From Smithella sp. PtaU1.Bin162 (GTDB lineage: Bacteria; Desulfobacterota; Syntrophia; Syntrophales; Smithellaceae), in the NCBI GenBank assembly GCA_002068015.1, contig MVRV01000077.1:1-64000 (forward strand): a stretch of DNA of 64,000 nucleotides, written 5' to 3'. Positions 1-64,000 of this stretch are shown here, piece after piece. The notes below the pieces were generated by a model. That model was not told where the DNA came from and did not search any database. It saw nothing but the letters and a program-made list of their open reading frames with translations. The position numbers were made by a program, and so were the translations under genes. Numbering within the stretch: the first letter of the stretch is position 1; each line of letters opens with the position of its first letter.

Positions 1-87
1 TTTCCCGCGATAGCAGATCTTTTACGGCAACTCGCCGCTGAAGAAAAAATGCATGAAGAGAGATTTAGGAAGTTAAGAGAGAAATGA
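1..87 (+). CDS. C-terminal end of a ferritin-like/rubrerythrin-type protein (5' end outside window)
   Basis: Only the last 28 codons are present, open from base 1 to a TGA at 85-87. The visible helix contains LAAEEKMHEERF, which resembles the last helix of ferritin-like diiron proteins (rubrerythrin family), where E and E-x-x-H residues bind iron. The family call rests on this short motif alone. A strong change in base composition begins downstream, so this may be the last host gene before the accessory block. Confidence 0.5.
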   Translation, partial: FPAIADLLRQLAAEEKMHEERFRKLREK

Positions 88-139
88 TTTATACCCACGT
101 TTTAAGCAAAGACGACCATGGCGTTCGAAGTCCTTTTGT

Positions 140-166
140 CGGTCTTATACAGACTATATAAGACCG
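140..166. repeat. Inverted repeat around the first GTCTTATACAGA copy
   Basis: Arms CGGTCTTATA (140-149) and TATAAGACCG (157-166) are perfect reverse complements around a 7-base centre. The central TTATACAG-A-CTATATAA is itself a near palindrome and matches the third copy at 281-297 (TTATACAG-A-CTGTATAA) except for one base. A dimeric DNA-binding protein site is the simplest reading. Confidence 0.6.
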
Positions 167-277
167 ATGCGAAAGATGACGCTTTGAAGTTTACCAGGTT
201 GATTTTATGTAATAATAGCTGCAATATTGGAAACATGGTAAAACGTCTTATACAGAAGGAAGCAGTCTGTGTTTGCT

Positions 278-297
278 GTCTTATACAGACTGTATAA
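278..297. promoter_or_regulatory. Candidate operator palindrome before the Nmad3-like gene
   Basis: GTCTTATACAG-A-CTGTATAA contains a perfect 8+8 bp palindrome around a central A (281-297). It overlaps a TATAAT-like hexamer at 293-298, about 36 bp before the proposed ATG at 334. A regulator bound here could block transcription of the two-gene unit. No matching -35 element at ideal spacing was found, so the promoter itself is uncertain. Confidence 0.45.
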
Positions 298-333
298 TCA
301 TTGTTCGGCGCGAAAGCATCGACAAGGTACACG

Positions 334-1011
334 ATGAGCAAAGCCCTATTACTGAGAGTTGGCATCGATTCGGGGTGCGGTGGCACGCTGGGACCGATCT
401 TTCCGGACAGCACGTTCGAATACGTGCCCATACCAGAAAGTCCGAAATACGTAGGTCCACGAAGTGTGTTCTACCGTGACTTGCCGGCGCGCCACTACGG
501 CACGCTGGCGCAATACGTTCCCGCCCGATACCGTATGGCGGCTGCCCATTACGATCCGGAGTTTGAGACCTTCACTTACGGGGATCCGACCCGAAATAAG
601 CGCGCCCAACTCCTTCGCCTTATCGATGGGGATCTATTGATATTCTACGCAGGGCTATGTCCGGTTGGATATCGGGCTGCAAGCCGACTCTATATCATCG
701 GCTACTTCACTGTTGCGTCCGTGGAAAGTATGACGGCAACGGACTCCTGGCCCCCGACGAATTATCCGCACATGCTCGGGAATGCGCACCTCCGCCGCAA
801 TCGGCCCGATGACGGCTTGGTTGTGGTATGTGGGCAGACTCGGGCGAGTAGGTTGCTCGATCGAGCGATTGCGATCTCCGATGAGGCGCAACGTGCCACG
901 CCCGAGACCGAAAAGCGAATGGGCATCCGTGGGTCCCTTATGCGCGCTATCGGAAGATGGGTTCCCCAGGAATGTATCGATGATGTTTTACACATGATTA
1001 TCCAGCGATGA
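334..1011 (+). CDS. Nmad3-type putative nucleotide modification protein
   Basis: This 225-residue protein starts MSKALLLRVGIDSGCGGTLG and continues with an IPIPE motif. Those features match my recollection of Nucleotide modification associated domain 3 (Nmad3), a family predicted from phage and bacterial neighbourhoods to take part in DNA base modification; its biochemistry is not established. I chose ATG 334 because the conserved N-terminus begins there; an in-frame TTG at 301 would add 11 poorly conserved residues. The gene overlaps the next one by ATGA at 1008-1011, which implies translational coupling. A 60-base sample (361-420) is about 63% G+C, well above neighbouring host genes (about 48% at 5041-5100), so acquisition by transfer is likely. 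Confidence 0.65.
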   Translation: MSKALLLRVGIDSGCGGTLGPIFPDSTFEYVPIPESPKYVGPRSVFYRDLPARHYGTLAQYVPARYRMAAAHYDPEFETFTYGDPTRNKRAQLLRLIDGDLLIFYAGLCPVGYRAASRLYIIGYFTVASVESMTATDSWPPTNYPHMLGNAHLRRNRPDDGLVVVCGQTRASRLLDRAIAISDEAQRATPETEKRMGIRGSLMRAIGRWVPQECIDDVLHMIIQR

Positions 1012-1580
1012 ACTACAGAATGGCCGAAGAAGAACGGATAAAGCGGGTATTGATCTATAAGAGGACGCACGAGGGCGATCCTGATCCCGCAATGGGCGTG
1101 TTCGGGAATCATTGCTGCATGGGGACAGTTCGCGGATGGAACTATGACGCAGTAATTGGTGTTGGAGGGACAAGGCCATGGCCTCAATACCAGGGGATCG
1201 CGGAGAAGCTCAACTGGATCGGGATCGGTCCACGCAGGAGTGGTGGTGTACGCCGTCCCAAAGTGGCCTTCGACCATTTTTTGTATGACGGCCAGAAAGG
1301 CCCGATGCTACTCGACATCGCGCCAACCCTAGCACAACGAATGTATCGCAAGAATGCGAGGCTGCTCATTGCCACGCCATCCTCTTCGGAGTGGTCGGAT
1401 GTTAAGAACATTCTCGATCTTGCGAGGACCGCGCCGGCTTCGGGTCAACTCACGGGCGCGCGTCGACGGAACTTGCACGAGAAGGCCGACGAATGCCATT
1501 CAGACTCTTGTAGTTCAACGTCGGCGGTTCGTAAAACCGAACAAGAGAATCCAGCCGACGCCAAAGAACATCGCGGCTGA
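1008..1580 (+). CDS. Conserved protein of unknown function coupled to the Nmad3-like gene
   Basis: The 190-residue product has a well-ordered first 140 residues with motifs such as IYKRTHEGDPDP, GVFGNH, VIGVGG and WIGIGP. I cannot assign a family. The GTHG-type glycine turns and the fixed coupling to the Nmad3-like gene suggest a shared pathway, possibly nucleotide or DNA base modification; that is inference. The last 35 or so residues are low in pattern and the stop codon lies inside the attC-like hairpin at 1536-1595, so the C-terminus is probably read-through into recombination-site sequence. An internal ATG at 1020 is an alternative start, but the ATGA overlap favours 1008. Confidence 0.65.
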   Translation: MNYRMAEEERIKRVLIYKRTHEGDPDPAMGVFGNHCCMGTVRGWNYDAVIGVGGTRPWPQYQGIAEKLNWIGIGPRRSGGVRRPKVAFDHFLYDGQKGPMLLDIAPTLAQRMYRKNARLLIATPSSSEWSDVKNILDLARTAPASGQLTGARRRNLHEKADECHSDSCSSTSAVRKTEQENPADAKEHRG

Positions 1581-1595
1581 TTCTCGACGTTGGGG
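1536..1595 (+). other. attC-like integron recombination site
   Basis: The stretch has the order expected of an attC: an R''-like box ACCGAAC (1536-1542), a left arm GAGAATCCAGCCG (1545-1557), a short loop, a right arm CGGCTGATTCTC (1574-1585) and an R'-like box GTTGGGG (1589-1595). The arms pair except for one extra C on the left, like the extrahelical base of known attC sites. Read in the AAC frame it encodes NKRIQPTPKNIAADSRRW. I recall close variants of that peptide at the ends of many hypothetical proteins, as expected if attC sites are translated. No integrase gene or attI is visible, so this would be a lone or CALIN-type cassette boundary. Confidence 0.6.
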
Positions 1596-1615
1596 TGCTA
1601 AAAAAAGAAAACCGT

Positions 1616-2977
1616 ATGCAAAATATTAAATTATATAATGCACTGGCAGTATTGACAAAAAAATCATTAGAAATCATTTCAAAGTCTATTGATAAGAACT
1701 TTGTTGTCGTCAATGAAAGCACCTGGGTAAAACAAGACAACGAAACATATGTAAGGCAGGGGATGCAACGACCTTTGTGGGGGATAGTCCTTCATAAGGC
1801 AAAAGATGAAATAACAAAGACCGAAGAATTTGTAGAATTTTCTAAAATCACAAATTCAGATCAAATCATTTCTCCCCAGCTAAATACTCTAGTTGGTACT
1901 TGTATGGGACGGAGTAGGTTTGAGCTTTTCAGCATTGTTTTTAACTCATTGTCTCCTTTCTTGACAGATACAGAAATAGTCAATTTTGATGATCAGATAT
2001 TCAAAACGGAATATTCAAAAATAGAAAAAGCATTATATTCAGACAAAATTGAATTAGAGAGACTAACCCCATTATGCGGGTTCTTGACAGATTCCCCCAA
2101 CTTTGTGCTTGATGATAAACTTTCTATCGTAAAATTATCTGACCCCGAAGTACTTCAGATGCTGAGATTGGGGATAAAAATAGGAGATACTTTCGGTCAG
2201 GAAGACTTCATCCATCATATACATCAATTTGCCATAAAATTAACATACGACCTTCCTAAGATTGCTGGAGATGGGGACATCCAAGGAAACATCGATGCGC
2301 ATATTCCCTATGTAAATGGCACTCTCGAACAAAAATTGCTTAGTGCACTTCGGTTGTTTAAAGAAGGTAAAATCTACGCATTAGGTACTGTTGTTAGGAG
2401 TAACAGCATATTTAACGTAGGAGTTTCTTACAACCTTGGGACTACATCGAGAGCTTTTATAGAGAATAAATTCCAACTATCTGAAACCGAAAGGGATAAA
2501 TTTATTAAATTCTGGGAAGTGTATCAAGGAACGAATATTCCAGAAAACAATTTTTTGTCTGTAGCAATTCGAAGATTTAGTCAAGCAAATGAGCGGGTAA
2601 GTACTGAAGATAAGATTATTGACCTTTTCATAAGTGCCGAGGCTCTTTTCTTAAGTTCTGGGGGCAGCTTCCAAGGTGAATTGAAATACCGTCTATCTCA
2701 CAGGGCTGCAATGTTTCTTGATGATGAGAAAGACAAGCAAAGAGAGGTCTTTAAGTTTATGCAAAAAGCATATGATGTGAGAAGTGCGATTGTTCATGGT
2801 ACTGCACTTAACCTTCCCAAAAAAGATGATGGCATGCCTTACTTGCTCGAAGAATTTTGCAAACGCTTAGAGTCCGACCTCCGCGTTGCAATAAATAAAA
2901 CAATCAAACAGGCATCAACGGCGAAAAATCCGAACAAAGTCTTAGAATGGGATTCGATTATCTTTCCTTCAGGGTAG
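1616..2977 (+). CDS. ApeA-like HEPN domain protein (putative defence RNase)
   Basis: This 453-residue protein has an uncharacterised N-terminal two thirds and an all-helical C-terminal third of ApeA-like HEPN type. That part has a DKIIDLFISAEALF helix, a YRLSHRAAMFL helix and an R389-SAIV-H394 motif matching the HEPN RxxxxH catalytic signature. HEPN proteins of this kind are usually RNases or toxins in anti-phage systems. ATG 1616 was preferred to GTG 1595 because the GTG lies within the attC-like R' box. The gene is AT-rich (about 23% G+C in 1981-2040), in sharp contrast to the gene pair before it, so the two were probably acquired separately. Confidence 0.65.
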   Translation: MQNIKLYNALAVLTKKSLEIISKSIDKNFVVVNESTWVKQDNETYVRQGMQRPLWGIVLHKAKDEITKTEEFVEFSKITNSDQIISPQLNTLVGTCMGRSRFELFSIVFNSLSPFLTDTEIVNFDDQIFKTEYSKIEKALYSDKIELERLTPLCGFLTDSPNFVLDDKLSIVKLSDPEVLQMLRLGIKIGDTFGQEDFIHHIHQFAIKLTYDLPKIAGDGDIQGNIDAHIPYVNGTLEQKLLSALRLFKEGKIYALGTVVRSNSIFNVGVSYNLGTTSRAFIENKFQLSETERDKFIKFWEVYQGTNIPENNFLSVAIRRFSQANERVSTEDKIIDLFISAEALFLSSGGSFQGELKYRLSHRAAMFLDDEKDKQREVFKFMQKAYDVRSAIVHGTALNLPKKDDGMPYLLEEFCKRLESDLRVAINKTIKQASTAKNPNKVLEWDSIIFPSG

Positions 2978-2982
2978 GACGG

Positions 2983-3081
2983 GGGACGCCCTTAAGAAAT
3001 TAAGTATCTAAGAGCGGTTTGCCTTAAAATAGTTTACAGTGAAGGAATAAAAGCAATAACTTAAATACTTAAGGGCGTCCC
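2983..3081. repeat. Long inverted repeat after the HEPN gene
   Basis: GGGACGCCCTTAAG (2983-2996) is a perfect reverse complement of CTTAAGGGCGTCCC (3068-3081). Pairing continues inward with few mismatches through AAATTAAGTAT and its partner near 3056-3067. The 71-base interior encodes nothing. It could act as a bidirectional terminator, but the length suggests a MITE or REP-type element, perhaps mobilised by a Y1 (RAYT-like) transposase elsewhere. Confidence 0.65.
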
Positions 3082-3103
3082 GTATGGACGGCTAATTCCA
3101 TGT

Positions 3104-3119
3104 CCTCCGCTGGCGGAGG
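3104..3119. repeat. Small palindrome before the DUF559 gene
   Basis: CCTCCGC-TG-GCGGAGG forms a 7-bp hairpin and is followed at 3121-3132 by GTCACAAAGTGAC, a second short palindrome. Together they resemble REP units and end just before the ribosome-binding site of the next gene. Confidence 0.5.
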
Positions 3120-3149
3120 TGTCACAAAGTGACGGAGGTGGAAGATCAA

Positions 3150-3599
3150 ATGACTTTTGATGTCTTTAATAATTGTGGTTATAACAAGAATCTAAGATCG
3201 CTTGCCGGTAATTTACGTCGTAATATGACAAAATCGGAATCATGCTTATGGAAATATGCTTTGAAAGCTAAACAACTTAAAGGCTATCAATTTCGAAGGC
3301 AAAGACCTGTCTTGAATTATATTGCTGATTTTATATGCAAAGAATTAATGCTGATTATAGAGGTTGACGGGATTACTCACGATGTGGAAGTTTCATCAGC
3401 CAAAGACAAAAAACGTGAAGAGGAACTTAGCCGGGCAGGTTTTAAAGTAATTAGATTTACCGACGAGGAAGTATTAATAAACATGGCAGGTGTCATAACA
3501 GCAATTGAGAAAAATATTGAAACCATAGAAGCGTCCACCCCCTCAATCCCCCGCCGGCGGGGGACAGGCAAAGCAAATAATGACGGGAGAGTTAATTGA
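3150..3599 (+). CDS. DUF559 domain protein, endonuclease (Vsr-like) fold
   Basis: The 149-residue product matches DUF559, a family related to very-short-patch-repair and other PD-(D/E)xK-type nucleases. Residues consistent with the active site are E30 in the MTKSE motif, D60 in YIADF and E71/D73 in IIEVDG. Such single-domain proteins are often found beside repeats and mobile DNA, and their substrates are unknown. I chose ATG 3150 because GGAGGTGG (3134-3141) sits about 8 bases upstream; a GTG at 3129 would lie within that repeat region. The last 20 codons include a perfect 18-bp palindrome (3547-3564), so the C-terminus was probably created by a repeat insertion. Confidence 0.75.
   Translation: MTFDVFNNCGYNKNLRSLAGNLRRNMTKSESCLWKYALKAKQLKGYQFRRQRPVLNYIADFICKELMLIIEVDGITHDVEVSSAKDKKREEELSRAGFKVIRFTDEEVLINMAGVITAIEKNIETIEASTPSIPRRRGTGKANNDGRVN
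3547..3564. repeat. Perfect 18-bp GC-rich palindrome inside the DUF559 3' end
   Basis: TCCCCCGCC and its reverse complement GGCGGGGGA are adjacent, forming a REP-like palindrome that the gene reads as SIPRRRGTG. Repeats of this shape are often scattered in deltaproteobacterial genomes. That is family knowledge; copy number here cannot be seen from one window. Confidence 0.65.
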
Positions 3600-3688
3600 G
3601 GTACAGTATCTTTTCGGGAATGACAAAATAGATAAATTGCTGCAGTTTTGTTCAATCCTTGATATATGCGGCGTCATAATTTTTAAAT

Positions 3689-4531
3689 TTAAAAATTTTC
3701 CTGCCAGCTGACCATGTAATCCAGTGAGTTCTTCTTGGGAGGGTTCTCGCTGATCTTCCAACTGCCTGAAATACCAATTTCCTTTGCCGTATATTCAAAA
3801 TGGTTCATGGCTATGCCCATGTCGAGATCCTGAATGGGTACCTCCCGTAATGTATAACCGAAAGCCCGATCCAGATAAAAATGAAAAGAATTACCGGTGT
3901 TATCAAGCACGATACGCCAGGGTTGCTTGTTGGAAGCCGACGGCGCCAGCCGGACATTTTCCAGCGCTTCGGCATATTTCCCGGCCTGTTCCTCGGTGAG
4001 CGGTGTCGTAAAATCTCCGGCAAAAAACATCTCCGGCCAGGGTTTGCGAAAATTGGACCCGGCAAAGCGGCGGAATATTTTTTCCATGAACGATTTTTGA
4101 TCGGTGGGATAACCTATCGGGCTTACGGCCGGAAGGAGTTCGTCATCGGAGCGGTTGATGACTTTAGCAAAGCCGCTTGCGTTGAAAGTGCCCGCAAGCC
4201 AGCAGGTGCCGAGCCCGAGTGCCGTCGCCTGCAGGATCAGAGTTTCCATACAGTAACCGTAATCAACTACTGCGTTATCGGCTTTCTTTATTTTTCCGGC
4301 GAGAAATAGCCGCGCATTTTTGATGACGCCATAAGTACCGGTATTTTTCCACTCTTCGGGTGAGGATATATCCGGATTGATTAAACGGAATAAAGGTTTG
4401 TTGCCGAACGGTCCCGCATGCTCTTTAGTGACGATGCTTGCAAACTTCTGCAGTATTTCTTCGTTAAGCGGTTGCAGCGCATACGTCCGGCAGGAGATGC
4501 GTTTTTTGATCAGTGCGGATATTTCCGGCAT
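3689..4531 (-). CDS. Nitroreductase family protein (TM nitroreductase type)
   Basis: The 280-residue product starts MPEISALIKKRISCRTY, the FMN-binding RxSxRxY region of nitroreductases, and has two related halves like the putative TM nitroreductase family (PF14512). The LILQATALGLGTCW helix and the APSASNKQPWR loop are typical flavin-contact segments. It probably reduces a small quinone, nitro or flavin substrate with NAD(P)H; the true substrate is unknown. A ribosome-binding site AGGGGGA precedes the start on the minus strand. It is transcribed away from nnr. Confidence 0.8.
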   Translation of the reverse strand: MPEISALIKKRISCRTYALQPLNEEILQKFASIVTKEHAGPFGNKPLFRLINPDISSPEEWKNTGTYGVIKNARLFLAGKIKKADNAVVDYGYCMETLILQATALGLGTCWLAGTFNASGFAKVINRSDDELLPAVSPIGYPTDQKSFMEKIFRRFAGSNFRKPWPEMFFAGDFTTPLTEEQAGKYAEALENVRLAPSASNKQPWRIVLDNTGNSFHFYLDRAFGYTLREVPIQDLDMGIAMNHFEYTAKEIGISGSWKISENPPKKNSLDYMVSWQENF

Positions 4532-4609
4532 AAAATCCCCCTAAAATTGTTGTTGGCAAAATTGCCGGGTAAATGTACTATAAGTAACCGGTAAAGAAAA
4601 ACGTTTTTA

Positions 4610-4775
4610 GCAGGCTGCTGAAAAAGGCTCCCGGCACACGCCGGGCAGGCATATGCGCAGTAAATCCGGCGAATGCCGGATACGCTTCGGCTCTCGCTGC
4701 TCACGTACCTCTAAAGTACGCTCCGCCGCTCGATTCTCGCGATGCCTTGCCTCTGAACCTTTTTGAGCAGCCTGC
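4610..4775. mobile_element. MITE-like large hairpin A (166 bp)
   Basis: The ends GCAGGCTGCTGAAAAAGG (4610-4627) and CCTTTTTGAGCAGCCTGC (4758-4775) are inverted repeats with one mismatch. Inside are smaller hairpins (CCCGGC..GCCGGG near 4631 and CCGGC..GCCGG near 4667) and a central ACGTAC-CTCTAAA-GTACGC. No gene is encoded. It resembles nonautonomous elements common in deltaproteobacterial intergenic regions, and its centre matches that of hairpin B at 53124-53246. Confidence 0.65.
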
Positions 4776-4863
4776 CGGTGGAATATTGAAAAATACTTAT
4801 CTGCTGCGTTTAGGTATATTTATAAACGATGCTATTTCGGTTGCAAAGACTAAATAATGCTTT

Positions 4864-4891
4864 GTAGAGACGTTGCATGCAACGTCTCTAC
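4864..4891. repeat. 28-bp REP palindrome, copy 1 (perfect)
   Basis: GTAGAGACGTTGCA is followed directly by its exact reverse complement. The same unit recurs at 6537-6564 and 7659-7686, always between genes, so nnr and the polyprenyl synthase are each bracketed by copies. The palindrome could form a hairpin in transcripts from either strand. Confidence 0.85.
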
Positions 4892-4966
4892 TTCGTAAAA
4901 ATTACCACCGATCCCCACTTAATGGGTACAACCGTGATTTTTACAGGTTTTGACGAGGAGAGATAT

Positions 4967-6532
4967 ATGAAACTAGCCACTGTCGAGGAAATGCGTTTCC
5001 TGGATCGCTCCGCCATGGAGAAACTGGGGATCAGTGAAGAAATCCTGATGGAGAATGCCGCTCTCGCTTCGATCAGGGTACTGCAAAGAGAAATAGGAAT
5101 CTCCGGTAAAAAATTTGTCGTCTTTTGCGGTTCCGGTAACAACGGTGGTGACGGTCTGGCCGTAGCCCGCCTTATTCATTCGAACGGTGGCATGGTAAAA
5201 ATATTTCTCACCGGTGACAGGAAAAAATATCGCGGTGCGGCCAAAACGAATCTGGACATTATTTCCAGATTGCCTGTTTTGGTAATTGATCTCCGGGCGA
5301 CGGCGGATGCGCGAAAAGATGTGATGCACTGCGACGCCGTCATTGATGCAATATTCGGCACAGGGCTTGACCGCGAGGTTAAAGGATTGGCTGCCGATGT
5401 TATCGGGCTTGTCAACGCTTGCCGTCATAAGGTTATATCGCTCGATATTCCTTCCGGTGTTAACGGCAATACCGGAGAAATTATGGGTGCGGCGGTCAAG
5501 GCCGATTATACGGTAACCTTCGGCCTGCCGAAGATAGGCAATATTCTTTATCCCGGCCATGAACTGTGCGGGAAGCTTTTTGTGACACATATTTCTTTCC
5601 CTCCCTCGTTTTATGCAAGCGATGATCTCAAGGTGGAAATAAACGGTTATGTGGCGCTGCCGCCGCGTCCGGCGGAAGCTTATAAGGGATCGATGGGTGA
5701 TGTCCTTTTCATTGCCGGGGCTGCCAATTATTACGGTGCGCCTTATTTTGCCGCCATGTCGTTTATGAAATCGGGTGGCGGCTACGCCAGACTTGCCGCT
5801 CCGCAATCCATTATTTCCACCATGGCGAAAAAAGGTCGGGAAATAGTTTATCTGCCGCAGGAAGAAACGGCTGCCGGAAGTATTGCTCTGAAAAACAAAC
5901 AACAATTGCTGACGGCGGCAAACGGTGTTGATCTGGTGGTTATCGGCCCCGGTCTTTCTTTGCAGGAGGAGACAGCCCGCCTGGTGAAGGAGCTGATAAG
6001 TAAAATCAAGATTCCTCTTTTAATTGATGGCGACGGACTTACTGCCTTAGCCTCTGATCCTTCTATTCTCCAAAAGCGTAAGGCGCAAACGATCCTGACG
6101 CCTCATTTGGGTGAAATGGCCAGGCTTACCGGAAAATCCGCCGCGGAAATCAGTAAAAATAAAATTACAATTCTACAGGAGACGGCTAAAAAACTTAAAG
6201 CCGCGATTGTCTTGAAAGGTGCGCATTCTTTGATCGGCCTGCCCGATGGCCGTGTTTATGTAAATTTAAGCGGCAATGCCGGAATGGCGACAGCCGGCTC
6301 CGGTGACGTGCTAACCGGTTGCATTGCAGCCATGTGCGGGATGGGGCTCACGCCGGGTGAGGCAACGCGCAAAGGTGTTTTTCTGCACGGCTATGCGGGT
6401 GACCTCGCGGCTCACAAAAAGGGTGCTGATGGTATTACGGCCAGGGATATTATGGAATTTTTACCACAGGCCATGAAAAATGACCGGGCCGGAAATATCG
6501 AAGCGGAATATTTCGCTCCGCCGGTAATTTGA
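4967..6532 (+). CDS. nnr: Bifunctional NAD(P)H-hydrate epimerase / ADP-dependent NAD(P)H-hydrate dehydratase
   Basis: This 521-residue enzyme repairs hydrated NADH and NADPH. The N-terminal YjeF_N epimerase domain (about 1-210) carries GNNGGDGL at 57-64 and the C-terminal ribokinase-like dehydratase domain (about 225-510) carries AGSGD at 443-447 with D447 as likely catalytic base. Length and domain order match the standard fused bacterial enzyme. ATG 4967 was chosen because GACGAGGAGAG lies just upstream and the conserved MKLATVEEMR starts there; the reading frame stays open further upstream, into the REP palindrome. Confidence 0.96.
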   Translation: MKLATVEEMRFLDRSAMEKLGISEEILMENAALASIRVLQREIGISGKKFVVFCGSGNNGGDGLAVARLIHSNGGMVKIFLTGDRKKYRGAAKTNLDIISRLPVLVIDLRATADARKDVMHCDAVIDAIFGTGLDREVKGLAADVIGLVNACRHKVISLDIPSGVNGNTGEIMGAAVKADYTVTFGLPKIGNILYPGHELCGKLFVTHISFPPSFYASDDLKVEINGYVALPPRPAEAYKGSMGDVLFIAGAANYYGAPYFAAMSFMKSGGGYARLAAPQSIISTMAKKGREIVYLPQEETAAGSIALKNKQQLLTAANGVDLVVIGPGLSLQEETARLVKELISKIKIPLLIDGDGLTALASDPSILQKRKAQTILTPHLGEMARLTGKSAAEISKNKITILQETAKKLKAAIVLKGAHSLIGLPDGRVYVNLSGNAGMATAGSGDVLTGCIAAMCGMGLTPGEATRKGVFLHGYAGDLAAHKKGADGITARDIMEFLPQAMKNDRAGNIEAEYFAPPVI

Positions 6533-6536
6533 TAAC

Positions 6537-6564
6537 GTAGAGACGGTGCATGCAACGTCTCTAC
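6537..6564. repeat. 28-bp REP palindrome, copy 2
   Basis: Same unit as at 4864-4891 with a single change (G for T at 6546). It lies between the convergent ends of nnr and the polyprenyl synthase gene, where a hairpin could also help terminate both transcripts. Confidence 0.85.
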
Positions 6565-6594
6565 AGACATAGAATGGTCTGGAGGCAACTTTCG

Positions 6595-7569
6595 TTATAT
6601 TTTTCGGGAGAGAATGTATTCGGCGACAGCATACAAGTGGTCTTTTTCCGGGCCGGTTGAAAAGACTTTCAATCCATCCTGTGCTTCCCGGATAAATGTA
6701 TGGGCGCGATTGAGCGAATAATCAATGCCGCCGGATTTTTGAATCAGATCAAAAATGCCGCGGACGGCTTCCGCTGAAAAAGCCTTTTTCTCAATGGTTG
6801 TTCTAATCATATTCCGCTCATCCTCTCTGCATTTAGACAGCGTGTAAATGAGCGGCAGCGTCATTTTTCCTTCTTCCAAATCCTTGCCGATAGATTTGCC
6901 GAAATCTTCTTCTTTAGCCATGTAATCGAGCGTATCGTCTGTGATCTGAAACGCCATGCCGATTTTATAACCGAATTGTTCGAGGGCTTGCTTTTGCTCT
7001 TTTGATGCACCGCCCAGTACCGCACCGCTTTCGCAGGCGGCGGAAATGAGCACGGCTGTTTTCTTTTCGACAATGCTTAAATATTCAGCTTCCGTAAGGC
7101 TTGTATCGCCGCATTTCATGAGTTGAAAAACTTCGCCCTCCGACATGATGTTGGTCATCTTGGACATGAGCTGAACAATCTTAATATCACCGATTTCAGC
7201 CAAAAGACTGAAGGCTTTGGAATACAGAAAATCGCCGACCAGAACGCTCGCAGCATTTCCCCAGACATTATTGGCTGACGTTTTACCGCGGCGGATGATT
7301 GCTTCGTCAATAACATCGTCATGCAGGAGGCTTGCTGTATGGATGAATTCAATGGATGCCGCAAGCGGGAAACAAGCGTCTCCCGAATAGCCGCAGAGGT
7401 GCGAGCAGATCAGGTGTAAAAGAGGCCGAAACCTTTTGCCGCCGCTGTCAATTAAATGATGAGAGACTTCGGGAATCAGTTTTACTTCGGATGTAATATA
7501 CTTATCGAGGTGTTTTTCCACCTGCTGCATATCATCTTTATAAGCGGCAAAAACATCTTGAATCTGCAT
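6595..7569 (-). CDS. ispB: Polyprenyl (octaprenyl-type) diphosphate synthase
   Basis: The 324-residue trans-isoprenyl diphosphate synthase makes long-chain prenyl diphosphates for quinone side chains. It has the substrate-binding GGKRFRP (43-49), the first aspartate-rich motif DDVID (84-88) and the second DDTLD (211-215). Small residues before the first motif fit a long-chain enzyme, but the exact chain length cannot be read from sequence. Length is normal for the family. The gene stands alone between two palindrome copies. Confidence 0.9.
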   Translation of the reverse strand: MQIQDVFAAYKDDMQQVEKHLDKYITSEVKLIPEVSHHLIDSGGKRFRPLLHLICSHLCGYSGDACFPLAASIEFIHTASLLHDDVIDEAIIRRGKTSANNVWGNAASVLVGDFLYSKAFSLLAEIGDIKIVQLMSKMTNIMSEGEVFQLMKCGDTSLTEAEYLSIVEKKTAVLISAACESGAVLGGASKEQKQALEQFGYKIGMAFQITDDTLDYMAKEEDFGKSIGKDLEEGKMTLPLIYTLSKCREDERNMIRTTIEKKAFSAEAVRGIFDLIQKSGGIDYSLNRAHTFIREAQDGLKVFSTGPEKDHLYAVAEYILSRKI

Positions 7570-7658
7570 GAGATATCTACCTTGTCGGAACAGAAGTGGG
7601 CAAAACTATATTGTAAAGTACTATTGTTTGTCAATTGAGAATTGATAAGTTGCCGCAA

Positions 7659-7686
7659 GTAGAGACGTTGCATGCAACGTCTCTAT
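7659..7686. repeat. 28-bp REP palindrome, copy 3
   Basis: Same unit as at 4864-4891, differing only at the last base (T for C). It lies in the gap between rimO and the polyprenyl synthase gene on the minus strand. Confidence 0.85.
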
Positions 7687-7736
7687 AGATTCTGATTTAG
7701 AAGAGGTATATATTGTTGAAGAATAATCCTGATTCT

Positions 7737-9083
7737 TCAATCAATTATACGGGCAAAAAGATCATAGTCTTCGGCAGCGGTGATTTTACAGCGGACGATT
7801 GATCCTGTTTTGGCTTTTCCGCCTCTGACGTAGGTTACGCCGTCAATCTCCGGAGCCTGCCTGCGCGAGCGGCCGACGTGGCTGTAACCTGCGCGGTCGC
7901 TTTTGCCTTCGAGAAGAACTTCCTGGATGCTGCCCACTAAATTCTGATTAATCTTGTTGGAGATTACCGCCTGTTCGTTCATGATAATATCGCGGCGGTA
8001 TTCTTTTTCAGCCTCCGCAATCCTTGATCTGAAGAGCGCGGCCTTTGTTCCTTCTTCGCGCGAATAGGTAAAAACACCCAGATGGTCGAATTTTATTTCG
8101 CGGATGAATTCAAGAAGTTTTTCAAATCGTTTTGGCGTTTCACCGGGAAACCCGGCAATAATCGAGGTACGCAGGGCAACGCCGGGGACTATCACCCTCG
8201 CCCGTTCGATGGTTTTCCGAATTCCGGCGGCCGTGACTTTACGGTTCATTTTCATAAGAATTGTGTCATCGATATGCTGAACGGGCAGATCGATGTACCG
8301 GCATATTTTATTCTCATCTGCCACTGCCTGCATCACATCTTCGGTAATATGAGCGGGGTGCGCGTATAGCAGCCGGATCCATTCGATGCCTCTTATCCCG
8401 GCAATGTCTCTCAAGATGTCCGACAAGCGCGGGCGTCCGGGTAAGTCCTTGCCATAAACCGTTGTGTCCTGGCCGGTAATAATTATTTCTTTGATGCCTC
8501 TTTCGGCAAGAGTTTGTGCTTCCTGCAGAATGTCATCGGGACGGCGACTGCGGGCTTTGCCGCGGATTTCCGGAATTACACAGTATGTGCAGCGGTTGGA
8601 ACAGCCGTCGGAAATTTTCAGATAAGTACTGAGAGCGGATGCCGGCAATATCCGTGTATGCTGCGCAGTCATTAAAAAATCGGGTTTGGTGATGACGGCG
8701 GTGCGCGGGCTTTTCTTTTTAATGATATTTTTTATGTTCCGGGCGATGTTGGCCACTTCGCCTACGCCCAGAAATAAGTCTACTTCGGGTATTTCGTGGA
8801 AAAGCTCTTTGCCGTAACGCTGGGCGAGGCATCCCGCGACAACAAGATGAAAGGGACGGGAGCCCTCTTTTTTTTCGGCAGCGAGTGTAAGTATTTCTTC
8901 GAGGGCTTCTTCCTTGGCGGAGCGAATAAAAGCGCAGGTATTGACGATGACTATATCGGCAAGTTCCCGGCGGTTGACGAGCTGCATGCCGTTTTTAGTG
9001 ATCTCCCCGCCCATTACTTCGGAATCGACCAGATTTTTGGGACAGCCCAGGCTGATAATATGTACTTTTTTTGCAGGTATCAA
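7737..9083 (-). CDS. rimO: Ribosomal protein S12 (aspartate) methylthiotransferase RimO
   Basis: This 448-residue radical-SAM enzyme adds a methylthio group to the conserved aspartate of ribosomal protein S12, which is encoded at 36195-36566. The UPF0004 domain carries C14, C50 and C85 for the auxiliary cluster; C161-x3-C165-x2-C168 (CSNRCTYC) binds the radical-SAM cluster; a TRAM domain ends the protein. The N-terminal SLGCPKNLVDSE is diagnostic for RimO rather than MiaB. Its start overlaps the ftsK stop by 4 bp, so the two are co-transcribed. Confidence 0.95.
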   Translation of the reverse strand: MIPAKKVHIISLGCPKNLVDSEVMGGEITKNGMQLVNRRELADIVIVNTCAFIRSAKEEALEEILTLAAEKKEGSRPFHLVVAGCLAQRYGKELFHEIPEVDLFLGVGEVANIARNIKNIIKKKSPRTAVITKPDFLMTAQHTRILPASALSTYLKISDGCSNRCTYCVIPEIRGKARSRRPDDILQEAQTLAERGIKEIIITGQDTTVYGKDLPGRPRLSDILRDIAGIRGIEWIRLLYAHPAHITEDVMQAVADENKICRYIDLPVQHIDDTILMKMNRKVTAAGIRKTIERARVIVPGVALRTSIIAGFPGETPKRFEKLLEFIREIKFDHLGVFTYSREEGTKAALFRSRIAEAEKEYRRDIIMNEQAVISNKINQNLVGSIQEVLLEGKSDRAGYSHVGRSRRQAPEIDGVTYVRGGKAKTGSIVRCKITAAEDYDLFARIID

Positions 9084-11299
9084 TGGGGCAGTTTCCTGAT
9101 CAATACTTTTCTGGGTTTTGCACCGTCAGATGGTCCGACGATGCCTTCGCGTTCCATCTGCTCAATCATTCGCGCCGCCCTGTTATAACCGATTTTCATG
9201 TAACGCTGCACGAGCGATATGGAGGCCTGACCCAGTTCACCCACCAGTGCCACGGCTTCGTCGTATTTTTCGTCGAAATTTTCTTCATCGTGCTGGTTTT
9301 GTGCTGCTTCCAGCTCGTACTTTTCAATGGAGGCATCATAGGCCGGTTGAGCCTGCCTTTTAATGAAATCGACAATGCGGGAAATTTCCGGATCGGAGAC
9401 GTAAGCACCGTGAATACGCGATAATTTGGAGGTACCCGGAGGAATGAAGAGCATATCACCTGCGCCCAGCAGTTGTTCCGCGCCCGGCTGGTCGATAATC
9501 GTCCGGGAATCAATTTTCGACGAAACCTGGAACGAAATGCGGGTCGGAAAGTTGGCTTTAATGAGACCGGTAATGACGTCGACCGAAGGGCGCTGGGTGG
9601 CGATGATCAGATGAATGCCGGCCGCCCGGGCCATTTGTGCGAGCCGGGTCAGCGATTCTTCCACGTCGCGCGATGCCACCATCATCAGATCGGCGAGTTC
9701 ATCAATGAGTACCACAATGTAGGGAAGTCGTGAATGATTTATCTGCCGAACGGGTGTTTCCTCATTTACCGGTGGGATATCGTTTTCATCGATCTGTGTC
9801 TGCTCTTTGGGTGCCGCCTTGCTCTTCGGATTTTTCAGGAGCAGTTCGTTATAGGCATCGATGCTTTTTACCCCCAGATCACTGATGACACGGTAACGCC
9901 GCTCCATTTCTTCTACGGTCCAACGCAATACCTGCGAGGCTTTTTTCGGATCAACGACAACCGGATGCATCAGATGCGGAATTCCTTCATAGGAAGAAAG
10001 TTCCAGCCGCTTGGGATCAACCATGAGGAATTTTACGTCGTCGGGACTGGCTTTAAAAAGAATGCTGCAAATCATGGCGTTCAGAGCCACGCTTTTGCCG
10101 GAGCCGGTGGTACCGGCAATGAGCAGATGCGGCATTTTTGTTAAATCGGCAATGACGGGGTTACCGACAAAATCGACACCGAGCGCAATCGGCAGGCGCA
10201 ATGAAGAATTGATGAAAGCATCATTATCCAACACATCCTTGAGAAAAACCGATTCTCTTTTCAGGTTGGGTATTTCAATGCCTATTACCGATTTGCCGGG
10301 AATAGGCGCGATAATGCGAATGCTTGAGGCCATGAGCGCGAGCGCCAGATCATCGGCGAGGTTGGTTATCCTGTTTATTTTTACACCGGGCGCCGGCTCC
10401 AGTTCATACATGGTAATTACCGGTCCGGGCATTACTTCCACTACCCGTCCTTCTACACCGAAATCGGATAATTTTTTTTCCAGAATACGGGAATTGGTAA
10501 TTAAATAATCTCTTTTGACACGCGTATCCTTGTGCTGGGCTTCTTCAAGCAGAGTAAAGGGAGGCAACTGGAATTGACCGTCGGCCTTGGTAAACTCAAA
10601 GTGCGTCTGTTCAATCTTTTTGGCTTTTACTTTTTTTGGTGCGGGCGTATCTTCTTCAATTACCGGTTGAGGTTTACTTTCTATTTTTATGCTGCGTGCC
10701 GCCTTGGAAGTAATTGCGGAGATTGTGTTTTTGATTGCCGGAGGGGCAGCCCGGCAAAGGAGCGAGAACTTTTCGGCAATTGTAACCAGGGAAAATTCGA
10801 CCAGAAAAAGCAGTGAAATGATTAAAATCAGGATTAAAAGAATATATGTTCCGGCCAGATTAAAATAATTGAGTAACAACTGAACCACGGCCCCCCCGAT
10901 TAATCCGCCGACTTTTAATGGTTCTCCGTAAAAGGTGACTGTTTTTATCATAGCGGCCATCAGCCCGGCAAAGGAAACGGCGAAGAAGATAATGCCGAAG
11001 AACTTGCTTTTGTTGAATACAAATTCAATTCTCAGGAAATATTGAAAGGCGCAGAACAAAAAGATTAAAGGTAGCAGAAATGAACTTATTCCCAAAAGAC
11101 GTATAAGGGAATCTGCACTGTAGGAACCCACGGTACCGGTAAAATTATTTACGGTTTTCCCCTCGGCAACAAAATGTGTAAATGAAGGGTCCTGCGGATG
11201 ATAGGAGAGCAGACTTAAGAGCAAAAAAACAGCCGCAGCCAGGCATACCACGCCTTTGATTTCCCGTATCCGCTTGTTGTCAGTTTGTTTTTCTTCCAT
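9080..11299 (-). CDS. ftsK: DNA translocase FtsK/SpoIIIE
   Basis: The 739-residue protein pumps DNA through the division septum and activates dimer resolution. Four membrane segments occupy about residues 16-170, followed by a short linker and the motor domain with Walker A GTTGSGKS (396-403) and Walker B LIDE (531-534). The C-terminal winged-helix gamma domain (about 675-735, with GELGQASISLVQRY) would read polar KOPS-type motifs. The linker is much shorter than that of E. coli FtsK, as in many delta- and Gram-positive homologues. Confidence 0.95.
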   Translation of the reverse strand: MEEKQTDNKRIREIKGVVCLAAAVFLLLSLLSYHPQDPSFTHFVAEGKTVNNFTGTVGSYSADSLIRLLGISSFLLPLIFLFCAFQYFLRIEFVFNKSKFFGIIFFAVSFAGLMAAMIKTVTFYGEPLKVGGLIGGAVVQLLLNYFNLAGTYILLILILIISLLFLVEFSLVTIAEKFSLLCRAAPPAIKNTISAITSKAARSIKIESKPQPVIEEDTPAPKKVKAKKIEQTHFEFTKADGQFQLPPFTLLEEAQHKDTRVKRDYLITNSRILEKKLSDFGVEGRVVEVMPGPVITMYELEPAPGVKINRITNLADDLALALMASSIRIIAPIPGKSVIGIEIPNLKRESVFLKDVLDNDAFINSSLRLPIALGVDFVGNPVIADLTKMPHLLIAGTTGSGKSVALNAMICSILFKASPDDVKFLMVDPKRLELSSYEGIPHLMHPVVVDPKKASQVLRWTVEEMERRYRVISDLGVKSIDAYNELLLKNPKSKAAPKEQTQIDENDIPPVNEETPVRQINHSRLPYIVVLIDELADLMMVASRDVEESLTRLAQMARAAGIHLIIATQRPSVDVITGLIKANFPTRISFQVSSKIDSRTIIDQPGAEQLLGAGDMLFIPPGTSKLSRIHGAYVSDPEISRIVDFIKRQAQPAYDASIEKYELEAAQNQHDEENFDEKYDEAVALVGELGQASISLVQRYMKIGYNRAARMIEQMEREGIVGPSDGAKPRKVLIRKLPH

Positions 11300-11482
11300 C
11301 GGCTATTGTATAAAAAGTTTTATCTTTCGTGATTATTTCAGAAAAAGCGGACTTTGACAAGCAAAGTGAAAAATCTCAATGTCCGGCGGTAATAAATTAA
11401 ACAATTAAATTTATGGCCGCAGCTATCTGTGTAAAAAACCGGTCAATCTTCAAAAGGTTAAAAAGCCGCCTGTCGGAAGTAT

Positions 11483-12235
11483 TCAGGAGGCTTCTTTTTC
11501 CATATCCTTAATGTTTTTGGTGCCGGCTTCTCTCCAGTGATCATAATTATTAATGATGACGTTTCTGACTCTATCGATCAGTTCATGGCGGTTTTCAACG
11601 GTATATTCCTTCACTTCAATAGGCTTGTCAATGATCAATTTTACTCTTCCCGGAGTAACCTTGAGCGATCTTTTGGGCATTATCCGACCGCTGCCCACTA
11701 TTGATACGGGGACGATGGGAACGCCTGCTTTGATGGCCAGATGGAATGTGCCCTGCTTAAAAGACTTGATTTCCCCGTCACGGCTTCTTGTGCCTTCCGG
11801 AAAGGTCATAACGGATTTGCCTTCCCGGATACGCAGAGCTGCTTCATCCAGACTTTGCAGCGCTTTGGCGTGATTCTGTCTGTCAATCTCAATATATCCG
11901 GCATTTTTCATGGCCTGGCCGAAAATCGGAATCTGGAAAAGTTCCTTTTTGGCAATCCAGCGGAATTGACCGGGTATATGGCCGAGAACAATCAAAATAT
12001 CAAAATCACTTTGGTGATTGGCCATAAAAACCTGCGGCTTACCCTTAAGAATATTTTCTTTGCCGATTATTTCCACCTTTGTGTTGGATATTAAAAGCAA
12101 TATTTTGGCCCAGAGATTGGCAATCTTATGAATTCTGTTTTCGGAATTGGGAATGACGGAGAATATTACACACCAGAGGGAAATAAAACCGGTAATGGCA
12201 ATTCCTAATGTAACAAGCAGTGCGGAACGAAGCAT
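11483..12235 (-). CDS. plsC: 1-acyl-sn-glycerol-3-phosphate acyltransferase
   Basis: The 250-residue membrane enzyme adds the second acyl chain to lysophosphatidic acid in phospholipid synthesis. One or two membrane segments lie at 5-28. The catalytic HX4D is H74-QSDF-D79 within NHQSDFD, and the substrate-binding FPEGTRS is at 145-151. A sister acyltransferase role cannot be excluded. It stands alone on the minus strand, divergent from rfaE1. Confidence 0.92.
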   Translation of the reverse strand: MLRSALLVTLGIAITGFISLWCVIFSVIPNSENRIHKIANLWAKILLLISNTKVEIIGKENILKGKPQVFMANHQSDFDILIVLGHIPGQFRWIAKKELFQIPIFGQAMKNAGYIEIDRQNHAKALQSLDEAALRIREGKSVMTFPEGTRSRDGEIKSFKQGTFHLAIKAGVPIVPVSIVGSGRIMPKRSLKVTPGRVKLIIDKPIEVKEYTVENRHELIDRVRNVIINNYDHWREAGTKNIKDMEKEAS

Positions 12236-12366
12236 AGCAGTGACTTTTCCTTGTGCTTTAAATTTATTAGTAATTTTTACTTGATAACGATGATGAAGTC
12301 AATGATGAATATTTTCAGCATAGAACGCAAAAACAACTCCAGATCAGATAAAAACATAGAAAATAT

Positions 12367-12395
12367 TTGACAAATATCGGTCTTGGTAATATTAG
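12367..12395 (+). promoter_or_regulatory. Sigma-70 promoter upstream of rfaE1
   Basis: TTGACA (12367-12372), a 17-bp spacer and TATTAG (12390-12395) form a good housekeeping promoter. Transcription would start near 12402 and pass through a hairpin with a T-run before reaching rfaE1. Confidence 0.65.
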
Positions 12396-12422
12396 GAGCG
12401 GTATTAACTTTCTGATGGTTTA

Positions 12423-12441
12423 AGCGCTGAGGGCGCTTTTT
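12423..12441 (+). terminator. Terminator-like hairpin between promoter and rfaE1
   Basis: AGCGC-TGAGG-GCGCT followed by six T residues (12436-12441) has the form of an intrinsic terminator. It lies about 20 bp after the likely transcription start and 43 bp before the ATG, so it may attenuate rfaE1 or end a very short RNA. Confidence 0.6.
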
Positions 12442-12483
12442 TCATTTTTAGAATTCAATCAATAAGTTGCCGGTTATAGGAAA

Positions 12484-13476
12484 ATGCACAATATTTTAAC
12501 AAAAAAAAGAGCGTTGGGAATAATCAATAATTTTTCCGGTGCAGGTGTTCTTGTCATCGGAGATATTATGGTTGACCATTTCATCTGGGGAAAGGTATCC
12601 CGCATTTCGCCCGAAGCACCTGTGCCTGTTGTGGATGTGCAAAAAGACAGCATTCTACTCGGTGGCTGTGCCAATGTGCTCAACAGCATCTATTCCATGG
12701 GTGGTAAGGTTTATGTGGCCGGTGTTATCGGTGCCGATAATATGGGAAAATTGCTGCTGGAAGAGTTGCGGGAGCGAAAAATCGAAACAGCCGGCATCGT
12801 GGTGGAAAAAGCGCGGCCGACAACTCTGAAAACGAGGATAGTTGCTCACGGCCAGCAAATGGTGCGCTTCGATAAAGAAAGCAGAAAACCGATTCCGAAG
12901 GAGAGTACAAAGAAAATATTGCAATATGTTAAATCCCTGCATAAAAAAATCGGTGCCGTTATTATTTCCGATTACAGCAAGGGAGTTATTTCCAGGGAAC
13001 TGATTGCGGAAATCAGAGAAATTTTGAAAGATTCGAAAATTTATATCTGTCTTGATCCCAAACAAAATGATTTTTCCATGTATGAAGGAGCTTATGTCAT
13101 TACTCCCAACCATCATGAAGCGCAGCGGGCCGCCGGGATGGAAATAACCAATGGAAATGATCTGCAGCAAGTAGGGGAAATTCTTTTAAAAAAACATAAT
13201 TTTCATGCCGTGTTGATTACGCGAGGTGAAGAAGGCATGAGTCTTTTTGAAAGAAGAAATTCAAAAATCATTCGTTCTGATTTTCCGGCTCAGGCCAAAG
13301 AAATTTATGATGTTACCGGAGCCGGAGATACGGTAATCGGCGTACTCGCCTTGAGTCTCGCGGCTCAGGCTGACCTCAAAGAAGCAACTTGTCTGGCTAA
13401 TCAGGCGGCGGGTATTGTAGTTGGAAAGGTTGGAACGGCAACAGTCTCACAGGAAGAATTAATGCAGACTTTATGA
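12484..13476 (+). CDS. rfaE1: D-glycero-beta-D-manno-heptose-7-phosphate kinase (HldE kinase domain)
   Basis: The 330-residue PfkB-family kinase phosphorylates heptose-7-phosphate at C1 in the ADP-heptose pathway for lipopolysaccharide core. Features are the N-terminal GDIMVDHFIWG, the glycine-rich GGCANVLNSI substrate loop and the DVTGAGD motif at 276-282 with D282 as catalytic base. The adenylyltransferase half found in E. coli HldE is absent here, so a separate rfaE2 is expected elsewhere. The stop overlaps the next start by ATGA. Confidence 0.92.
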   Translation: MHNILTKKRALGIINNFSGAGVLVIGDIMVDHFIWGKVSRISPEAPVPVVDVQKDSILLGGCANVLNSIYSMGGKVYVAGVIGADNMGKLLLEELRERKIETAGIVVEKARPTTLKTRIVAHGQQMVRFDKESRKPIPKESTKKILQYVKSLHKKIGAVIISDYSKGVISRELIAEIREILKDSKIYICLDPKQNDFSMYEGAYVITPNHHEAQRAAGMEITNGNDLQQVGEILLKKHNFHAVLITRGEEGMSLFERRNSKIIRSDFPAQAKEIYDVTGAGDTVIGVLALSLAAQADLKEATCLANQAAGIVVGKVGTATVSQEELMQTL

Positions 13477-14003
13477 GCAGACCGCATCCGGCAGAACCGG
13501 TAAAACTAGTATTCAGTATTTTTGCTTCGACGGGCGAAAAAATAAATGCAACAATCTCGATTTTAGCCGACCGGTATGGAAATCCTGATTATGTAAGCGA
13601 TGAAGTGGCTTTTGATTATACTGATTATTACTCACCGGAAATGGGTGAAAATCTCGTCCGGCGTTTTTTATCGATGGAGAAGCTGATAAATCCTGAGATG
13701 TTGCCGGATGTTAAACTTGTCACCAATGATATAGAAGATAAATTTGCTTCCGGGAAGAAGCGTTCGGTAAATATCGATCCCGGTTATTTATCCAAGGCTC
13801 ATTTAATTTTGGCCACCGGAAAAGGTTATTCCCACCGGCCGTATTTGCGGGACGGCATTTTTGCCGATTTGACACTGATTTATCAGAATAAGAAGTTTTG
13901 TACTTTACCCTGGACTTATCCCGATTATGCTGATGAAAAACAGCTTTTAATGTTTGATAAAATAAGGGCAAGGTATTTATTGCAGTTGAAAGAAATGGAT
14001 TAG
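13473..14003 (+). CDS. DUF4416 family protein
   Basis: The 176-residue product matches DUF4416, a family of unknown function common in deltaproteobacteria. Visible conserved segments include VKLVFSIFAS, DYTDYYSPEMG, VNIDPGYLSKAHLILAT and RDGIFADLTLIY. No membrane segment or signal peptide is seen. It overlaps rfaE1 by 4 bp and precedes yicC by 48 bp. Confidence 0.88.
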   Translation: MSRPHPAEPVKLVFSIFASTGEKINATISILADRYGNPDYVSDEVAFDYTDYYSPEMGENLVRRFLSMEKLINPEMLPDVKLVTNDIEDKFASGKKRSVNIDPGYLSKAHLILATGKGYSHRPYLRDGIFADLTLIYQNKKFCTLPWTYPDYADEKQLLMFDKIRARYLLQLKEMD

Positions 14004-14051
14004 ACGGGATAGGTGCAATGGATGTTTCTCGAATAGACAGGCAGGTATAAA

Positions 14052-14930
14052 ATGATCAAAAGCATGACAGGTTTTGGGCGGGTAGAGACAGCCGGACAGG
14101 GCAGAAAAATAGTTGTCGAAGCCAAGTCCGTGAACCACCGTTTTCTGGAAATTTCATTGAGAATGCCCCCGTCTCTTTTTTCCATGGAACTGGAATTAAA
14201 AAAGAAAATTAGTGAGAAAATAAAAAGGGGCAGAATAGAAATTTTTATCCGGATGGAGGCTGATAATACCGGTACTCCGGAAATGCTTCTGAATATGGAA
14301 GCGGCCCGGAACTATTTTGCGGTTCTCCGGCGATTAAAAGATGAATTCGGGTTCACCGATGAAATCAGTCTGAAAACGCTCGTAGGTTTTCGGGATATTT
14401 TTTCTCAGCCTGCCGAAGTGGAAGTGAGTCCTGAAATCATCAAGCAGATTGAAAAAGCTCTGGAAGAAGCTTTGAATATGCTTGTTCATATGCGGCAGGA
14501 AGAAGGAATTGCCATTTATAAAGATATGGAGCAAAGGCTCGACGTCATCAGAACTATTCTGGAGAAGGTAAAGGTACGGGCTCCGCAGGTTGTTCTTGAA
14601 TATCAAAAGCGTCTGGCGGAAAGAATAAAAGAACTTACAGCCGGATGTATGATTGATGATGCGCGGTTGGCTCAGGAAACGGCCATTATGGCTGAAAAGA
14701 GCGACATAACCGAAGAAATAGTGCGCATGCACAGTCATATCAGTCAGTTTGTTGAATTGCTGCAAAGCAAGGAAGCCGAAGGTAAAAAAATTGATTTTCT
14801 TTTGCAGGAAATGAACCGGGAAATTAACACAACGGGATCAAAAAACAGCGATGCGGAAATTGCCCGTCTTGTGATTGAAGCCAAAAGTGAGTTGAGCAAA
14901 CTGCGCGAGCAGGCGCAAAACATAGAGTAA
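14052..14930 (+). CDS. yicC: YicC/YloC family endoribonuclease
   Basis: The 292-residue protein starts with the family signature MIKSMTGFGR and ends with the conserved NTTGSKNSDAEI and VIEAKSELSKLREQAQNIE. Members act as endoribonucleases. The gene is 2 bp upstream of gmk, an arrangement common in proteobacteria, and is very likely in one operon with gmk, rpoZ and pyrF. Confidence 0.93.
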   Translation: MIKSMTGFGRVETAGQGRKIVVEAKSVNHRFLEISLRMPPSLFSMELELKKKISEKIKRGRIEIFIRMEADNTGTPEMLLNMEAARNYFAVLRRLKDEFGFTDEISLKTLVGFRDIFSQPAEVEVSPEIIKQIEKALEEALNMLVHMRQEEGIAIYKDMEQRLDVIRTILEKVKVRAPQVVLEYQKRLAERIKELTAGCMIDDARLAQETAIMAEKSDITEEIVRMHSHISQFVELLQSKEAEGKKIDFLLQEMNREINTTGSKNSDAEIARLVIEAKSELSKLREQAQNIE

Positions 14931-14932
14931 TT

Positions 14933-15541
14933 ATGGATAAAGGGATATTTATCGTTGTTTCAGCGCCGTCCGGAACCGGCAAAAGCAGCATTTGCCAGCG
15001 TCTTTTGCAGGTCTGTCCGGAGATTAAATTTTCGATTTCTTATACTACCCGGGTACCGCGTCCCGGGGAAGTCGACGGGAAAGATTACTTTTTTATTTCC
15101 CGTGAAGAATTTCAGGAGCGTATTGAACGAGGCGAATTTGCGGAATGGACTGAGAATTACGGCAACTTGTATGGCACATCCATAAAGGCGATGAAGGATC
15201 TTTTAGCAAAAGGAGAAGCCGTTTTACTGGACATTGAACCGCGCGGTGCAAAAAAAATAAAACAGCAATTCCGCCGGGGTATATTTGTTTTTGTTCTTCC
15301 GCCGTCGCGGGCGGAACTGCTCAAACGGTTGGAGGAACGCGGCCATGAAACACCTGCTGTTATTCGGGCAAGATATGCCCAGGCGGAAAGTGAATTGAAA
15401 GAAATTTCGTGGTATGATTATGTGATTTTTAATGATAATCTGGAAACAGCCGCCAAACAATTGATCTCGATTTATATTGCTCAAAGATGTAAAAGAAACC
15501 ATTTACAGGCTAAAATTAAGCAATTTATGAATAAAAAATAA
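14933..15541 (+). CDS. gmk: Guanylate kinase
   Basis: The 202-residue enzyme phosphorylates GMP to GDP. The P-loop SAPSGTGKSS lies near residue 10 and the GMP-binding segment with TTRVPRPGEVDGKDYFF follows. The C-terminal ten or so residues are lysine-rich. Length is standard. It sits between yicC and rpoZ. Confidence 0.96.
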   Translation: MDKGIFIVVSAPSGTGKSSICQRLLQVCPEIKFSISYTTRVPRPGEVDGKDYFFISREEFQERIERGEFAEWTENYGNLYGTSIKAMKDLLAKGEAVLLDIEPRGAKKIKQQFRRGIFVFVLPPSRAELLKRLEERGHETPAVIRARYAQAESELKEISWYDYVIFNDNLETAAKQLISIYIAQRCKRNHLQAKIKQFMNKK

Positions 15542-15570
15542 AAAGCACTTGCAGGGAGGTTTTTCAAGAT

Positions 15571-15840
15571 ATGGCTAGAATTACTGTAGAAGATTCCTTA
15601 ATGGTTGCCAAAACAAGATTCGGTCTTGTATCTCTGGCATCAAAAAGAGCCCGCCTTTTATTGAAGGGAGCAAAACCACTGATGGAAAGTAAAAACAGGG
15701 AAATCGTGCTGGCACTGCGTGAAATTGCCGCCGGTAAGGTTACCTATGCCCATCCGGAATATCTGGAAGGGACGCAGGAAGATTTCAAACCAATACCTGA
15801 TAATACGGAGTTTATCGGCGATGAAGAATATCTCGAATAG
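15571..15840 (+). CDS. rpoZ: DNA-directed RNA polymerase omega subunit
   Basis: The 89-residue omega subunit helps fold and assemble the beta' subunit of RNA polymerase. It begins MARITVEDSLMVAKTRFGLV and has the conserved NREIVLALREIAAGKV helix. GGGAGG lies upstream of the ATG. Its 3' end overlaps pyrF by 20 bp in another frame. Confidence 0.93.
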   Translation: MARITVEDSLMVAKTRFGLVSLASKRARLLLKGAKPLMESKNREIVLALREIAAGKVTYAHPEYLEGTQEDFKPIPDNTEFIGDEEYLE

Positions 15841-16570
15841 TGAGGCTGCCGATAAATTAATCTTTGCGCTTGATGCCGCGGGCTACGACGAAGCCGTGTC
15901 CTGGATTGACATTCTTTCCGGCCATGTGGGCATGTTTAAAGTAGGCTTTGAATTATTTACGGCTGCCGGTCCGAAAATAATCGATTATATCAAGCAGAAG
16001 AATCAGCGGGTCTTCCTGGATCTTAAGTTTCATGATATTCCCAATACGGTTGCCCGCGCTGCCGAAGCTGCCGCTAAAATGGGTGTCGACATGTTTAACG
16101 TGCATGCGTCGGGCGGCAGCAAAATGATTCGGGATACAGTGAAGGCTGTCGAAACGCTGACTGAAAAAGACGGCCTGGTTAAACCGGTGATTCTCGCGGT
16201 TACCGTATTGACCAGTTTGAATGACGTCGACCTGCAGGAAATCGGATTTGCAAAAAATACCAATGACCAGGTTCTGCATCTGGCATCTCTCGCCAATGCA
16301 GCCGGTGCATCCGGGGTCGTTGCTTCGGCACAGGATATTGTAAAATTGCGCTCCGGTTTGGGTAATGATTTTATCATTGTGACGCCGGGAATTCGCAGCT
16401 CTCGGGAACCTGTAAAAGATGATCAGAAAAGAACATTGAGCGCCACGGAAGCAGTGAAACTCGGTGCGGATTATATAGTTGTAGGCAGACCGATTCGCCA
16501 GGCAACCGATCCGCTGGCCGCCTGTGAACAAATTGTTAAAGAAATTTCCGAAGGAATGACTACTGGGTAA
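15821..16570 (+). CDS. pyrF: Orotidine 5'-phosphate decarboxylase
   Basis: This 249-residue enzyme converts OMP to UMP in pyrimidine synthesis. The active-site motif DLKFHDIPNTV is present, as are the phosphate-binding VTPGIR and VVGRPI segments. ATG 15821 is chosen because GGAG lies about 10 bases upstream and the conserved LIFALD begins a dozen residues later; the frame is open upstream inside rpoZ, but that stretch has no similarity to PyrF. The start lies within rpoZ, so the genes are coupled. Confidence 0.95.
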   Translation: MKNISNSEAADKLIFALDAAGYDEAVSWIDILSGHVGMFKVGFELFTAAGPKIIDYIKQKNQRVFLDLKFHDIPNTVARAAEAAAKMGVDMFNVHASGGSKMIRDTVKAVETLTEKDGLVKPVILAVTVLTSLNDVDLQEIGFAKNTNDQVLHLASLANAAGASGVVASAQDIVKLRSGLGNDFIIVTPGIRSSREPVKDDQKRTLSATEAVKLGADYIVVGRPIRQATDPLAACEQIVKEISEGMTTG

Positions 16571-16640
16571 TAATTACTGAAGTAGCAAAAATATATTTTT
16601 ATAAGTAAATATTTTAATATCCTTGATTAGATAAAAAGAA

Positions 16641-16985
16641 ATGAAAAAAATTATATTACTTTTGTTTACTATAGGTGCTGCAATATTTGTTATTGCCGAT
16701 AGCGGTTGGGCATTTCGTTGTGGTAATGACTTGGTTACGACAGGTTACAATAAAGTTCAAGTATTATCCATCTGCGGTGAGCCAACTAATAAAGAACAGT
16801 CCTGCCTGGAACATCATCGTGAAACGGGAGTTTGTATTAATAAGGGAGAAATATGGCATTATAACTGTGGCGACGGCGATTTCTTTTACGCCCTTACCTT
16901 TGGTGAGAATGGTATATTAATAAAAGAAAACACTGAAGGACGCGGTATGGGATTGTCGCAATGCCGTGGAAAATTATCAAAATAG
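16641..16985 (+). CDS. DUF2845 secreted cysteine-rich protein
   Basis: The 114-residue product has a signal peptide (about 1-24, ending GWA-FRC) and matches DUF2845, periplasmic proteins of unknown function. Six cysteines (C27, C45, C55, C65, C76, C108) could form three disulfides. The RCGNDLVTTG and EIWHYNCG segments are typical. The gene is AT-richer than its neighbours and lies between pyrF and rlmB. Confidence 0.85.
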   Translation: MKKIILLLFTIGAAIFVIADSGWAFRCGNDLVTTGYNKVQVLSICGEPTNKEQSCLEHHRETGVCINKGEIWHYNCGDGDFFYALTFGENGILIKENTEGRGMGLSQCRGKLSK

Positions 16986-17042
16986 TAATAACAACTGTAA
17001 ATATTTCACGTATCTTTTGTTAATGGAGAGTGAGAACAGGGA

Positions 17043-17801
17043 ATGGAAGTAATTTACGGCATAAACCCGATAAAAGTTCTCCTCCGGCAGCAGCAGACGG
17101 GATTGGAAAAAATAATTATAGCTTCGAACAGAGGAGGATCTTTCCTGAAGGATCTGGTTGAGGCTGCCCGGCAAAAAAATATTCCGGTGGAATTTCATCC
17201 CCGCCAGTATCTGGATGAACTGGTCGGCGGTAACGAACACCAGGGTATTGCCGGTTTACGGCCGACATTTACGTATTCCAGCCTGGATGATTTACTGATA
17301 AATCGCAGTGCATCATCCGATTTTGATTTGGTCTTAATTCTCGACAGCATCATGGATCCCCAGAATCTGGGGGCAATCATCAGAACATCATATTGTCTGG
17401 GCGCAAACGGGGTGATTATACCGGTTGATCGTGCTGCGCCGGTTACTGCGGCGGTAATCAAGGCTTCTGCCGGCAGTGCCGAACAATTGCCTGTGGTCAG
17501 AGTGACTAATCTTGCGCAAACCATTGATTATTTAAAAGAAAAAAAGTTCTGGATTTTTGGTGCTTCTGCGCATGAAGGCGGTAATTTAAAGGAAATGGAT
17601 TTTAATTGTAATGTGGCTTTAGTTTTGGGTGGAGAAGCAAAAGGAATCCGTTCCTTGATTAAGAAGAAATGCGATTTTCTATTATCCATTCCACTTGGGC
17701 GAAATTTCGATTCCCTGAATGTGTCTGTAGCTGCGGGTATTATCAGCTATGAGATATTCAGCCAGCGCGTTCGGATAAAAGAAGGGACAAAAGAAAGTTA
17801 A
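17043..17801 (+). CDS. rlmB: 23S rRNA (guanosine-2'-O-)-methyltransferase, RlmB type
   Basis: The 252-residue SpoU-family enzyme methylates a 23S rRNA guanosine (G2251 in E. coli). An N-terminal substrate-binding domain starts MEVIYGINPIKVLL; the trefoil-knot SPOUT domain has LDSIMDPQNLGAIIRTS, LVLGGEAKGI and SIPLGRNFDSLNVSVA. Exact target is inferred from family. Confidence 0.92.
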   Translation: MEVIYGINPIKVLLRQQQTGLEKIIIASNRGGSFLKDLVEAARQKNIPVEFHPRQYLDELVGGNEHQGIAGLRPTFTYSSLDDLLINRSASSDFDLVLILDSIMDPQNLGAIIRTSYCLGANGVIIPVDRAAPVTAAVIKASAGSAEQLPVVRVTNLAQTIDYLKEKKFWIFGASAHEGGNLKEMDFNCNVALVLGGEAKGIRSLIKKKCDFLLSIPLGRNFDSLNVSVAAGIISYEIFSQRVRIKEGTKES

Positions 17802-17961
17802 AACCGGTGTGTGAAGAATTTTTACTTTGTGTGAAGTAAATTAGCGGATTACCGGATAAAACGGGTTTTTGTTTTTTGTATTTAACTGGTTGAATTAACA
17901 TGGAATATAGGTTATGATAATTCTGACTGATATCATCCCGATATAGAAAGGATAATTAGAT

Positions 17962-19170
17962 ATGCCGGTTTTTATTTGGGAAGGCACGACCAGAAAAAAC
18001 GAAGTTAAAAAGGGAGAAATAGAAGGCGTCGATGAACTGGCAGTTCGCGGGCTGTTGCGCAGACAGGGATTTAAATCGGTTGAAGTCAAAAAGAAGCCTA
18101 AAGACCTTTCTGAATATTTACCTTTCTTAAAGGCAGGAGTTAAAGAAAAAGAGATCGTTGTTTTTTGCCGTATTTTTTCCACAATGATTAATGCCGGTTT
18201 ACCGCTTATCCAATGTCTGGATTTATTAGCTCAACAGGAACAGAACAAAACTTTCAAGGAGATCATAAAAAAAGTCAAGGAGGATGTAGAAGGCGGTGCC
18301 AGTCTAACGGATGCGCTCAGGAAATATCCGAATATTTTTGATGAACTTTTTGTCAATCTGGTTGCTGCCGGTGAAGCAGGCGGTATTCTGGATGTTATAT
18401 TGGGAAGGCTTTCCGCGTATATGGAGAAGGCAATGAAGTTGAAAAGTAAAGTCAAGGGAGCAATGACCTATCCGGCTGCCGTTCTTGTTATTTCCGTTGG
18501 TGTTGTTACCCTGTTACTTCTCAAGGTTATCCCCGTGTTTAAAAAAATGTTCGAGGGGATGGGGGGTGAATTGCCCGGACCGACGCAGTTTTTGGTTAAT
18601 GCCAGTGAAATGGCACAGAGTTACTGGTGGATTGCCGGCGGTATTTTAGTTGTACTATATATAATTTTTGACAGATTCCGTAAAACGGAAAAGGGACGCT
18701 GGACATTGGATACCCTGATCCTTAAATCACCTGTCTTCGGGCCGCTTTTGAAAAAAGTTGCTGTTGCCAAATTTTCCCGGACGCTATCCACTATGATGAG
18801 TTCCGGTGTTCCGATTATGGAAGGTTTGAATATTGTCAGCAAAACTTCCGGCAACGTTGTGATTGAAGCCGCGTTAATAAAAACCCGCCAGAGTATCAGT
18901 GAAGGACGGACAATTGCCGAGCCGCTTACGGAGACCGGTATTTTTCCACCAATGGTTGTGCAAATGATTGCGGTTGGTGAGGCGACAGGAGCTCTGGATA
19001 CAATGCTCAGCAAGATTGCTGATTTTTATGATGACGAAGTTGATGCGGCAGTGGAGGCAATGACATCGCTTTTGGAACCGGTGATGATGGTTTTCCTGGG
19101 GGGTATTGTCGGTGGTATGATTATCGCTATGTATCTGCCGATCTTTAAAATGGCCTCTGTTGTTGGCTGA
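17962..19170 (+). CDS. pilC: Type IV pilus inner-membrane platform protein PilC (GspF family)
   Basis: The 402-residue platform protein has two repeated GspF domains (about 68-190 and 270-393) and three membrane segments, at about 168-190, 218-235 and 373-393. The N-terminal FIWEGTTRKNEVKKGEIEG region is typical of type IV pilus PilC. Partner genes (pilB, pilT, pilD) are not adjacent, so it is an isolated member here. A type II secretion GspF role is less likely but possible. Confidence 0.9.
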   Translation: MPVFIWEGTTRKNEVKKGEIEGVDELAVRGLLRRQGFKSVEVKKKPKDLSEYLPFLKAGVKEKEIVVFCRIFSTMINAGLPLIQCLDLLAQQEQNKTFKEIIKKVKEDVEGGASLTDALRKYPNIFDELFVNLVAAGEAGGILDVILGRLSAYMEKAMKLKSKVKGAMTYPAAVLVISVGVVTLLLLKVIPVFKKMFEGMGGELPGPTQFLVNASEMAQSYWWIAGGILVVLYIIFDRFRKTEKGRWTLDTLILKSPVFGPLLKKVAVAKFSRTLSTMMSSGVPIMEGLNIVSKTSGNVVIEAALIKTRQSISEGRTIAEPLTETGIFPPMVVQMIAVGEATGALDTMLSKIADFYDDEVDAAVEAMTSLLEPVMMVFLGGIVGGMIIAMYLPIFKMASVVG

Positions 19171-19184
19171 TTCGGGAATAAAAA

Positions 19185-19261
19185 TGGTCGGGATGGCGCG
19201 ATTTGAACGCGCGACCCCTGCGTCCCGAACGCAGTGCCCTACCAAACTGGGCCACATCCCG
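19185..19261 (-). tRNA. tRNA-Pro (anticodon CGG)
   Basis: A 77-nt cloverleaf on the minus strand begins CGGGATG and ends CATCCCG-A-CCA with the CCA encoded. The anticodon stem CTGCG/CGCAG encloses TTCGGGA with anticodon CGG. It lies just after pilC in the opposite direction. Confidence 0.95.
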
Positions 19262-19452
19262 ACGTGGCACGGACGATATAAAATTTATTTCTAAATGTCC
19301 ACTTTTTTTTATTCGATTTATAAAATATCACTAACAATGTGATTTGTCAGTGCACGCAGTTGCTATTTTTCTTCGAAATTTATGTCATTAATTGTTTTTT
19401 GCACTACGGCATGCTAAAATAAAAACTCATTTTTAATGAACAGGTGAATAAA

Positions 19453-19869
19453 GTGATTATTTTCGACTTAAAATGTGAAAATGGCCATAAATTCGACGGT
19501 TGGTTTAAAGACCGAGAGGCCTTTGCTGAGCAGAAAACGCAGAAACTTGTGGCTTGTCCAATATGTAATAGTTGTGGAGTTGATATTATTCCTTCTTCTA
19601 TAACGATTATGGGTAAAGACTCCCGAAATGTCGGTAAGGCGGAAGAAAAGGAAATTTCTCCGGAAAAAGTTCTGCGAATGCTGCATCGATATATAGATAA
19701 AAATTTTGAAGATGTGGGTACTAAATTTGCCGAAGTTGCCTTAAAGATTCATTTTGGAGAAGAAGAAAAACGTAACATTCGGGGAACTACTACTCCTCAG
19801 GAAGACGACAATTTGCGAGAAGAAGGTGTTCAGTTTATTAAAATTCCTGTTCCTAAGATGGACAGCTAG
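19453..19869 (+). CDS. DUF1178 family protein
   Basis: The 138-residue product matches DUF1178. It starts with a zinc-ribbon-like segment IIFDLKCENGHKFDGWF and continues with ACPICNSCG, giving four possible metal-binding cysteines. Function is unknown. GTG 19453 was chosen over GTG 19444 because the conserved family start VIIFDL begins there and AGGTG lies 6 bases upstream. Confidence 0.85.
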   Translation: MIIFDLKCENGHKFDGWFKDREAFAEQKTQKLVACPICNSCGVDIIPSSITIMGKDSRNVGKAEEKEISPEKVLRMLHRYIDKNFEDVGTKFAEVALKIHFGEEEKRNIRGTTTPQEDDNLREEGVQFIKIPVPKMDS

Positions 19870-19950
19870 CTTCCGGTTGTTTCATAACCTATAAACAGCA
19901 CGTTTAACAGAGAAAACTATACTGTGGTCTTGATATTCAAAAGTTAATTT

Positions 19951-22302
19951 ATGCATAAATTTTATAAAAATATCCTTGACGGTATCGGTAATACGCCTCT
20001 TGTTGAAATTAACCGACTCAATCCCAATAAAAAGGTAAGGATCATGGCAAAAATAGAAAGTGCCAATCCCGGTGGGTCGATCAAAGATCGTACTGCTTTG
20101 TTCATGATAGAGAGGGCGGAAGAAAGAGGAGAGTTAACCCCTGATAAAATCATACTGGAGGCTACAAGCGGCAATACGGGAATCGGTCTGGCCATGATTG
20201 CCGCAGCAAAAGGATACAAGCTGTGTCTGACTATGTCGGAGGCGGCAAGTGAGGAACGGAAAAAGATTCTACGTGCTTTGGGAGCTGAATTGATTTTTAC
20301 GCCGGCAGCTCAGGGGACAGACGGAGCCATTGAAGTGGCATATAGGATGCTGCGTGAAAATCCCGCTAAATATTTCGGTACGGATCAGTTCAATAACGAA
20401 GACAACGTTTCCGCTCACTATTACGGTACGGCTCAGGAAATTTGGGAGCAGACGGACGGTGCCGTAACAATGGTTGTGGCAAGCTTGGGAACCACCGGCA
20501 CGGCCATGGGGATTTCCAAAAGACTCAAGGAACTAAATCCGCAGATTAAAATTGTCGGCGTGGAACCATATTTGAAGCATAAAATTCAGGGCTTGAAAAA
20601 TATGCGGGAGTCTTATCGACCGGGCATATTTGATAAGAATCGCCTGGATGAAAAGGTCAATATTCTGGATGAAAATGCCTTTACCATGGCACGCCGGCTT
20701 GCCCGTGAAGAAGGGATTATGGCCGGTATGAGTTCCGGCGCAGCGATGTTTGTTGCCATTCAAAAAGCAATGCAGGTGCAGGAAGGCCTGATGGTTGTTA
20801 TTTTACCCGACAGCGGCGAAAGATATTTAAGTACGGAGTTATTTGCAGTCAAAGAGGAATCGTCGGCGTTAAGTCTTTACAATATTTTGAAACGCCAGAA
20901 GACTATCTTTAAACCGGTTAATTCCGGAAAAGTTCTCATGCATACGTGCGGTCCGACTGTCCATGATGCGCCGCATATGGGTAATTACCGCCGCCTCGTT
21001 GTTTCCGATTTGGTCCACCGATATTTGACTTATCAGGGATACAATGTTCAACACATAGTGGATATTGTTGATTTAACTGATAAATCTGTTAAAGGTTCCG
21101 AGAAGGAAGGCATGAAACTTGAGGATTATACTAACAAATATTTGCAGGTGTTTTTACATGATATGGAATCTTTGAACATTCGGAATGATAATGTTTATGT
21201 TAAAGCTTCCGATAACAGTGATGAAATGTTCAAAATAGTTGAAAAATTAGTTGATAAAAATTATGCCTACGAAAAATTACATTCGGTTTATTATGATATA
21301 TCAAAATTAGCGGATTACGGACTTCTTTCCAATGTGAATTTGCATAAAACCAGACAGACTAAAACAATTGACCTCGATGATTATGAAAAAGACAGCCCTA
21401 TGGATTTTGCCCTTCTCAAGAGAGCAAGCCTGGGAGAATTGAAAAGAGGCGTATATTATAAAACGAAATGGGGAAATATCCGGCCGGGATGGCATATAGG
21501 ATGTGCGGCAATTTCTCATAAATACCTGGGTTCACTTTATGACATTCATATAAGTGGAGTGGATGAAGTTTTTCCTCATTGCGAAAATATTCTGGCCATC
21601 AACAAGTCGCTTTCCGGGAAAAACGGCGCTAATTACTGGCTTAATGCCGAGCTGGTTATGGTTGCCGGCAGAAAAATGTCCCGGTCGCTCAATAATGCCC
21701 TGCCTTTATCCCAATTGTTCCAAAAAGGTTATTCCGGCCGGGATGCGCGGTTTTTTCTTCTGGGAGTACACTATCGTAAACCGCTCAATTATTCGGAAGA
21801 GGCAATGGTGGCCGCGAGGAATAATGTTAAAAAAATCGATATGTTTATTTGTAGGTTGAGTGCGGTCAATAATGAAGAAAATGGTTATGCAGATGTGGAT
21901 CAGCTGATTTACGATCTTAAAAATGGTTTTGCCGCAGCACTGGATGATGATTTGAATATTGCCGGGGCTTTGGCTGTGCTTTTTGATTTTATCGGTAAAA
22001 TAAATGCTCCTTTAAACCAGGGAATGATAAGTAAGTCTGACAGCTGCAAAATTCTGGAGGCAATGAAAAGCATCAATGAAATCATTGCTGTAGTTGATTT
22101 TGAAGTGCGTCCTACCTCTAAAGAAGTACTGGAATTAATTGCCAGAAGAGAATCGGCCCGCAAGGCAGGCAAGTGGCAGGAAGCGGACCTTTTGCGGTCT
22201 CAGCTTGCCGAATTAAATGTTGAAGTAATGGATATGCCGCAGGGACCGGTTTGGCGTTTTAAGACAAAAACAGTTCCTGAAAACGAGCGTAGCGAAGTTT
22301 GA
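19951..22302 (+). CDS. Fused cysteine synthase (CysM-like) / cysteinyl-tRNA synthetase-like protein
   Basis: The 783-residue fusion has an O-acetylserine sulfhydrylase domain (1-305) and a class I cysteinyl-tRNA synthetase domain (308-783). The synthase half keeps the PLP lysine K45 in NPGGSIKDR, TSGNTG (72-77) and a CysM-type LGTTGT loop. The synthetase half has C333, HMGN (342-345, in place of HIGH), C518 in GWHIGC, KMSRS (575-579) and a full tRNA-binding C-terminus. Against the E. coli zinc ligands C28, C209, H234 and E238, the last is I547 here (PHCENI), with C544 nearby as a possible substitute. It could channel new cysteine to tRNA, or the second half may have another role. Confidence 0.9.
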   Translation: MHKFYKNILDGIGNTPLVEINRLNPNKKVRIMAKIESANPGGSIKDRTALFMIERAEERGELTPDKIILEATSGNTGIGLAMIAAAKGYKLCLTMSEAASEERKKILRALGAELIFTPAAQGTDGAIEVAYRMLRENPAKYFGTDQFNNEDNVSAHYYGTAQEIWEQTDGAVTMVVASLGTTGTAMGISKRLKELNPQIKIVGVEPYLKHKIQGLKNMRESYRPGIFDKNRLDEKVNILDENAFTMARRLAREEGIMAGMSSGAAMFVAIQKAMQVQEGLMVVILPDSGERYLSTELFAVKEESSALSLYNILKRQKTIFKPVNSGKVLMHTCGPTVHDAPHMGNYRRLVVSDLVHRYLTYQGYNVQHIVDIVDLTDKSVKGSEKEGMKLEDYTNKYLQVFLHDMESLNIRNDNVYVKASDNSDEMFKIVEKLVDKNYAYEKLHSVYYDISKLADYGLLSNVNLHKTRQTKTIDLDDYEKDSPMDFALLKRASLGELKRGVYYKTKWGNIRPGWHIGCAAISHKYLGSLYDIHISGVDEVFPHCENILAINKSLSGKNGANYWLNAELVMVAGRKMSRSLNNALPLSQLFQKGYSGRDARFFLLGVHYRKPLNYSEEAMVAARNNVKKIDMFICRLSAVNNEENGYADVDQLIYDLKNGFAAALDDDLNIAGALAVLFDFIGKINAPLNQGMISKSDSCKILEAMKSINEIIAVVDFEVRPTSKEVLELIARRESARKAGKWQEADLLRSQLAELNVEVMDMPQGPVWRFKTKTVPENERSEV

Positions 22303-22309
22303 GGTGTAA

Positions 22310-22345
22310 GTGGAATTGATCCCGAAAGCAAAGCTTTTCGGGATC
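22310..22345. repeat. Hairpin repeat between the cys fusion and amrB
   Basis: GATCCCGAAAGC (22318-22329) pairs with GCTTTTCGGGATC (22333-22345). The leading 20 bases from 22310 recur exactly at 54846-54865, where the right arm is missing. It may act as a weak terminator, but the second copy suggests an interspersed repeat. Confidence 0.6.
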
Positions 22346-22396
22346 TCGATGTTAATGATTTCGCAATTGGTCTGCTCATCAAAATAGAGATGCCCT

Positions 22397-23218
22397 ATGG
22401 AAACTATTAGAAAATCGGTTATAGCGGGCTCCTGGTATCCGGGTAAACCGTCTGTTTTGAGAAAGGATATTGAAGATTATTTTTCTCAGGCTGCTGATGC
22501 TGAAGTTAAAGGAGAAATAGTAGGACTTGTTGCACCTCATGCCGGTTATGTTTATTCCGGACAAGTGGCGGCTTATGCCTATAAACTTGTTCGCGGTAAA
22601 AAGTACGATGCCGTTGTTGTCGTGGGGCCCAGTCATCGCGTTGCTTTTTCCGGTGTATCAGTATTCAGTAAAGGCGGCTATGAAACACCTTTAGGAGTAG
22701 TTTCAGTCGCGGAAGATTTAGCAGAGGATATTGAGAAATTCAGTAAAGTCGTTAACGATATTCCGGCTGCCCACTTACAGGAACATTCTGTGGAAATTCA
22801 ATTACCTTTTTTACAGGTTGCTTTAGGTAATATTTCTTTTGTTCCCCTGGTGATGGGAGATCAAAGAGTGGAAACATGTTATGATCTGGCTGCGGCGATT
22901 TATCAAGCTGCCCGGGGGAAAAAAATTTTGATTGTAGGCAGTTCCGATCTGTCACATTTTCATAATTATGCATCAGCCGCACAGATGGATGCGGTCGCTT
23001 TAAAGCATTTGCAGGATGGCGACGCTGCCGGTTTGTTGAAGAGCTTGGATAGTGATATTTGTGAAGCTTGCGGCGGCGGTCCTATGGCCGTTGCCATACT
23101 TACGGCCGGACGCATGGGCGCGGCGAAAGCGCAACTGCTCAAGTATGCCAATTCAGGAGATGTGACGGGTGATAAAAGTTCCGTGGTTGGATATGCTGCG
23201 GCTGTTTTTTATGCATAA
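22397..23218 (+). CDS. amrB: AmmeMemoRadiSam system protein B (MEMO family)
   Basis: The 273-residue MEMO-family protein resembles class III extradiol dioxygenases in fold. Conserved segments are VAPHAGYVYSG, VVVGPSHR, EHSVEIQLPFLQ and IVGSSDLSHF, which include the histidines expected at the metal site. In many prokaryotes it accompanies an AMMECR1 protein and a radical-SAM protein; the process is unknown. The AMMECR1 gene follows 12 bp downstream, but no radical-SAM partner is adjacent. Confidence 0.92.
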   Translation: METIRKSVIAGSWYPGKPSVLRKDIEDYFSQAADAEVKGEIVGLVAPHAGYVYSGQVAAYAYKLVRGKKYDAVVVVGPSHRVAFSGVSVFSKGGYETPLGVVSVAEDLAEDIEKFSKVVNDIPAAHLQEHSVEIQLPFLQVALGNISFVPLVMGDQRVETCYDLAAAIYQAARGKKILIVGSSDLSHFHNYASAAQMDAVALKHLQDGDAAGLLKSLDSDICEACGGGPMAVAILTAGRMGAAKAQLLKYANSGDVTGDKSSVVGYAAAVFYA

Positions 23219-23230
23219 GAGGAGTTTAAT

Positions 23231-23779
23231 ATGGAATTAACGGAAAAAGAAAAAGAAGTTCTTCTGGATATTGTAAAAAAAACAATTGCCGGCAGACTCA
23301 ACAATAAAAACCTCCCTAAAATATCAGTCGATTCGGAAACTCTCCAGGAAAAAAGAGGTGCATTTGTTACCTTAAAAAAAAGAGGTCATCTGCGGGGCTG
23401 CATTGGCTATATCAAGGCAGTAAAACCACTCTGGGAAACTGTACAGGAAATGGCTGTAGCCGCTGCCTTTCACGATCCCCGATTTCCGTCATTGAAACCG
23501 GAAGAGTTTAAAGATTTATCTTTGGAAATTTCCGTATTGAGCCCACTGCAGCGAATAGATGATATTAATGTCATTGAGGTGGGAAAACATGGCTTATATA
23601 TTGTTCGGGGTTATAATTCCGGACTGCTTCTGCCACAAGTGGCAATAGAATATGGCTGGGACAGGGAAACATTTCTTAAGGAAACGTGTTATAAGGCTGG
23701 TTTGCCACCACAGGCCTGGATGGATAAAGAAACAGAAATTTATATTTTTTCCGCAGATTATTTTGGCGATATGGATTAA
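23231..23779 (+). CDS. amrA: AmmeMemoRadiSam system protein A (AMMECR1 domain)
   Basis: The 182-residue product is an AMMECR1-domain protein with the diagnostic LRGCIGY motif (about residues 54-60) and YGWDRETFLKETCYKAGLP near the end. Its role is unknown. GAGG precedes the ATG. The 12-bp gap to amrB implies one transcript. Confidence 0.93.
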   Translation: MELTEKEKEVLLDIVKKTIAGRLNNKNLPKISVDSETLQEKRGAFVTLKKRGHLRGCIGYIKAVKPLWETVQEMAVAAAFHDPRFPSLKPEEFKDLSLEISVLSPLQRIDDINVIEVGKHGLYIVRGYNSGLLLPQVAIEYGWDRETFLKETCYKAGLPPQAWMDKETEIYIFSADYFGDMD

Positions 23780-23831
23780 CCGGTCAATTGTCAAATCCGG
23801 AAATTATTTTCTCGTTAAAATAAAAATTTAC

Positions 23832-23860
23832 TTGACAAACACAACCATAAAAATTAGAGT
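23832..23860 (+). promoter_or_regulatory. Strong promoter of the tRNA-rpmG-secE-nusG unit
   Basis: TTGACA (23832-23837), a 17-bp spacer and TAGAGT (23855-23860) lie about 90 bp before the first tRNA. The perfect -35 and ideal spacing suit a highly expressed stable-RNA promoter. Confidence 0.7.
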
Positions 23861-23948
23861 CGGCAATTCGCACTGATGTGTGGTTTTGTTCGTTTGTTTG
23901 TAAAATTGTAAGTATTTGATATTAAAAGATAAACAAGAAAAGGGATTT

Positions 23949-24024
23949 GCTGGCGTAGCTCAATCGGTAGAGCAGCTGATTTGTAATCAGCAGGTTGCGG
24001 GTTCGAGTCCCATCGCCAGCTCCA
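23949..24024 (+). tRNA. tRNA-Thr (anticodon TGT)
   Basis: 76-nt cloverleaf from GCTGGCG to CGCCAGC-T-CCA. The anticodon arm CTGAT-TTGTAA-TCAG places TGT in the loop. It is first of four tandem tRNAs. Confidence 0.96.
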
Positions 24025-24036
24025 TAAAGTATTACT

Positions 24037-24121
24037 GGAGGGGTTCCCGAGCGGTCAAAGGGAGCAGACTGTAAATCTGCCGGCGAAGCCTACGGAGGTT
24101 CGAACCCTCCCCCCTCCACCA
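24037..24121 (+). tRNA. tRNA-Tyr (anticodon GTA)
   Basis: 85-nt cloverleaf with a long variable arm, starting GGAGGGG and ending CCCCTCC-A-CCA. The loop CTGTAAA carries anticodon GTA. Confidence 0.96.
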
Positions 24122-24142
24122 TGACTTATAAAGTGTAAATTA

Positions 24143-24218
24143 GCGGGAGTAGCTCAGTGGCTAGAGCGTCAGCCTTCCAAGCTGAGGGTCGCGGGTTCGA
24201 ATCCCGTTTCCCGCTCCA
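24143..24218 (+). tRNA. tRNA-Gly (anticodon TCC)
   Basis: 76-nt cloverleaf from GCGGGAG to CCCGC-T-CCA. The anticodon loop CTTCCAA carries TCC. Confidence 0.95.
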
Positions 24219-24256
24219 AGCTTTTTTAAGTTAAAGTAGAAAGATTCAACTATTGT

Positions 24257-24332
24257 GCCCACGTAGCTCAGTTGGTAGAGCACATCCTTGGTAAGGATGA
24301 GGTCACCAGTTCAATCCTGGTCGTGGGCTCCA
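24257..24332 (+). tRNA. tRNA-Thr (anticodon GGT)
   Basis: 76-nt cloverleaf from GCCCACG to CGTGGGC-T-CCA. The anticodon stem CATCC/GGATG encloses TTGGTAA with anticodon GGT. In many proteobacteria tuf follows this tRNA directly; here a 93-bp gap and rpmG follow. Confidence 0.96.
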
Positions 24333-24345
24333 GTTAGGGGTAGTT

Positions 24346-24381
24346 ACGAAACGACCATTTCGTTAGTGCCCGGTATACCGG
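24346..24381. repeat. Two small hairpins between tRNA-Thr and rpmG
   Basis: ACGAAA-CGACCA-TTTCGT (24346-24363) and the perfect palindrome CCGGTATACCGG (24370-24381) lie side by side in the gap where tuf is found in related gene orders. They may process the tRNA precursor or mark a deletion junction. Confidence 0.5.
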
Positions 24382-24425
24382 TGATTATATTAAGTTATTG
24401 TTTGACGACGGCTTAAGGGAGGGTT

Positions 24426-24575
24426 ATGCGAAACAATATTATTTTAGCTTGTACCGAGTGCAAGCAAAGAAATTATACAACAACAAAAAATAAACGTACC
24501 ATGCAAAACCGTTTGGAAATGAAAAAATACTGTAAGTTTTGCCGGGGACATAAATTACATAGAGAAACCAAGTAA
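24426..24575 (+). CDS. rpmG: 50S ribosomal protein L33
   Basis: This 49-residue protein begins [20 protein letters not shown] and has the two zinc-binding pairs C9-x2-C12 and C36-x2-C39, so it is the zinc-containing form. GGGAGGG lies directly upstream of ATG 24426. It is followed by tRNA-Trp and secE, a standard order. Confidence 0.96.
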
Positions 24576-24595
24576 AATTGGCATGAAAAGCAAAC

Positions 24596-24672
24596 AGGCC
24601 AGTAGCTCTAATGGATAGAGCGCCGGACTCCAAATCCGGATGCTGGGGGTTCAAGTCCCTCCTGGCCTGCCA
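24596..24672 (+). tRNA. tRNA-Trp (anticodon CCA)
   Basis: 77-nt cloverleaf from AGGCCAG to CTGGCCT-G-CCA. The anticodon loop CTCCAAA carries CCA. It lies between rpmG and secE. Confidence 0.96.
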
Positions 24673-24698
24673 GTTTTCCTTTTACAAGGATTTGAAAA

Positions 24699-24902
24699 AT
24701 GGAAAAAATCAAATTACTGATGCAAAAGATAATGCAATTTTTAAGTGAAGCCAAGGCTGAACTTAAAAAGGTTACTTGGCCGGCGCCCAAGCAAACAGCG
24801 GTATCCACGTTGGTGGTAATAGTTATCTCTTTCATCATGGCGATTTATTTCGGAATAGTTGATTTTGGTTTGGCTAAACTGGTTAAATTAATTTTAGGTT
24901 AG
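24699..24902 (+). CDS. secE: Preprotein translocase subunit SecE
   Basis: The 67-residue SecE stabilises SecY in the inner-membrane translocon. It has a short amphipathic helix with the conserved EAKAELKKVTWP and one membrane segment (about 38-62). It is the minimal one-span form. nusG starts 4 bp later. Confidence 0.95.
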   Translation: MEKIKLLMQKIMQFLSEAKAELKKVTWPAPKQTAVSTLVVIVISFIMAIYFGIVDFGLAKLVKLILG

Positions 24903-24906
24903 CAAA

Positions 24907-25440
24907 ATGGCTTTTAAATGGTACGTTGTTCATACCTATTCGGGATATGAAAACAAAGTAAAGATGAGCTTGCAGGAACGGGTTGAACTGGCAGGTGCCC
25001 AGGCTTATTTTTCCGATATTTTGATTCCGGAAGAAGACGTTGTGGAATTGATTTCGGGAGAAAAGAAAACTTCCAAGCGCAAATTTTTTCCCGGTTACAT
25101 TCTTGTCCGGATGGAAATGAATGATGAAACGTGGCATATTGTTAAGGATACACCGAAAGTGACCGGTTTTATCGGGAGTAAAGATAAGCCGTCACCGATT
25201 TCGGATAAAGATGTCGAAAACTTAAAAGTCAGGATAGATGAAGGAACATTAAAACCTAAACCGAAGTTTAAATTTGATGTTGGTGACCATGTTAAGATAA
25301 TTGATGGGCCGTTTACTAATTTTGACGGTGTTATTGATGAAGTAAGGCCGGAAAAAGGTAAACTGCGTGTCATTGTAAGCATCTTTGGCCGTCCGACACC
25401 GGTGGAATTGGATTTTATTCAGGTAATTCAAGGTTCTTAA
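24907..25440 (+). CDS. nusG: Transcription termination/antitermination factor NusG
   Basis: The 177-residue factor binds RNA polymerase and couples it to Rho or to ribosomes. An NGN domain begins KWYVVHTYSGYENKV and a KOW domain near the end contains VGDHVKIIDGPF. Length is normal with no extra insert. Confidence 0.97.
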   Translation: MAFKWYVVHTYSGYENKVKMSLQERVELAGAQAYFSDILIPEEDVVELISGEKKTSKRKFFPGYILVRMEMNDETWHIVKDTPKVTGFIGSKDKPSPISDKDVENLKVRIDEGTLKPKPKFKFDVGDHVKIIDGPFTNFDGVIDEVRPEKGKLRVIVSIFGRPTPVELDFIQVIQGS

Positions 25441-25483
25441 AGATTGAATCAGTTTAAAATATTCATAAATCAGGGTGATCATT

Positions 25484-25909
25484 ATGGCAAAAAAGGTTAT
25501 TGCAAGTATTAAATTGCAGATTAAAGCGGGAAAGGCGACACCGTCTCCGCCAATCGGTCCGGCGTTAGGGCAGCACGGAGTTAATATTATGGAATTTTGC
25601 AAGGCGTATAACGCCTTGACACAAAAGCAGGAAGGGATGATAATCCCTGTGGTTATTACCGTTTATGCTGATAGATCGTTTACATTCATTACCAAAACGC
25701 CACCGGCCTCGGTGCTGCTAAAACAGGCAGCGAAAATTGCCAAAGGAGCGGCTGATCCTAAGCGGGAAAAGGTGGGGACGGTTACAGCCAAACAGGTGAA
25801 AGAAATAGCTGAATTAAAAATTAACGATTTGAATGCCGTAGATATTGAAGGCGCCATCAAAATAATTGCCGGTACGGCCAGGTCAATGGGAATTGAAATT
25901 GCAAGTTAA
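25484..25909 (+). CDS. rplK: 50S ribosomal protein L11
   Basis: The 141-residue L11 has the N-terminal [20 protein letters not shown] and the rRNA-binding C-terminal half. ATG 25484 is chosen because the mature L11 start [10 protein letters not shown] begins there; three codons upstream are also open. It opens the rplK-rplA-rplJ-rplL-rpoB-rpoC cluster. Confidence 0.97.
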
Positions 25910-25927
25910 TAAAAACGAGGTTTTATC

Positions 25928-26629
25928 ATGTTAAGAAGAGGCAAGCGCATATTAGCAGCAAAAGCAAAAGTTGAGCCCGCTCGGCGTTACTCGTTGAAAG
26001 AGGCTACAGAGATGGTTGTGTCGATGGCAGGCGCCAAATTTGATGAAACAGTGGATGCCGCTGTTCGTTTGGGTGTCAATCCTGCCCATGCCGATCAGAT
26101 GGTCAGGGGAAGTGTTGTTTTGCCCAACGGCCTTGGTAAATCGGTCAGAGTGTTGGTTTTTGCCAAGGGTGAAAAGGAAAAAGAAGCCCTTGATGCTGGT
26201 GCCGATTTAGTAGGTAATGACGAGGTTATTGAAAAAATAAAAGGTGGCTGGTTTGAATTTGACCGTGTTATCGCCACCCCTGATATGATGGGCGCTGTCG
26301 GAAAGATCGGTAAAATATTAGGTCCACGCGGTTTAATGCCCAATCCCAAAGTCGGTACGGTAACTTTTGAAGTGGCCAAAGCAGTAAAGGAGCTGAAAGC
26401 CGGTAAAGTTGAATTCCGGGTGGAAAAAGCCGGTATCGTCCATTCTCCTGTGGGAAAGGTTTCGTTTGGCGCTGAAAAATTAAAGGAAAATGTTCAGGCT
26501 TTATTGGAGACAATTATCAAATTAAAACCTTCCGCAAGCAAAGGAATTTATATTAGAAGCATTTCTCTTTCCAGCACAATGGGTGCCGGTGTGAGGATTG
26601 ATCCGCTCGATATTAAGAGCGCTACATAA
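25928..26629 (+). CDS. rplA: 50S ribosomal protein L1
   Basis: The 233-residue L1 forms the L1 stalk and is usually a translational repressor of its own mRNA. The conserved [15 protein letters not shown] and [14 protein letters not shown] segments are present. RBS GAGG precedes the ATG. Confidence 0.97.
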
Positions 26630-26655
26630 TTGAAATGTAACGGTTTAATATAAAA

Positions 26656-26706
26656 GGTCGAAGATAGCAGGTACGGAAGTTTAAATGGTATAGGCCTGCC
26701 GAGACT
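26656..26706 (+). ncRNA. L10 leader (ribosomal protein autoregulatory RNA)
   Basis: The sequence has the kink-turn-like pattern of the L10 leader: GGTCGAAGATAGCAGG, a variable arm, then GGCCTGCCGAG. GCAGG (26667-26671) pairs with CCTGC (26695-26699). In other bacteria the L10-L7/L12 complex binds this RNA to repress rplJ-rplL. Confidence 0.8.
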
Positions 26707-26755
26707 CGTAGAATAAAAAGAGTTACTTTATTTTGTTAAGGTAAACAATTTTAAG

Positions 26756-26791
26756 AAACGGGAATCGGATTAGGTAAGGTTACCGTTTTTT
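26756..26791 (+). terminator. Attenuator hairpin in the rplJ leader
   Basis: AAACGG (26756-26761) pairs with CCGTTT (26783-26788), enclosing a second hairpin GGTAA/TTACC (26773-26784), and six T residues follow. A terminator between the L10 leader and rplJ would let L10 binding control read-through into rplJ-rplL-rpoBC. Confidence 0.55.
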
Positions 26792-26856
26792 ATTCTGTAT
26801 GTGGCTGCATTCTCCGGCCTCAGAAGTAAAATAATCATGGAAAGGAGGCTGACATA

Positions 26857-27381
26857 TTGGATCGGAGAACTAAAGAGCAAATTGTATCCGAACTGCAGGT
26901 GAAACTCAAAGAGGCTAAATTTGGTGTTTTGACCGGTTTCAGCAGGATGAATGTCGAGAAGATGGAATCCTTGAGGAAATTGTTGCGCAAGTCCAATGCT
27001 GAACTGAAAGTTGTAAAAAATACACTTTTGGGTATTGCTTCTAAGGAAACAGAGTTCAGCGTACTTGCCGATCATTTCAAATGGCCGGTGGCCGTTGTTT
27101 TAAGTTATAAAGATCCGGTAGGACCGACAAAGGTTCTTATTGATTTTGCCAAGAAGAATCCGGAATTGGAAATCAAAGTTGGTGTACTGGACGGCAAGCT
27201 TTTAACCAAAAACGATCTTAACATTTTGGCGGAGTTGCCCAGCAGGGAAGTTCTGCTTGGAAAATTAGTTTCTGTCATGGCAGCGGTGCCGACATCACTC
27301 GTAACAGTGTTGTCCGGCGTACCGAGAAATTTTGTGCAAGTGCTCAATGCCTATTGTGATAGGAAAAAGACTTTAAATTAA
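26857..27381 (+). CDS. rplJ: 50S ribosomal protein L10
   Basis: The 174-residue L10 anchors L7/L12 dimers to the ribosome. It begins at TTG 26857, supported by an AAAGGAGG at 26840-26847. The rRNA-binding N-terminal part contains [12 protein letters not shown], and the C-terminal helix binds L7/L12. Confidence 0.96.
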
Positions 27382-27407
27382 TAAAACATACAGAGAGGGA
27401 TAGAAAA

Positions 27408-27797
27408 ATGTCAAATTCGATTACAAAAGAAGATGTAGTAAAATTCATTGAAGGTATGACTGTACTGGAGCTTTCCGCTTTAGTTAAAGAACTGGAAGAA
27501 AAATTTGGTGTTTCCGCCGCCGCTCCGATGATGATGGCTGCCGGAGCCGCACCTGGTGCCGCCGCCGCCGCACCGGTTGAAGAAAAAACCGAATTTAACG
27601 CCATTCTGACCGGCTTTGGTGCGGAAAAGATTCAAGTAATCAAAGTTGTTCGTGCTATTACCGGCTTAGGTTTGAAAGAAGCTAAAGATTTGGTTGAAGG
27701 TGTGCCCAAGCCGATAAAAGAAGCCGTTTCCAAGGACGAAGCAGCGGATATTAAGAAAAAGATTGAAGAAGTTGGTGGAACAGTCGAGATTAAATAA
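27408..27797 (+). CDS. rplL: 50S ribosomal protein L7/L12
   Basis: The 129-residue stalk protein has an N-terminal dimer domain, an alanine-rich hinge (about residues 38-58) and a conserved C-terminal domain with [20 protein letters not shown] that binds translation factors. Confidence 0.97.
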
Positions 27798-27827
27798 TAA
27801 TCTGTAATATATTATTTTAAGGATATT

Positions 27828-30800
27828 ATGGGCAATTTTAGAAGATATTTTGGCCGAGTAAAACAAGCACTGGATATACCTAATTTAATTGAAATCCAGA
27901 CAAGATCTTACGAAAAATTCTTGCAGAAGGATTTGCCGCCGGCTAAAAGGGCAAACTTCGGTCTGCAAGGTGCTTTTAAGAGTGTTTTTCCCATTTCTGA
28001 TTTCAGTGGGAAATGTTCTCTGGAATTTGTCAGTTATAAAATTGGTGATGTCCGGTATGATGTAAAGGAGTGTATTCAGAAAGGCATGACTTATGCCGCT
28101 CCTTTAAAAATTGTCGTGAGGCTCGTTGTCTTTGATACCGATCGTCTTGCGGAAGGCAAATTGGGTAAGGAAGCAACTGAAACAAAACCAATACGCGATA
28201 TTAAAGAACAGGAAATTTACTTCGGCGAAATTCCGCTCATGACGGAAAATGGTACCTTCATTGTCAATGGAACGGAGCGGGTAATAGTCAGCCAATTGCA
28301 TCGTTCGCCCGGTATCTTTTTTGATCATGATAAAGGAAAAACAGTTGCCAGCGGCAAGTTAATTTATTCCGCCCGGGTCATTCCCATAAGAGGTTCCTGG
28401 CTGGATCTGGAGTTTGATTCCAAAGATCTTCTCTATGTGCGGATAGATCGCCGCCGCAAGATGCCCGTCACTATCCTGCTTAAGGCAATGGGCAATTCGA
28501 ATGAATTTATCCTGAATTATTTTTACAGTATTGAAAAGATAGCGATTGAAGGGGAAAAACTTTATTTTGCCGTTGACGAGTCTCTGGTTGGCCAGAAAGC
28601 ACCGGAGGATATCAAGGATAGCAAAAGTGGTGAAACCATAGTCAAAAAAGGGCGTAAATTAACCAAACCTCTTTTGAAAAGAGTAATGGATGCCGGTATA
28701 AATCGTATTGCCATTAAAGAAGGTGATCTTGCCGGTAAGATTCTTTCTTCTGATATTCGCGATCCCAAAACTGGAGAAATTGTTTTCCATTGTAACGAAG
28801 AACTGCCTCTTAATGGTTTGGCAATCGCGCAGGAAAAAGGTATTCCCGAATTGAAATTTATCCATTTGGATGAAGATTTGGATAATGCTTCCATTCGCGA
28901 TACTTTGTTAATGGATAAGATTGATACGGCTGAAGATGCAGTTCTGGAAATATATCGTAGACTGCGTCCCAGTAATCCGCCTACTCCGGATACGGCAACA
29001 AAATTTTTCAACAGTCTTTTCTTTGAATCGGAGACTTACGACCTGTCGGATGTCGGCCGCGCGAAGATGAATTACAAATTGCGTTTGAATGTCTCTACGG
29101 ATGTTACAATTTTACGCAATGACGATATCCTGGCGGCGGTTAAATATCTTATTGATTTAAAGAATGGAGTCGGGGAATGCAGTGTTGACGATATCGACCA
29201 CTTGGGAAACCGCCGTGTACGTTCAGTCGGAGAACTTATTGAAAACCAGTATCGTATCGGTTTGGTCCGAATGGAAAGAGCCATTAAAGAGAAAATGAGT
29301 CTGCAGGATATCGAAACAATGATGCCGCATGATTTGATTAATGCTAAACCGGTTTCTGCCGTCGTCAATGAGTTTTATGGTTCCAGTCAACTTTCGCAAT
29401 TTATGGATCAAACAAATCCTCTCTCGGAAATTACTCATAAGCGACGTTTATCCGCCCTTGGACCAGGAGGCTTAACTCGAGAAAGGGCCGGATTTGAAGT
29501 ACGCGATGTTCATAATACCCATTATGGCCGTATTTGCCCGGTGGAAACACCGGAAGGTCCGAATATCGGACTGATTGTTTCGCTCAGTACTTATGCCCGT
29601 GTTAATGAGTTCGGCTTCATCGAAACCCCTTATAAAATGGTGGAGAATGGCCGTGTGCAGGATGAAGTCCGCTTTATGACGGCCATTGAAGAAGAAAATT
29701 TGATTATAGCACCTTCCGACCGTCCTTTGGATAAACACGGTAAGTTTGTTGAGGAATTAATCTCTGTCAGAAAGGGTGACGATTTTATTTCGGTGGAACC
29801 GGAAGATATTAAATTGATGGATGTGTCGCCCAATCAGCTCGTTTCCGTGGCGGCCGCCCTGATTCCGTTTTTGGAGCATGATGATGCTAACCGGGCGCTG
29901 ATGGGATCCAATATGCAAAGACAGGCCGTGCCGCTCATGTGTCCCGAAGTGCCTGTGGTCGGTACGGGAATGGAAGCAGTTGTTGCCCGTGATTCCGGTG
30001 CAGTACTTGCGGCCAGAAGGGCAGGGGTTGTCGAGAGTGTTGATGCTTCCAGAATAATTGTAAGAGCTGATCACCCCGAAGAAGATGGTATCGATACGGG
30101 GGTTGATATTTATACTCTATCAAAATATCAACGCTCGAATCAGGATACCTGCTTCAACCAGAAACCGATAGTGGATATTGGTGACCGTGTCCATAAGAGA
30201 GATATTCTTGCTGATGGACCGGCGACGGACAATGGTGAACTGGCTTTAGGCCGCAACGTTATGGTTGCTTTCATGTCCTGGGGCGGCTACAACTATGAAG
30301 ATTCGATTCTGGTCAGTGAACGGATTGTCAAAGAAGATGTTTATACCTCAATCCATATTGAAGAGTTTGAAACGATGGCCCGTGATACCAAGCTGGGCAA
30401 GGAAGAGATTACACGGGATATTCCCAATGTCGGGGAAGAATCACTGAAGAATCTGGATGAAAGCGGAATCATGCGCATAGGTGTTTCGGTGAAACCAGGT
30501 GATATACTTGTCGGAAAGATTACTCCCAAGGGTGAAACCCAGCTGTCTGCCGAAGAAAAGCTTCTCCGGGCAATTTTTGGAGAAAAAGCCAGCGATGTTC
30601 GTGATACATCTTTACGCGTACCTCCCGGAGTAGAAGGTACGGTTATTGATGTTAAAATATTTACTCGCAAAGGTGCCGAAAGAGATTTACGTTCACAGGC
30701 GATTGAGTCGGATGCCGTTGAGCAATTAACAAAAAATAGAGATGATGAAATTCGAATTCTTGCGGAAACAGTCAGGAAAGATATAACCAAGCTTGTTATT

Positions 30801-31943
30801 GGCAAGACCGTAGCGGCAAAAGTAATTGATGCCAAAAAGAAAATCCTTCTTAAAAAGGGTGATAAAATTACGAAAGAAGTTTGGTCCACTATACCTTTCA
30901 CTTACTGGAAAGATATTACGCTTGCGGAAAATGATGGTTCAGAAGAAAAGTTAAATAATTTGCTTTCCGCCCTCGAACGTAAAATTGATTTCGTCCGGGC
31001 GCGGTTTGAAGAAAAGCTGGAAAAGATCAAGGCCAGTGATGAACTTCCTCCTGGTGTGATCAAGATGGTTAAAATTTATGTTGCCATCAAAAGAAAACTT
31101 TCCGTTGGTGATAAAATGGCCGGGCGGCACGGTAATAAAGGCGTTTTGTCCAGGATTCTTCCCGAAGAAGATATGCCCTATTTTGCCGATGGTTCTACCG
31201 TGGATATCGTTTTGAATCCTCTGGGCGTTCCTTCGCGTATGAATGTCGGACAAATTTTGGAAACACATTTGGGCTGGGCGTCAAAAGCGATTGGTGAAGG
31301 CCTTAATGAACTTTTAGAAAAAAATAATAACCTTAACCATGTCAAAAGCGAGTTGAAAAAAACTTACTCTACACCTGATTTTGATAAATTCATTGACCAG
31401 GCTTCCGCCGAAGATACGAAAAAATTTATCGATCGCCTGAAAAAGGGAATGTTGGTGGCAAGCCCTGTATTTGACGGCTGTCCGGAAAGTCAGATTAGAG
31501 ATTTGCTGACGAGGGCGGAATTACCGCAATCAGGACAAGCGGTTCTTTTTGATGGAAGAACCGGTGAACCGTTTGATCAGGAAGTTACAGTCGGTATTAT
31601 ATATATGTTGAAACTACACCATTTGGTCGATAATAAAATTCATGCTCGTTCCATAGGACCGTATTCACTGGTAACCCAGCAGCCCTTGGGCGGTAAGGCT
31701 CAATTCGGCGGCCAGAGGCTGGGTGAAATGGAAGTATGGGCGATGGAAGCCTATGGTGCGTCATATACCTTGCAGGAATTTCTTACGGTTAAATCTGATG
31801 ATGTTACGGGCCGGACAAGAATTTACGAATCCATCGTCAAGGGTGAACACACATTTGAGCCGGGGCTGCCGGAGTCCTTTAATGTATTGGTAAAAGAACT
31901 CCAGAGTCTTGGGCTGGATGTGGATTTAGTTGAAGAAGAATAA
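27828..31943 (+). CDS. rpoB: DNA-directed RNA polymerase subunit beta
   Basis: The 1371-residue beta subunit forms half of the active-site cleft. The rifampicin region around 518-545 ([20 protein letters not shown]) is of sensitive type: Q524, D527, H537 and S542 correspond to E. coli Q513, D516, H526 and S531. The C-terminal [18 protein letters not shown] is intact. Length fits deltaproteobacterial RpoB, with no internal break. Confidence 0.98.
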
Positions 31944-31991
31944 TTGACGCATAAATTTTATTTAAGTTTTTAATCGTACAGGAGATAAGCT

Positions 31992-34900
31992 GTGGAAGAC
32001 GTTTTCAGCTATTTTGAAAAGCCAAAAAATCCCGTTAGATTCAATGCCATGAAAATTTCCATTGCCTCGCCGGAAAAGATTCTTTCCTGGTCACATGGTG
32101 AAGTCAAGAAACCGGAAACAATAAATTATCGGACATTCAAACCGGAGCGGGATGGACTGTTTTGTGCTAAAATCTTTGGGCCGGTAAAGGATTACGAGTG
32201 TTTATGCGGCCGCTATAAGCGCATGAAACACCGGGGCGTAGTCTGTGAAAAGTGCGGAGTAGAGGTTATTCAATCCAAAGTCCGCAGAGAAAGAATGGGG
32301 CATATTACACTAGCCACTCCTGTTGCCCACATCTGGTTCTTAAAAAGCCTTCCCAGCCGTATCGGCAATGTCATGGACTTATCGCTGAAGGAACTCGAAA
32401 AAGTTCTTTATTTTGAGTCATGGATTGTTCTAGATCCTAAAGAGACTCCACTCAAAAAGAAAGAGCTGCTTACCGATGAGGAATACGGTGAATATCGTGA
32501 ACAATACGGAGAAAACGGCTTTGTTGTCGGTATCGGCGCCGAAGCGGTAAGACAGCTTCTGGAAGAAATTGATTTGGAAAAGCTCTATGAAGAATTACGG
32601 GCGGAGGTTGTCAGTTCGGTCTCTGATACAAAGAAGAAGAAACTGGTTAAGAGGCTGAAGGTTGTTGAAGCGTTGCGTAAATCGGGAAATAAGCCGGAAT
32701 GGATGATCCTTACGGTTCTTCCTGTTATTCCACCGGATTTACGCCCTCTGGTTCCGTTGGACGGCGGCCGGTTTGCCACATCAGATCTTAACGATTTATA
32801 CCGGCGTGTTATTAACCGTAATAACCGTTTAAAGCGCTTACAGGAATTAAATGCTCCGGAAATTATTATCCGCAATGAAAAGAGGATGCTCCAAGAAGCG
32901 GTAGATGTTCTTTTTGATAATGGTCGCCGCGGTCGGGCCATAACCGGTACAAATAAAAGACCTCTTAGATCTCTGTCGGATATGCTCAAAGGCAAGCAAG
33001 GACGTTTCCGTCAGAATTTGCTGGGTAAACGTGTTGATTACTCCGGTCGTTCCGTCATTACCGTAGGTCCGGACCTAAGACTCCACCAGTGCGGTTTGCC
33101 CAAGAAAATGGCACTGGAACTCTTTAAACCGTTTGTTTACAACCGCCTCTTGGATAAGGGATATGTTACAACAGTAAAGAGTGCCAAGAAGATGGTGGAA
33201 AGGGAAACAGCGGAGGTATGGGATGCTCTCGATGAAGTTGTCCGCGAATATCCGGTCATCCTGAATCGCGCACCGACCCTGCACCGTTTGGGTATGCAGG
33301 CTTTTGAACCAGTGCTCATTGAAGGCAAGGCTATCCGTTTACATCCTCTGGTTTGTACTGCTTTTAATGCCGATTTTGACGGCGATCAGATGGCTGTTCA
33401 TGTGCCACTTTCCATTGAAGCCCAGACAGAAGCCCGGGTACTTATGATGTCGACCAACAATATCCTTTCTCCTGCCAACGGGAAGCCGATTATTATTCCC
33501 AGCCAGGATATCGTATTGGGTATTTATTATCTCACTCGCGCTAAAAATGGAGTGAAAGGCGAAGGAATGGCTTTTGCCGACCCGGAAGAGGTCCGCTGTG
33601 CTCTTGATGCCGGGGCGATTGATTTACATGCTAAAATCAAAGTGCGGATCGATGCGGAATTAAAAGAAACAACAGTAGGAAGAGTTGTTCTTTCCGAAAT
33701 AGTTCCCCAAGAGATTTCTTTTGACGCCATTAACAAGTTAATGAATAAGAAGGAACTGGCTAATTTAATTGACCATTGCTACAGATTATGCGGCGATAAA
33801 ACTACAGTTCTTCTGGCTGACAGGCTCAAAGATTTAGGGTTTAAATATGCGACTATTTCCGGACTTTCCTTTGCTGTAGGCAATATGATTATTCCGGAAA
33901 ATAAAAAGCACATTGTTTCCCAGGCTGAAAAGGATGTTCTGAAGATTCAGAAACAATACATGGATGGTTTGATCACTGACGGTGAGCGTTACAACAAAGT
34001 TATTGATATCTGGGCGCAATCCACGGAAAAAATCGCCTCGGAAATGCTGACCGGGATCAGTACCGAAGAACTGCCCAGCTCTGAAGGTAAGAAACGCAGA
34101 GTCGAAAGTTTCAATCCGATTTACATGATGGCCGATTCGGGTGCCCGGGGTTCGGGAGTTCAGTTAAGACAATTGGCTGGTATGCGAGGACTTATGGCCA
34201 AGCCGTCCGGAGAAATTATTGAAACGCCGATTACGGCGAACTTCCGCGAAGGATTAACTGTTCTCCAGTACTTTATTTCCACTCACGGTGCCCGTAAGGG
34301 GCTCGCCGATACCGCTTTAAAGACAGCTAATTCCGGTTATTTGACTCGCCGATTGGTCGATGTGGCCCAGGACTGCATAATTACAGAGCGGGATTGCGAA
34401 ACGGTTGACGGCATTTATGTTTCCGCGCTGATGGAAGGCGGAGAAATCATTGAAACTGCGGGCGAGCGTGTATTAGGTCGGGTTGCACTGCAGGAAATAA
34501 AAGATCCCTTTACCGGTGAAGTTATTGTGCATGCCAATGAAGTTATTGACGAAGCTTTGGCAGAAAAAATTGATCATTCCGGTATTGAACAAGTCAATAT
34601 CAGATCAGTTCTGACTTGCCGGGCGCAGCACGGCGTTTGTGCTATGTGTTACGGTCGAGATCTTGCACATGGTCATCTGGTGAATATCGGAGAGGCCGTC
34701 GGTATTGTTGCGGCGCAGTCCATTGGTGAACCTGGTACGCAATTGACAATGAGAACATTCCATATCGGTGGTACGGCCAAATTTGACGAGCATTCCACGC
34801 TGGAAGCGCGCCATGACGGAATGGTCCGGTTTGTTAATTTAAATGCGGTTAAAACCAGAGAAAATGACTTTGTTGTCATGAACCGCCACGGTGAAGTGCA

Positions 34901-36092
34901 TGTTTTGGATGAACAACAACGCAGCCGCGGTAAATACACTGTTCCTTACGGTGCTCATCTGAAAGTAGCCGATAATAGTAAAATTAAAAAAGGACAGTTA
35001 ATTGCGGAATGGGATCCTTTTTCCATACCGATACTGGCGGAAGTGGATGGTACAATTAAGTACGGTGATATCATTGAAGGAAAAACCATGCAAGAGCAGG
35101 TTGATGAAGTCACCGGTCTGTCGCGTAAAGTAATTATCGAATTCAAAGGTGGCGATTTAAGACCGCGCGTTTCGATTAAAGACATTAAAGGTAAAACAGC
35201 GAAACTGTCGGGCACAAGCTCTGTGGCTCGTTACCTTTTATCCGTTGGCGTTAATATCGTTGTTTCTGAAGGAGATGAGGTTCGTGCCGGTGATATTATT
35301 GCCAAAATTCCGCGTGAAACGACTAAAACAAAGGACATTACAGGCGGTTTACCGCGTGTTGCCGAGCTTTTTGAGGCTCGTAAGCCGAAAGATTTTGCCG
35401 TTATCAGTGAGATTGACGGAGTTGTATCTTATGGTAAAGATGCCAAAGGCAAGCGTAAAATAATCGTCACCCCCGAAATTGGTGAAGAAAAAGAATATCT
35501 TATTCCTAAGGGTAAACATATCAGTGTTCAGGAAGGGGATCGTGTCACTCCCGGCGATGCATTGATGGACGGCATGAACAATCCTCATGATTTGCTGGCG
35601 ATTAAGGGCGAAAAAGAACTGGCCAAATATCTAGTCGATGAGGTTCAGGAAGTTTATCGTTTGCAAGGTGTTAAGATAAACGATAAGCATATGGAAGTTA
35701 TAGTGCGACAGATGTTGAGACGGGTTCGAGTGACTGATTCGGGCGATACCGCCTTTATTGCTGATGAGCAGGTTGAGCGTTACCGTTTCCAGGAAGAAAA
35801 CGATAAGGTTATTGCTCAGGGTGGTCGTCCGGCAATCGGTGAACCTCTGCTTCTGGGTATTACTAAAGCGTCACTCTCCACGCAGAGTTTCATCTCTGCG
35901 GCATCGTTTCAGGAAACGACAAGAGTTCTTACTGAAGCATCTCTCTCCGGTAAGACGGATTATCTAAGAGGATTAAAAGAAAACGTTATCATGGGACGTT
36001 TGATACCGGCCGGTACCGGTCTTGTTATGTACCGTAAACTGGGTATTCAAGTCGAGGACCAAGATACTGAATTAAAAGTTGAACAAAGTTAA
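31992..36092 (+). CDS. rpoC: DNA-directed RNA polymerase subunit beta'
   Basis: The 1366-residue beta' subunit starts at GTG 31992. The N-terminal zinc ribbon uses C70, C72, C85 and C88. The magnesium-binding NADFDGDQM has D461, D463 and D465. The second zinc site ([13 protein letters not shown]) and the trigger-loop region ([12 protein letters not shown]) are intact. It is 48 bp after rpoB. Confidence 0.98.
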
Positions 36093-36110
36093 AAAAAACT
36101 GAGAAAAAGC

Positions 36111-36139
36111 TTGACATCTGAGCGTTGAATTGATAGTTA
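36111..36139 (+). promoter_or_regulatory. Promoter of the rpsL-rpsG-tuf operon
   Basis: TTGACA (36111-36116), a 17-bp spacer and TAGTTA (36134-36139) sit between rpoC and rpsL. This gives the str-type operon its own strong start besides read-through from rpoBC. Confidence 0.65.
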
Positions 36140-36194
36140 GCAACGCTTTGTTACTGCTTGAAAAATTGCAGGAAAAGTTAGATCGGGAGGAAAA

Positions 36195-36566
36195 ATGCCG
36201 ACGATAAGTCAGTTGGTTCGCAAAGGCAGAGCCAAAATACAGAAAAAAACAAGTACACCGGCGTTGGCGGGGTCACCTCAACGACGCGGCGTCTGTGTCA
36301 GAGTTTACACAACGACGCCCAAAAAGCCAAATTCCGCTTTGCGTAAAGTAGCTCGAGTTCGTCTCACCAGCGGTTATGAAGTTACTTCCTATATTCCCGG
36401 TATCGGCCATAACTTACAGGAGCACTCGGTTGTGCTGGTACGCGGCGGCAGAGTTAAGGATTTGCCTGGTGTAAGGTATCATATTATTCGCGGTACACTT
36501 GATGCTGTTGGAGTTGCCGATCGTAAACAGGGCAGATCAAAGTACGGTGCGAAAAAGCCAAGTTAG
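36195..36566 (+). CDS. rpsL: 30S ribosomal protein S12
   Basis: The 123-residue S12 lines the decoding centre. The [11 protein letters not shown] segment has the wild-type lysines of streptomycin-sensitive ribosomes. D89 in [12 protein letters not shown] is the residue modified by RimO, whose gene is at 7737-9083. RBS GGGAGG precedes the ATG. Confidence 0.98.
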
Positions 36567-36580
36567 ACGGAGATATTTAA

Positions 36581-37051
36581 ATGCCAAGAAGACGGGAAAT
36601 AGAAAAAAGGGATGTTTTACCCGATCCCAAGTTCAATAATAAGATGGTTGCAAAATTTGTCAATTCGTTGTTAAAACGTGGCAAGAAGAGTACCGCAGAA
36701 AGTATTCTTTATGGCGCCTTTGACATCATTGAAAAAAAAGCAAAAGAGCAACCCGTGGAGCTTTTTGAAAAAGCATTGAATAACGTTAAGCCGGTAATTG
36801 AGGTTAAGTCAAGACGTGTTGGTGGTTCTACTTATCAAGTGCCGACGGAAGTTGTTCCTGCCCGGCGCACGGCGCTGGCAATTCGCTGGTTGATTACCAA
36901 CGCACAGGAACGTACGGAAAAAACAATGCGGGAAAAACTGGCTGGTGAATTAATTGATGCAGCCAATAATCGCGGGGGCTCGATTAAAAAGAAAGAAGCG
37001 GTGCATAAAATGGCTGAAGCAAATAAAGCTTTTGCCCATTATAAATTTTAA
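36581..37051 (+). CDS. rpsG: 30S ribosomal protein S7
   Basis: The 156-residue S7 starts [18 protein letters not shown] and nucleates 3' domain assembly of 16S rRNA. Conserved KRGKKSTAE and GGSTYQVP are present. No fusA follows; tuf comes directly next, so fusA must lie elsewhere. Confidence 0.97.
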
Positions 37052-37111
37052 AAAAGTATATAATTAAACGACAGGATAAATAACCATTCAAAGTTAAGGA
37101 GGTAGATGGAC

Positions 37112-38305
37112 ATGGCAAAGAAAAAATTTGAAAGGACTAAGCCGCATTTAAATATCGGAACAATCGGTCACGTAGACCATGGTAAAACCACATTGACCGC
37201 AGCGATTACCAAACAATTGGCCAAAAAAGGTTTTGCGGAGTTCCGGCCTTTTGACTCTATTGATAATGCACCGGAAGAAAAAGAGAGAGGCGTTACCATT
37301 AACATCTGTCATGTGGAGTATGAGACGGCAAAAAGGCATTATGCTCACGTTGATTGCCCGGGCCATGCCGACTATATCAAAAATATGATTTCCGGCGCCG
37401 CCCATATGGATGGAACTATCCTTGTCGTAGCCGCATCCGACGGCCCCATGCCGCAGACCCGTGAACATATCCTCCTTGCCCGTCAGGTTCAGGTACCATA
37501 CGTTGTCGTTTATCTCAATAAAGTGGATCTGGTTGATGATCCCGAACTCCTTGATCTGGTTGAACTGGAATTAAGAGAACTTTTAAATCAGTACGAATTC
37601 CCGGGCGACAGTATTCCCATTATCCGCGGTTCGGCACTTAAAGCTCTGGAAGCTGATGATCCCGATGCACCGGAGGCAAAATCAATCTGGGAGTTGATGG
37701 ATGCAGTTGACAATTATATTCCCGAGCCCAAGCGTGATGTAGAAAAACCTTTCCTTATGCCTGTGGGAGATGTCTTCACGATTTCCGGACGTGGTACGGT
37801 TGTAACGGGTCGTGTGGATAGAGGCATAGCCAAAGTTGGTGATGAAGTGGAGATCATCGGTATTCGTCCGACTTTCAAATCAGTTATTACCGGAATCGAG
37901 ATGTTCCGTAAGACTCTGGATGAAGGCCGCGCCGGTGACGATGTCGGTTTGCTTTTAAGAGGTATTAAGCGTGAAGAAGTGGAAAGAGGCCAGGTTATTG
38001 CCAAGCCCGGTTCCATTACTCCGCATACAAAATTTGAAGCAGCTGTTTATGTACTGACAAAAGAAGAAGGTGGCCGCCATACTCCATTTTTCTCCGGTTA
38101 TCGTCCCCAGTTTTATTTCCGGACAACAGATGTTACCGGTGTAGCAACTCTGCCGGAGGGTGTGGAAATGGTTATGCCTGGTGATAATGTTAACATGCGG
38201 ATAGAGTTGATTACCCCTATCGCTATGGAAGAACAGTTAAGATTTGCTATTCGCGAAGGCGGTAGAACAGTAGGCGCCGGCGTCGTAAGCAAGATTATTG
38301 AATAG
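37112..38305 (+). CDS. tuf: Elongation factor Tu
   Basis: The 397-residue GTPase delivers aminoacyl-tRNA to the ribosome. GHVDHGKT is at 19-26, DCPGH and NKVDL follow, and beta-barrel domains 2 and 3 are complete. ATG 37112 is chosen because AAGGAGG lies upstream (37097-37103) and [12 protein letters not shown] is the family start; an ATG two codons earlier is possible. It is the only tuf in the window. Confidence 0.98.
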
Positions 38306-38330
38306 AAACAGAGAATAGGTTATCCGATAA

Positions 38331-38639
38331 ATGAAAGACCAAAAGATTAGAATTCGTCTCCGCGCTTACGACTATAAATTACTGGATCGCTCTGTTGAAG
38401 AAATAGTTGAAACGGCAAAAAGGACCGGTGCACGTGTTGCCGGTCCTATTCCTCTTCCTACGGAAATCAACAAATATTGCGTAAACCGTTCACCGCATGT
38501 AGATAAAAAATCCCGTGAACAGTTTGAAATCAGAACCCATAAGCGACTGATTGATATTGTCGAACCTACACAAGCGACGGTGGATGCATTGATGAAACTG
38601 GATTTATCCGCCGGAGTGGATGTCGAAATAAAAGCGTAG
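38331..38639 (+). CDS. rpsJ: 30S ribosomal protein S10
   Basis: The 102-residue S10 has the standard [15 protein letters not shown] start and [20 protein letters not shown]. Besides its ribosomal role, S10 is NusE in antitermination complexes. It opens the S10 operon. Confidence 0.98.
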
Positions 38640-38734
38640 GCTTAGATTCGGGTGTCAGGGAGATGGTGTAAAATCATTGCCATTCTCCAAAACGGAGATT
38701 ATTGGCTTTATATTTCTTGAAAAGATGGAAAATG

Positions 38735-39367
38735 ATGAACAAGGGAATCATTGGAAAAAAATTGGGAATGACTCAAGTATTTGATGATGATGGCGCTGCT
38801 GTTGGTGTTACCGCCATTGAAGTTGAGCCGTCCGTTGTCGTGCAGGTAAAGACCAAAAGCAAGGAAGGATACGATGCTATTCAACTTGGTTATGGTCGTA
38901 AAAAGCAAAAGAGTGTAACAAAACCGCTACAAGGCCATTTCAATAAAGCCAATAAAGGATTCTTCCGTAAGCTTCAAGAATTCAAGACAGATGACGGAAA
39001 ATACGAAGTTGGTCAGGAAATTACCGCAGATATTTTTAAGGCGGGCGATTTTGTTGATGTTATCGGCACATCTAAGGGTAAAGGATTTGCAGGGGTTGTC
39101 AAGAGACACAGTTTCCGCGGTGGTCGCGCTACTCATGGTTCGATGTTCCATCGTGCCCCCGGTTCCATCGGTGCCAGTGCGGATCCGTCACGTGTTTTTA
39201 AAGGTACAAGAATGGGTGGGCATATGGGCGATGTCCGTAAAACAATACAAAATCTAAAAGTTTGGCAAGTTCGTCCGGACAGGAATTTAATTTTGTTAAA
39301 AGGTTCGATTCCCGGCTGTAAAAATGGTTTTGTTTTGATTAAGCAAGCCAAAAAAATAAGTTTATAA
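38735..39367 (+). CDS. rplC: 50S ribosomal protein L3
   Basis: The 210-residue L3 begins [16 protein letters not shown]. The [11 protein letters not shown] and [19 protein letters not shown] segments mark the peptidyl-transferase-reaching loop. ATG 38735 follows another ATG at 38732; either would give a functional N-terminus. A small TCTCC/GGAGA hairpin precedes the gene. Confidence 0.96.
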
Positions 39368-39388
39368 GTTACATCTGGAGTTAGAGAA

Positions 39389-40012
39389 ATGGCAGTGGCA
39401 GATGTTTTTGATATTGAAAAAAAGAAAGTTTCGCAAGTTGATTTAAATGACGCTGTTTTTAGCGCTGAAGTCAATGAAGCGGTTGTGTATGATGTCGTCA
39501 AAATGCAAATGGCGGCTCGTCGTTCCGGGACATCTTCCACGAAAACCAGGTCTGATGTCAGAGGCGGGGGGAAAAAGCCATGGCGGCAAAAGGGTACTGG
39601 ACGTGCCCGCGTGGGAACAACGAGATCACCTATTTGGCGAGGAGGCGGAATTGTTTTTGGTCCTCATCCCCGGAATTATGCTTTCAGCGTTCCCAAGAAA
39701 ATACGGAAAAAAGCTTTGATTTCAGTACTGAGCATGAAACTCAAAGAGGATAAAATGGTGATACTGAAAGATTTTCCCATGGAAAAAATCAGTACCAAAA
39801 CATTTAAGAATGTTGTTGATCTCTTTGGTTTTAAAAAAGCACTTTTTGTTTTAGATGATAAAAATGAAGTTTTGTTAAAATCATCACGGAATATAAAAAA
39901 CATTAAAATGATTCGTTCAGAGGGTATTAATGTTTATGATGTTTTAAATTTTGAACATTTGGTCCTTCTTGAACCCTCTGTAAAGAAAATTGAGGGAGCA
40001 TTGCTGTCATAA
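39389..40012 (+). CDS. rplD: 50S ribosomal protein L4
   Basis: The 207-residue L4 has the conserved extended loop with TRSDVRGGGKKPWRQKGTGR and SPIWRGGG that reaches the exit tunnel. Its stop overlaps the rplW start by one base (TAATG). In E. coli L4 represses the S10 operon. Confidence 0.97.
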   Translation: MAVADVFDIEKKKVSQVDLNDAVFSAEVNEAVVYDVVKMQMAARRSGTSSTKTRSDVRGGGKKPWRQKGTGRARVGTTRSPIWRGGGIVFGPHPRNYAFSVPKKIRKKALISVLSMKLKEDKMVILKDFPMEKISTKTFKNVVDLFGFKKALFVLDDKNEVLLKSSRNIKNIKMIRSEGINVYDVLNFEHLVLLEPSVKKIEGALLS

Positions 40013-40299
40013 TGGAAGTACATCAGATTATTAGAAAATTACTGGTTACGGAAAAGAGCACCGTGGCCCGGGATGAATCGAATAAGTATTGTTTTGAGGT
40101 CGACCGGAAAGCCAACAAGGTGGAAATTGGCAAAGCTGTGGAAAAACTTTTTAAAGTTAAAGTCACAGATGTCCGCGTCATGCATGTGCTGGGGAAAAAG
40201 AAAAGAATGGGCCGGATAATGGGGCAGAAAAGTTCCTGGAAAAAGGCAATTGTGACTCTTGCCGCCGGTAACCGCATAGAGATTATTGAAGGTGTATAA
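40012..40299 (+). CDS. rplW: 50S ribosomal protein L23
   Basis: The 95-residue L23 sits at the tunnel exit and is the docking site for trigger factor and SRP. The TEKST and YCFEVDRKANK segments are typical. It overlaps rplD by one base. Confidence 0.96.
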   Translation: MEVHQIIRKLLVTEKSTVARDESNKYCFEVDRKANKVEIGKAVEKLFKVKVTDVRVMHVLGKKKRMGRIMGQKSSWKKAIVTLAAGNRIEIIEGV

Positions 40300-40322
40300 G
40301 GAATTAGTTAAGGATTAAAATA

Positions 40323-41144
40323 ATGGGAATTATTAAGTATAAACCGACATCAGCTGGAAGAAGATTTCAAAGTGTTTCCGATTTTGAAGAGATCACTTCT
40401 TCCGAGCCGGTAAAGAGCCTGTTAAAACCATTAAAAAGAACCGGTGGCCGCAATTGTTATGGCCGTATTACCGCCAGATATATTGGTGGTGGGCACAAAA
40501 GAAAATATCGTGTAATCGATTTTTGCCGCAATAAAATAAACATACCGGCCAAAATTGCTTCCATTGAATATGATCCTAATAGAACGGCAAGAATTGCTCT
40601 TTTGAATTATCGCGATGGTGAAAAGAGATATATCGTTGCCCCTGCGCAAGTTAATGTAGGTGATATCATTATCAGTGGTGATAAAGCAGATATCAAACCG
40701 GGCAATGCGGTTCCTTTGAAGTACATTCCTCTGGGATCTCTTATTCATAATGTTGAATTAAAAATAGGCCGTGGTGGACAGTTGATACGGTCTGCCGGCG
40801 CTTATGGACAACTTATGGCCAAAGAAGGTGATTATGCACAGGTAAGGCTTCCTTCAGGTGAAGTGCGCAAAGTGTTCATTGAGTGTATGGCGACAATCGG
40901 TCAGGTGGGTAATAATGAACATGAAAATATCAGCATCGGTAAAGCAGGCAGAAAAAGATGGCTGGGCAAAAAACCCCATGTTCGTGGCGTTGTGATGAAC
41001 CCTATTGACCATCCGATGGGTGGTGGTGAAGGAAAGTCGTCAGGCGGTCGTCATCCCTGTACTCCATGGGGTATTCCGACAAAGGGGCATAAAACCAGGA
41101 AAAACAAGAGAACAGATAAATATATTGTGAAGAGAAGGGATTAA
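40323..41144 (+). CDS. rplB: 50S ribosomal protein L2
   Basis: The 273-residue L2 is near the peptidyl-transferase centre. The [20 protein letters not shown] segment holds the conserved histidine (H equivalent to E. coli H229). The basic C-terminus is complete. Confidence 0.98.
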
Positions 41145-41150
41145 AAAGGC

Positions 41151-41432
41151 GTGGCACGTTCGATTAAAAAAGGTCCGTATATTGAAGAAAGATTGCTTAC
41201 CAAGGTCCGCAAGATGGAAGCTGAAGGAACCAAAAATGTAATTAAAACTTGGTCGCGGCGTTCAACTATAACACCGGAACTTATCGGCTACACATTTGCA
41301 GTTCATAACGGTAAAAAATTTATACCGGTTTATGTGACGGAAAACATGGTGGGGCATAAGCTTGGCGAGTTTTCACCGACTAGGACTTTTTACTCACATT
41401 CGGGTGATCGGAAAACGAAAGTCCGCAAATAA
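41151..41432 (+). CDS. rpsS: 30S ribosomal protein S19
   Basis: The 93-residue S19 begins at GTG 41151 ([16 protein letters not shown]), 6 bp after rpl[23 protein letters not shown] is the family signature. Confidence 0.97.
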
Positions 41433-41471
41433 AACTTACGCTCCGGCGGATACGTTTGAGGTTGAATAAGT

Positions 41472-41804
41472 ATGGAAGCGAAAGCAGTTGTAAAATATAT
41501 CAGGATGTCACCGCAAAAAGTCAGATTGGTGGTGGATTTAGTAAGGGGAAAAAAAGTGCGGGAAGCACAAAATATTCTTCTTTACACCAGAAAATATGCG
41601 GCAGGAATAGTGGCTAAAGTTATTAAATCAGCCGTTGCCAATGCGGCGCAAAATCCCAGCATTGATGAAAACATTCTCTACGTTAAGGAAATATTTGTCG
41701 ATCAGGGGCCGGCACTGAAACGCTTTAGAGCGCGGGCGCAAGGAAGAGCGGCAGGGATCAAAAAAAGGACTTCACACATTACAGTTATTTTGGATGAAAA
41801 GTAA
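41472..41804 (+). CDS. rplV: 50S ribosomal protein L22
   Basis: The 110-residue L22 has a beta hairpin lining the exit tunnel. [19 protein letters not shown] and the C-terminal [11 protein letters not shown] are conserved. Confidence 0.97.
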
Positions 41805-41816
41805 GGAGGTACTATA

Positions 41817-42461
41817 TTGGGTCAGAAGGTTAACCCGGTAGGATTACGTTTAGGCTTTATTAAAAAGTGGCAGTCGGTGTGGTTTTCCGACAAAAATTAT
41901 AGTGAAATGTTGCATGAAGATTTGCAGATCAGAAAATATCTCAAGAAAAAACTCTATCATGCCGGTATTTCAAAAATTGAGATTGAACGTGCCGCCAATA
42001 AGGCGAAAGTGAATATTTATGCAGCCCGACCGGGTGTAATTATCGGTAAAAAAGGCTCGGAAATTGAAAAGCTGAAGGCTGAAATCGAAAAGTTTTCACA
42101 GGCTGAAATTATTATAAATATTTTAGAAGTACGTAAACCGGAAGTAGATGCCCAGCTTGTTGCGGAAAATGTGGCCATGCAATTGGAAAGAAGAGTTGCT
42201 TTCCGCCGGGCAATGAAAAAATGTGTTGGTTACGCTCTTAAATTTGGAGCCAAAGGCATTAAGATTAACTGTTCCGGCAGACTGGGTGGAGCGGAGATGT
42301 CCCGTGCGGAATGGTACCGGGAAGGCAGAGTGCCATTGCATACTCTGCGGGCGGATATTGATTATGGATTTATTGAAGCTCATACAGCTTATGGTTTGAT
42401 CGGAGTTAAAGTTTTAATTTTCCACGGAGAAGTATTACCTACAAAAAACGATAAACAGTAA
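41817..42461 (+). CDS. rpsC: 30S ribosomal protein S3
   Basis: The 214-residue S3 starts at TTG 41817, supported by AAGGAGG directly upstream (41804-41810). A KH domain with [10 protein letters not shown] and a C-terminal domain with [19 protein letters not shown] are intact. S3 contributes to mRNA entry and helicase activity. Confidence 0.97.
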
Positions 42462-42537
42462 ATTTTACCGGTTTGTTTATCCCGGTTGGTAGTAAATCAC
42501 GGAATTTTGTTGTAAAGAGCAACAGGAGTTTTAGATT

Positions 42538-42960
42538 ATGTTAATGCCTAAAAGGGTGAAATACAGAAAACTGCAGAAAGGCCGTATGGGAGGCAAGGCG
42601 ACAAGGGGAGCATCGCTGTCTTTCGGTGATTTCGGATTGCAGGCGGCAGAATGCGGCTGGATTACGGCCAGACAGATTGAAGCAGCTCGTATTGCCATGA
42701 CCAGATACGTCAAGCGTGGCGGTAAGATCTGGATTAGGATTTTCCCTCATAAGTCGATCACCAAAAAACCGGCTGAAACTCGTATGGGTAAAGGAAAAGG
42801 AGCCCCGGAAGCATGGGTGGCGGTGGTTAAACCTGGTTCGGTTCTTTATGAAATGGAAGGTGTAAGCAAAGAAGTGGCTAAAGAAGCTTTTCGTCTGGCA
42901 ACGCACAAGTTGCCGATTGCTACTAAATTTTTCGCAAGGGAGATATCTGATGAAAATTAA
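42538..42960 (+). CDS. rplP: 50S ribosomal protein L16
   Basis: The 140-residue L16 begins [11 protein letters not shown] and contains [10 protein letters not shown] and [19 protein letters not shown]. It overlaps rpmC by 11 bp. Confidence 0.97.
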
Positions 42961-43144
42961 GGAAATCAGAAATCTTGGTATAAGTGAACTCAAACAAAAA
43001 AATAGTGAATTAGTGGAAGAAATTTTTAGACTGCGGATACGTCATGCATCAGGCCAGTTGGAGTCAACTGCAACACTCGGCCGTCTGCGGAAGGATATTG
43101 CCCGCATCAATACGGTACTGAAGGAAAAGGAGGCTGCAAGTTAA
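42950..43144 (+). CDS. rpmC: 50S ribosomal protein L29
   Basis: The 64-residue L29 begins [18 protein letters not shown] and has the conserved [15 protein letters not shown] 42950 lies inside the rplP end with AGGGAGA upstream; the frame is open further upstream but without family similarity. Confidence 0.95.
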
Positions 43145-43145
43145 C

Positions 43146-43403
43146 ATGGCTGAGCAAGGAAATAAGCGCACTATTCGGGGAGTGGTTGTAAGCACTAAAA
43201 TGAATAAGTCTGTTGTGGTTAAGGCAGAACGTTTAGTGAAGCATTCAACCTTTCATAAGTATGTGCGCAAACATGTAAAATACAAGGTTCATGATGAACA
43301 AAACCAGTGCAAAACGGGAGACACCGTTCTGATTATTGAGTCGCGTCCGATCAGCAAGGAAAAACGTTGGCGCATGCTGGAAATTCTGGAGAGGGCAAAA
43401 TAA
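43146..43403 (+). CDS. rpsQ: 30S ribosomal protein S17
   Basis: The 85-residue S17 has RTIRGVVVSTKMNKSVVV and ESRPISKEKRW, both family signatures. The gene starts one base after the rpmC stop. Confidence 0.97.
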   Translation: MAEQGNKRTIRGVVVSTKMNKSVVVKAERLVKHSTFHKYVRKHVKYKVHDEQNQCKTGDTVLIIESRPISKEKRWRMLEILERAK

Positions 43404-43448
43404 GAGAACTTGCCTCGAGAGGCGGGTTGTTTTAATGGGGTTTTATTT

Positions 43449-43817
43449 ATGATTCAGATGCAAACCATACTAAATGTTGCGGATAATTCCGGCGCCAAAA
43501 AAGTAGCTTGTATTAAAGTATTAGGTGGATCGAAGCGCCGGTATGCTAGTTTAGGGGATGTTATTGTTGTTGCAGTAAAGGAAGCAATCCCGAATTCCAA
43601 AGTTAAAAAAGGTGACGTCATGAAGGCAGTCATCGTACGTACCGTTAAGGAAGTGAAAAGGCCGGATGGATCGTATTTAAAATTTGATGACAACTCGGCC
43701 GTTTTGATTTCTAACGCAATGGAACCAATAGGAACAAGAATTTTTGGGCCGGTTGCCCGGGAATTGCGGGCAAAACAATTTATGAAAATTATTTCTTTGG
43801 CACCAGAGGTTTTGTAA
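43449..43817 (+). CDS. rplN: 50S ribosomal protein L14
   Basis: The 122-residue L14 begins [22 protein letters not shown] 43449 is chosen because this is the universal L14 start; the frame is open from 43410 without similarity. GGGGTTTT lies upstream as a weak RBS. Confidence 0.97.
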
Positions 43818-43839
43818 GCCTGTTTTGAAGAGGAAGAAG

Positions 43840-44163
43840 ATGAGCTTAAGCAGATTGAAAAAAGGGGATATGGTTAAAGTTCTTGCCGGTAAGGATAAAG
43901 GTAAGACGGGAAAAATACTGAAAACTATTCCTGAAAAAAGCCGGATCGTCGTCGAAAAAATCAATTTCATTAAGAAACATAAAAAGCCGGACCAAAAGAC
44001 TAAAGGTGGAATAGTGGAAAAAGAAGGGTCTTTGCATGTTTCGAAAGTTGCGTTGTTATGCAGTAAATGTAACGCTGGCGTGCGAATAAAAAACAAAATA
44101 CTGGAAGACGGTAAAAAAGTGCGTATTTGCAGTAAATGCAATGAAGCAATTAATGTGGGTTAA
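43840..44163 (+). CDS. rplX: 50S ribosomal protein L24
   Basis: The 107-residue L24 has the KOW motif [17 protein letters not shown]. Its C-terminal half has two CSKC pairs (in LLCSKCNAG and ICSKCNEA), a zinc-ribbon type seen in many deltaproteobacterial L24 proteins. ATG 43840 follows GAGGAAGAAG; an upstream ATG at 43825 is less likely. Confidence 0.95.
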
Positions 44164-44168
44164 TAAAA

Positions 44169-44708
44169 ATGGCAAGATTAAAAGAATATTATACAAAAAA
44201 TGTTGTTCCTGCGCTGATTAAGGAATTCCAATATAAAAATCCGATGCAGGTGCCCAAGCTGGAGAAAATTGTCATCAACATGGGTTTAGGTGAAGCCATT
44301 TCCAATGTAAAAATTATTGATAGCGCTGTGCAAGAGTTATCCATGATTACCGGTCAAAAACCAGTTGTAACCAAGGCTAAAAAATCCATTGCGACGTTCA
44401 AACTGCGGCAAGGCATGCCGATTGGCTGTTCGGTTACCTTAAGAAAAGAAATTATGTATGAATTTTTTGACCGTCTCGTTAATGTTGCTTTGCCTAAAGT
44501 AAGAGATTTTCGCGGGATACCTTCTAATTCGTTTGATGGTAGGGGAAATTTCTCCATGGGTTTGCAGGAGCAAATTATTTTCCCGGAAATCGAGTATGAC
44601 AAAGTAGAAAAAGTCAAGGGAATGAATATCACTATCGTAACGACGGCGAGGACAGATGCCGAAGCTAGGGTGTTATTAAAGCTGATGGGTGTACCATTTA
44701 AGAATTAA
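44169..44708 (+). CDS. rplE: 50S ribosomal protein L5
   Basis: The 179-residue L5 binds 5S rRNA. Features are [32 protein letters not shown] and [15 protein letters not shown]. Length and order match the spc operon. Confidence 0.98.
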
Positions 44709-44734
44709 TTGAGTAATATCCGGAGGAATTTGGT

Positions 44735-44920
44735 GTGGCGAAGAAGTCATTAAGAATAAAAGCGACAAGGAAGATGAAGTTTTCGGTCCGGGAATATAAC
44801 CGTTGTCCGATTTGCGGTCGGCCGCGGGCATATTACAGGAAATTTGATATGTGCAGAATTTGTTTGCGGAAACTTTCCCTCCAGGGAGAACTTCCGGGTG
44901 TAATAAAATCGAGTTGGTAA
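44735..44920 (+). CDS. rpsN: 30S ribosomal protein S14 type Z
   Basis: The 61-residue short S14 starts at GTG 44735 behind a CGGAGGA site. It has the zinc motif CPICGRP..CRICLR, so it is the zinc-binding paralogue rather than the longer zinc-free one. Confidence 0.96.
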
Positions 44921-44945
44921 ATTTTGAGGTTTAAGGAGAAAAAGC

Positions 44946-45347
44946 ATGGGGATGACTGATCCTATTGCCGATATGCTTACTAGAATTAGGAATGCTAATA
45001 AGGCTCGTTTTAAGAGTACTCTTGTTCATATGTCACAGATAAATATGAACATAGCTAAAGTATTAAAAAAAGCTGGTTATATCAGTGGTTACGATAATGT
45101 AAAGGATGACAAGGGCTATGCGATGCTGAAAATCACTCTTAAATATCCTGATGCAAAGCATACCGTAATTACCGATATAAAAAGAATCAGTAAACCGGGA
45201 CGGCGCGTATATGTCAATGCCGGAAATATTCCCAGCGTATTAAACGGCTACGGGATCTCCGTTCTGTCGACTTCCAGTGGAGTAATTACGGATAAGGAAG
45301 CTCGGGAGATGAATATCGGCGGTGAAGTTATTTGTAATGTTTGGTAG
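44946..45347 (+). CDS. rpsH: 30S ribosomal protein S8
   Basis: The 133-residue S8 begins MGMTDPIADMLTRIRNA and ends with the conserved GISVLSTSSGVITDKEAR region. In E. coli S8 represses the spc operon. Confidence 0.98.
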   Translation: MGMTDPIADMLTRIRNANKARFKSTLVHMSQINMNIAKVLKKAGYISGYDNVKDDKGYAMLKITLKYPDAKHTVITDIKRISKPGRRVYVNAGNIPSVLNGYGISVLSTSSGVITDKEAREMNIGGEVICNVW

Positions 45348-45388
45348 TTGAAATTGAAATAAATGATATTAAGCAGGGGTGCTTGTTC

Positions 45389-45928
45389 ATGTCGAGAATA
45401 GGTAAAAAACCGGTTACATTTCCTAAAAATGTTAAAATCAGCCAGAATGCCGGTATTGTTAAGGTAGAAGGTCCCAAGGGAATTCTTTCTTCGAGATTGC
45501 CGGAAGGTATAAGCATGACATTGGGTGATGGTAACCTGGTTATCGAGAGAAAATCGGATGAAAGAATTGCCCGGTCTTATCACGGCTTGGCCCGAACTTT
45601 GATTGGCAATATGGTGACCGGTGTCAGTACAGGTTTTGTAAAGAATCTGGAAATATCCGGTGTCGGTTATCGTGCTGAAGTTGCCGGGAACACATTAAAG
45701 CTCGCTTTGGGATATTCCAGCCAGGTCCAATATCCTATTCCTAAGGGGATAGATGTTAAAGTGGATAAGCAAACCGCAATCGCTATTTCCGGTATTGATA
45801 AACAATTGGTGGGCAGGGTTGCCGCGGAAATTCGTGCATTGAGAAAACCGGAGCCTTACAAGGGTAAAGGTATTAAATATGCGGGTGAACACGTCAGGCA
45901 TAAAGCGGGGAAATCAGCGGCTAAGTAA
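45389..45928 (+). CDS. rplF: 50S ribosomal protein L6
   Basis: The 179-residue L6 starts MSRIGKKPVTFPKNV and ends PEPYKGKGIKYAGEHVRHKAGKS. ATG 45389 was chosen because the conserved protein begins there, with CAGGGG upstream; the frame is open earlier across the rpsH end. Confidence 0.97.
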   Translation: MSRIGKKPVTFPKNVKISQNAGIVKVEGPKGILSSRLPEGISMTLGDGNLVIERKSDERIARSYHGLARTLIGNMVTGVSTGFVKNLEISGVGYRAEVAGNTLKLALGYSSQVQYPIPKGIDVKVDKQTAIAISGIDKQLVGRVAAEIRALRKPEPYKGKGIKYAGEHVRHKAGKSAAK

Positions 45929-45967
45929 TAAATAGTAAAATTTAATATGTGGTAAAGAGGTGGAACA

Positions 45968-46333
45968 TTGGCTTCCAAGAAGACACTTAAGATAAGAAAA
46001 AAGAGAGAAAAAAGAGTAAGGAGCAAAATTTCCGGAACACAGGAAAAACCGCGTCTTTCCGTTTTCCGGTCGGATAGACATATTTATGCTCAAGCTATTA
46101 ACGATGTTCAGGGAACTACCCTGGCTGTGGCTTCCACTCTGAGTAAAGATTTAGCTCAAAAAATCAAAGGCAAGAAGAAGGTAGAGATTGCCGGAGAAGT
46201 GGGAAAGTTGATTGCGTCACGCCTAAATGCTCTGGGTGTGGATAAAGTTGTTTTTGATAGGGGAAGGTTTCTCTATCATGGCCGCGTAAAAGCTTTGGCT
46301 GATGGCGCGCGGGAAAATGGTCTTAAATTTTAA
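45968..46333 (+). CDS. rplR: 50S ribosomal protein L18
   Basis: The 121-residue L18 begins at TTG 45968 with AAGAGGTGG upstream. [16 protein letters not shown] and [23 protein letters not shown] mark a 5S rRNA binder. Confidence 0.96.
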
Positions 46334-46366
46334 ATTTATTCAATACACGTGATAAGGGAAGAATCG

Positions 46367-46846
46367 TTGGATAACAAAGAATTGAAAGATGTGGAGCTCC
46401 TGGACCGAGTTATTGCCATAAATAGAACGGCAAAAGTTGTCAAGGGAGGAAGGCGGTTCCGTTTCAGTGCTATAGTTGTTGTTGGCGATGGCAAAGGTAT
46501 GATCGGTGCCGGTTTGGGCAAAGCTCATGAAGTGCCGGAAGCTATTCGCAAAGGAATGGAGATGGCCAAGAAGAACATGGTAAAAGTTGCCGTTGTCGGA
46601 AAAACAATTCCTTACGAAGTTATGGGCAGCTATGGAGCGGGTAAGGTTTTATTAAAACCGGCTTCGGAAGGCACTGGTTTAATTGCCGGTGGTGCAGTAA
46701 GAGCTGTCTTGGAAGTTGCCGGTGTGCACAATATTTTAACCAAATGCTTAGGCTCCCATAACCCGCACAATTTAGTCAAAGCCACTCTCGAAGGCCTTTG
46801 CCAATTAAAGGATCCGGCGGAAATTTCTGCGCAAAGAGGCAAGTAA
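46367..46846 (+). CDS. rpsE: 30S ribosomal protein S5
   Basis: The roughly 159-residue S5 has [11 protein letters not shown]-like [15 protein letters not shown] and the C-terminal [19 protein letters not shown] 46367 has an AAGGGA site 7 bases upstream, while the in-frame GTG at 46349 has none; I prefer the TTG, though the GTG is possible. S5 takes part in decoding fidelity. Confidence 0.93.
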
Positions 46847-46877
46847 TTTTATTTAATTATTCGGCGAGGTGCTTAAA

Positions 46878-47066
46878 GTGGGCAATATATTAAAAGTTAA
46901 AAAAGTGAAGAGTGAAATTGGTCGTCCGGAAAAACAGAGAAAAATTTTACGCGGTATGGGACTTACAAAATTAAACAGGACGGTCGTTTTAGCTGATACT
47001 CCGCAGGTCCGCGGTATGATAGGTAAGGTTGTTCATTTAGTTTCTGTGGAAGAGTCAAAGGAGTAG
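46878..47066 (+). CDS. rpmD: 50S ribosomal protein L30
   Basis: The 62-residue L30 contains KVKSEIGRPEKQRKILRGMGL and TPQVRGMIGKVVHLV. GTG 46878 has AGGTG about 7 bases upstream; a GTG at 46869 would overlap that site and is less likely. Confidence 0.94.
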   Translation: MGNILKVKKVKSEIGRPEKQRKILRGMGLTKLNRTVVLADTPQVRGMIGKVVHLVSVEESKE

Positions 47067-47069
47067 TAT

Positions 47070-47516
47070 ATGGATTTGGGTTCAATAAAAGCTCCGGTTG
47101 GTGCGAGAAAAAATCGAAAGCGCGTTGGTCGTGGCGATGCTTCCGGTCAGGGAGGAACGGCAGGTAAAGGAGATAAGGGGCAAAAAGCGCGTTCCGGTGG
47201 TAAAGTACGCGCCGGTTTCGAAGGTGGTCAGATGCCGCTTTCCCGCAGAATTCCCAAAAGAGGTTTTCGCAATCCGTTCCGCGAAAAATTTGTTGCGGTA
47301 AATCTGGCCGATTTATGCCGTAAATTCAGCAAGGGAGCGGTAGTTGATCAGGCGTCTCTTCTGAAAAGCGGTATAGTAAAGAAAAAAACTGATAATATTA
47401 AAATATTGGCTAAAGGTGAAATCGATTTTCCCGTGACGATCAAAATAGCAAAGATCAGCCAGGCGGCAAAAGTAAAAATTACTGCCGCCGGTGGTTCAAT
47501 AGAAGAGGTAATGTAA
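47070..47516 (+). CDS. rplO: 50S ribosomal protein L15
   Basis: The 148-residue L15 has the glycine-rich basic N-terminus (KNRKRVGRGDASGQGGTAGK) and MPLSRRIPKRGF. It is 3 bp after rpmD and 1 bp before secY. Confidence 0.97.
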   Translation: MDLGSIKAPVGARKNRKRVGRGDASGQGGTAGKGDKGQKARSGGKVRAGFEGGQMPLSRRIPKRGFRNPFREKFVAVNLADLCRKFSKGAVVDQASLLKSGIVKKKTDNIKILAKGEIDFPVTIKIAKISQAAKVKITAAGGSIEEVM

Positions 47517-47517
47517 T

Positions 47518-48825
47518 TTGTTAGAAGGACTGGGCAGCGTTTCTAAAATTCCCGAATTGCAAAGAAGAATTTTGTATACATTTCTTCTTTTGGCTGTTTA
47601 CAGGGTTGGCGTATTTATTCCGACGCCGGGCATTGATAACGCCGCGTTATTGGCTTTTTTTGAGCAGGCGCGCGGTTCGATGCTGGGATTAATGGATATG
47701 TTTGCCGGTGGTGCTTTAAGCTCATTTTCTATTTTTGCTTTAGGCATAATGCCTTACATCAGTTCTTCGATCATTTTGCAATTATTGACTGTAGCCATTC
47801 CCCATCTGGAGCGGCTTTCCAAGGAAGGCGAAACCGGACGCCGAAAGATTACTCAGTATACTCGTTACGGTACAATTATTCTAAGTGTAATTCAGGGATT
47901 CGGTATTGCTTACGGCTTGCAGCATATGGCGAGTCCTTCCGGTGCGCCGATTGTTTTACAGCCGGGACTGTCGTTTATAATTATGACAGTCATAACACTT
48001 ACTGCCGGTACTGCTTTTATCATGTGGCTTGGTGAAACGATTACGGAAAAAGGTATTGGTAATGGTATTTCATTAATAATATTTGCTGGTATCGTTTGCC
48101 GCCTTCCTGCGGGCATTGTCAGTACCTGGGATTTATATGTCGCCGGTGAATTACATTTCCTGGTTGTGTTATTTATATTGATTTTAATGGTGGCGGTTGT
48201 TGCTGCCATAGTGTTTGTAGAAGCCGGGCAGCGCCGTATTCCTGTTCAGTATGCCAAAAGAATTGTCGGACGTAAAATGTATGGAGGACAGACAACTCAT
48301 CTGCCGCTGAAAATAAATTCGGCCGGAGTTATTCCGCCGATCTTTGCTTCGTCGGTAATTATGTTTCCGGCGACGATAGCAAATTTCGCGCCGCAAGGAT
48401 GGATGAAAGATATATCCGAGTATCTGATGCCGGGCAGGTTAGGTTATGAATTGTTATATGTTGCTTTTATCTTTTTCTTTTGCTTTTTTTACACGGCGGT
48501 AACTTTTAAGCCTGATGATGTTGCAGAAAACATGAAAAAATTCGGCGGATATGTCCCGGGAATACGACCAGGCAAAAAGACAGCTGAATACATTGAGGAT
48601 ATTCTGGAAAAATTGACTTTTAGCGGTGCTATTTATGTTTCTGCCGTTTGTGTATTGCCCAGTATTTTAATTACGCAATTTAATATACCCTTTTACTTCG
48701 GGGGAACGTCGCTGTTGATTGTTGTTGGAGTGGCAATGGATACCGCCGGCCAGGTGGAGTCACATTTATTGACAAGGCAATACGAAGGATTTATGAAGAA
48801 AGGTCACATTGCCCGCAGGCGTTAG
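47518..48825 (+). CDS. secY: Preprotein translocase subunit SecY
   Basis: The 435-residue channel protein has ten membrane segments and starts at TTG 47518 (MLEGLGSVSKIPELQRR). The plug region, the QRRIPVQYAKR cytosolic loop and VGVAMDTAGQVESHLLTRQYEGFMKKG at the end are conserved. Its partner SecE is at 24699-24902. Confidence 0.97.
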   Translation: MLEGLGSVSKIPELQRRILYTFLLLAVYRVGVFIPTPGIDNAALLAFFEQARGSMLGLMDMFAGGALSSFSIFALGIMPYISSSIILQLLTVAIPHLERLSKEGETGRRKITQYTRYGTIILSVIQGFGIAYGLQHMASPSGAPIVLQPGLSFIIMTVITLTAGTAFIMWLGETITEKGIGNGISLIIFAGIVCRLPAGIVSTWDLYVAGELHFLVVLFILILMVAVVAAIVFVEAGQRRIPVQYAKRIVGRKMYGGQTTHLPLKINSAGVIPPIFASSVIMFPATIANFAPQGWMKDISEYLMPGRLGYELLYVAFIFFFCFFYTAVTFKPDDVAENMKKFGGYVPGIRPGKKTAEYIEDILEKLTFSGAIYVSAVCVLPSILITQFNIPFYFGGTSLLIVVGVAMDTAGQVESHLLTRQYEGFMKKGHIARRR

Positions 48826-48849
48826 TACAAATTTTCCTGAAGGTAACAA

Positions 48850-49599
48850 ATGCTGATTTTAAAACTTCCGGAAGAAATTGAAAAAGCGAGGGCAAGTAAC
48901 TATATTGTTGCCGAGGTTTTAAGTAAGCTGAGAGAAAAAGTAAAACCGGGTGTAACAACCAGAGAATTGGACAAGTTTGCCGAGGAAATTGCTGAGAAAA
49001 GGGGTGCCAAACCGGCATTTAAAGGTTACCGGGGTTATCCCCATTCACTTTGTACCTCGATTAACGATCAGGTTGTCCATGGAATGCCTTCTGCGCGGGT
49101 GTTGAAAGAAGGCGATATAGTTGGTTTGGATTTTGGTGTTTGTTACAAAGGTTTTTTCGGCGATGCGTCCATAACATTGCCGGTAGGAGATGTATCTCTC
49201 GAGGCTCTCAAGCTCATCGAAGTAACAGAAGAGAGCCTTTATGCCGGTATCAAACAGGCCAACGACGGCAACAGATTGGGAGATATATCTGCTGCTGTAC
49301 AGTTAACGGTGGAAGCGGCCGGTTATTCCGTGGTGCGGGATTTCGTGGGTCATGGTATCGGCCGAAACCTGCACGAGGAACCGCAAATTCCTAATTTCGG
49401 GAAAAAAGGTCGCGGGATTGAATTGAAAAGCGGCATGATCCTGGCTATTGAGCCGATGGTGAATCAGGGTGATTATAAAGTAAAGGTTTTGTCGGACGGC
49501 TGGACAGTGGTAACTCAAGATGGAAAACTGTCGGCTCATTTTGAGCATTCGATAGCAATTACTGATAACGGGCCAGACATTTTAAGTAAATTGAGATAA
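48850..49599 (+). CDS. map: Methionine aminopeptidase, type I
   Basis: The 249-residue metalloprotease removes initiator methionine. Expected ligands lie in DFGVCYKGFFGDASIT (two aspartates), GHGIGRNLHEEP (histidine), IEPMV (glutamate) and AHFEHS (glutamate). It follows secY, as in many bacteria. Confidence 0.97.
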   Translation: MLILKLPEEIEKARASNYIVAEVLSKLREKVKPGVTTRELDKFAEEIAEKRGAKPAFKGYRGYPHSLCTSINDQVVHGMPSARVLKEGDIVGLDFGVCYKGFFGDASITLPVGDVSLEALKLIEVTEESLYAGIKQANDGNRLGDISAAVQLTVEAAGYSVVRDFVGHGIGRNLHEEPQIPNFGKKGRGIELKSGMILAIEPMVNQGDYKVKVLSDGWTVVTQDGKLSAHFEHSIAITDNGPDILSKLR

Positions 49600-49650
49600 T
49601 TTATTTCTTTATTCGGGTGATGGAATAGGGAAGCGTGAAGAAAGCAAAGT

Positions 49651-49869
49651 ATGGCCAAAGAAGAAGCAATAGAAGTTGAAGGTCGGGTCATTGAACCGCT
49701 ACCTAATGCCATGTTTCGGGTAGAACTGGAAAACGGGCATAAGGTATTGGCTCATATTTCCGGTAAGATGAGGATGCATTTTATAAAAATTCTGCCGGGT
49801 GATAAGGTAACTGTAGAGCTTTCACCTTATGATCTGACACGAGGCCGGATTACCTACAGGACCAAATAA
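49651..49869 (+). CDS. infA: Translation initiation factor IF-1
   Basis: The 72-residue OB-fold protein has [19 protein letters not shown] and the final RGRITYR. It occupies the ribosomal A site during initiation. Confidence 0.98.
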
Positions 49870-49902
49870 ATATTTTTTTAACGCGGATAAGGAGTTGGGA
49901 GC

Positions 49903-50016
49903 GTGAAAGTAAGATCGTCGGTAAAAAAAATATGTGAGAAGTGTAAGATTGTTAAACGAAAAGGTGTTTTGCGCGTAATTTGTGAAAACCCTAAACATAA
50001 ACAGCGTCAGGGATAG
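49903..50016 (+). CDS. rpmJ: 50S ribosomal protein L36
   Basis: This 37-residue L36 runs from GTG 49903 to TAG 50016 and begins [16 protein letters not shown]11-x2-C14-x12-C27-x4-H32 form the zinc site. GGAG lies upstream. It was found by translating the gap between infA and rpsM. Confidence 0.96.
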
Positions 50017-50044
50017 TTTGTGAAAGATTGGGAGGTTATATAAG

Positions 50045-50413
50045 GTGGCACGACTTGCAGGAGTTGATTTACCCAAAAATAAAAGAATGGGAGTTGCTTT
50101 AACTTACATTTACGGCATTGGTCCAACGAAGGCAAAGCAGATTCTCAAAGACTCGGGTGTCAGTCCGGATACAAAAACAGATGAATTGGCTGACTCGGAA
50201 ATATCGGCAATTAGAAATATTATTGATAAAGAACATAAGGTTGAAGGAGACCTGCGTCGTGATATATCCATGTCGATTAAGAGACTGATGGATATCGGTG
50301 CTTATCGGGGACTTCGCCATCGTAAAGGTTTGCCGGTGCGAGGACAGAGAACGCATACCAACGGCAGAACGAGAAAAGGGCCCAGACGTGCTATTGCTGG
50401 CAAGAAAAAGTAA
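50045..50413 (+). CDS. rpsM: 30S ribosomal protein S13
   Basis: The 122-residue S13 starts at GTG 50045 ([14 protein letters not shown]). [14 protein letters not shown] and [19 protein letters not shown] are conserved; the latter contacts P-site tRNA. Confidence 0.98.
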
Positions 50414-50440
50414 TTGGACTTACTTTGATCCGGAGGAAAA

Positions 50441-50833
50441 ATGGTAAAAGCAGTTAGAAAAACAGGTAAGAAAAAAGAAAAGAAAAATATTACTGACGGG
50501 GTTGCACATATTCAATCCACTTTTAATAATACGATTGTAACTATCACTGATTTATCCGGCAATGTAATTGCCTGGTCAACCGCCGGACTCCAGGGTTTTA
50601 AAGGGTCGCGTAAAAGTACTCCCTTTGCAGCTCAGATGGCGGCGGAAGATGCCGTACGCAAAGCCAAGGAACAGGGAATGCGCAGAGTGCAGGTTTATAT
50701 AAAAGGTCCGGGAGCCGGTCGGGAATCGGCATTACGTTCATTACAACTGGCTGGTCTGACAATAACAATGATTCGTGATGTGACTCCTGTGCCTCATAAT
50801 GGATGCAGACCACCGAAGCGTCGCAGGGTCTAA
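50441..50833 (+). CDS. rpsK: 30S ribosomal protein S11
   Basis: The 130-residue S11 has [20 protein letters not shown] and the C-terminal [27 protein letters not shown] precedes ATG 50441. Confidence 0.98.
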
Positions 50834-50886
50834 TCGGGTAAAATAAGAAATAACGAATAATAATTGGGTAATAAGGGAGGCATTTT

Positions 50887-51516
50887 TTGGCAAGATATAC
50901 GGATTCCTCATGCAGATTGTGTCGCCGGGAAGGATTAAAACTCTTTCTTAAAGGTGACAGGTGCTATTCGGAAAAGTGTGCTTTTGAAAGAAGGGGTTAT
51001 GCTCCGGGACAACATGGTCAGTCGCATAAGAAGCAAAACTCTGATTATGGTGTTCAATTACGTGAAAAACAGAAGCTCAAGAGAATGTACCGCCTTTTGG
51101 AAAAGCAGTTTCGCGGGTATTTTGATAAAGGTGATCAATTAAAAGGTATTACGGGAACAAATTTACTCGTGCTCTTGGAAAGAAGAATGGATAATATGAT
51201 TTTCCGTATGGGCTTTTCCAGTTCCCGGGACGAAGCAAGGCAACTGGTTACTCATGGCCATTTTTTAGTTAATGGCAAACCGGTAAATATTCCATCATAT
51301 TTACTGAGGACGGGAGATGTAATTACCGTTAAAGAGGGCAGCCGCAAAATCACACGGATACTGGAAGCTATGGAAACAGTGGCCCGTCGCGGTGTGCCGC
51401 ATTGGCTGGCATTGGATAAAGATAACTTCAGCGCTTCAATTAAAATGCTGCCGGTACGTGAAGATTTAACGATGCCGGTTGCGGAACAGCTCATAGTAGA
51501 ACTTTATTCGAAGTAA
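50887..51516 (+). CDS. rpsD: 30S ribosomal protein S4
   Basis: The 209-residue S4 starts at TTG 50887 behind GGGAGG. It has the zinc cysteines in CRLCRREG and [11 protein letters not shown] and the S4 RNA-binding domain [22 protein letters not shown]. In E. coli S4 represses the alpha operon. Confidence 0.97.
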
Positions 51517-51557
51517 AAAACAAAATTTTATAAACCAGCTAAAGGGTGGGGTTAATT

Positions 51558-52550
51558 ATGCAGAGAAACTGGTCAAGTTTAATACGTCCCAAACGTATAG
51601 ATGTTGATGAAGCTACACATACTCGGTTTTATGGTGAATTTACCATTCAGCCGCTGGAAAGAGGATATGGGATTACATTAGGTAACGCCTTAAGACGGGT
51701 GCTGCTTTCTTCTATACGGGGAGCTGCTATTGTATCGATTAAAATTGATAATGTTTTACATGAATTTTCCACAATTCCCGGTGTTAAAGAAGATGTGACC
51801 GACGTAATTTTGAATCTAAAAGGAGTGCGTCTGAAGCTGGGGACGGCTGACACGAAAGTGGTGCATATTGACGTGTCGCAACCAGGTGTTATCAAAGCCG
51901 GTGATATTATCTCCGATGGAACAGTTGAGGTATTAAATCCTGATCATTACATTGCCACGATGTCGTCGGCAGGTGCTTCCTTTAAAGCGGAGTTGGTCGT
52001 AAAAATGGGTAAAGGATATATTCCGGCAAAAAAAGAACTGGATCCCGATCAACCCGAAGGTACGATTAATATCGATGCTATTTTCACACCGGTTAAAAAA
52101 GTTAATTATACCGTTTCCCATGCGCGTGTCGGACAAATCACCGATTTCGATAAACTGGTCCTGGAAGTATGGACCGACGGGAGTTTGAATCCGGAAGACG
52201 CCATTGCCTATTCGGCGAAAATATTGAAGCAACAGCTGGATGTTTTCATCAACTTTGAAGAAGTTGATGAAGAAATTCCACCGGAAGTGGAGGATGAAAA
52301 GGGCAATGTCAATGAGGTGTTATTGCGGTCGGTTGAGGATCTGGAACTGTCGGTGCGTTCAGCCAACTGTTTGAAGAATGCCGGAATCAATACAATCGGT
52401 GAACTGGTGCAAAGAACAGAAACCGAAATGCTTAAAACGAAAAATTTTGGCCGCAAATCGCTTTCCGAAATTAAAGATATTTTAAACGAGTACAATCTTA
52501 CTTTCGGAATGAAACTTGATTTTGCTCCATGGAACGAAAAAAGCGAATAA
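51558..52550 (+). CDS. rpoA: DNA-directed RNA polymerase subunit alpha
   Basis: The 330-residue alpha subunit has an N-terminal assembly domain ([19 protein letters not shown]) and a C-terminal domain (about 250-315) with [20 protein letters not shown] that binds UP elements and activators. ATG 51558 follows AGGGTGGGG. Confidence 0.98.
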
Positions 52551-52611
52551 GATAACGGTGAAATATTATTTATTGTAGATTATTGATCGTCAGGAAAGGA
52601 AGATATTAGCA

Positions 52612-53031
52612 ATGTATCATGGTAAGGCGGGCAGAAAGCTGGGTAGAACTTCCAGCCATAAAGAAGCCATGCTTCGTAATATGGTTACTTCCGTGATTAA
52701 ACATGAAAGTATTCGTACGACAGACTGCAAGGCAAAAGAATTAAAAAAGCTGGCGGAGAAAATGGTTACTCTTGGTAAGAGAGGTGATTTACATGCACGC
52801 CGTCAGGCCCTGTCTGTTATTCGGGACAAGGCTACTGTTTCCAAGCTTTTTGGTGAACTTTCGGAACGTTATCGTACCCGTAGCGGAGGATATACCAGGA
52901 TAGTGAAAATAGGGTATCGTTTCGGCGACAATGCGCCTGTTTCCATTTTGGAATTTATTGACGATGGAAAGAAAAAAGAAAAAGCCAAATCCAAGGCAAA
53001 AGCTAAAGTTAAAGAAGAAGCGGCTAAATAA
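52612..53031 (+). CDS. rplQ: 50S ribosomal protein L17
   Basis: The 139-residue L17 begins [22 protein letters not shown] lysine-alanine-rich tail ([15 protein letters not shown]) extends beyond the core. It closes the alpha operon and is followed by a strong terminator. Confidence 0.97.
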
Positions 53032-53060
53032 GCTGTACCTTCAAATTCAGCAAATACTTA

Positions 53061-53089
53061 AGGCAGGGGAAAATACCCTGCCTTTTTTT
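53061..53089 (+). terminator. Intrinsic terminator after rplQ
   Basis: GGCAGGG (53062-53068) pairs with CCCTGCC (53076-53082) across a short A-rich loop, and seven T residues follow. This ends the 15-kb block of ribosomal and RNA-polymerase genes. Confidence 0.88.
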
Positions 53090-53123
53090 ATTCTTGTATT
53101 TCAATCTCAAAAAATGTATTTAT

Positions 53124-53246
53124 TGCACATCCACTTTCTGTGGCTAACTTTGTTGTCATCGTCGTCGGCTTCCTCAACGTATTAGTATAATACGCCTCCG
53201 AAGCCTCCTCCTTGACACCGCGTTATCCTTTGAAAGTGAATGTGCA
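53124..53246. mobile_element. MITE-like large hairpin B (123 bp)
   Basis: The ends TGCACATCCACTTTC (53124-53138) and GAAAGTGAATGTGCA (53232-53246) are inverted with one mismatch. Pairing continues through TAAC, TGTCATC and GGCTTCC segments to a centre CGTATTA-GTA-TAATACG. It encodes no protein. The folded form is one long imperfect hairpin, similar in layout and centre to hairpin A at 4610-4775. Confidence 0.65.
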
Positions 53247-53255
53247 TAAATTTAG

Positions 53256-53298
53256 CTGAAGGCCGATTTTTAAAGGCTTTTAGCCGAAAGGTCTTCAG
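53256..53298 (+). repeat. Hairpin before the EF-Tu-domain-2-like gene
   Basis: CTGAAGGCC (53256-53264) pairs with GGTCTTCAG (53290-53298), allowing one G-T pair, and TTTT follows. It could be a weak terminator or leader structure for the gene at 53325. Confidence 0.4.
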
Positions 53299-53324
53299 TT
53301 TTAATAAGCTAGAAGGAGGTTAAT

Positions 53325-53585
53325 ATGGCAGAGCAAAAAATTGGTGAAGTAGTTAAATTCTTTTCCAAGCCGTCGGTTGCTGCGGTAAAAATTACCGCTG
53401 GTGAATTGAATGTTGGTGACAGTGTTAAATTCTCCGGACACACCACCGATTTTACCGATGTTATCAATTCCATGGAGGTTGACAACAAACAGGTGCAAAA
53501 AGCTGTTGTCGGTGATTTCATCGGCGTGAAGGTTTCCGATCGTGTACGTCCCGGTGATGAAGTACTTAAGGTTATACCTGATTAA
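53325..53585 (+). CDS. Small translation elongation factor-like protein (EF-Tu domain 2 fold)
   Basis: The 86-residue protein has the beta-barrel pattern of EF-Tu/IF-2 domain 2: IGEVVKFF..VAAVKI..GELNVGDSVKF..GVKVSDRVRPGDEVLKV. It has no GTPase domain, so it cannot act as an elongation factor alone. Such solo-domain proteins are known as a family but have no defined function. AGGAGGT precedes ATG 53325. It stands alone between the terminator region and phoB. Confidence 0.82.
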   Translation: MAEQKIGEVVKFFSKPSVAAVKITAGELNVGDSVKFSGHTTDFTDVINSMEVDNKQVQKAVVGDFIGVKVSDRVRPGDEVLKVIPD

Positions 53586-53952
53586 CCGCCGGCCAATTTT
53601 GATTATTCTTGCGAACTCATTCCCATCAGATAAAATCGATGTTCAGGGGTGGTATGCGCTTTTATTTCCTGAAAAGTATTTTCCGACATAAGATACAGGT
53701 ACGCAGATAAATTCTTGTCTGAGTTAGAGTTGGATCACAGCAACAAAGAGGTATTTTGATCATCGTTATAAAGGGCTTAAAGTACACCGGACAATCTATA
53801 ATTGTTGTCCTTGCATCTGCCGTAATTTTGAACCATCACGGATTGATGGAGTCCATAATATTAAGTTAGGCGAATCTTGGATGAAGAATTCTTGACAATT
53901 GCGCTGATGTTGGCGAAAATCACCACCTATAGGTTTACTTTAGGAAATCAAA
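53586..53952. other. Gene-free region upstream of phoB
   Basis: No convincing gene is present. A GGACAA/TTGTCC hairpin occurs at 53789-53810. TTGACA at 53892-53897 is followed 17 bp later by GAAAAT, a possible weak phoB promoter. No clear Pho-box repeat was seen. Confidence 0.45.
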
Positions 53953-54675
53953 ATGCCGTCTAAAACAATACTTGTTGTTGATGATGAAAAGGATATTGTT
54001 GATCTTATCGCGTATAATCTAGCGCAGGAGGGATTAGCTGTTATTCGGGCTTACGACGGAGAGAAGGCGCTGCAGCTTGTTAAACTTAAAGCACCCGATC
54101 TTATCCTGCTGGATTTGATGCTTCCCGGTATCAACGGCTTGGATGTCTGCCGCATTATCCGCGCCAAACCGGAAACGGCGGCTATTCCCATTATCATGCT
54201 GACCGCCAAGGGTGAAGATGTGGACAAGGTTGTCGGTCTGGAAATGGGAGCCGATGATTACATTACCAAGCCGTTTAGTGTCCGGGAGTTGATTGCCCGT
54301 ATTCGTACTGTTCTTCGCCGGTCGGCGTTTAGAGATGAAAGCCGTGAAAAGGAAATCTTTGATTTCCGGGAATTGCATATTGATTATCAATCATATGAAA
54401 TAACCATGGGAGGACGAAAAATCGAATTGGGGCCTACTGAAATGAAATTGCTGATGTTTTTTACCCGTCATCCGGGACGTGTCTATTCCCGGGATCAGCT
54501 GTTGGATCATGTCTGGGGTGATGAGGCTTTTGTAGAACCACGTACAGTGGATGTTCACATCAGCCGGCTCCGCTCCGCCATAGAAACAGATAAAGAAAAG
54601 CCCGAATACGTTTTGACCGTCCGTGGTATCGGTTACAAATTCACCGATGAGAAGCAATCCGGGATTACAGTTTAA
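53953..54675 (+). CDS. phoB: Phosphate regulon response regulator PhoB
   Basis: The 240-residue OmpR-family regulator has a receiver domain with D10, D11, phosphoacceptor D54 and K106, and a winged-helix DNA-binding domain (about 130-232) ending RTVDVHISRLRSAIE and VRGIGYKF. Its likely partner PhoR is encoded at 59978-61720. Position next to pstS makes PhoB more likely than another OmpR paralogue. Confidence 0.93.
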   Translation: MPSKTILVVDDEKDIVDLIAYNLAQEGLAVIRAYDGEKALQLVKLKAPDLILLDLMLPGINGLDVCRIIRAKPETAAIPIIMLTAKGEDVDKVVGLEMGADDYITKPFSVRELIARIRTVLRRSAFRDESREKEIFDFRELHIDYQSYEITMGGRKIELGPTEMKLLMFFTRHPGRVYSRDQLLDHVWGDEAFVEPRTVDVHISRLRSAIETDKEKPEYVLTVRGIGYKFTDEKQSGITV

Positions 54676-54768
54676 AAAAAAGTGCCGTATTTATTGCAGC
54701 TAATTTCCCCATGCCGTTTTCGGAATGACCGTCTTTTGCCCGGATTAATCTGAGAGTGGTACATCTCT

Positions 54769-54913
54769 TTTTCATCAAATCTTCACATCATTATTAAATT
54801 CAATGACATTCGCTGAAAACAAAGTCAATGAAGGTTAAAGCGGAAGTGGAATTGATCCCGAAAGCATTACACCGTTTTTTTATTTCTTCATCATGCTGTC
54901 ATCAAATTGTAAT
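54769..54913 (+). promoter_or_regulatory. Pho-box-like repeats upstream of pstS
   Basis: CTGTCATCAAA-TTGTAATATTT (54896-54917) is a tandem pair of 11-mers like the PhoB box (consensus about CTGTCAT-A4-CTGTCAT). A second pair, TTTTCATCAAA-TCTTCACATCA, lies near 54769-54790. The first ends about 43 bp before the pstS ATG, suited to activation. Confidence 0.55.
54846..54865 (+). repeat. Second copy of the GTGGAATTGATCCCGAAAGC repeat
   Basis: Identical over 20 bases to 22310-22329, but without the right arm that makes the first copy a hairpin. It lies between phoB and pstS. Confidence 0.7.
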
Positions 54914-54959
54914 ATTTCATGTGTATATTACATGCAAATAACATTATGGAGGAAAAAAG

Positions 54960-55784
54960 ATGATCAGCATAGTTAAAAAAATAATTTCCGGTATGGCCTT
55001 GGTTGTTTTAACGGCCGGTTTTGCGTTTGCCGCCGAGTCGGTAGTAATTAAGGGTTCGACCACCGTCTTGCCTATTACTCAGGCCGCACTGGAAGCTTTC
55101 ATGAAGGACAACCCGGGCGTGCAGATATCACTTTCCGGCGGTGGTTCCGGTGAAGGAATTAAAGCTCTGCTTGATAAGGGCACCAATATCGCCAACTCTT
55201 CACGGGAAATTAAGAAGGAAGAAATTAATCTCGCTGCTTCCAAAGGTATCAAACCGGTAGCGCACGTCGTGGCTTATGACGCGATAATTCCTATAGTTAA
55301 CCCCAAAAACAAGGTTAAAGGTCTTTCCATCGACCAGTTGAGCCAAATCTATCAGGGGAAAATCACCAACTGGAAAGAAATAGGCGGCGATGATCTGAAA
55401 ATAGTCGTCATTTCCCGCGATTCATCTTCAGGAACATTTGAATCCTGGGATCATTTTGTAATGAAGAAAAACAAGGTAACGCCCCGAGCACAGATGCTGG
55501 CATCAAATGGTGCAATTGTTACGGCGATTGCGAAAAACAGATATGCGATAGGTTATCTGGGAATGGGCTATCTCAACAAGAGCGTTAAAGCATTGATGGT
55601 AAACGATGTTGTTGCTTCAGCGGAAACGGCGCTAGCCAAACAGTATCCTCTTTCCCGTGAACTCTATATGTACACCAACGGTGAACCGCAGGGTGTAACC
55701 GCCAGGTTTATCGAGTTCCTCAAAAGCCCTGCCGGCCAGAAGATTGTGAAAAAAGAAGGTTTTGTGCCGATCGCGGCAAAATAA
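54960..55784 (+). CDS. pstS: Phosphate ABC transporter periplasmic binding protein PstS
   Basis: The 274-residue protein has a signal peptide (cleavage likely after AFA at about 24) and phosphate-binding segments GSTTVLPI, SSREI and RDSSSGTFE. It delivers phosphate, and by family knowledge arsenate to some extent, to PstCA. GGAGG precedes the ATG, and Pho-box-like repeats lie upstream. Confidence 0.95.
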   Translation: MISIVKKIISGMALVVLTAGFAFAAESVVIKGSTTVLPITQAALEAFMKDNPGVQISLSGGGSGEGIKALLDKGTNIANSSREIKKEEINLAASKGIKPVAHVVAYDAIIPIVNPKNKVKGLSIDQLSQIYQGKITNWKEIGGDDLKIVVISRDSSSGTFESWDHFVMKKNKVTPRAQMLASNGAIVTAIAKNRYAIGYLGMGYLNKSVKALMVNDVVASAETALAKQYPLSRELYMYTNGEPQGVTARFIEFLKSPAGQKIVKKEGFVPIAAK

Positions 55785-55819
55785 ACCAAGGGAAGTTTTC
55801 CCCAATGACATGCTTAAAA

Positions 55820-55852
55820 TTAAGCGACCCCCTGGTGGGAGGGGATCGCTTA
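55820..55852 (+). terminator. Stable hairpin after pstS
   Basis: TAAGCGACCCC (55821-55831) pairs with GGGGATCGCTTA (55841-55852) with one bulged A. No T-run follows, so it is more likely an mRNA-stabilising or partial-termination hairpin that raises pstS output above the rest of the operon. Confidence 0.6.
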
Positions 55853-55975
55853 GCCTAATAACTTTTAACGATTCTCTCATAGTCCGTTGGGTTTCCCGGG
55901 ACAAGCAATGTCAAGGAGATGATTTTTGGGCTTGTCTCGAGAAAAAGATTAAAAAAATCAAGAGATTCCTTTTTG

Positions 55976-56005
55976 TTGAAAAAGAGCAACCCTTACATAT
56001 ATAAT
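55976..56005 (+). promoter_or_regulatory. Sigma-70 promoter upstream of arsC-pst
   Basis: TTGAAA (55976-55981), an 18-bp spacer and a perfect TATAAT (56000-56005) suggest a start near 56012, giving arsC and possibly pstCAB-phoUR a promoter separate from that of pstS. Confidence 0.6.
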
Positions 56006-56026
56006 GAACTAAAATTAGTAAGTTCA
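56005..56026 (+). promoter_or_regulatory. Candidate operator at the arsC promoter
   Basis: TGAACT (56005-56010) and AGTTCA (56021-56026) are a perfect 6-bp inverted repeat two helical turns apart, overlapping the -10 end and the transcription start. A repressor bound here, for example of ArsR type, would block the promoter; the identity of the regulator is a guess. Confidence 0.45.
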
Positions 56027-56079
56027 CATTTTTTCGTAATAATACATTGTTGTGAAAGTATTTTTGATGTGAGGTAGAA

Positions 56080-56514
56080 ATGGCAAAGATAAAGGTTTTA
56101 TTCTTGTGCACCGGTAATTCCGCCCGCAGTCAAATGGCGGAAGCATTCTTAAAAAAATATGCGGGTGATAAATATGATGTCTACAGCGCTGGCATCGAAC
56201 CTCAGGAAATCAATCCTCTGACCAGGGAAGTCATGCAGGAGATCGGCATTGATCTGCGTGACCAATACTCAAAGCATGTAAATGTGTACATGGGTAAAAT
56301 GCATTTTGGGTATTTGATTACTGTTTGTTCTGATGCGGAAGAAAAATGTCCGTCCACTTTTCCCGGTATCGGCAACCGGCTTCATTGGTTTTTTGAAGAT
56401 CCTGCGTCCTTTGACGTACCGGAAAACGAAAGGTTGCAGAAATTCCGGAAAATACGCGATAAAATAGATCAGCGAATCAAGAAATGGTTGAAGAAACAGG
56501 TTGATAATAATTGA
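56080..56514 (+). CDS. arsC: Thioredoxin-type arsenate reductase (low-molecular-weight phosphatase fold)
   Basis: The 144-residue protein starts with the P-loop CTGNSARS (C10 and R16). C83 and C90 in CSDAEEKCP match C82 and C89 of the S. aureus pI258 enzyme, so all three cysteines of the thioredoxin-coupled arsenate reduction relay are present. A protein-tyrosine phosphatase would lack the C83/C90 pair. It sits between pstS and pstC, 60 bp before the latter. Confidence 0.87.
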   Translation: MAKIKVLFLCTGNSARSQMAEAFLKKYAGDKYDVYSAGIEPQEINPLTREVMQEIGIDLRDQYSKHVNVYMGKMHFGYLITVCSDAEEKCPSTFPGIGNRLHWFFEDPASFDVPENERLQKFRKIRDKIDQRIKKWLKKQVDNN

Positions 56515-56574
56515 CATCAGACTTGCCGGTCTGAAATAATTGTAAAGCAGTGGAAATATATTGCGGAATAAAAA

Positions 56575-57462
56575 ATGAACAGACATACCAAAGAAAAATT
56601 TATTAAATATATTTTATTTCTAATTGCCCTTGTTTCCGTAATTGTTCTGGGGTTGATTGTTTTTTCTCTTTTCCGGGAGGGGCTCCCGATTTTTAAAAAA
56701 ATCGGGCTCGCGGATTTTTTATTAGGTCTCGAGTGGTATCCTACTTCCGAGCCGCCGCTTTTCGGTATTCTGCCGCTGATTGTGGGGTCGTTGATAGTTA
56801 CATTGATTTCCACTATTATTGCCGTGCCTCTGGGGGTTCTATCCGCAATTTATATTGCGGAAATTGCGCCCGCTGTGCTCAAAGAAATTTTCAAATCCAT
56901 AATAGAACTGCTGGCCGGCCTGCCTTCCGTTGTGCTGGGCTTTTTCGGTATGATTGTAGTGGCGCCCTGGTTGCAGGAAACTTTTGACCTGCCCACCGGC
57001 TTAAATATCATTAATGCTTCCGCCATACTGGCCATTATGGCGATTCCGACTATTTCCAGTATTTCGGAGGATGCCCTTTATGCCGTGCCGCGTGAATTCA
57101 AAGAAGCCTCTTATGCACTGGGGGCGACAAAATTTGAAACAATTATCCGGGTTATTTTGCCTTCCGCCCTTTCCGGAGTTTCGACGGCGGTTATTCTAGG
57201 CATGTCACGTGCGATCGGCGAAACTATGGTGGTGCTTATGGTGGCCGGCGGTGCGGCGGCTATTCCGGAGAGCCTTTTTGATTCAGTCCGTCCCATGACG
57301 GCAAGTATTGCCGCGGAAATGGGAGAGGCACCATACCGCAGCGCCCATTATTCGGCGCTTTTCGCCACTGGTATTGTTTTATTTTTTCTGGCGTTGGTGT
57401 TTAATATGATTGCCGATTATGTTTCCAATAAATACAAGCAAGTGGGATCGGCAACACTTTAA
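56575..57462 (+). CDS. pstC: Phosphate ABC transporter permease PstC
   Basis: The 295-residue permease has six membrane segments and the ABC-coupling EASYALGATKFETIIRVILPSALSG loop typical of PstC. The periplasmic loop after segment 1 (about 38-65) has the PstC-specific LADFLLGLEWYPT. Together with PstA it forms the inner-membrane channel. Confidence 0.94.
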   Translation: MNRHTKEKFIKYILFLIALVSVIVLGLIVFSLFREGLPIFKKIGLADFLLGLEWYPTSEPPLFGILPLIVGSLIVTLISTIIAVPLGVLSAIYIAEIAPAVLKEIFKSIIELLAGLPSVVLGFFGMIVVAPWLQETFDLPTGLNIINASAILAIMAIPTISSISEDALYAVPREFKEASYALGATKFETIIRVILPSALSGVSTAVILGMSRAIGETMVVLMVAGGAAAIPESLFDSVRPMTASIAAEMGEAPYRSAHYSALFATGIVLFFLALVFNMIADYVSNKYKQVGSATL

Positions 57463-57483
57463 GGAGAGTGAAAAGATAAACTT

Positions 57484-58362
57484 ATGGCGGAGATACAAGA
57501 ACGTTCCATGAAATGGCGTTATATCCGGCAATCGCTTTTTTTCGGAGTTTTACGTCTGTCCATGTTGCTTATTGCTCTGGCTCTGGGCGGCATTCTTTTT
57601 TACATCATTATTAATGGAATAGGTGCAGTGAGCTGGGAATTTATCACTCAACCGCCGACTGACTCCATGACTAAAGGTGGCATAATGCCTGCCATATTGG
57701 GGACGCTTTATCTGACCTGCGGCGCGATAGCCGTGGGACTTCCGTTAGGTATCATCTCGGCCATTTATCTTACCGAATATGCCCGGCAAGGAAGGTTGGT
57801 CCGGATTATCCGGATCGGTGTCAATTGTCTGGCGGGAGTACCGTCGGTTGTTTTCGGACTCTTCGGTCTGGGATTTTTTGTTGTTTTTCTGGGCTTCGGT
57901 TCCAGCATTCTGGCCGGATCACTGACGCTGGGATTTCTGATTTTGCCGACAATCATCGGCGCTGCTGAAGAAGCTTTAAAAGCGGTGCCGCAAACTTTTC
58001 GCGAAGCGTCCCTGGCACTCGGGGTTTCCAAATGGCAGACGACTCTGCGCATAGTCTTACCCACTGCCGTACCGGGTATTATGACCGGCTCCATTCTTGG
58101 AATCGGTCGTGCGGCGGGAGAGACGGCGCCGATTATGTTTACAGCGGCGGCATTTTTTACCGCCAAGCTGCCCGGCTCGATTTTTGATGAAGTTATGGCG
58201 CTGCCTTATCATATCTACGTGCTGGCCACGGCGGGAACGAATATCGAACAGACTAGGCCGCTGCAATATGGAACCGTTCTTGTGCTGGTGGCGCTTGTTT
58301 TGGGAATTGATCTTCTGGCGATAGTAATCCGCTCTCGTATGAGAAAGCAGAAAAGGTGGTAA
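57484..58362 (+). CDS. pstA: Phosphate ABC transporter permease PstA
   Basis: The 292-residue permease has six membrane segments and an [25 protein letters not shown] coupling loop. It follows pstC by 21 bp and pstB begins 2 bp later, a standard order. Confidence 0.94.
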
Positions 58363-58364
58363 GG

Positions 58365-59126
58365 ATGGAAGTTCACACTATTATTGATGTACATAACGTA
58401 AATTTTTATTATGGCAGGACAAAAGCGCTTACGGATATTACAATGAGTTTCCGGAAAAACATGGTTACGGCGCTTATCGGTCCTTCCGGCTGCGGTAAAT
58501 CAACACTTCTGCGCCTGCTCAACAGAATGAATGATCTGATCGATGGAACGCGGGTCGAAGGAGAAATTCTTTTTGAGGGCAAGGATATTTATGCCGCCAA
58601 TGTTGACCCGGTGGAAATCCGCAAAAAAATAGGTATGGTTTTTCAAAAACCGAATCCCTTTCCCAAAACCATTTACAGCAATATTACCTATGGTCCCGAT
58701 CTGATCTGGTCAAAAAATAAAAATGAACTCGACGAACTTGTTGAAAACAGCCTCAAACAGGCGGTACTTTGGGACGAAGTCAAGGATATTTTAAATAAAT
58801 CGGCCATGACTCTTTCCGGCGGACAGCAGCAGCGGCTTTGTATTGCGCGGGCTCTGGCCATGAAACCGGATATCCTGCTCATGGATGAGCCGACCTCGGC
58901 GCTCGATCCGATCTCCACGGCAAAAATCGAGGAACTCATCGAAGAGCTGAAAAAAAACTACACTATCATTATTGTAACCCATAACATGCAGCAGGCCGCG
59001 CGTGTTTCCGATGAAACGGCTTTTTTCTATCTGGGCAAGCTGATAGAATATGATAAAACGGAAAAGATTTTCACCAAGCCGGATGTGCGTCAGACGGAAG
59101 ACTATATAACGGGGAGATTCGGTTGA
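58365..59126 (+). CDS. pstB: Phosphate ABC transporter ATP-binding protein PstB
   Basis: The 253-residue ATPase has Walker [10 protein letters not shown] (39-47), signature [15 protein letters not shown] and Walker [17 protein letters not shown] 58365 follows AGGTGGTAAGG; an upstream GTG at 58356 overlaps the pstA end and is less likely. Confidence 0.96.
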
Positions 59127-59282
59127 AAAAGACAAGGCCTTGGGATCTTGACCGAAGCGGATAAAAAACGGGTGCAGATATTAATAAAATCCGTTCCCGT
59201 ATATCCTGCTTCTGGTGATCGCAGAACATATGCCCGTCTGTTATTTAGTTGATCGGTATATTTTATCGGGAGGAATATTATT

Positions 59283-59975
59283 ATGCAGGAAAAAAGACAT
59301 ACCAGCTCGCATTATGAAACGGAATTACGTGAGGTTAAAAACGGTCTTATCTATCTGGGGGCATTAACGGAGAAAGCTATTCAGAAAGCCATGAATTCAT
59401 TACTGGAGAGAAACTCCGAACTTGCCCGGGCAGTCATTAAAGACGATAGGGAAATTGACCAGCTGGATAATGAACTGGAGGACAGATGTGTGCGCATTTT
59501 GGCATTGCGCCAACCCACGGCAATTGATCTAAGATTCATTACCACGGCCATAAAAATCAACGGGCATTTGGAAAGAATCGGTGACATGGCGGTGAACATT
59601 GCCGAGAAAGCAATTATGCTCAATGAAGAACCGCAGTTAAAGCCTTATATTGATTTACCGCGCATGGCCGATATGGTGGGGGAAATGATAAAATTTTCTC
59701 TCGATGCACTGGTTAACAACGATGTCGTGCTGGCGGAGAAAGTCCGGCACAAGGAACAGGTAGTCGATGAGCTGAACGAACAGATATTTCGTGAATTGCT
59801 GACTTTTATGATGGAAGATCCCAAGGCGATTCATCGGGCAATTATTATAATGCAGATATCGAAAAATCTGGAGAGGATTGCCGATCATGCCAAAGGTGTG
59901 GCCGATATGGTTATTTATCTGGTAACCGGAGAAAGTGTACGACATCAAGGCTGTACGGAAGGGGAAAAAGAATAA
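59283..59975 (+). CDS. phoU: Phosphate transport system regulator PhoU
   Basis: The 230-residue helical protein has two PhoU repeats with metal-binding segments GHLERIGDMAVNIAE and NLERIADHAKGVADM. It mediates signalling from Pst to PhoR and keeps the regulon off in phosphate excess. GGGAGGA lies upstream, and a 156-bp gap without genes separates it from pstB. Confidence 0.94.
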   Translation: MQEKRHTSSHYETELREVKNGLIYLGALTEKAIQKAMNSLLERNSELARAVIKDDREIDQLDNELEDRCVRILALRQPTAIDLRFITTAIKINGHLERIGDMAVNIAEKAIMLNEEPQLKPYIDLPRMADMVGEMIKFSLDALVNNDVVLAEKVRHKEQVVDELNEQIFRELLTFMMEDPKAIHRAIIIMQISKNLERIADHAKGVADMVIYLVTGESVRHQGCTEGEKE

Positions 59976-59977
59976 TC

Positions 59978-61720
59978 ATGAAGCGCCATTTTTTTTATAA
60001 AACATTTGGCACGTATTTAGTTATCATCATCCTTTCTTTTTTTGTTTTGAATCTGTTTGTGCGCGATGAAATCAAAAAAATTATGACCGCGCAAATCGAA
60101 GAACAGCTGATGACCTCCGCCCGGCTGATTGATTTAAATTCCCCCAAAGACATCTCCCGTCAGTTGCAGCAAATTACCGGGATATCCGGAGCACGGGTAA
60201 CATTAATTGATGTTCAGGGGAAAGTATTTGCCGATTCGGAGAAAGAGGTTGCCGGATTGGAAAATCATATTGACCGTCCGGAAATACAGGAAGCAAGAGT
60301 AAGAGGCAGGGGCAAATCAGTCCGCTTCAGTAAAACAATTGGTGTGGATATGCTCTATATCGCCATCCCTATTAATGAAGGAGCAACGATAAAAGGTTAT
60401 GTCCGGCTCGCGCGTCCGCTGCACGATGTGAAAGAAGCCGGTGAAAAAAGCTATAATTCATTTTTTCTTGCGTTAGTTATCGTAGCCTTTATTTCACTGA
60501 TCATTGCCGTCATATTCTCGTATCGTTTAGCGGCGCCGATCAAGGAAATGGAGAGGTTCACCGAAGGGTTGCGCCGGGGAACTACCGAAGGGTCAATTAT
60601 TATAAAAACATCCGACGAAACAAAAAAACTGGCGGACAATATCAATTACCTCGTTATTGAACTGAAAAACAGAATCCGTCTGGCCAACGAGGAAAACAGC
60701 AAGCTGGTTACGGCCTTTGCCAGTATGACCGAAGGTGTGATGATTCTTGACGCCGATGATAAAATTGAAGCAGTCAACCGCGCTTTAAGCAGCATGCTGG
60801 CATCCCGCTATGAAGATATTGCCGGTAAAACACTGCTCGAAGCATTTCGTAATGTGGAACTGCAGCAGGCATTTTTGAAATTTAAGCAAACCGGGCAGTC
60901 TGTTTTTCGGGAAGTGGCATTGGGTGATCCGGAGCCGGTTATTCTAAATGTAAGCATTTCCGGGATAAAAGTCGAGTCCGGCAATGCGAAAACCATGGTT
61001 GTTTTCCATGATATTACACGATTGAAAAAGCTGGAACGCGTGCGCATTGATTTTGTCGCCAATGTTACGCACGAAATAAGGACGCCGCTTACGGCAATTC
61101 TCGGTTATCTGGAAACAATCCGTGACGGTGCAATAAATAATCCGGAAGAAGCGCGAAAATTTATTGATATTATTTTGAAACATGCTCAAAGGCTTAACCG
61201 CCTGGTGGAAGATTTGCTGACTATATCCAGAATAGAGCTGGGGGAAGTAAATTTTCACTTTGAGGACGTTTCTCCCGCAGATGTCATCAATAATGTTCTG
61301 CCAGTAATTGATCCCAAGGCGAAATCAAAGCGTATTGAAATCGATAATTTGATTCCGGAAAAATTACCCCTGATCAGAGCGGATAAAGACAGGCTGACGC
61401 AAATATTTGTCAATATTCTGGACAATGCCGTTAAATTTACCCCGGAGTCCGGAAAGGTCAGTATCTCTGCGGAAGAAACAAATGGATTTGTGCTGGTCGG
61501 TATCAGCGATACGGGAATCGGTGTTCCCAAAGAGGAAATTGAGCGCCTGGGGGAACGTTTTTATCGGGTGGACAAAACCCGCTCCCGGGATTTGGGCGGC
61601 ACCGGTCTAGGGTTATCAATTGTCAAACATCTGATGATTGCTCACGGCGGAAAGATGGAAATCGAAAGCCAGTTAGGCCGCGGCACGAAAGTATTTTTAT
61701 TTTTTCCGGTGATGAAATAA
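59978..61720 (+). CDS. phoR: Phosphate regulon sensor histidine kinase PhoR
   Basis: The 580-residue kinase has an N-terminal membrane segment (9-29), a periplasmic sensor region, a second segment (about 158-183), a HAMP domain, a PAS domain (about 240-345), the phosphoacceptor H365 in VTHEIRTPLTAI and an ATPase domain ending DKTRSRDLGGTGLGLSIVKHL. It begins 2 bp after phoU and probably phosphorylates PhoB. The extracytoplasmic domain is larger than in E. coli PhoR. Confidence 0.93.
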   Translation: MKRHFFYKTFGTYLVIIILSFFVLNLFVRDEIKKIMTAQIEEQLMTSARLIDLNSPKDISRQLQQITGISGARVTLIDVQGKVFADSEKEVAGLENHIDRPEIQEARVRGRGKSVRFSKTIGVDMLYIAIPINEGATIKGYVRLARPLHDVKEAGEKSYNSFFLALVIVAFISLIIAVIFSYRLAAPIKEMERFTEGLRRGTTEGSIIIKTSDETKKLADNINYLVIELKNRIRLANEENSKLVTAFASMTEGVMILDADDKIEAVNRALSSMLASRYEDIAGKTLLEAFRNVELQQAFLKFKQTGQSVFREVALGDPEPVILNVSISGIKVESGNAKTMVVFHDITRLKKLERVRIDFVANVTHEIRTPLTAILGYLETIRDGAINNPEEARKFIDIILKHAQRLNRLVEDLLTISRIELGEVNFHFEDVSPADVINNVLPVIDPKAKSKRIEIDNLIPEKLPLIRADKDRLTQIFVNILDNAVKFTPESGKVSISAEETNGFVLVGISDTGIGVPKEEIERLGERFYRVDKTRSRDLGGTGLGLSIVKHLMIAHGGKMEIESQLGRGTKVFLFFPVMK

Positions 61721-61745
61721 TCTAAATTAATTTGTTGCTGCTCGG

Positions 61746-62483
61746 TCAAAACTTTTTACCCTGTGCTTGCGTTTCATTGTTAGGTCTTACCGTTACCTGC
61801 TTGTCGCTTTTCAAAAAATTCCTGGCGTTGGCAATAGCTGTTTTCATGTCGTTGTCCGGATTATCCGAAAGATTGCCGTGTCCGGGATATATCTGTTCAA
61901 CGTATCGCGTATTAAGAGACATTATTGAATTTATATAATCCCCCACGCTGCCCGATTCGGCGATGTAAGAGAGAATACCTCCCGCAAAAATCATATCACC
62001 GGTAAAGAGAAATTTTTTCGAAGGTTCATATATGCATATTGAACCCGAAGTGTGACCGGGTGTATGTATGATGTCGAATGTATAATTTCCGAGATCAAAT
62101 CTGCTTTTACTTTCCAGCCAGAGATGCACATAAAGCGAGAGATCGTTTGTGTCTCCGGAGGAATACAAAGTTACATATTTATCATTTACCGCCATCTTGG
62201 TTGCTGCAAAACGATGTGCGGCAATAATTGCATTTTCCTGAAAATACCTGTTCGCTCCGATATGATCAAAGTGCTCATGTGTATTTACGACGATGTCAAT
62301 ATCTCTGACCTTTAATCCTATTTTTAAAAGATTTTTCTGCAAAAGAGAAAAATTTTTATCCAATCCCGAATCTATAAGCAGATTGATTCTGTCACCCTTG
62401 ACAACATAACTGTGGCTGCTTTTATCCACGCCCCTTATCATAAAAATATTGTCCTGAACTTCTACAATCTTTCCTTTATCCAT
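61746..62483 (-). CDS. Metallo-beta-lactamase fold hydrolase
   Basis: The 245-residue protein has the zinc site H69-EH71-F-D73-H74, H144 in HTPGHTSGS, D163 in TGDM and H202 in YPGHG, all needed for a dinuclear centre. It resembles glyoxalase-II-like and related hydrolases; no extra domain fixes the substrate. It lacks a signal peptide. It is convergent with phoR and divergent from the porin gene. Confidence 0.88.
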   Translation of the reverse strand: MDKGKIVEVQDNIFMIRGVDKSSHSYVVKGDRINLLIDSGLDKNFSLLQKNLLKIGLKVRDIDIVVNTHEHFDHIGANRYFQENAIIAAHRFAATKMAVNDKYVTLYSSGDTNDLSLYVHLWLESKSRFDLGNYTFDIIHTPGHTSGSICIYEPSKKFLFTGDMIFAGGILSYIAESGSVGDYINSIMSLNTRYVEQIYPGHGNLSDNPDNDMKTAIANARNFLKSDKQVTVRPNNETQAQGKKF

Positions 62484-62810
62484 ATATTATCCTTTATCAA
62501 AAGATTTTATCAAAACTATATGGCATTGTAATATTTCACTATGTTGAAAGATCCAAGAAGCTTTAGTTAAGAGATGGCGCAAGATTTGATATACGGTATT
62601 TTTGTCCGGCGAGCCAGCTGTAGAACAATAGCCGTCTTTAAATTTCCGGTAAGAATTATCAAATCTACGCGTAATTCAAATTCTTCACATTTTAATCAGC
62701 TTGTCATCAAAGAGTAACATTCATCATATAAGGTACCCGGCAAGCAGTGAATAAACAGTCTGAAATATTTTTAGACTGAATATTAAATTGATTGCAGGAG
62801 GAAAAGGAAA
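62484..62810. promoter_or_regulatory. Divergent regulatory region with a Pho-box-like site for the porin
   Basis: No gene is present. TTGTCATCAAA-GAGTAACATTC (62701-62722) is a tandem 11-mer pair closely matching CTGTCATCAAA-TTGTAATATTT upstream of pstS; a TTCTTCACAT block 20 bp earlier also resembles the second block upstream of pstS. The site lies about 90 bp before the porin ATG. Confidence 0.5.
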
Positions 62811-64000
62811 ATGAAGAAAATATGGTTTGTTTTGCTTATGCTCGGTGTATCTGTGGTCTTCAGCACGGCAGCCCCGGCGGTCGACGTTAAGTTCGGCGGA
62901 GAATTTTATGCAGCGGGCGTTTATCTGGATAAAACAACTTTAACCAAGGACCACGGTCCTTCCACGGCGTTTTATTTTCAGAGATTGCGCGTGAAAACGG
63001 ATTTTATTGCTGCACCGGGCCTTACCCTGATAACCCGTTTTGACGCGATGGAACGTGTCTGGGGTGCGACGCGAAGCACTCCCGGGACAACTCAGTCCGC
63101 TGATTCGGCAGGCACCACGGCGGAAAACGAGAATATCGCCATGGACTGGGCCTATATCAATTTCAAGTTGCCTGTCGGTACCTTTGATGTCGGTATTATG
63201 AATGACGGCAGCACGGGAACCGTTTTCGGCAACAGTCTGACTTCCGCGGCGCGGATAAAATATTCATATCCGATCGGTTCTTTTGCTCTTAATCTCGCCT
63301 ATACGATGGCGAAGGACGGAAGCTATTCCACGGTCAACACCTCCTCAACTTCCGCCGATGCCGACAATGATAAATACGGCATCGAGGGCGTCTATACATG
63401 GAAAGGGGGCAAAGCCGGCATGCAGATCAATTATTACCGCTATGCCAATACAAGGCCTTCGTCCAATTATAAAAGGACTTACTATCTTGTTACGCCCTAT
63501 GCCATTGCCAAAATCGGCTTTTTGGATTTGCAGGCGGAATTGAACTATGCCGGTGGGAAGTACTATGAATACGATTCCACGATAAGCGATGTCAAACTGC
63601 AAAACATGAGCGGCTGGCTTGATGCTACGGCTACCTTCGGGCCGGTCTATTTCGGCGGGACTTTTGCCTATGTTTCCGGTGACGATCCCAATACTTCCGA
63701 CAAAAGAGAAGGCGGGACGCTGACAGGCGGCCGCGACTGGAGCCCTACATTAATTATGTGGAACTATGATCGCAGCAAGTGGTTTGGGGAGCTGGCGAGC
63801 AGCGCCACAACAGGCAACGGTTTCGGCACTTCCGGCATGGCCAACGCCTTTCTTTATCAGGGGCGCTTCGGGGTAAGGCCAATGGAGAAACTGGATATCA
63901 CGGCTTCCATAACATACGCCAATACGGACAAGAAACCGGCAAACTATGTATCCGACAAGTACGGCTATGAATTCGATGTTACGGCATCGTATAAAATTAC
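62811..64000 (+). CDS. Outer-membrane porin, 3' end outside window
   Basis: The open frame starts at ATG 62811 behind GGAGGAAAAGG and runs 396 codons to the window edge without a stop. A signal peptide (about 1-23, MKKIWFVLLMLGVSVVFSTA) is followed by alternating beta strands, many ending in aromatic residues (VDVKFGGEFYAAG, GVYTWKGGKAGMQINYY, FDVTASYKI). This is typical of a 14- to 18-strand general porin. The Pho-box-like site upstream suggests it may be phosphate-regulated, as OprP-type porins are. Confidence 0.85.
   Translation, partial: MKKIWFVLLMLGVSVVFSTAAPAVDVKFGGEFYAAGVYLDKTTLTKDHGPSTAFYFQRLRVKTDFIAAPGLTLITRFDAMERVWGATRSTPGTTQSADSAGTTAENENIAMDWAYINFKLPVGTFDVGIMNDGSTGTVFGNSLTSAARIKYSYPIGSFALNLAYTMAKDGSYSTVNTSSTSADADNDKYGIEGVYTWKGGKAGMQINYYRYANTRPSSNYKRTYYLVTPYAIAKIGFLDLQAELNYAGGKYYEYDSTISDVKLQNMSGWLDATATFGPVYFGGTFAYVSGDDPNTSDKREGGTLTGGRDWSPTLIMWNYDRSKWFGELASSATTGNGFGTSGMANAFLYQGRFGVRPMEKLDITASITYANTDKKPANYVSDKYGYEFDVTASYKI

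Follow-up and report, generated by a model that had tools for sequence, protein, structure and literature searches.

What is the G+C-rich pair of genes at the very start of a contig of Smithella sp. PtaU1.Bin162, how did it come to lie there, and what might its products do? The pair sits within the first 1.6 kb of our window, by which we mean the whole stretch of 64,000 nucleotides that was analysed: bases 1-64000 of the 70,903-base contig MVRV01000077.1, beginning at the contig end, in a draft genome of 191 contigs. An initial annotation had described an Nmad3-like gene tightly coupled to an unrecognised, conserved partner, had regarded the unit as imported, and had proposed it as a candidate for a new DNA-modification or anti-phage system.

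Two co-directional genes in a G+C-rich unit

Both genes are read from the forward strand and are joined by an ATGA overlap, the stop codon of the first and the start codon of the second both falling within 1008-1011. The first, the Nmad3 gene (334..1011), encodes 225 residues; its frame is open to 1011 from a TTG at 301 or an ATG at 334, and we prefer the ATG because a cassette boundary, described below, lies at 303. Its product matches the Pfam family Nmad3 (PF18754) with 97.6 bits (E 1.2e-27; gathering cut-off 27) over profile positions 1-200 of 247, and this profile search bears out the original assignment. It belongs to a short 'VGID' subfamily, which is about 22% identical to a sister 'SRKGFD' branch, and its invariant polar residues are R8, D12, H72, D74 and D100. 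The Nmad3 profile found nothing convincing among PDB sequences, and the protein matched no PADLOC model at E up to 1. To our knowledge, Nmad3 and Nmad2 are names only, to which no demonstrated biochemical activity is attached; a literature search by family name or Pfam identifier (for Nmad2, by titles) found no work on either family, and beyond this search we do not assert that the pair has never been published.

The second gene, hereafter the partner gene (1008..1580), encodes 190 residues and carries all three motifs that had been picked out in it, GDPDP, GVFGNH and WIGIGP. In a 25-row alignment, its 'YKRTH.GDP' family has YKRTH.GDP, FG, CM, R and W as invariant elements (with K18, R19, H21, D24 and R42 as the invariant polar residues) and two nearly invariant C-terminal cysteines. 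The description of the partner as unrecognised yet conserved was apt: it recurs in other genomes, and it has no usable family match, with none in Pfam or PADLOC at E up to 1, none in PHROGs, nothing useful among PDB sequences, and a single insignificant match in NCBIfam (E 0.13). Sequence homology between the two proteins themselves was considered but found no support, as the score of their profile comparison was reached by 161 of 200 column shuffles in global and by 139 of 200 in local mode.

The unit is conspicuous in its base composition. Its G+C content is 56.2% in 303-1592, against 43.8% for the window; none of the 612 sliding 1290-bp stretches between 1600 and 64000 is as rich (maximum 51.7%), and the flanks lie at 38-39% on both sides. 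Import, as first proposed, is upheld, and the vehicle can be named as well: an integron gene cassette. An Rfam search over positions 1-6000 of the window gave no match.

An integron gene cassette behind a putative attI-like site

The assignment of the unit to an integron gene cassette, spanning approximately 303-1589, is well supported by the arrangement of sequence elements around it; the cassette lies behind a putative attI-like site. At the left, the contig edge cuts a rubrerythrin-like gene, of which the 3' end remains (1..87, forward strand, stop 85-87); its match to NCBIfam NF045767 (E 6.2e-4, profile 117-143 of 194) is far under the cut-off because only 28 residues are present. In a different frame follows what appears to be the C-terminal remnant of an integron integrase, IntI (72..161, forward strand, stop 159-161), of which 23 residues match positions 291-313 of the 315 of TIGR02249 (integrase_gron; E 8.5e-4, 18.8 bits). 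TIGR02249, whose cut-off for a whole IntI is 265, is the sole NCBIfam model listed at E up to 10, and a search of PDB sequences with the remnant gave no match. Since weak TIGR02249 matches to other tyrosine recombinases occur in all 14 of 14 control genomes, none of them over the cut-off, it is the position and company of the putative remnant that lend it credence. The putative attI-like region (142..302, forward strand) consists of three repeats with the core GTCTTATACAGA at 142, 245 and 278, spaced by 103 and 33 bases, whose 20-base copies are 100%, 70% and 95% alike; the crossover point comes next.

The left boundary of the cassette itself (303..1589, forward strand) is G|TTCGGC at 303, and its right boundary is the G at 1589 in GTTGGGG. 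Its predicted attC site (1536..1595, forward strand), which overlaps the end of the partner gene, has an R'' box ACCGAAC at 1536-1542, an R' box GTTGGGG at 1589-1595, and an imperfect L''/L' stem, AGAATC(C)AGCCG / CGGCTGATTCT, with an extrahelical base. This is the only site in the first 8 kb that was detected by a purpose-made attC detector, which requires R'', R' and paired arms at a score threshold of 8 and has a background of 0.09-0.43 sites per 10 kb per strand in Markov-shuffled sequence. As a single strand, the stretch 1508-1596 folds better than all of 200 shuffles (z -4.2), and its minimum-energy fold pairs 1516-1523, not R'' with R'.

The cassette boundaries recur in a second, independent copy of the unit (locus L017), in which the two genes are fused. 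The DNA similarity between the two copies, judged by eye from the global alignment of 303-1593 in the window with L017, spans GTTCGGC (303) to the GTTG of the R' box (1589), and the G|TT boundaries are common to both, set in different flanks. Two attC sites flank the L017 copy, at 1329-1406 (score 8.4) and 2628-2686 (score 11.6); stretches of this type fold less well (z -2.4, reached by 4 of 200 shuffles, and z -0.9, reached by 38 of 200). Moreover, in both copies GTTCGGC, at the left end, can pair with the R'' box of the attC that belongs to the same cassette, fully in L017 and in six of seven bases in the window, as expected had a circular cassette been inserted.

These observations also bear on the explanation that the unit is a decaying passenger or an assembly artefact at the contig edge. 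Such an origin would fit the reduction of IntI to its last codons and a window that starts at a contig end of a 191-contig draft. Against this, neither reading frame is interrupted, both genes can be aligned with relatives along their length, flanks of 38-39% G+C adjoin the unit on both sides, and the independent relative has the same boundaries, so that we consider this explanation very improbable.

The same genome holds further parts of integrons. On contig C26 there is a second array (L016, 4855-8300). Its C-terminal IntI remnant matches TIGR02249 at positions 267-315 (E 5.2e-22); attI-like repeats with a spacing of 104 bases come next, and then small unrelated genes that have attC sites behind them, of which the one at 6051-6124 is clear. 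An intact IntI gene lies on contig C125 (L015, 3346-4356; 435 bits against the cut-off of 265); no attC was detected within 12 kb behind it, and there is one weak match upstream. The end of this gene is overlapped by a tadA-like deaminase gene, recognized by eye. Broken integrase genes are common according to an excerpt of one survey, in which they make up about a third (PMC2426708).

Right behind the cassette, a gene for a 449-residue protein (1628-2977) has a weak match to phrog_28161 (E 8e-7) and no Pfam match over the cut-off; since the detector found no attC between it and 8 kb, this gene may stand at the end of the array. It is followed by a stretch of about 100 bases (2983-3081) with perfect 14-base inverted ends, GGGACGCCCTTAAG. 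On contigs C52 and C172 the same ends recur, again at a spacing of 85 bases, and the genome holds nine exact end matches, against none for a reversed control; the stretch thus looks like a small repeated element. Beyond it lies a gene for a DUF559 protein (3129-3599; E 8.9e-33), which also matches the MTES_1575 nuclease family, though more weakly.

Distribution and pairing of the two families

Scanned by pattern with an alignment of three partner sequences, the species-genome collection yielded 27 partner loci, including a 22-residue match at a contig end (L043) and two loci with the partner in two frames (L033, L042). By record name, they come from Deltaproteobacteria, beta- and gammaproteobacteria, Bradyrhizobium, planctomycetes, a Spartobacterium, an Acidobacterium and a cyanobacterium. 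Nmad3 adjoins the partner in five of them and is broken in two of these five; the remaining 22 have no adjacent Nmad3. The arrangements differ: in L017 the two are naturally fused into one chain of 394 residues, counted from the ATG; in L018 Nmad3 lies upstream of the partner on the same strand; in L019 the two converge; in L034 only a fragment of Nmad3 lies downstream of an open partner gene; and in L035 Nmad3 follows in broken pieces behind a shortened partner, both being damaged. On the megaplasmid pHG1 of Cupriavidus necator, the order is partner before Nmad3, with an overlap. In the gene table of PLSDB, which is incomplete, this partner (L004, 6004-6528) has no entry, and the adjoining Nmad3 is called hypothetical.

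Counted anywhere in the genome, Nmad3 is present in seven of the 27 partner-locus genomes and was found in none of the other 20. Among 297 sampled genomes from the window's phylum, Nmad3 occurs in six and the partner in two, one of which is the window's own, and both partner copies lie beside or are fused to Nmad3. The association is therefore well above what the 2% frequency of Nmad3 would lead one to expect, but it is not obligatory. Three Nmad3 loci (L057, L049 and L059) have no partner within the stretch examined; for L049, a partner lies elsewhere in the genome. In L057 (genome G013, 97-2223), Nmad3 lies directly 3' of a gene pair that, by eye, looks like HigBA. In phage records no partner was found, and among plasmid records only C. 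necator H16 appeared, twice; viral contigs gave no loci with the partner alone as the query and four with its alignment.

The gene-neighbourhood survey and the profile search on which the initial annotation had staked its reading thus find the pair conserved elsewhere, in several arrangements, and the first protein recognized as Nmad3; the tight coupling is recurrent, up to natural fusion, without being obligatory. The evidence for the cassette is good, and so is that for the pairing. The idea that the partner is mainly an integron gene found no support: attC-like matches lie near six of 26 other partner loci (L019, L021, L024, L028, L033 and L037), where the two background figures predict about one to four in some 100 kb, which leaves no clear excess.

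Many integron cassettes are toxin-antitoxin modules, and two small overlapping genes in a cassette setting, found in reversed order in relatives, call such a module to mind, in which one protein would be toxic and the other neutralizing; a ParDE-type pair even lies about 0.4 kb from the pHG1 pair. Each gene is found without the other, however, in 22 of 27 partner loci on one side and in the L057, L049 and L059 stretches on the other, Nmad3 is broken beside an open partner in L034, and both are damaged in L035. Likewise, the natural fusion into one chain would be unusual for a toxin-antitoxin pair. We therefore think it improbable that the pair is of this kind.

Relation of the partner to Nmad2

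The partner is not the only family that keeps company with Nmad3. In the sister 'SRKGFD' branch, Nmad2 adjoins Nmad3 in five of nine loci (L044, L053, L054, L068 and L069), all over the Pfam cut-off; the nine comprise L044, L052-L054 and L065-L069, and the sequence of L065 ends 241 bases behind its Nmad3. In the phylum sample of 297 genomes, Nmad2 occurs in seven, Nmad3 in six and both in three. No Nmad2 was found in the partner-holding loci, and among 25 partner members none has the Pfam Nmad2 profile (PF18753, cut-off 26.1 bits) listed as a match with an E of up to 1.

Profile comparisons hint at a relation nonetheless. Aligned with hhalign, partner and Nmad2 profiles reach probabilities of 1.6-7.5% (P 0.005-0.03), or 2.5-2.8% for 28 partner against eight Nmad2 sequences. 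Their score was reached by none of 200 column shuffles in global and by one of 200 in local mode, while for Nmad2 against Nmad3 73 and 79 of 200 shuffles reached the score. As column shuffling also destroys the periodicity of secondary structure, this likeness is suggestive only, and the partner may possibly be a diverged counterpart of Nmad2.

Two further loci show Nmad3 in other company. In the genome that holds the fusion, Nmad3, an OLD/AriA-like AAA ATPase and Nmad2 stand in a row (L080, genome G198, contig C8, 308-3416, reverse strand), possibly a larger version of the Nmad2-Nmad3 unit. On a viral contig (L060, 5998-7353), Nmad3 is fused to a C-terminal domain of another kind, about 210 residues long and unrecognised. 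The idea that this domain is a relative of the partner found no support: in the comparison with the partner, one of 100 local shuffles, across no more than eight columns, and 63 of 100 global ones reached the score, and in the comparison with Nmad2 five of 100 did so globally and 51 of 100 locally.

Taken further, the partner could be an unrecognised member of the Nmad group, and Nmad3 together with either Nmad2 or the partner could form a compact two-domain sensor of modified nucleic acids, a nuclease-free defence module that spreads as a cassette. We regard this extended proposal as conceivable but rather unlikely.

Predicted folds

Structure models of the partner (24 rows; pLDDT 83.0, pTM 0.73) and of Nmad3 (11 rows; pLDDT 77.5, pTM 0.75) were compared with the PDB. 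With Foldseek, neither has a match at E <= 0.001. For Nmad3, rank 1 is the EVE protein 2p5d (MJECL36; E 0.038, prob 0.80). By our own reading, 36 of the 50 rows listed are EVE, ASCH, YTH or McrB N-terminal domains, where we take PH1033, PSPTO5229, TTHA0113, TRIP4 and similar entries to be EVE or ASCH proteins; the other 14 are unrelated (DpnI, nitrososynthases, ToxA, LOV, phage Mu and others). On realignment with VIA-align 2, 2p5d is again best (Z 6.4, 115 residues, 4.3 A), in a list with PH1033, ASCH proteins, THYN1 with 5mC DNA, the restriction enzyme VcaM4I, YTH domains and the McrB N-terminal domain, to which DrmAB is the clear exception.

For the partner, the two methods differ. Among the 50 Foldseek matches listed there is no YTH or EVE entry; they are a mixture of proteins, at the head of which stand DrmAB (E 0.53 at prob 0.10, and a further value of prob 0.23) and a lipoxygenase. 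When VIA-align 2 was applied to the Foldseek candidates, the 50 rows listed comprised 49 YTH entries and the EVE protein 2p5d, at Z 6.0-6.8; a small number of proteins accounts for many of these YTH rows, and two, titled only as RNA-binding protein or RNA complex, were taken as YTHDC1 from their numbering. A comparison of the partner model with a viral structure library gave nothing interpretable. All these fold scores lie below Z 8, the caution line of VIA-align 2, under which a match may mean only a common arrangement. An EVE/ASCH/YTH-type fold is favoured since two separately made models agree on one superfamily, and the reading of the pair as binders is weakened by the Foldseek rows of the partner. 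As to the 'unknown fold' that had been ascribed to the partner, its model weakly resembles YTH and EVE domains, and its profile weakly resembles Nmad2.

According to an extract of one study, EVE-like domains bind modified bases, and fast-evolving representatives sit in defence contexts (PMC7641849). By the same extract, YTH and EVE domains also bind RNA (PMC7641849), which would accord with a cassette that serves the modified tRNA, rRNA or DNA of the cell itself, as is thought for slow-evolving EVE proteins. The patchy distribution in the phylum (partner in 2 and Nmad3 in 6 of 297 genomes) and the mobile settings, namely integron, megaplasmid and phage contigs, speak against such a housekeeping role, and we give it little credence.

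A putative reader of modified bases

The proposal that the unit modifies DNA found no support: the realigned models point modestly to binders of modified bases, and no known modification enzyme was matched in Pfam, NCBIfam or PHROGs. Our preferred, though tentative, interpretation of these models is that the pair is a two-part reader of modified bases, perhaps defensive, rather than a DNA-modifying enzyme. Nmad3 and the partner would assemble into one complex of two subunits, which their pairing in several arrangements, including a natural fusion, makes likely. Each subunit would have a PUA-like fold of the EVE/ASCH/YTH type with a base-binding pocket, as the modest structural similarity suggests. 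Judging from the genomic context, the complex might bind DNA or RNA at a modified base, hypermodified phage DNA being one example, and might then block or mark the bound nucleic acid, acting as a small stand-alone module of defence or sensing. The Nmad2 neighbours of sister Nmad3 genes, and the operon with an OLD/AriA-like ATPase between Nmad3 and Nmad2, speak for this interpretation; the 22 of 27 partner loci that lack an adjacent Nmad3 speak against it.

The invariant polar residues of both proteins could equally form an active site, in which case Nmad3, perhaps with the partner as a second subunit, would alter a base or a nucleotide. R8, D12, H72, D74 and D100 of Nmad3 are residues typical of active sites, the partner has K18, R19, H21, D24 and R42 as its conserved set, and the Pfam name Nmad carries the original prediction of such a function. 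Yet the realigned models modestly resemble binding domains, and neither gene matches a known modification enzyme in Pfam, NCBIfam or PHROGs; we therefore judge an enzyme to be rather unlikely.

Indications of the suggested anti-phage role are indirect: several partner genes in other genomes lie near restriction or defence genes, as judged by eye, and neither protein has a PADLOC match. The neighbours, picked by eye within a few kb of the partner, are examples and do not measure enrichment. Seven of ten neighbour proteins matched PADLOC models, namely a type IIG restriction-modification protein (L037), LmuA (L034), PDC-S06 (L025), a TIR protein (L020), a PDC-S02 nuclease (L041), a GIY-YIG protein (L018) and Mrr (pHG1); those from L029 and L039 and a second protein from L034 had no match. 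In a Pfam scan of another set of neighbours, those from L019, L020 and L033 had no match and those from L024, L027 and L030 only weak ones. In an excerpt of a survey based on machine learning, NMAD is one of the domains given for predicted defence systems and is again abbreviated in a figure legend on validated systems, without a statement of which Nmad family is meant (PMC13092281); judging from this excerpt, some Nmad protein may already have been tested in defence. Altogether, defence is suggested by the mobile settings and by some of the neighbours.

With the fusion, the recurrent partner and the fold prediction, a family of no known function becomes one for which a binding assay can be designed. 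Should the pair read modified bases, it would represent a small, mobile form of modification-dependent immunity, which would explain why such genes travel in integron cassettes.

Comparison with known systems

Integron cassettes that carry defence genes have reportedly been described by Kieffer et al. and by Darracq et al.; the unit in the window is likewise a small import, a cassette with an attC site, whereas the defence role of its pair is only putative. In Treponema integrons, as an extract describes them, intI points towards attI (PMC3607928), and the IntI tails of the window genome likewise read towards the cassettes. In the window, by contrast, intI is reduced to its last codons, and the intact IntI lies on contig C125.

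On the protein level, binders of the EVE, YTH and ASCH type, such as 2p5d, THYN1, VcaM4I and the McrB N-terminal domain, resemble the predicted models of both window proteins in fold after realignment, if at modest Z and without detectable sequence similarity, and the defence-type settings reported in the cited extract for fast-evolving EVE proteins (PMC7641849) are a further likeness; the window unit differs in having no attached nuclease or GTPase. Finally, the Nmad2-Nmad3 pairs (PF18753 and PF18754) are a parallel in gene arrangement. Their Nmad3 belongs to the sister branch and that of the window to the short subfamily, and the partner differs from Nmad2 by its YKRTH.GDP motif and the absence of a Pfam Nmad2 match; like Nmad2, however, the partner sits with Nmad3, and its profile aligns with that of Nmad2 above the level of shuffles, though at low hhalign probability.
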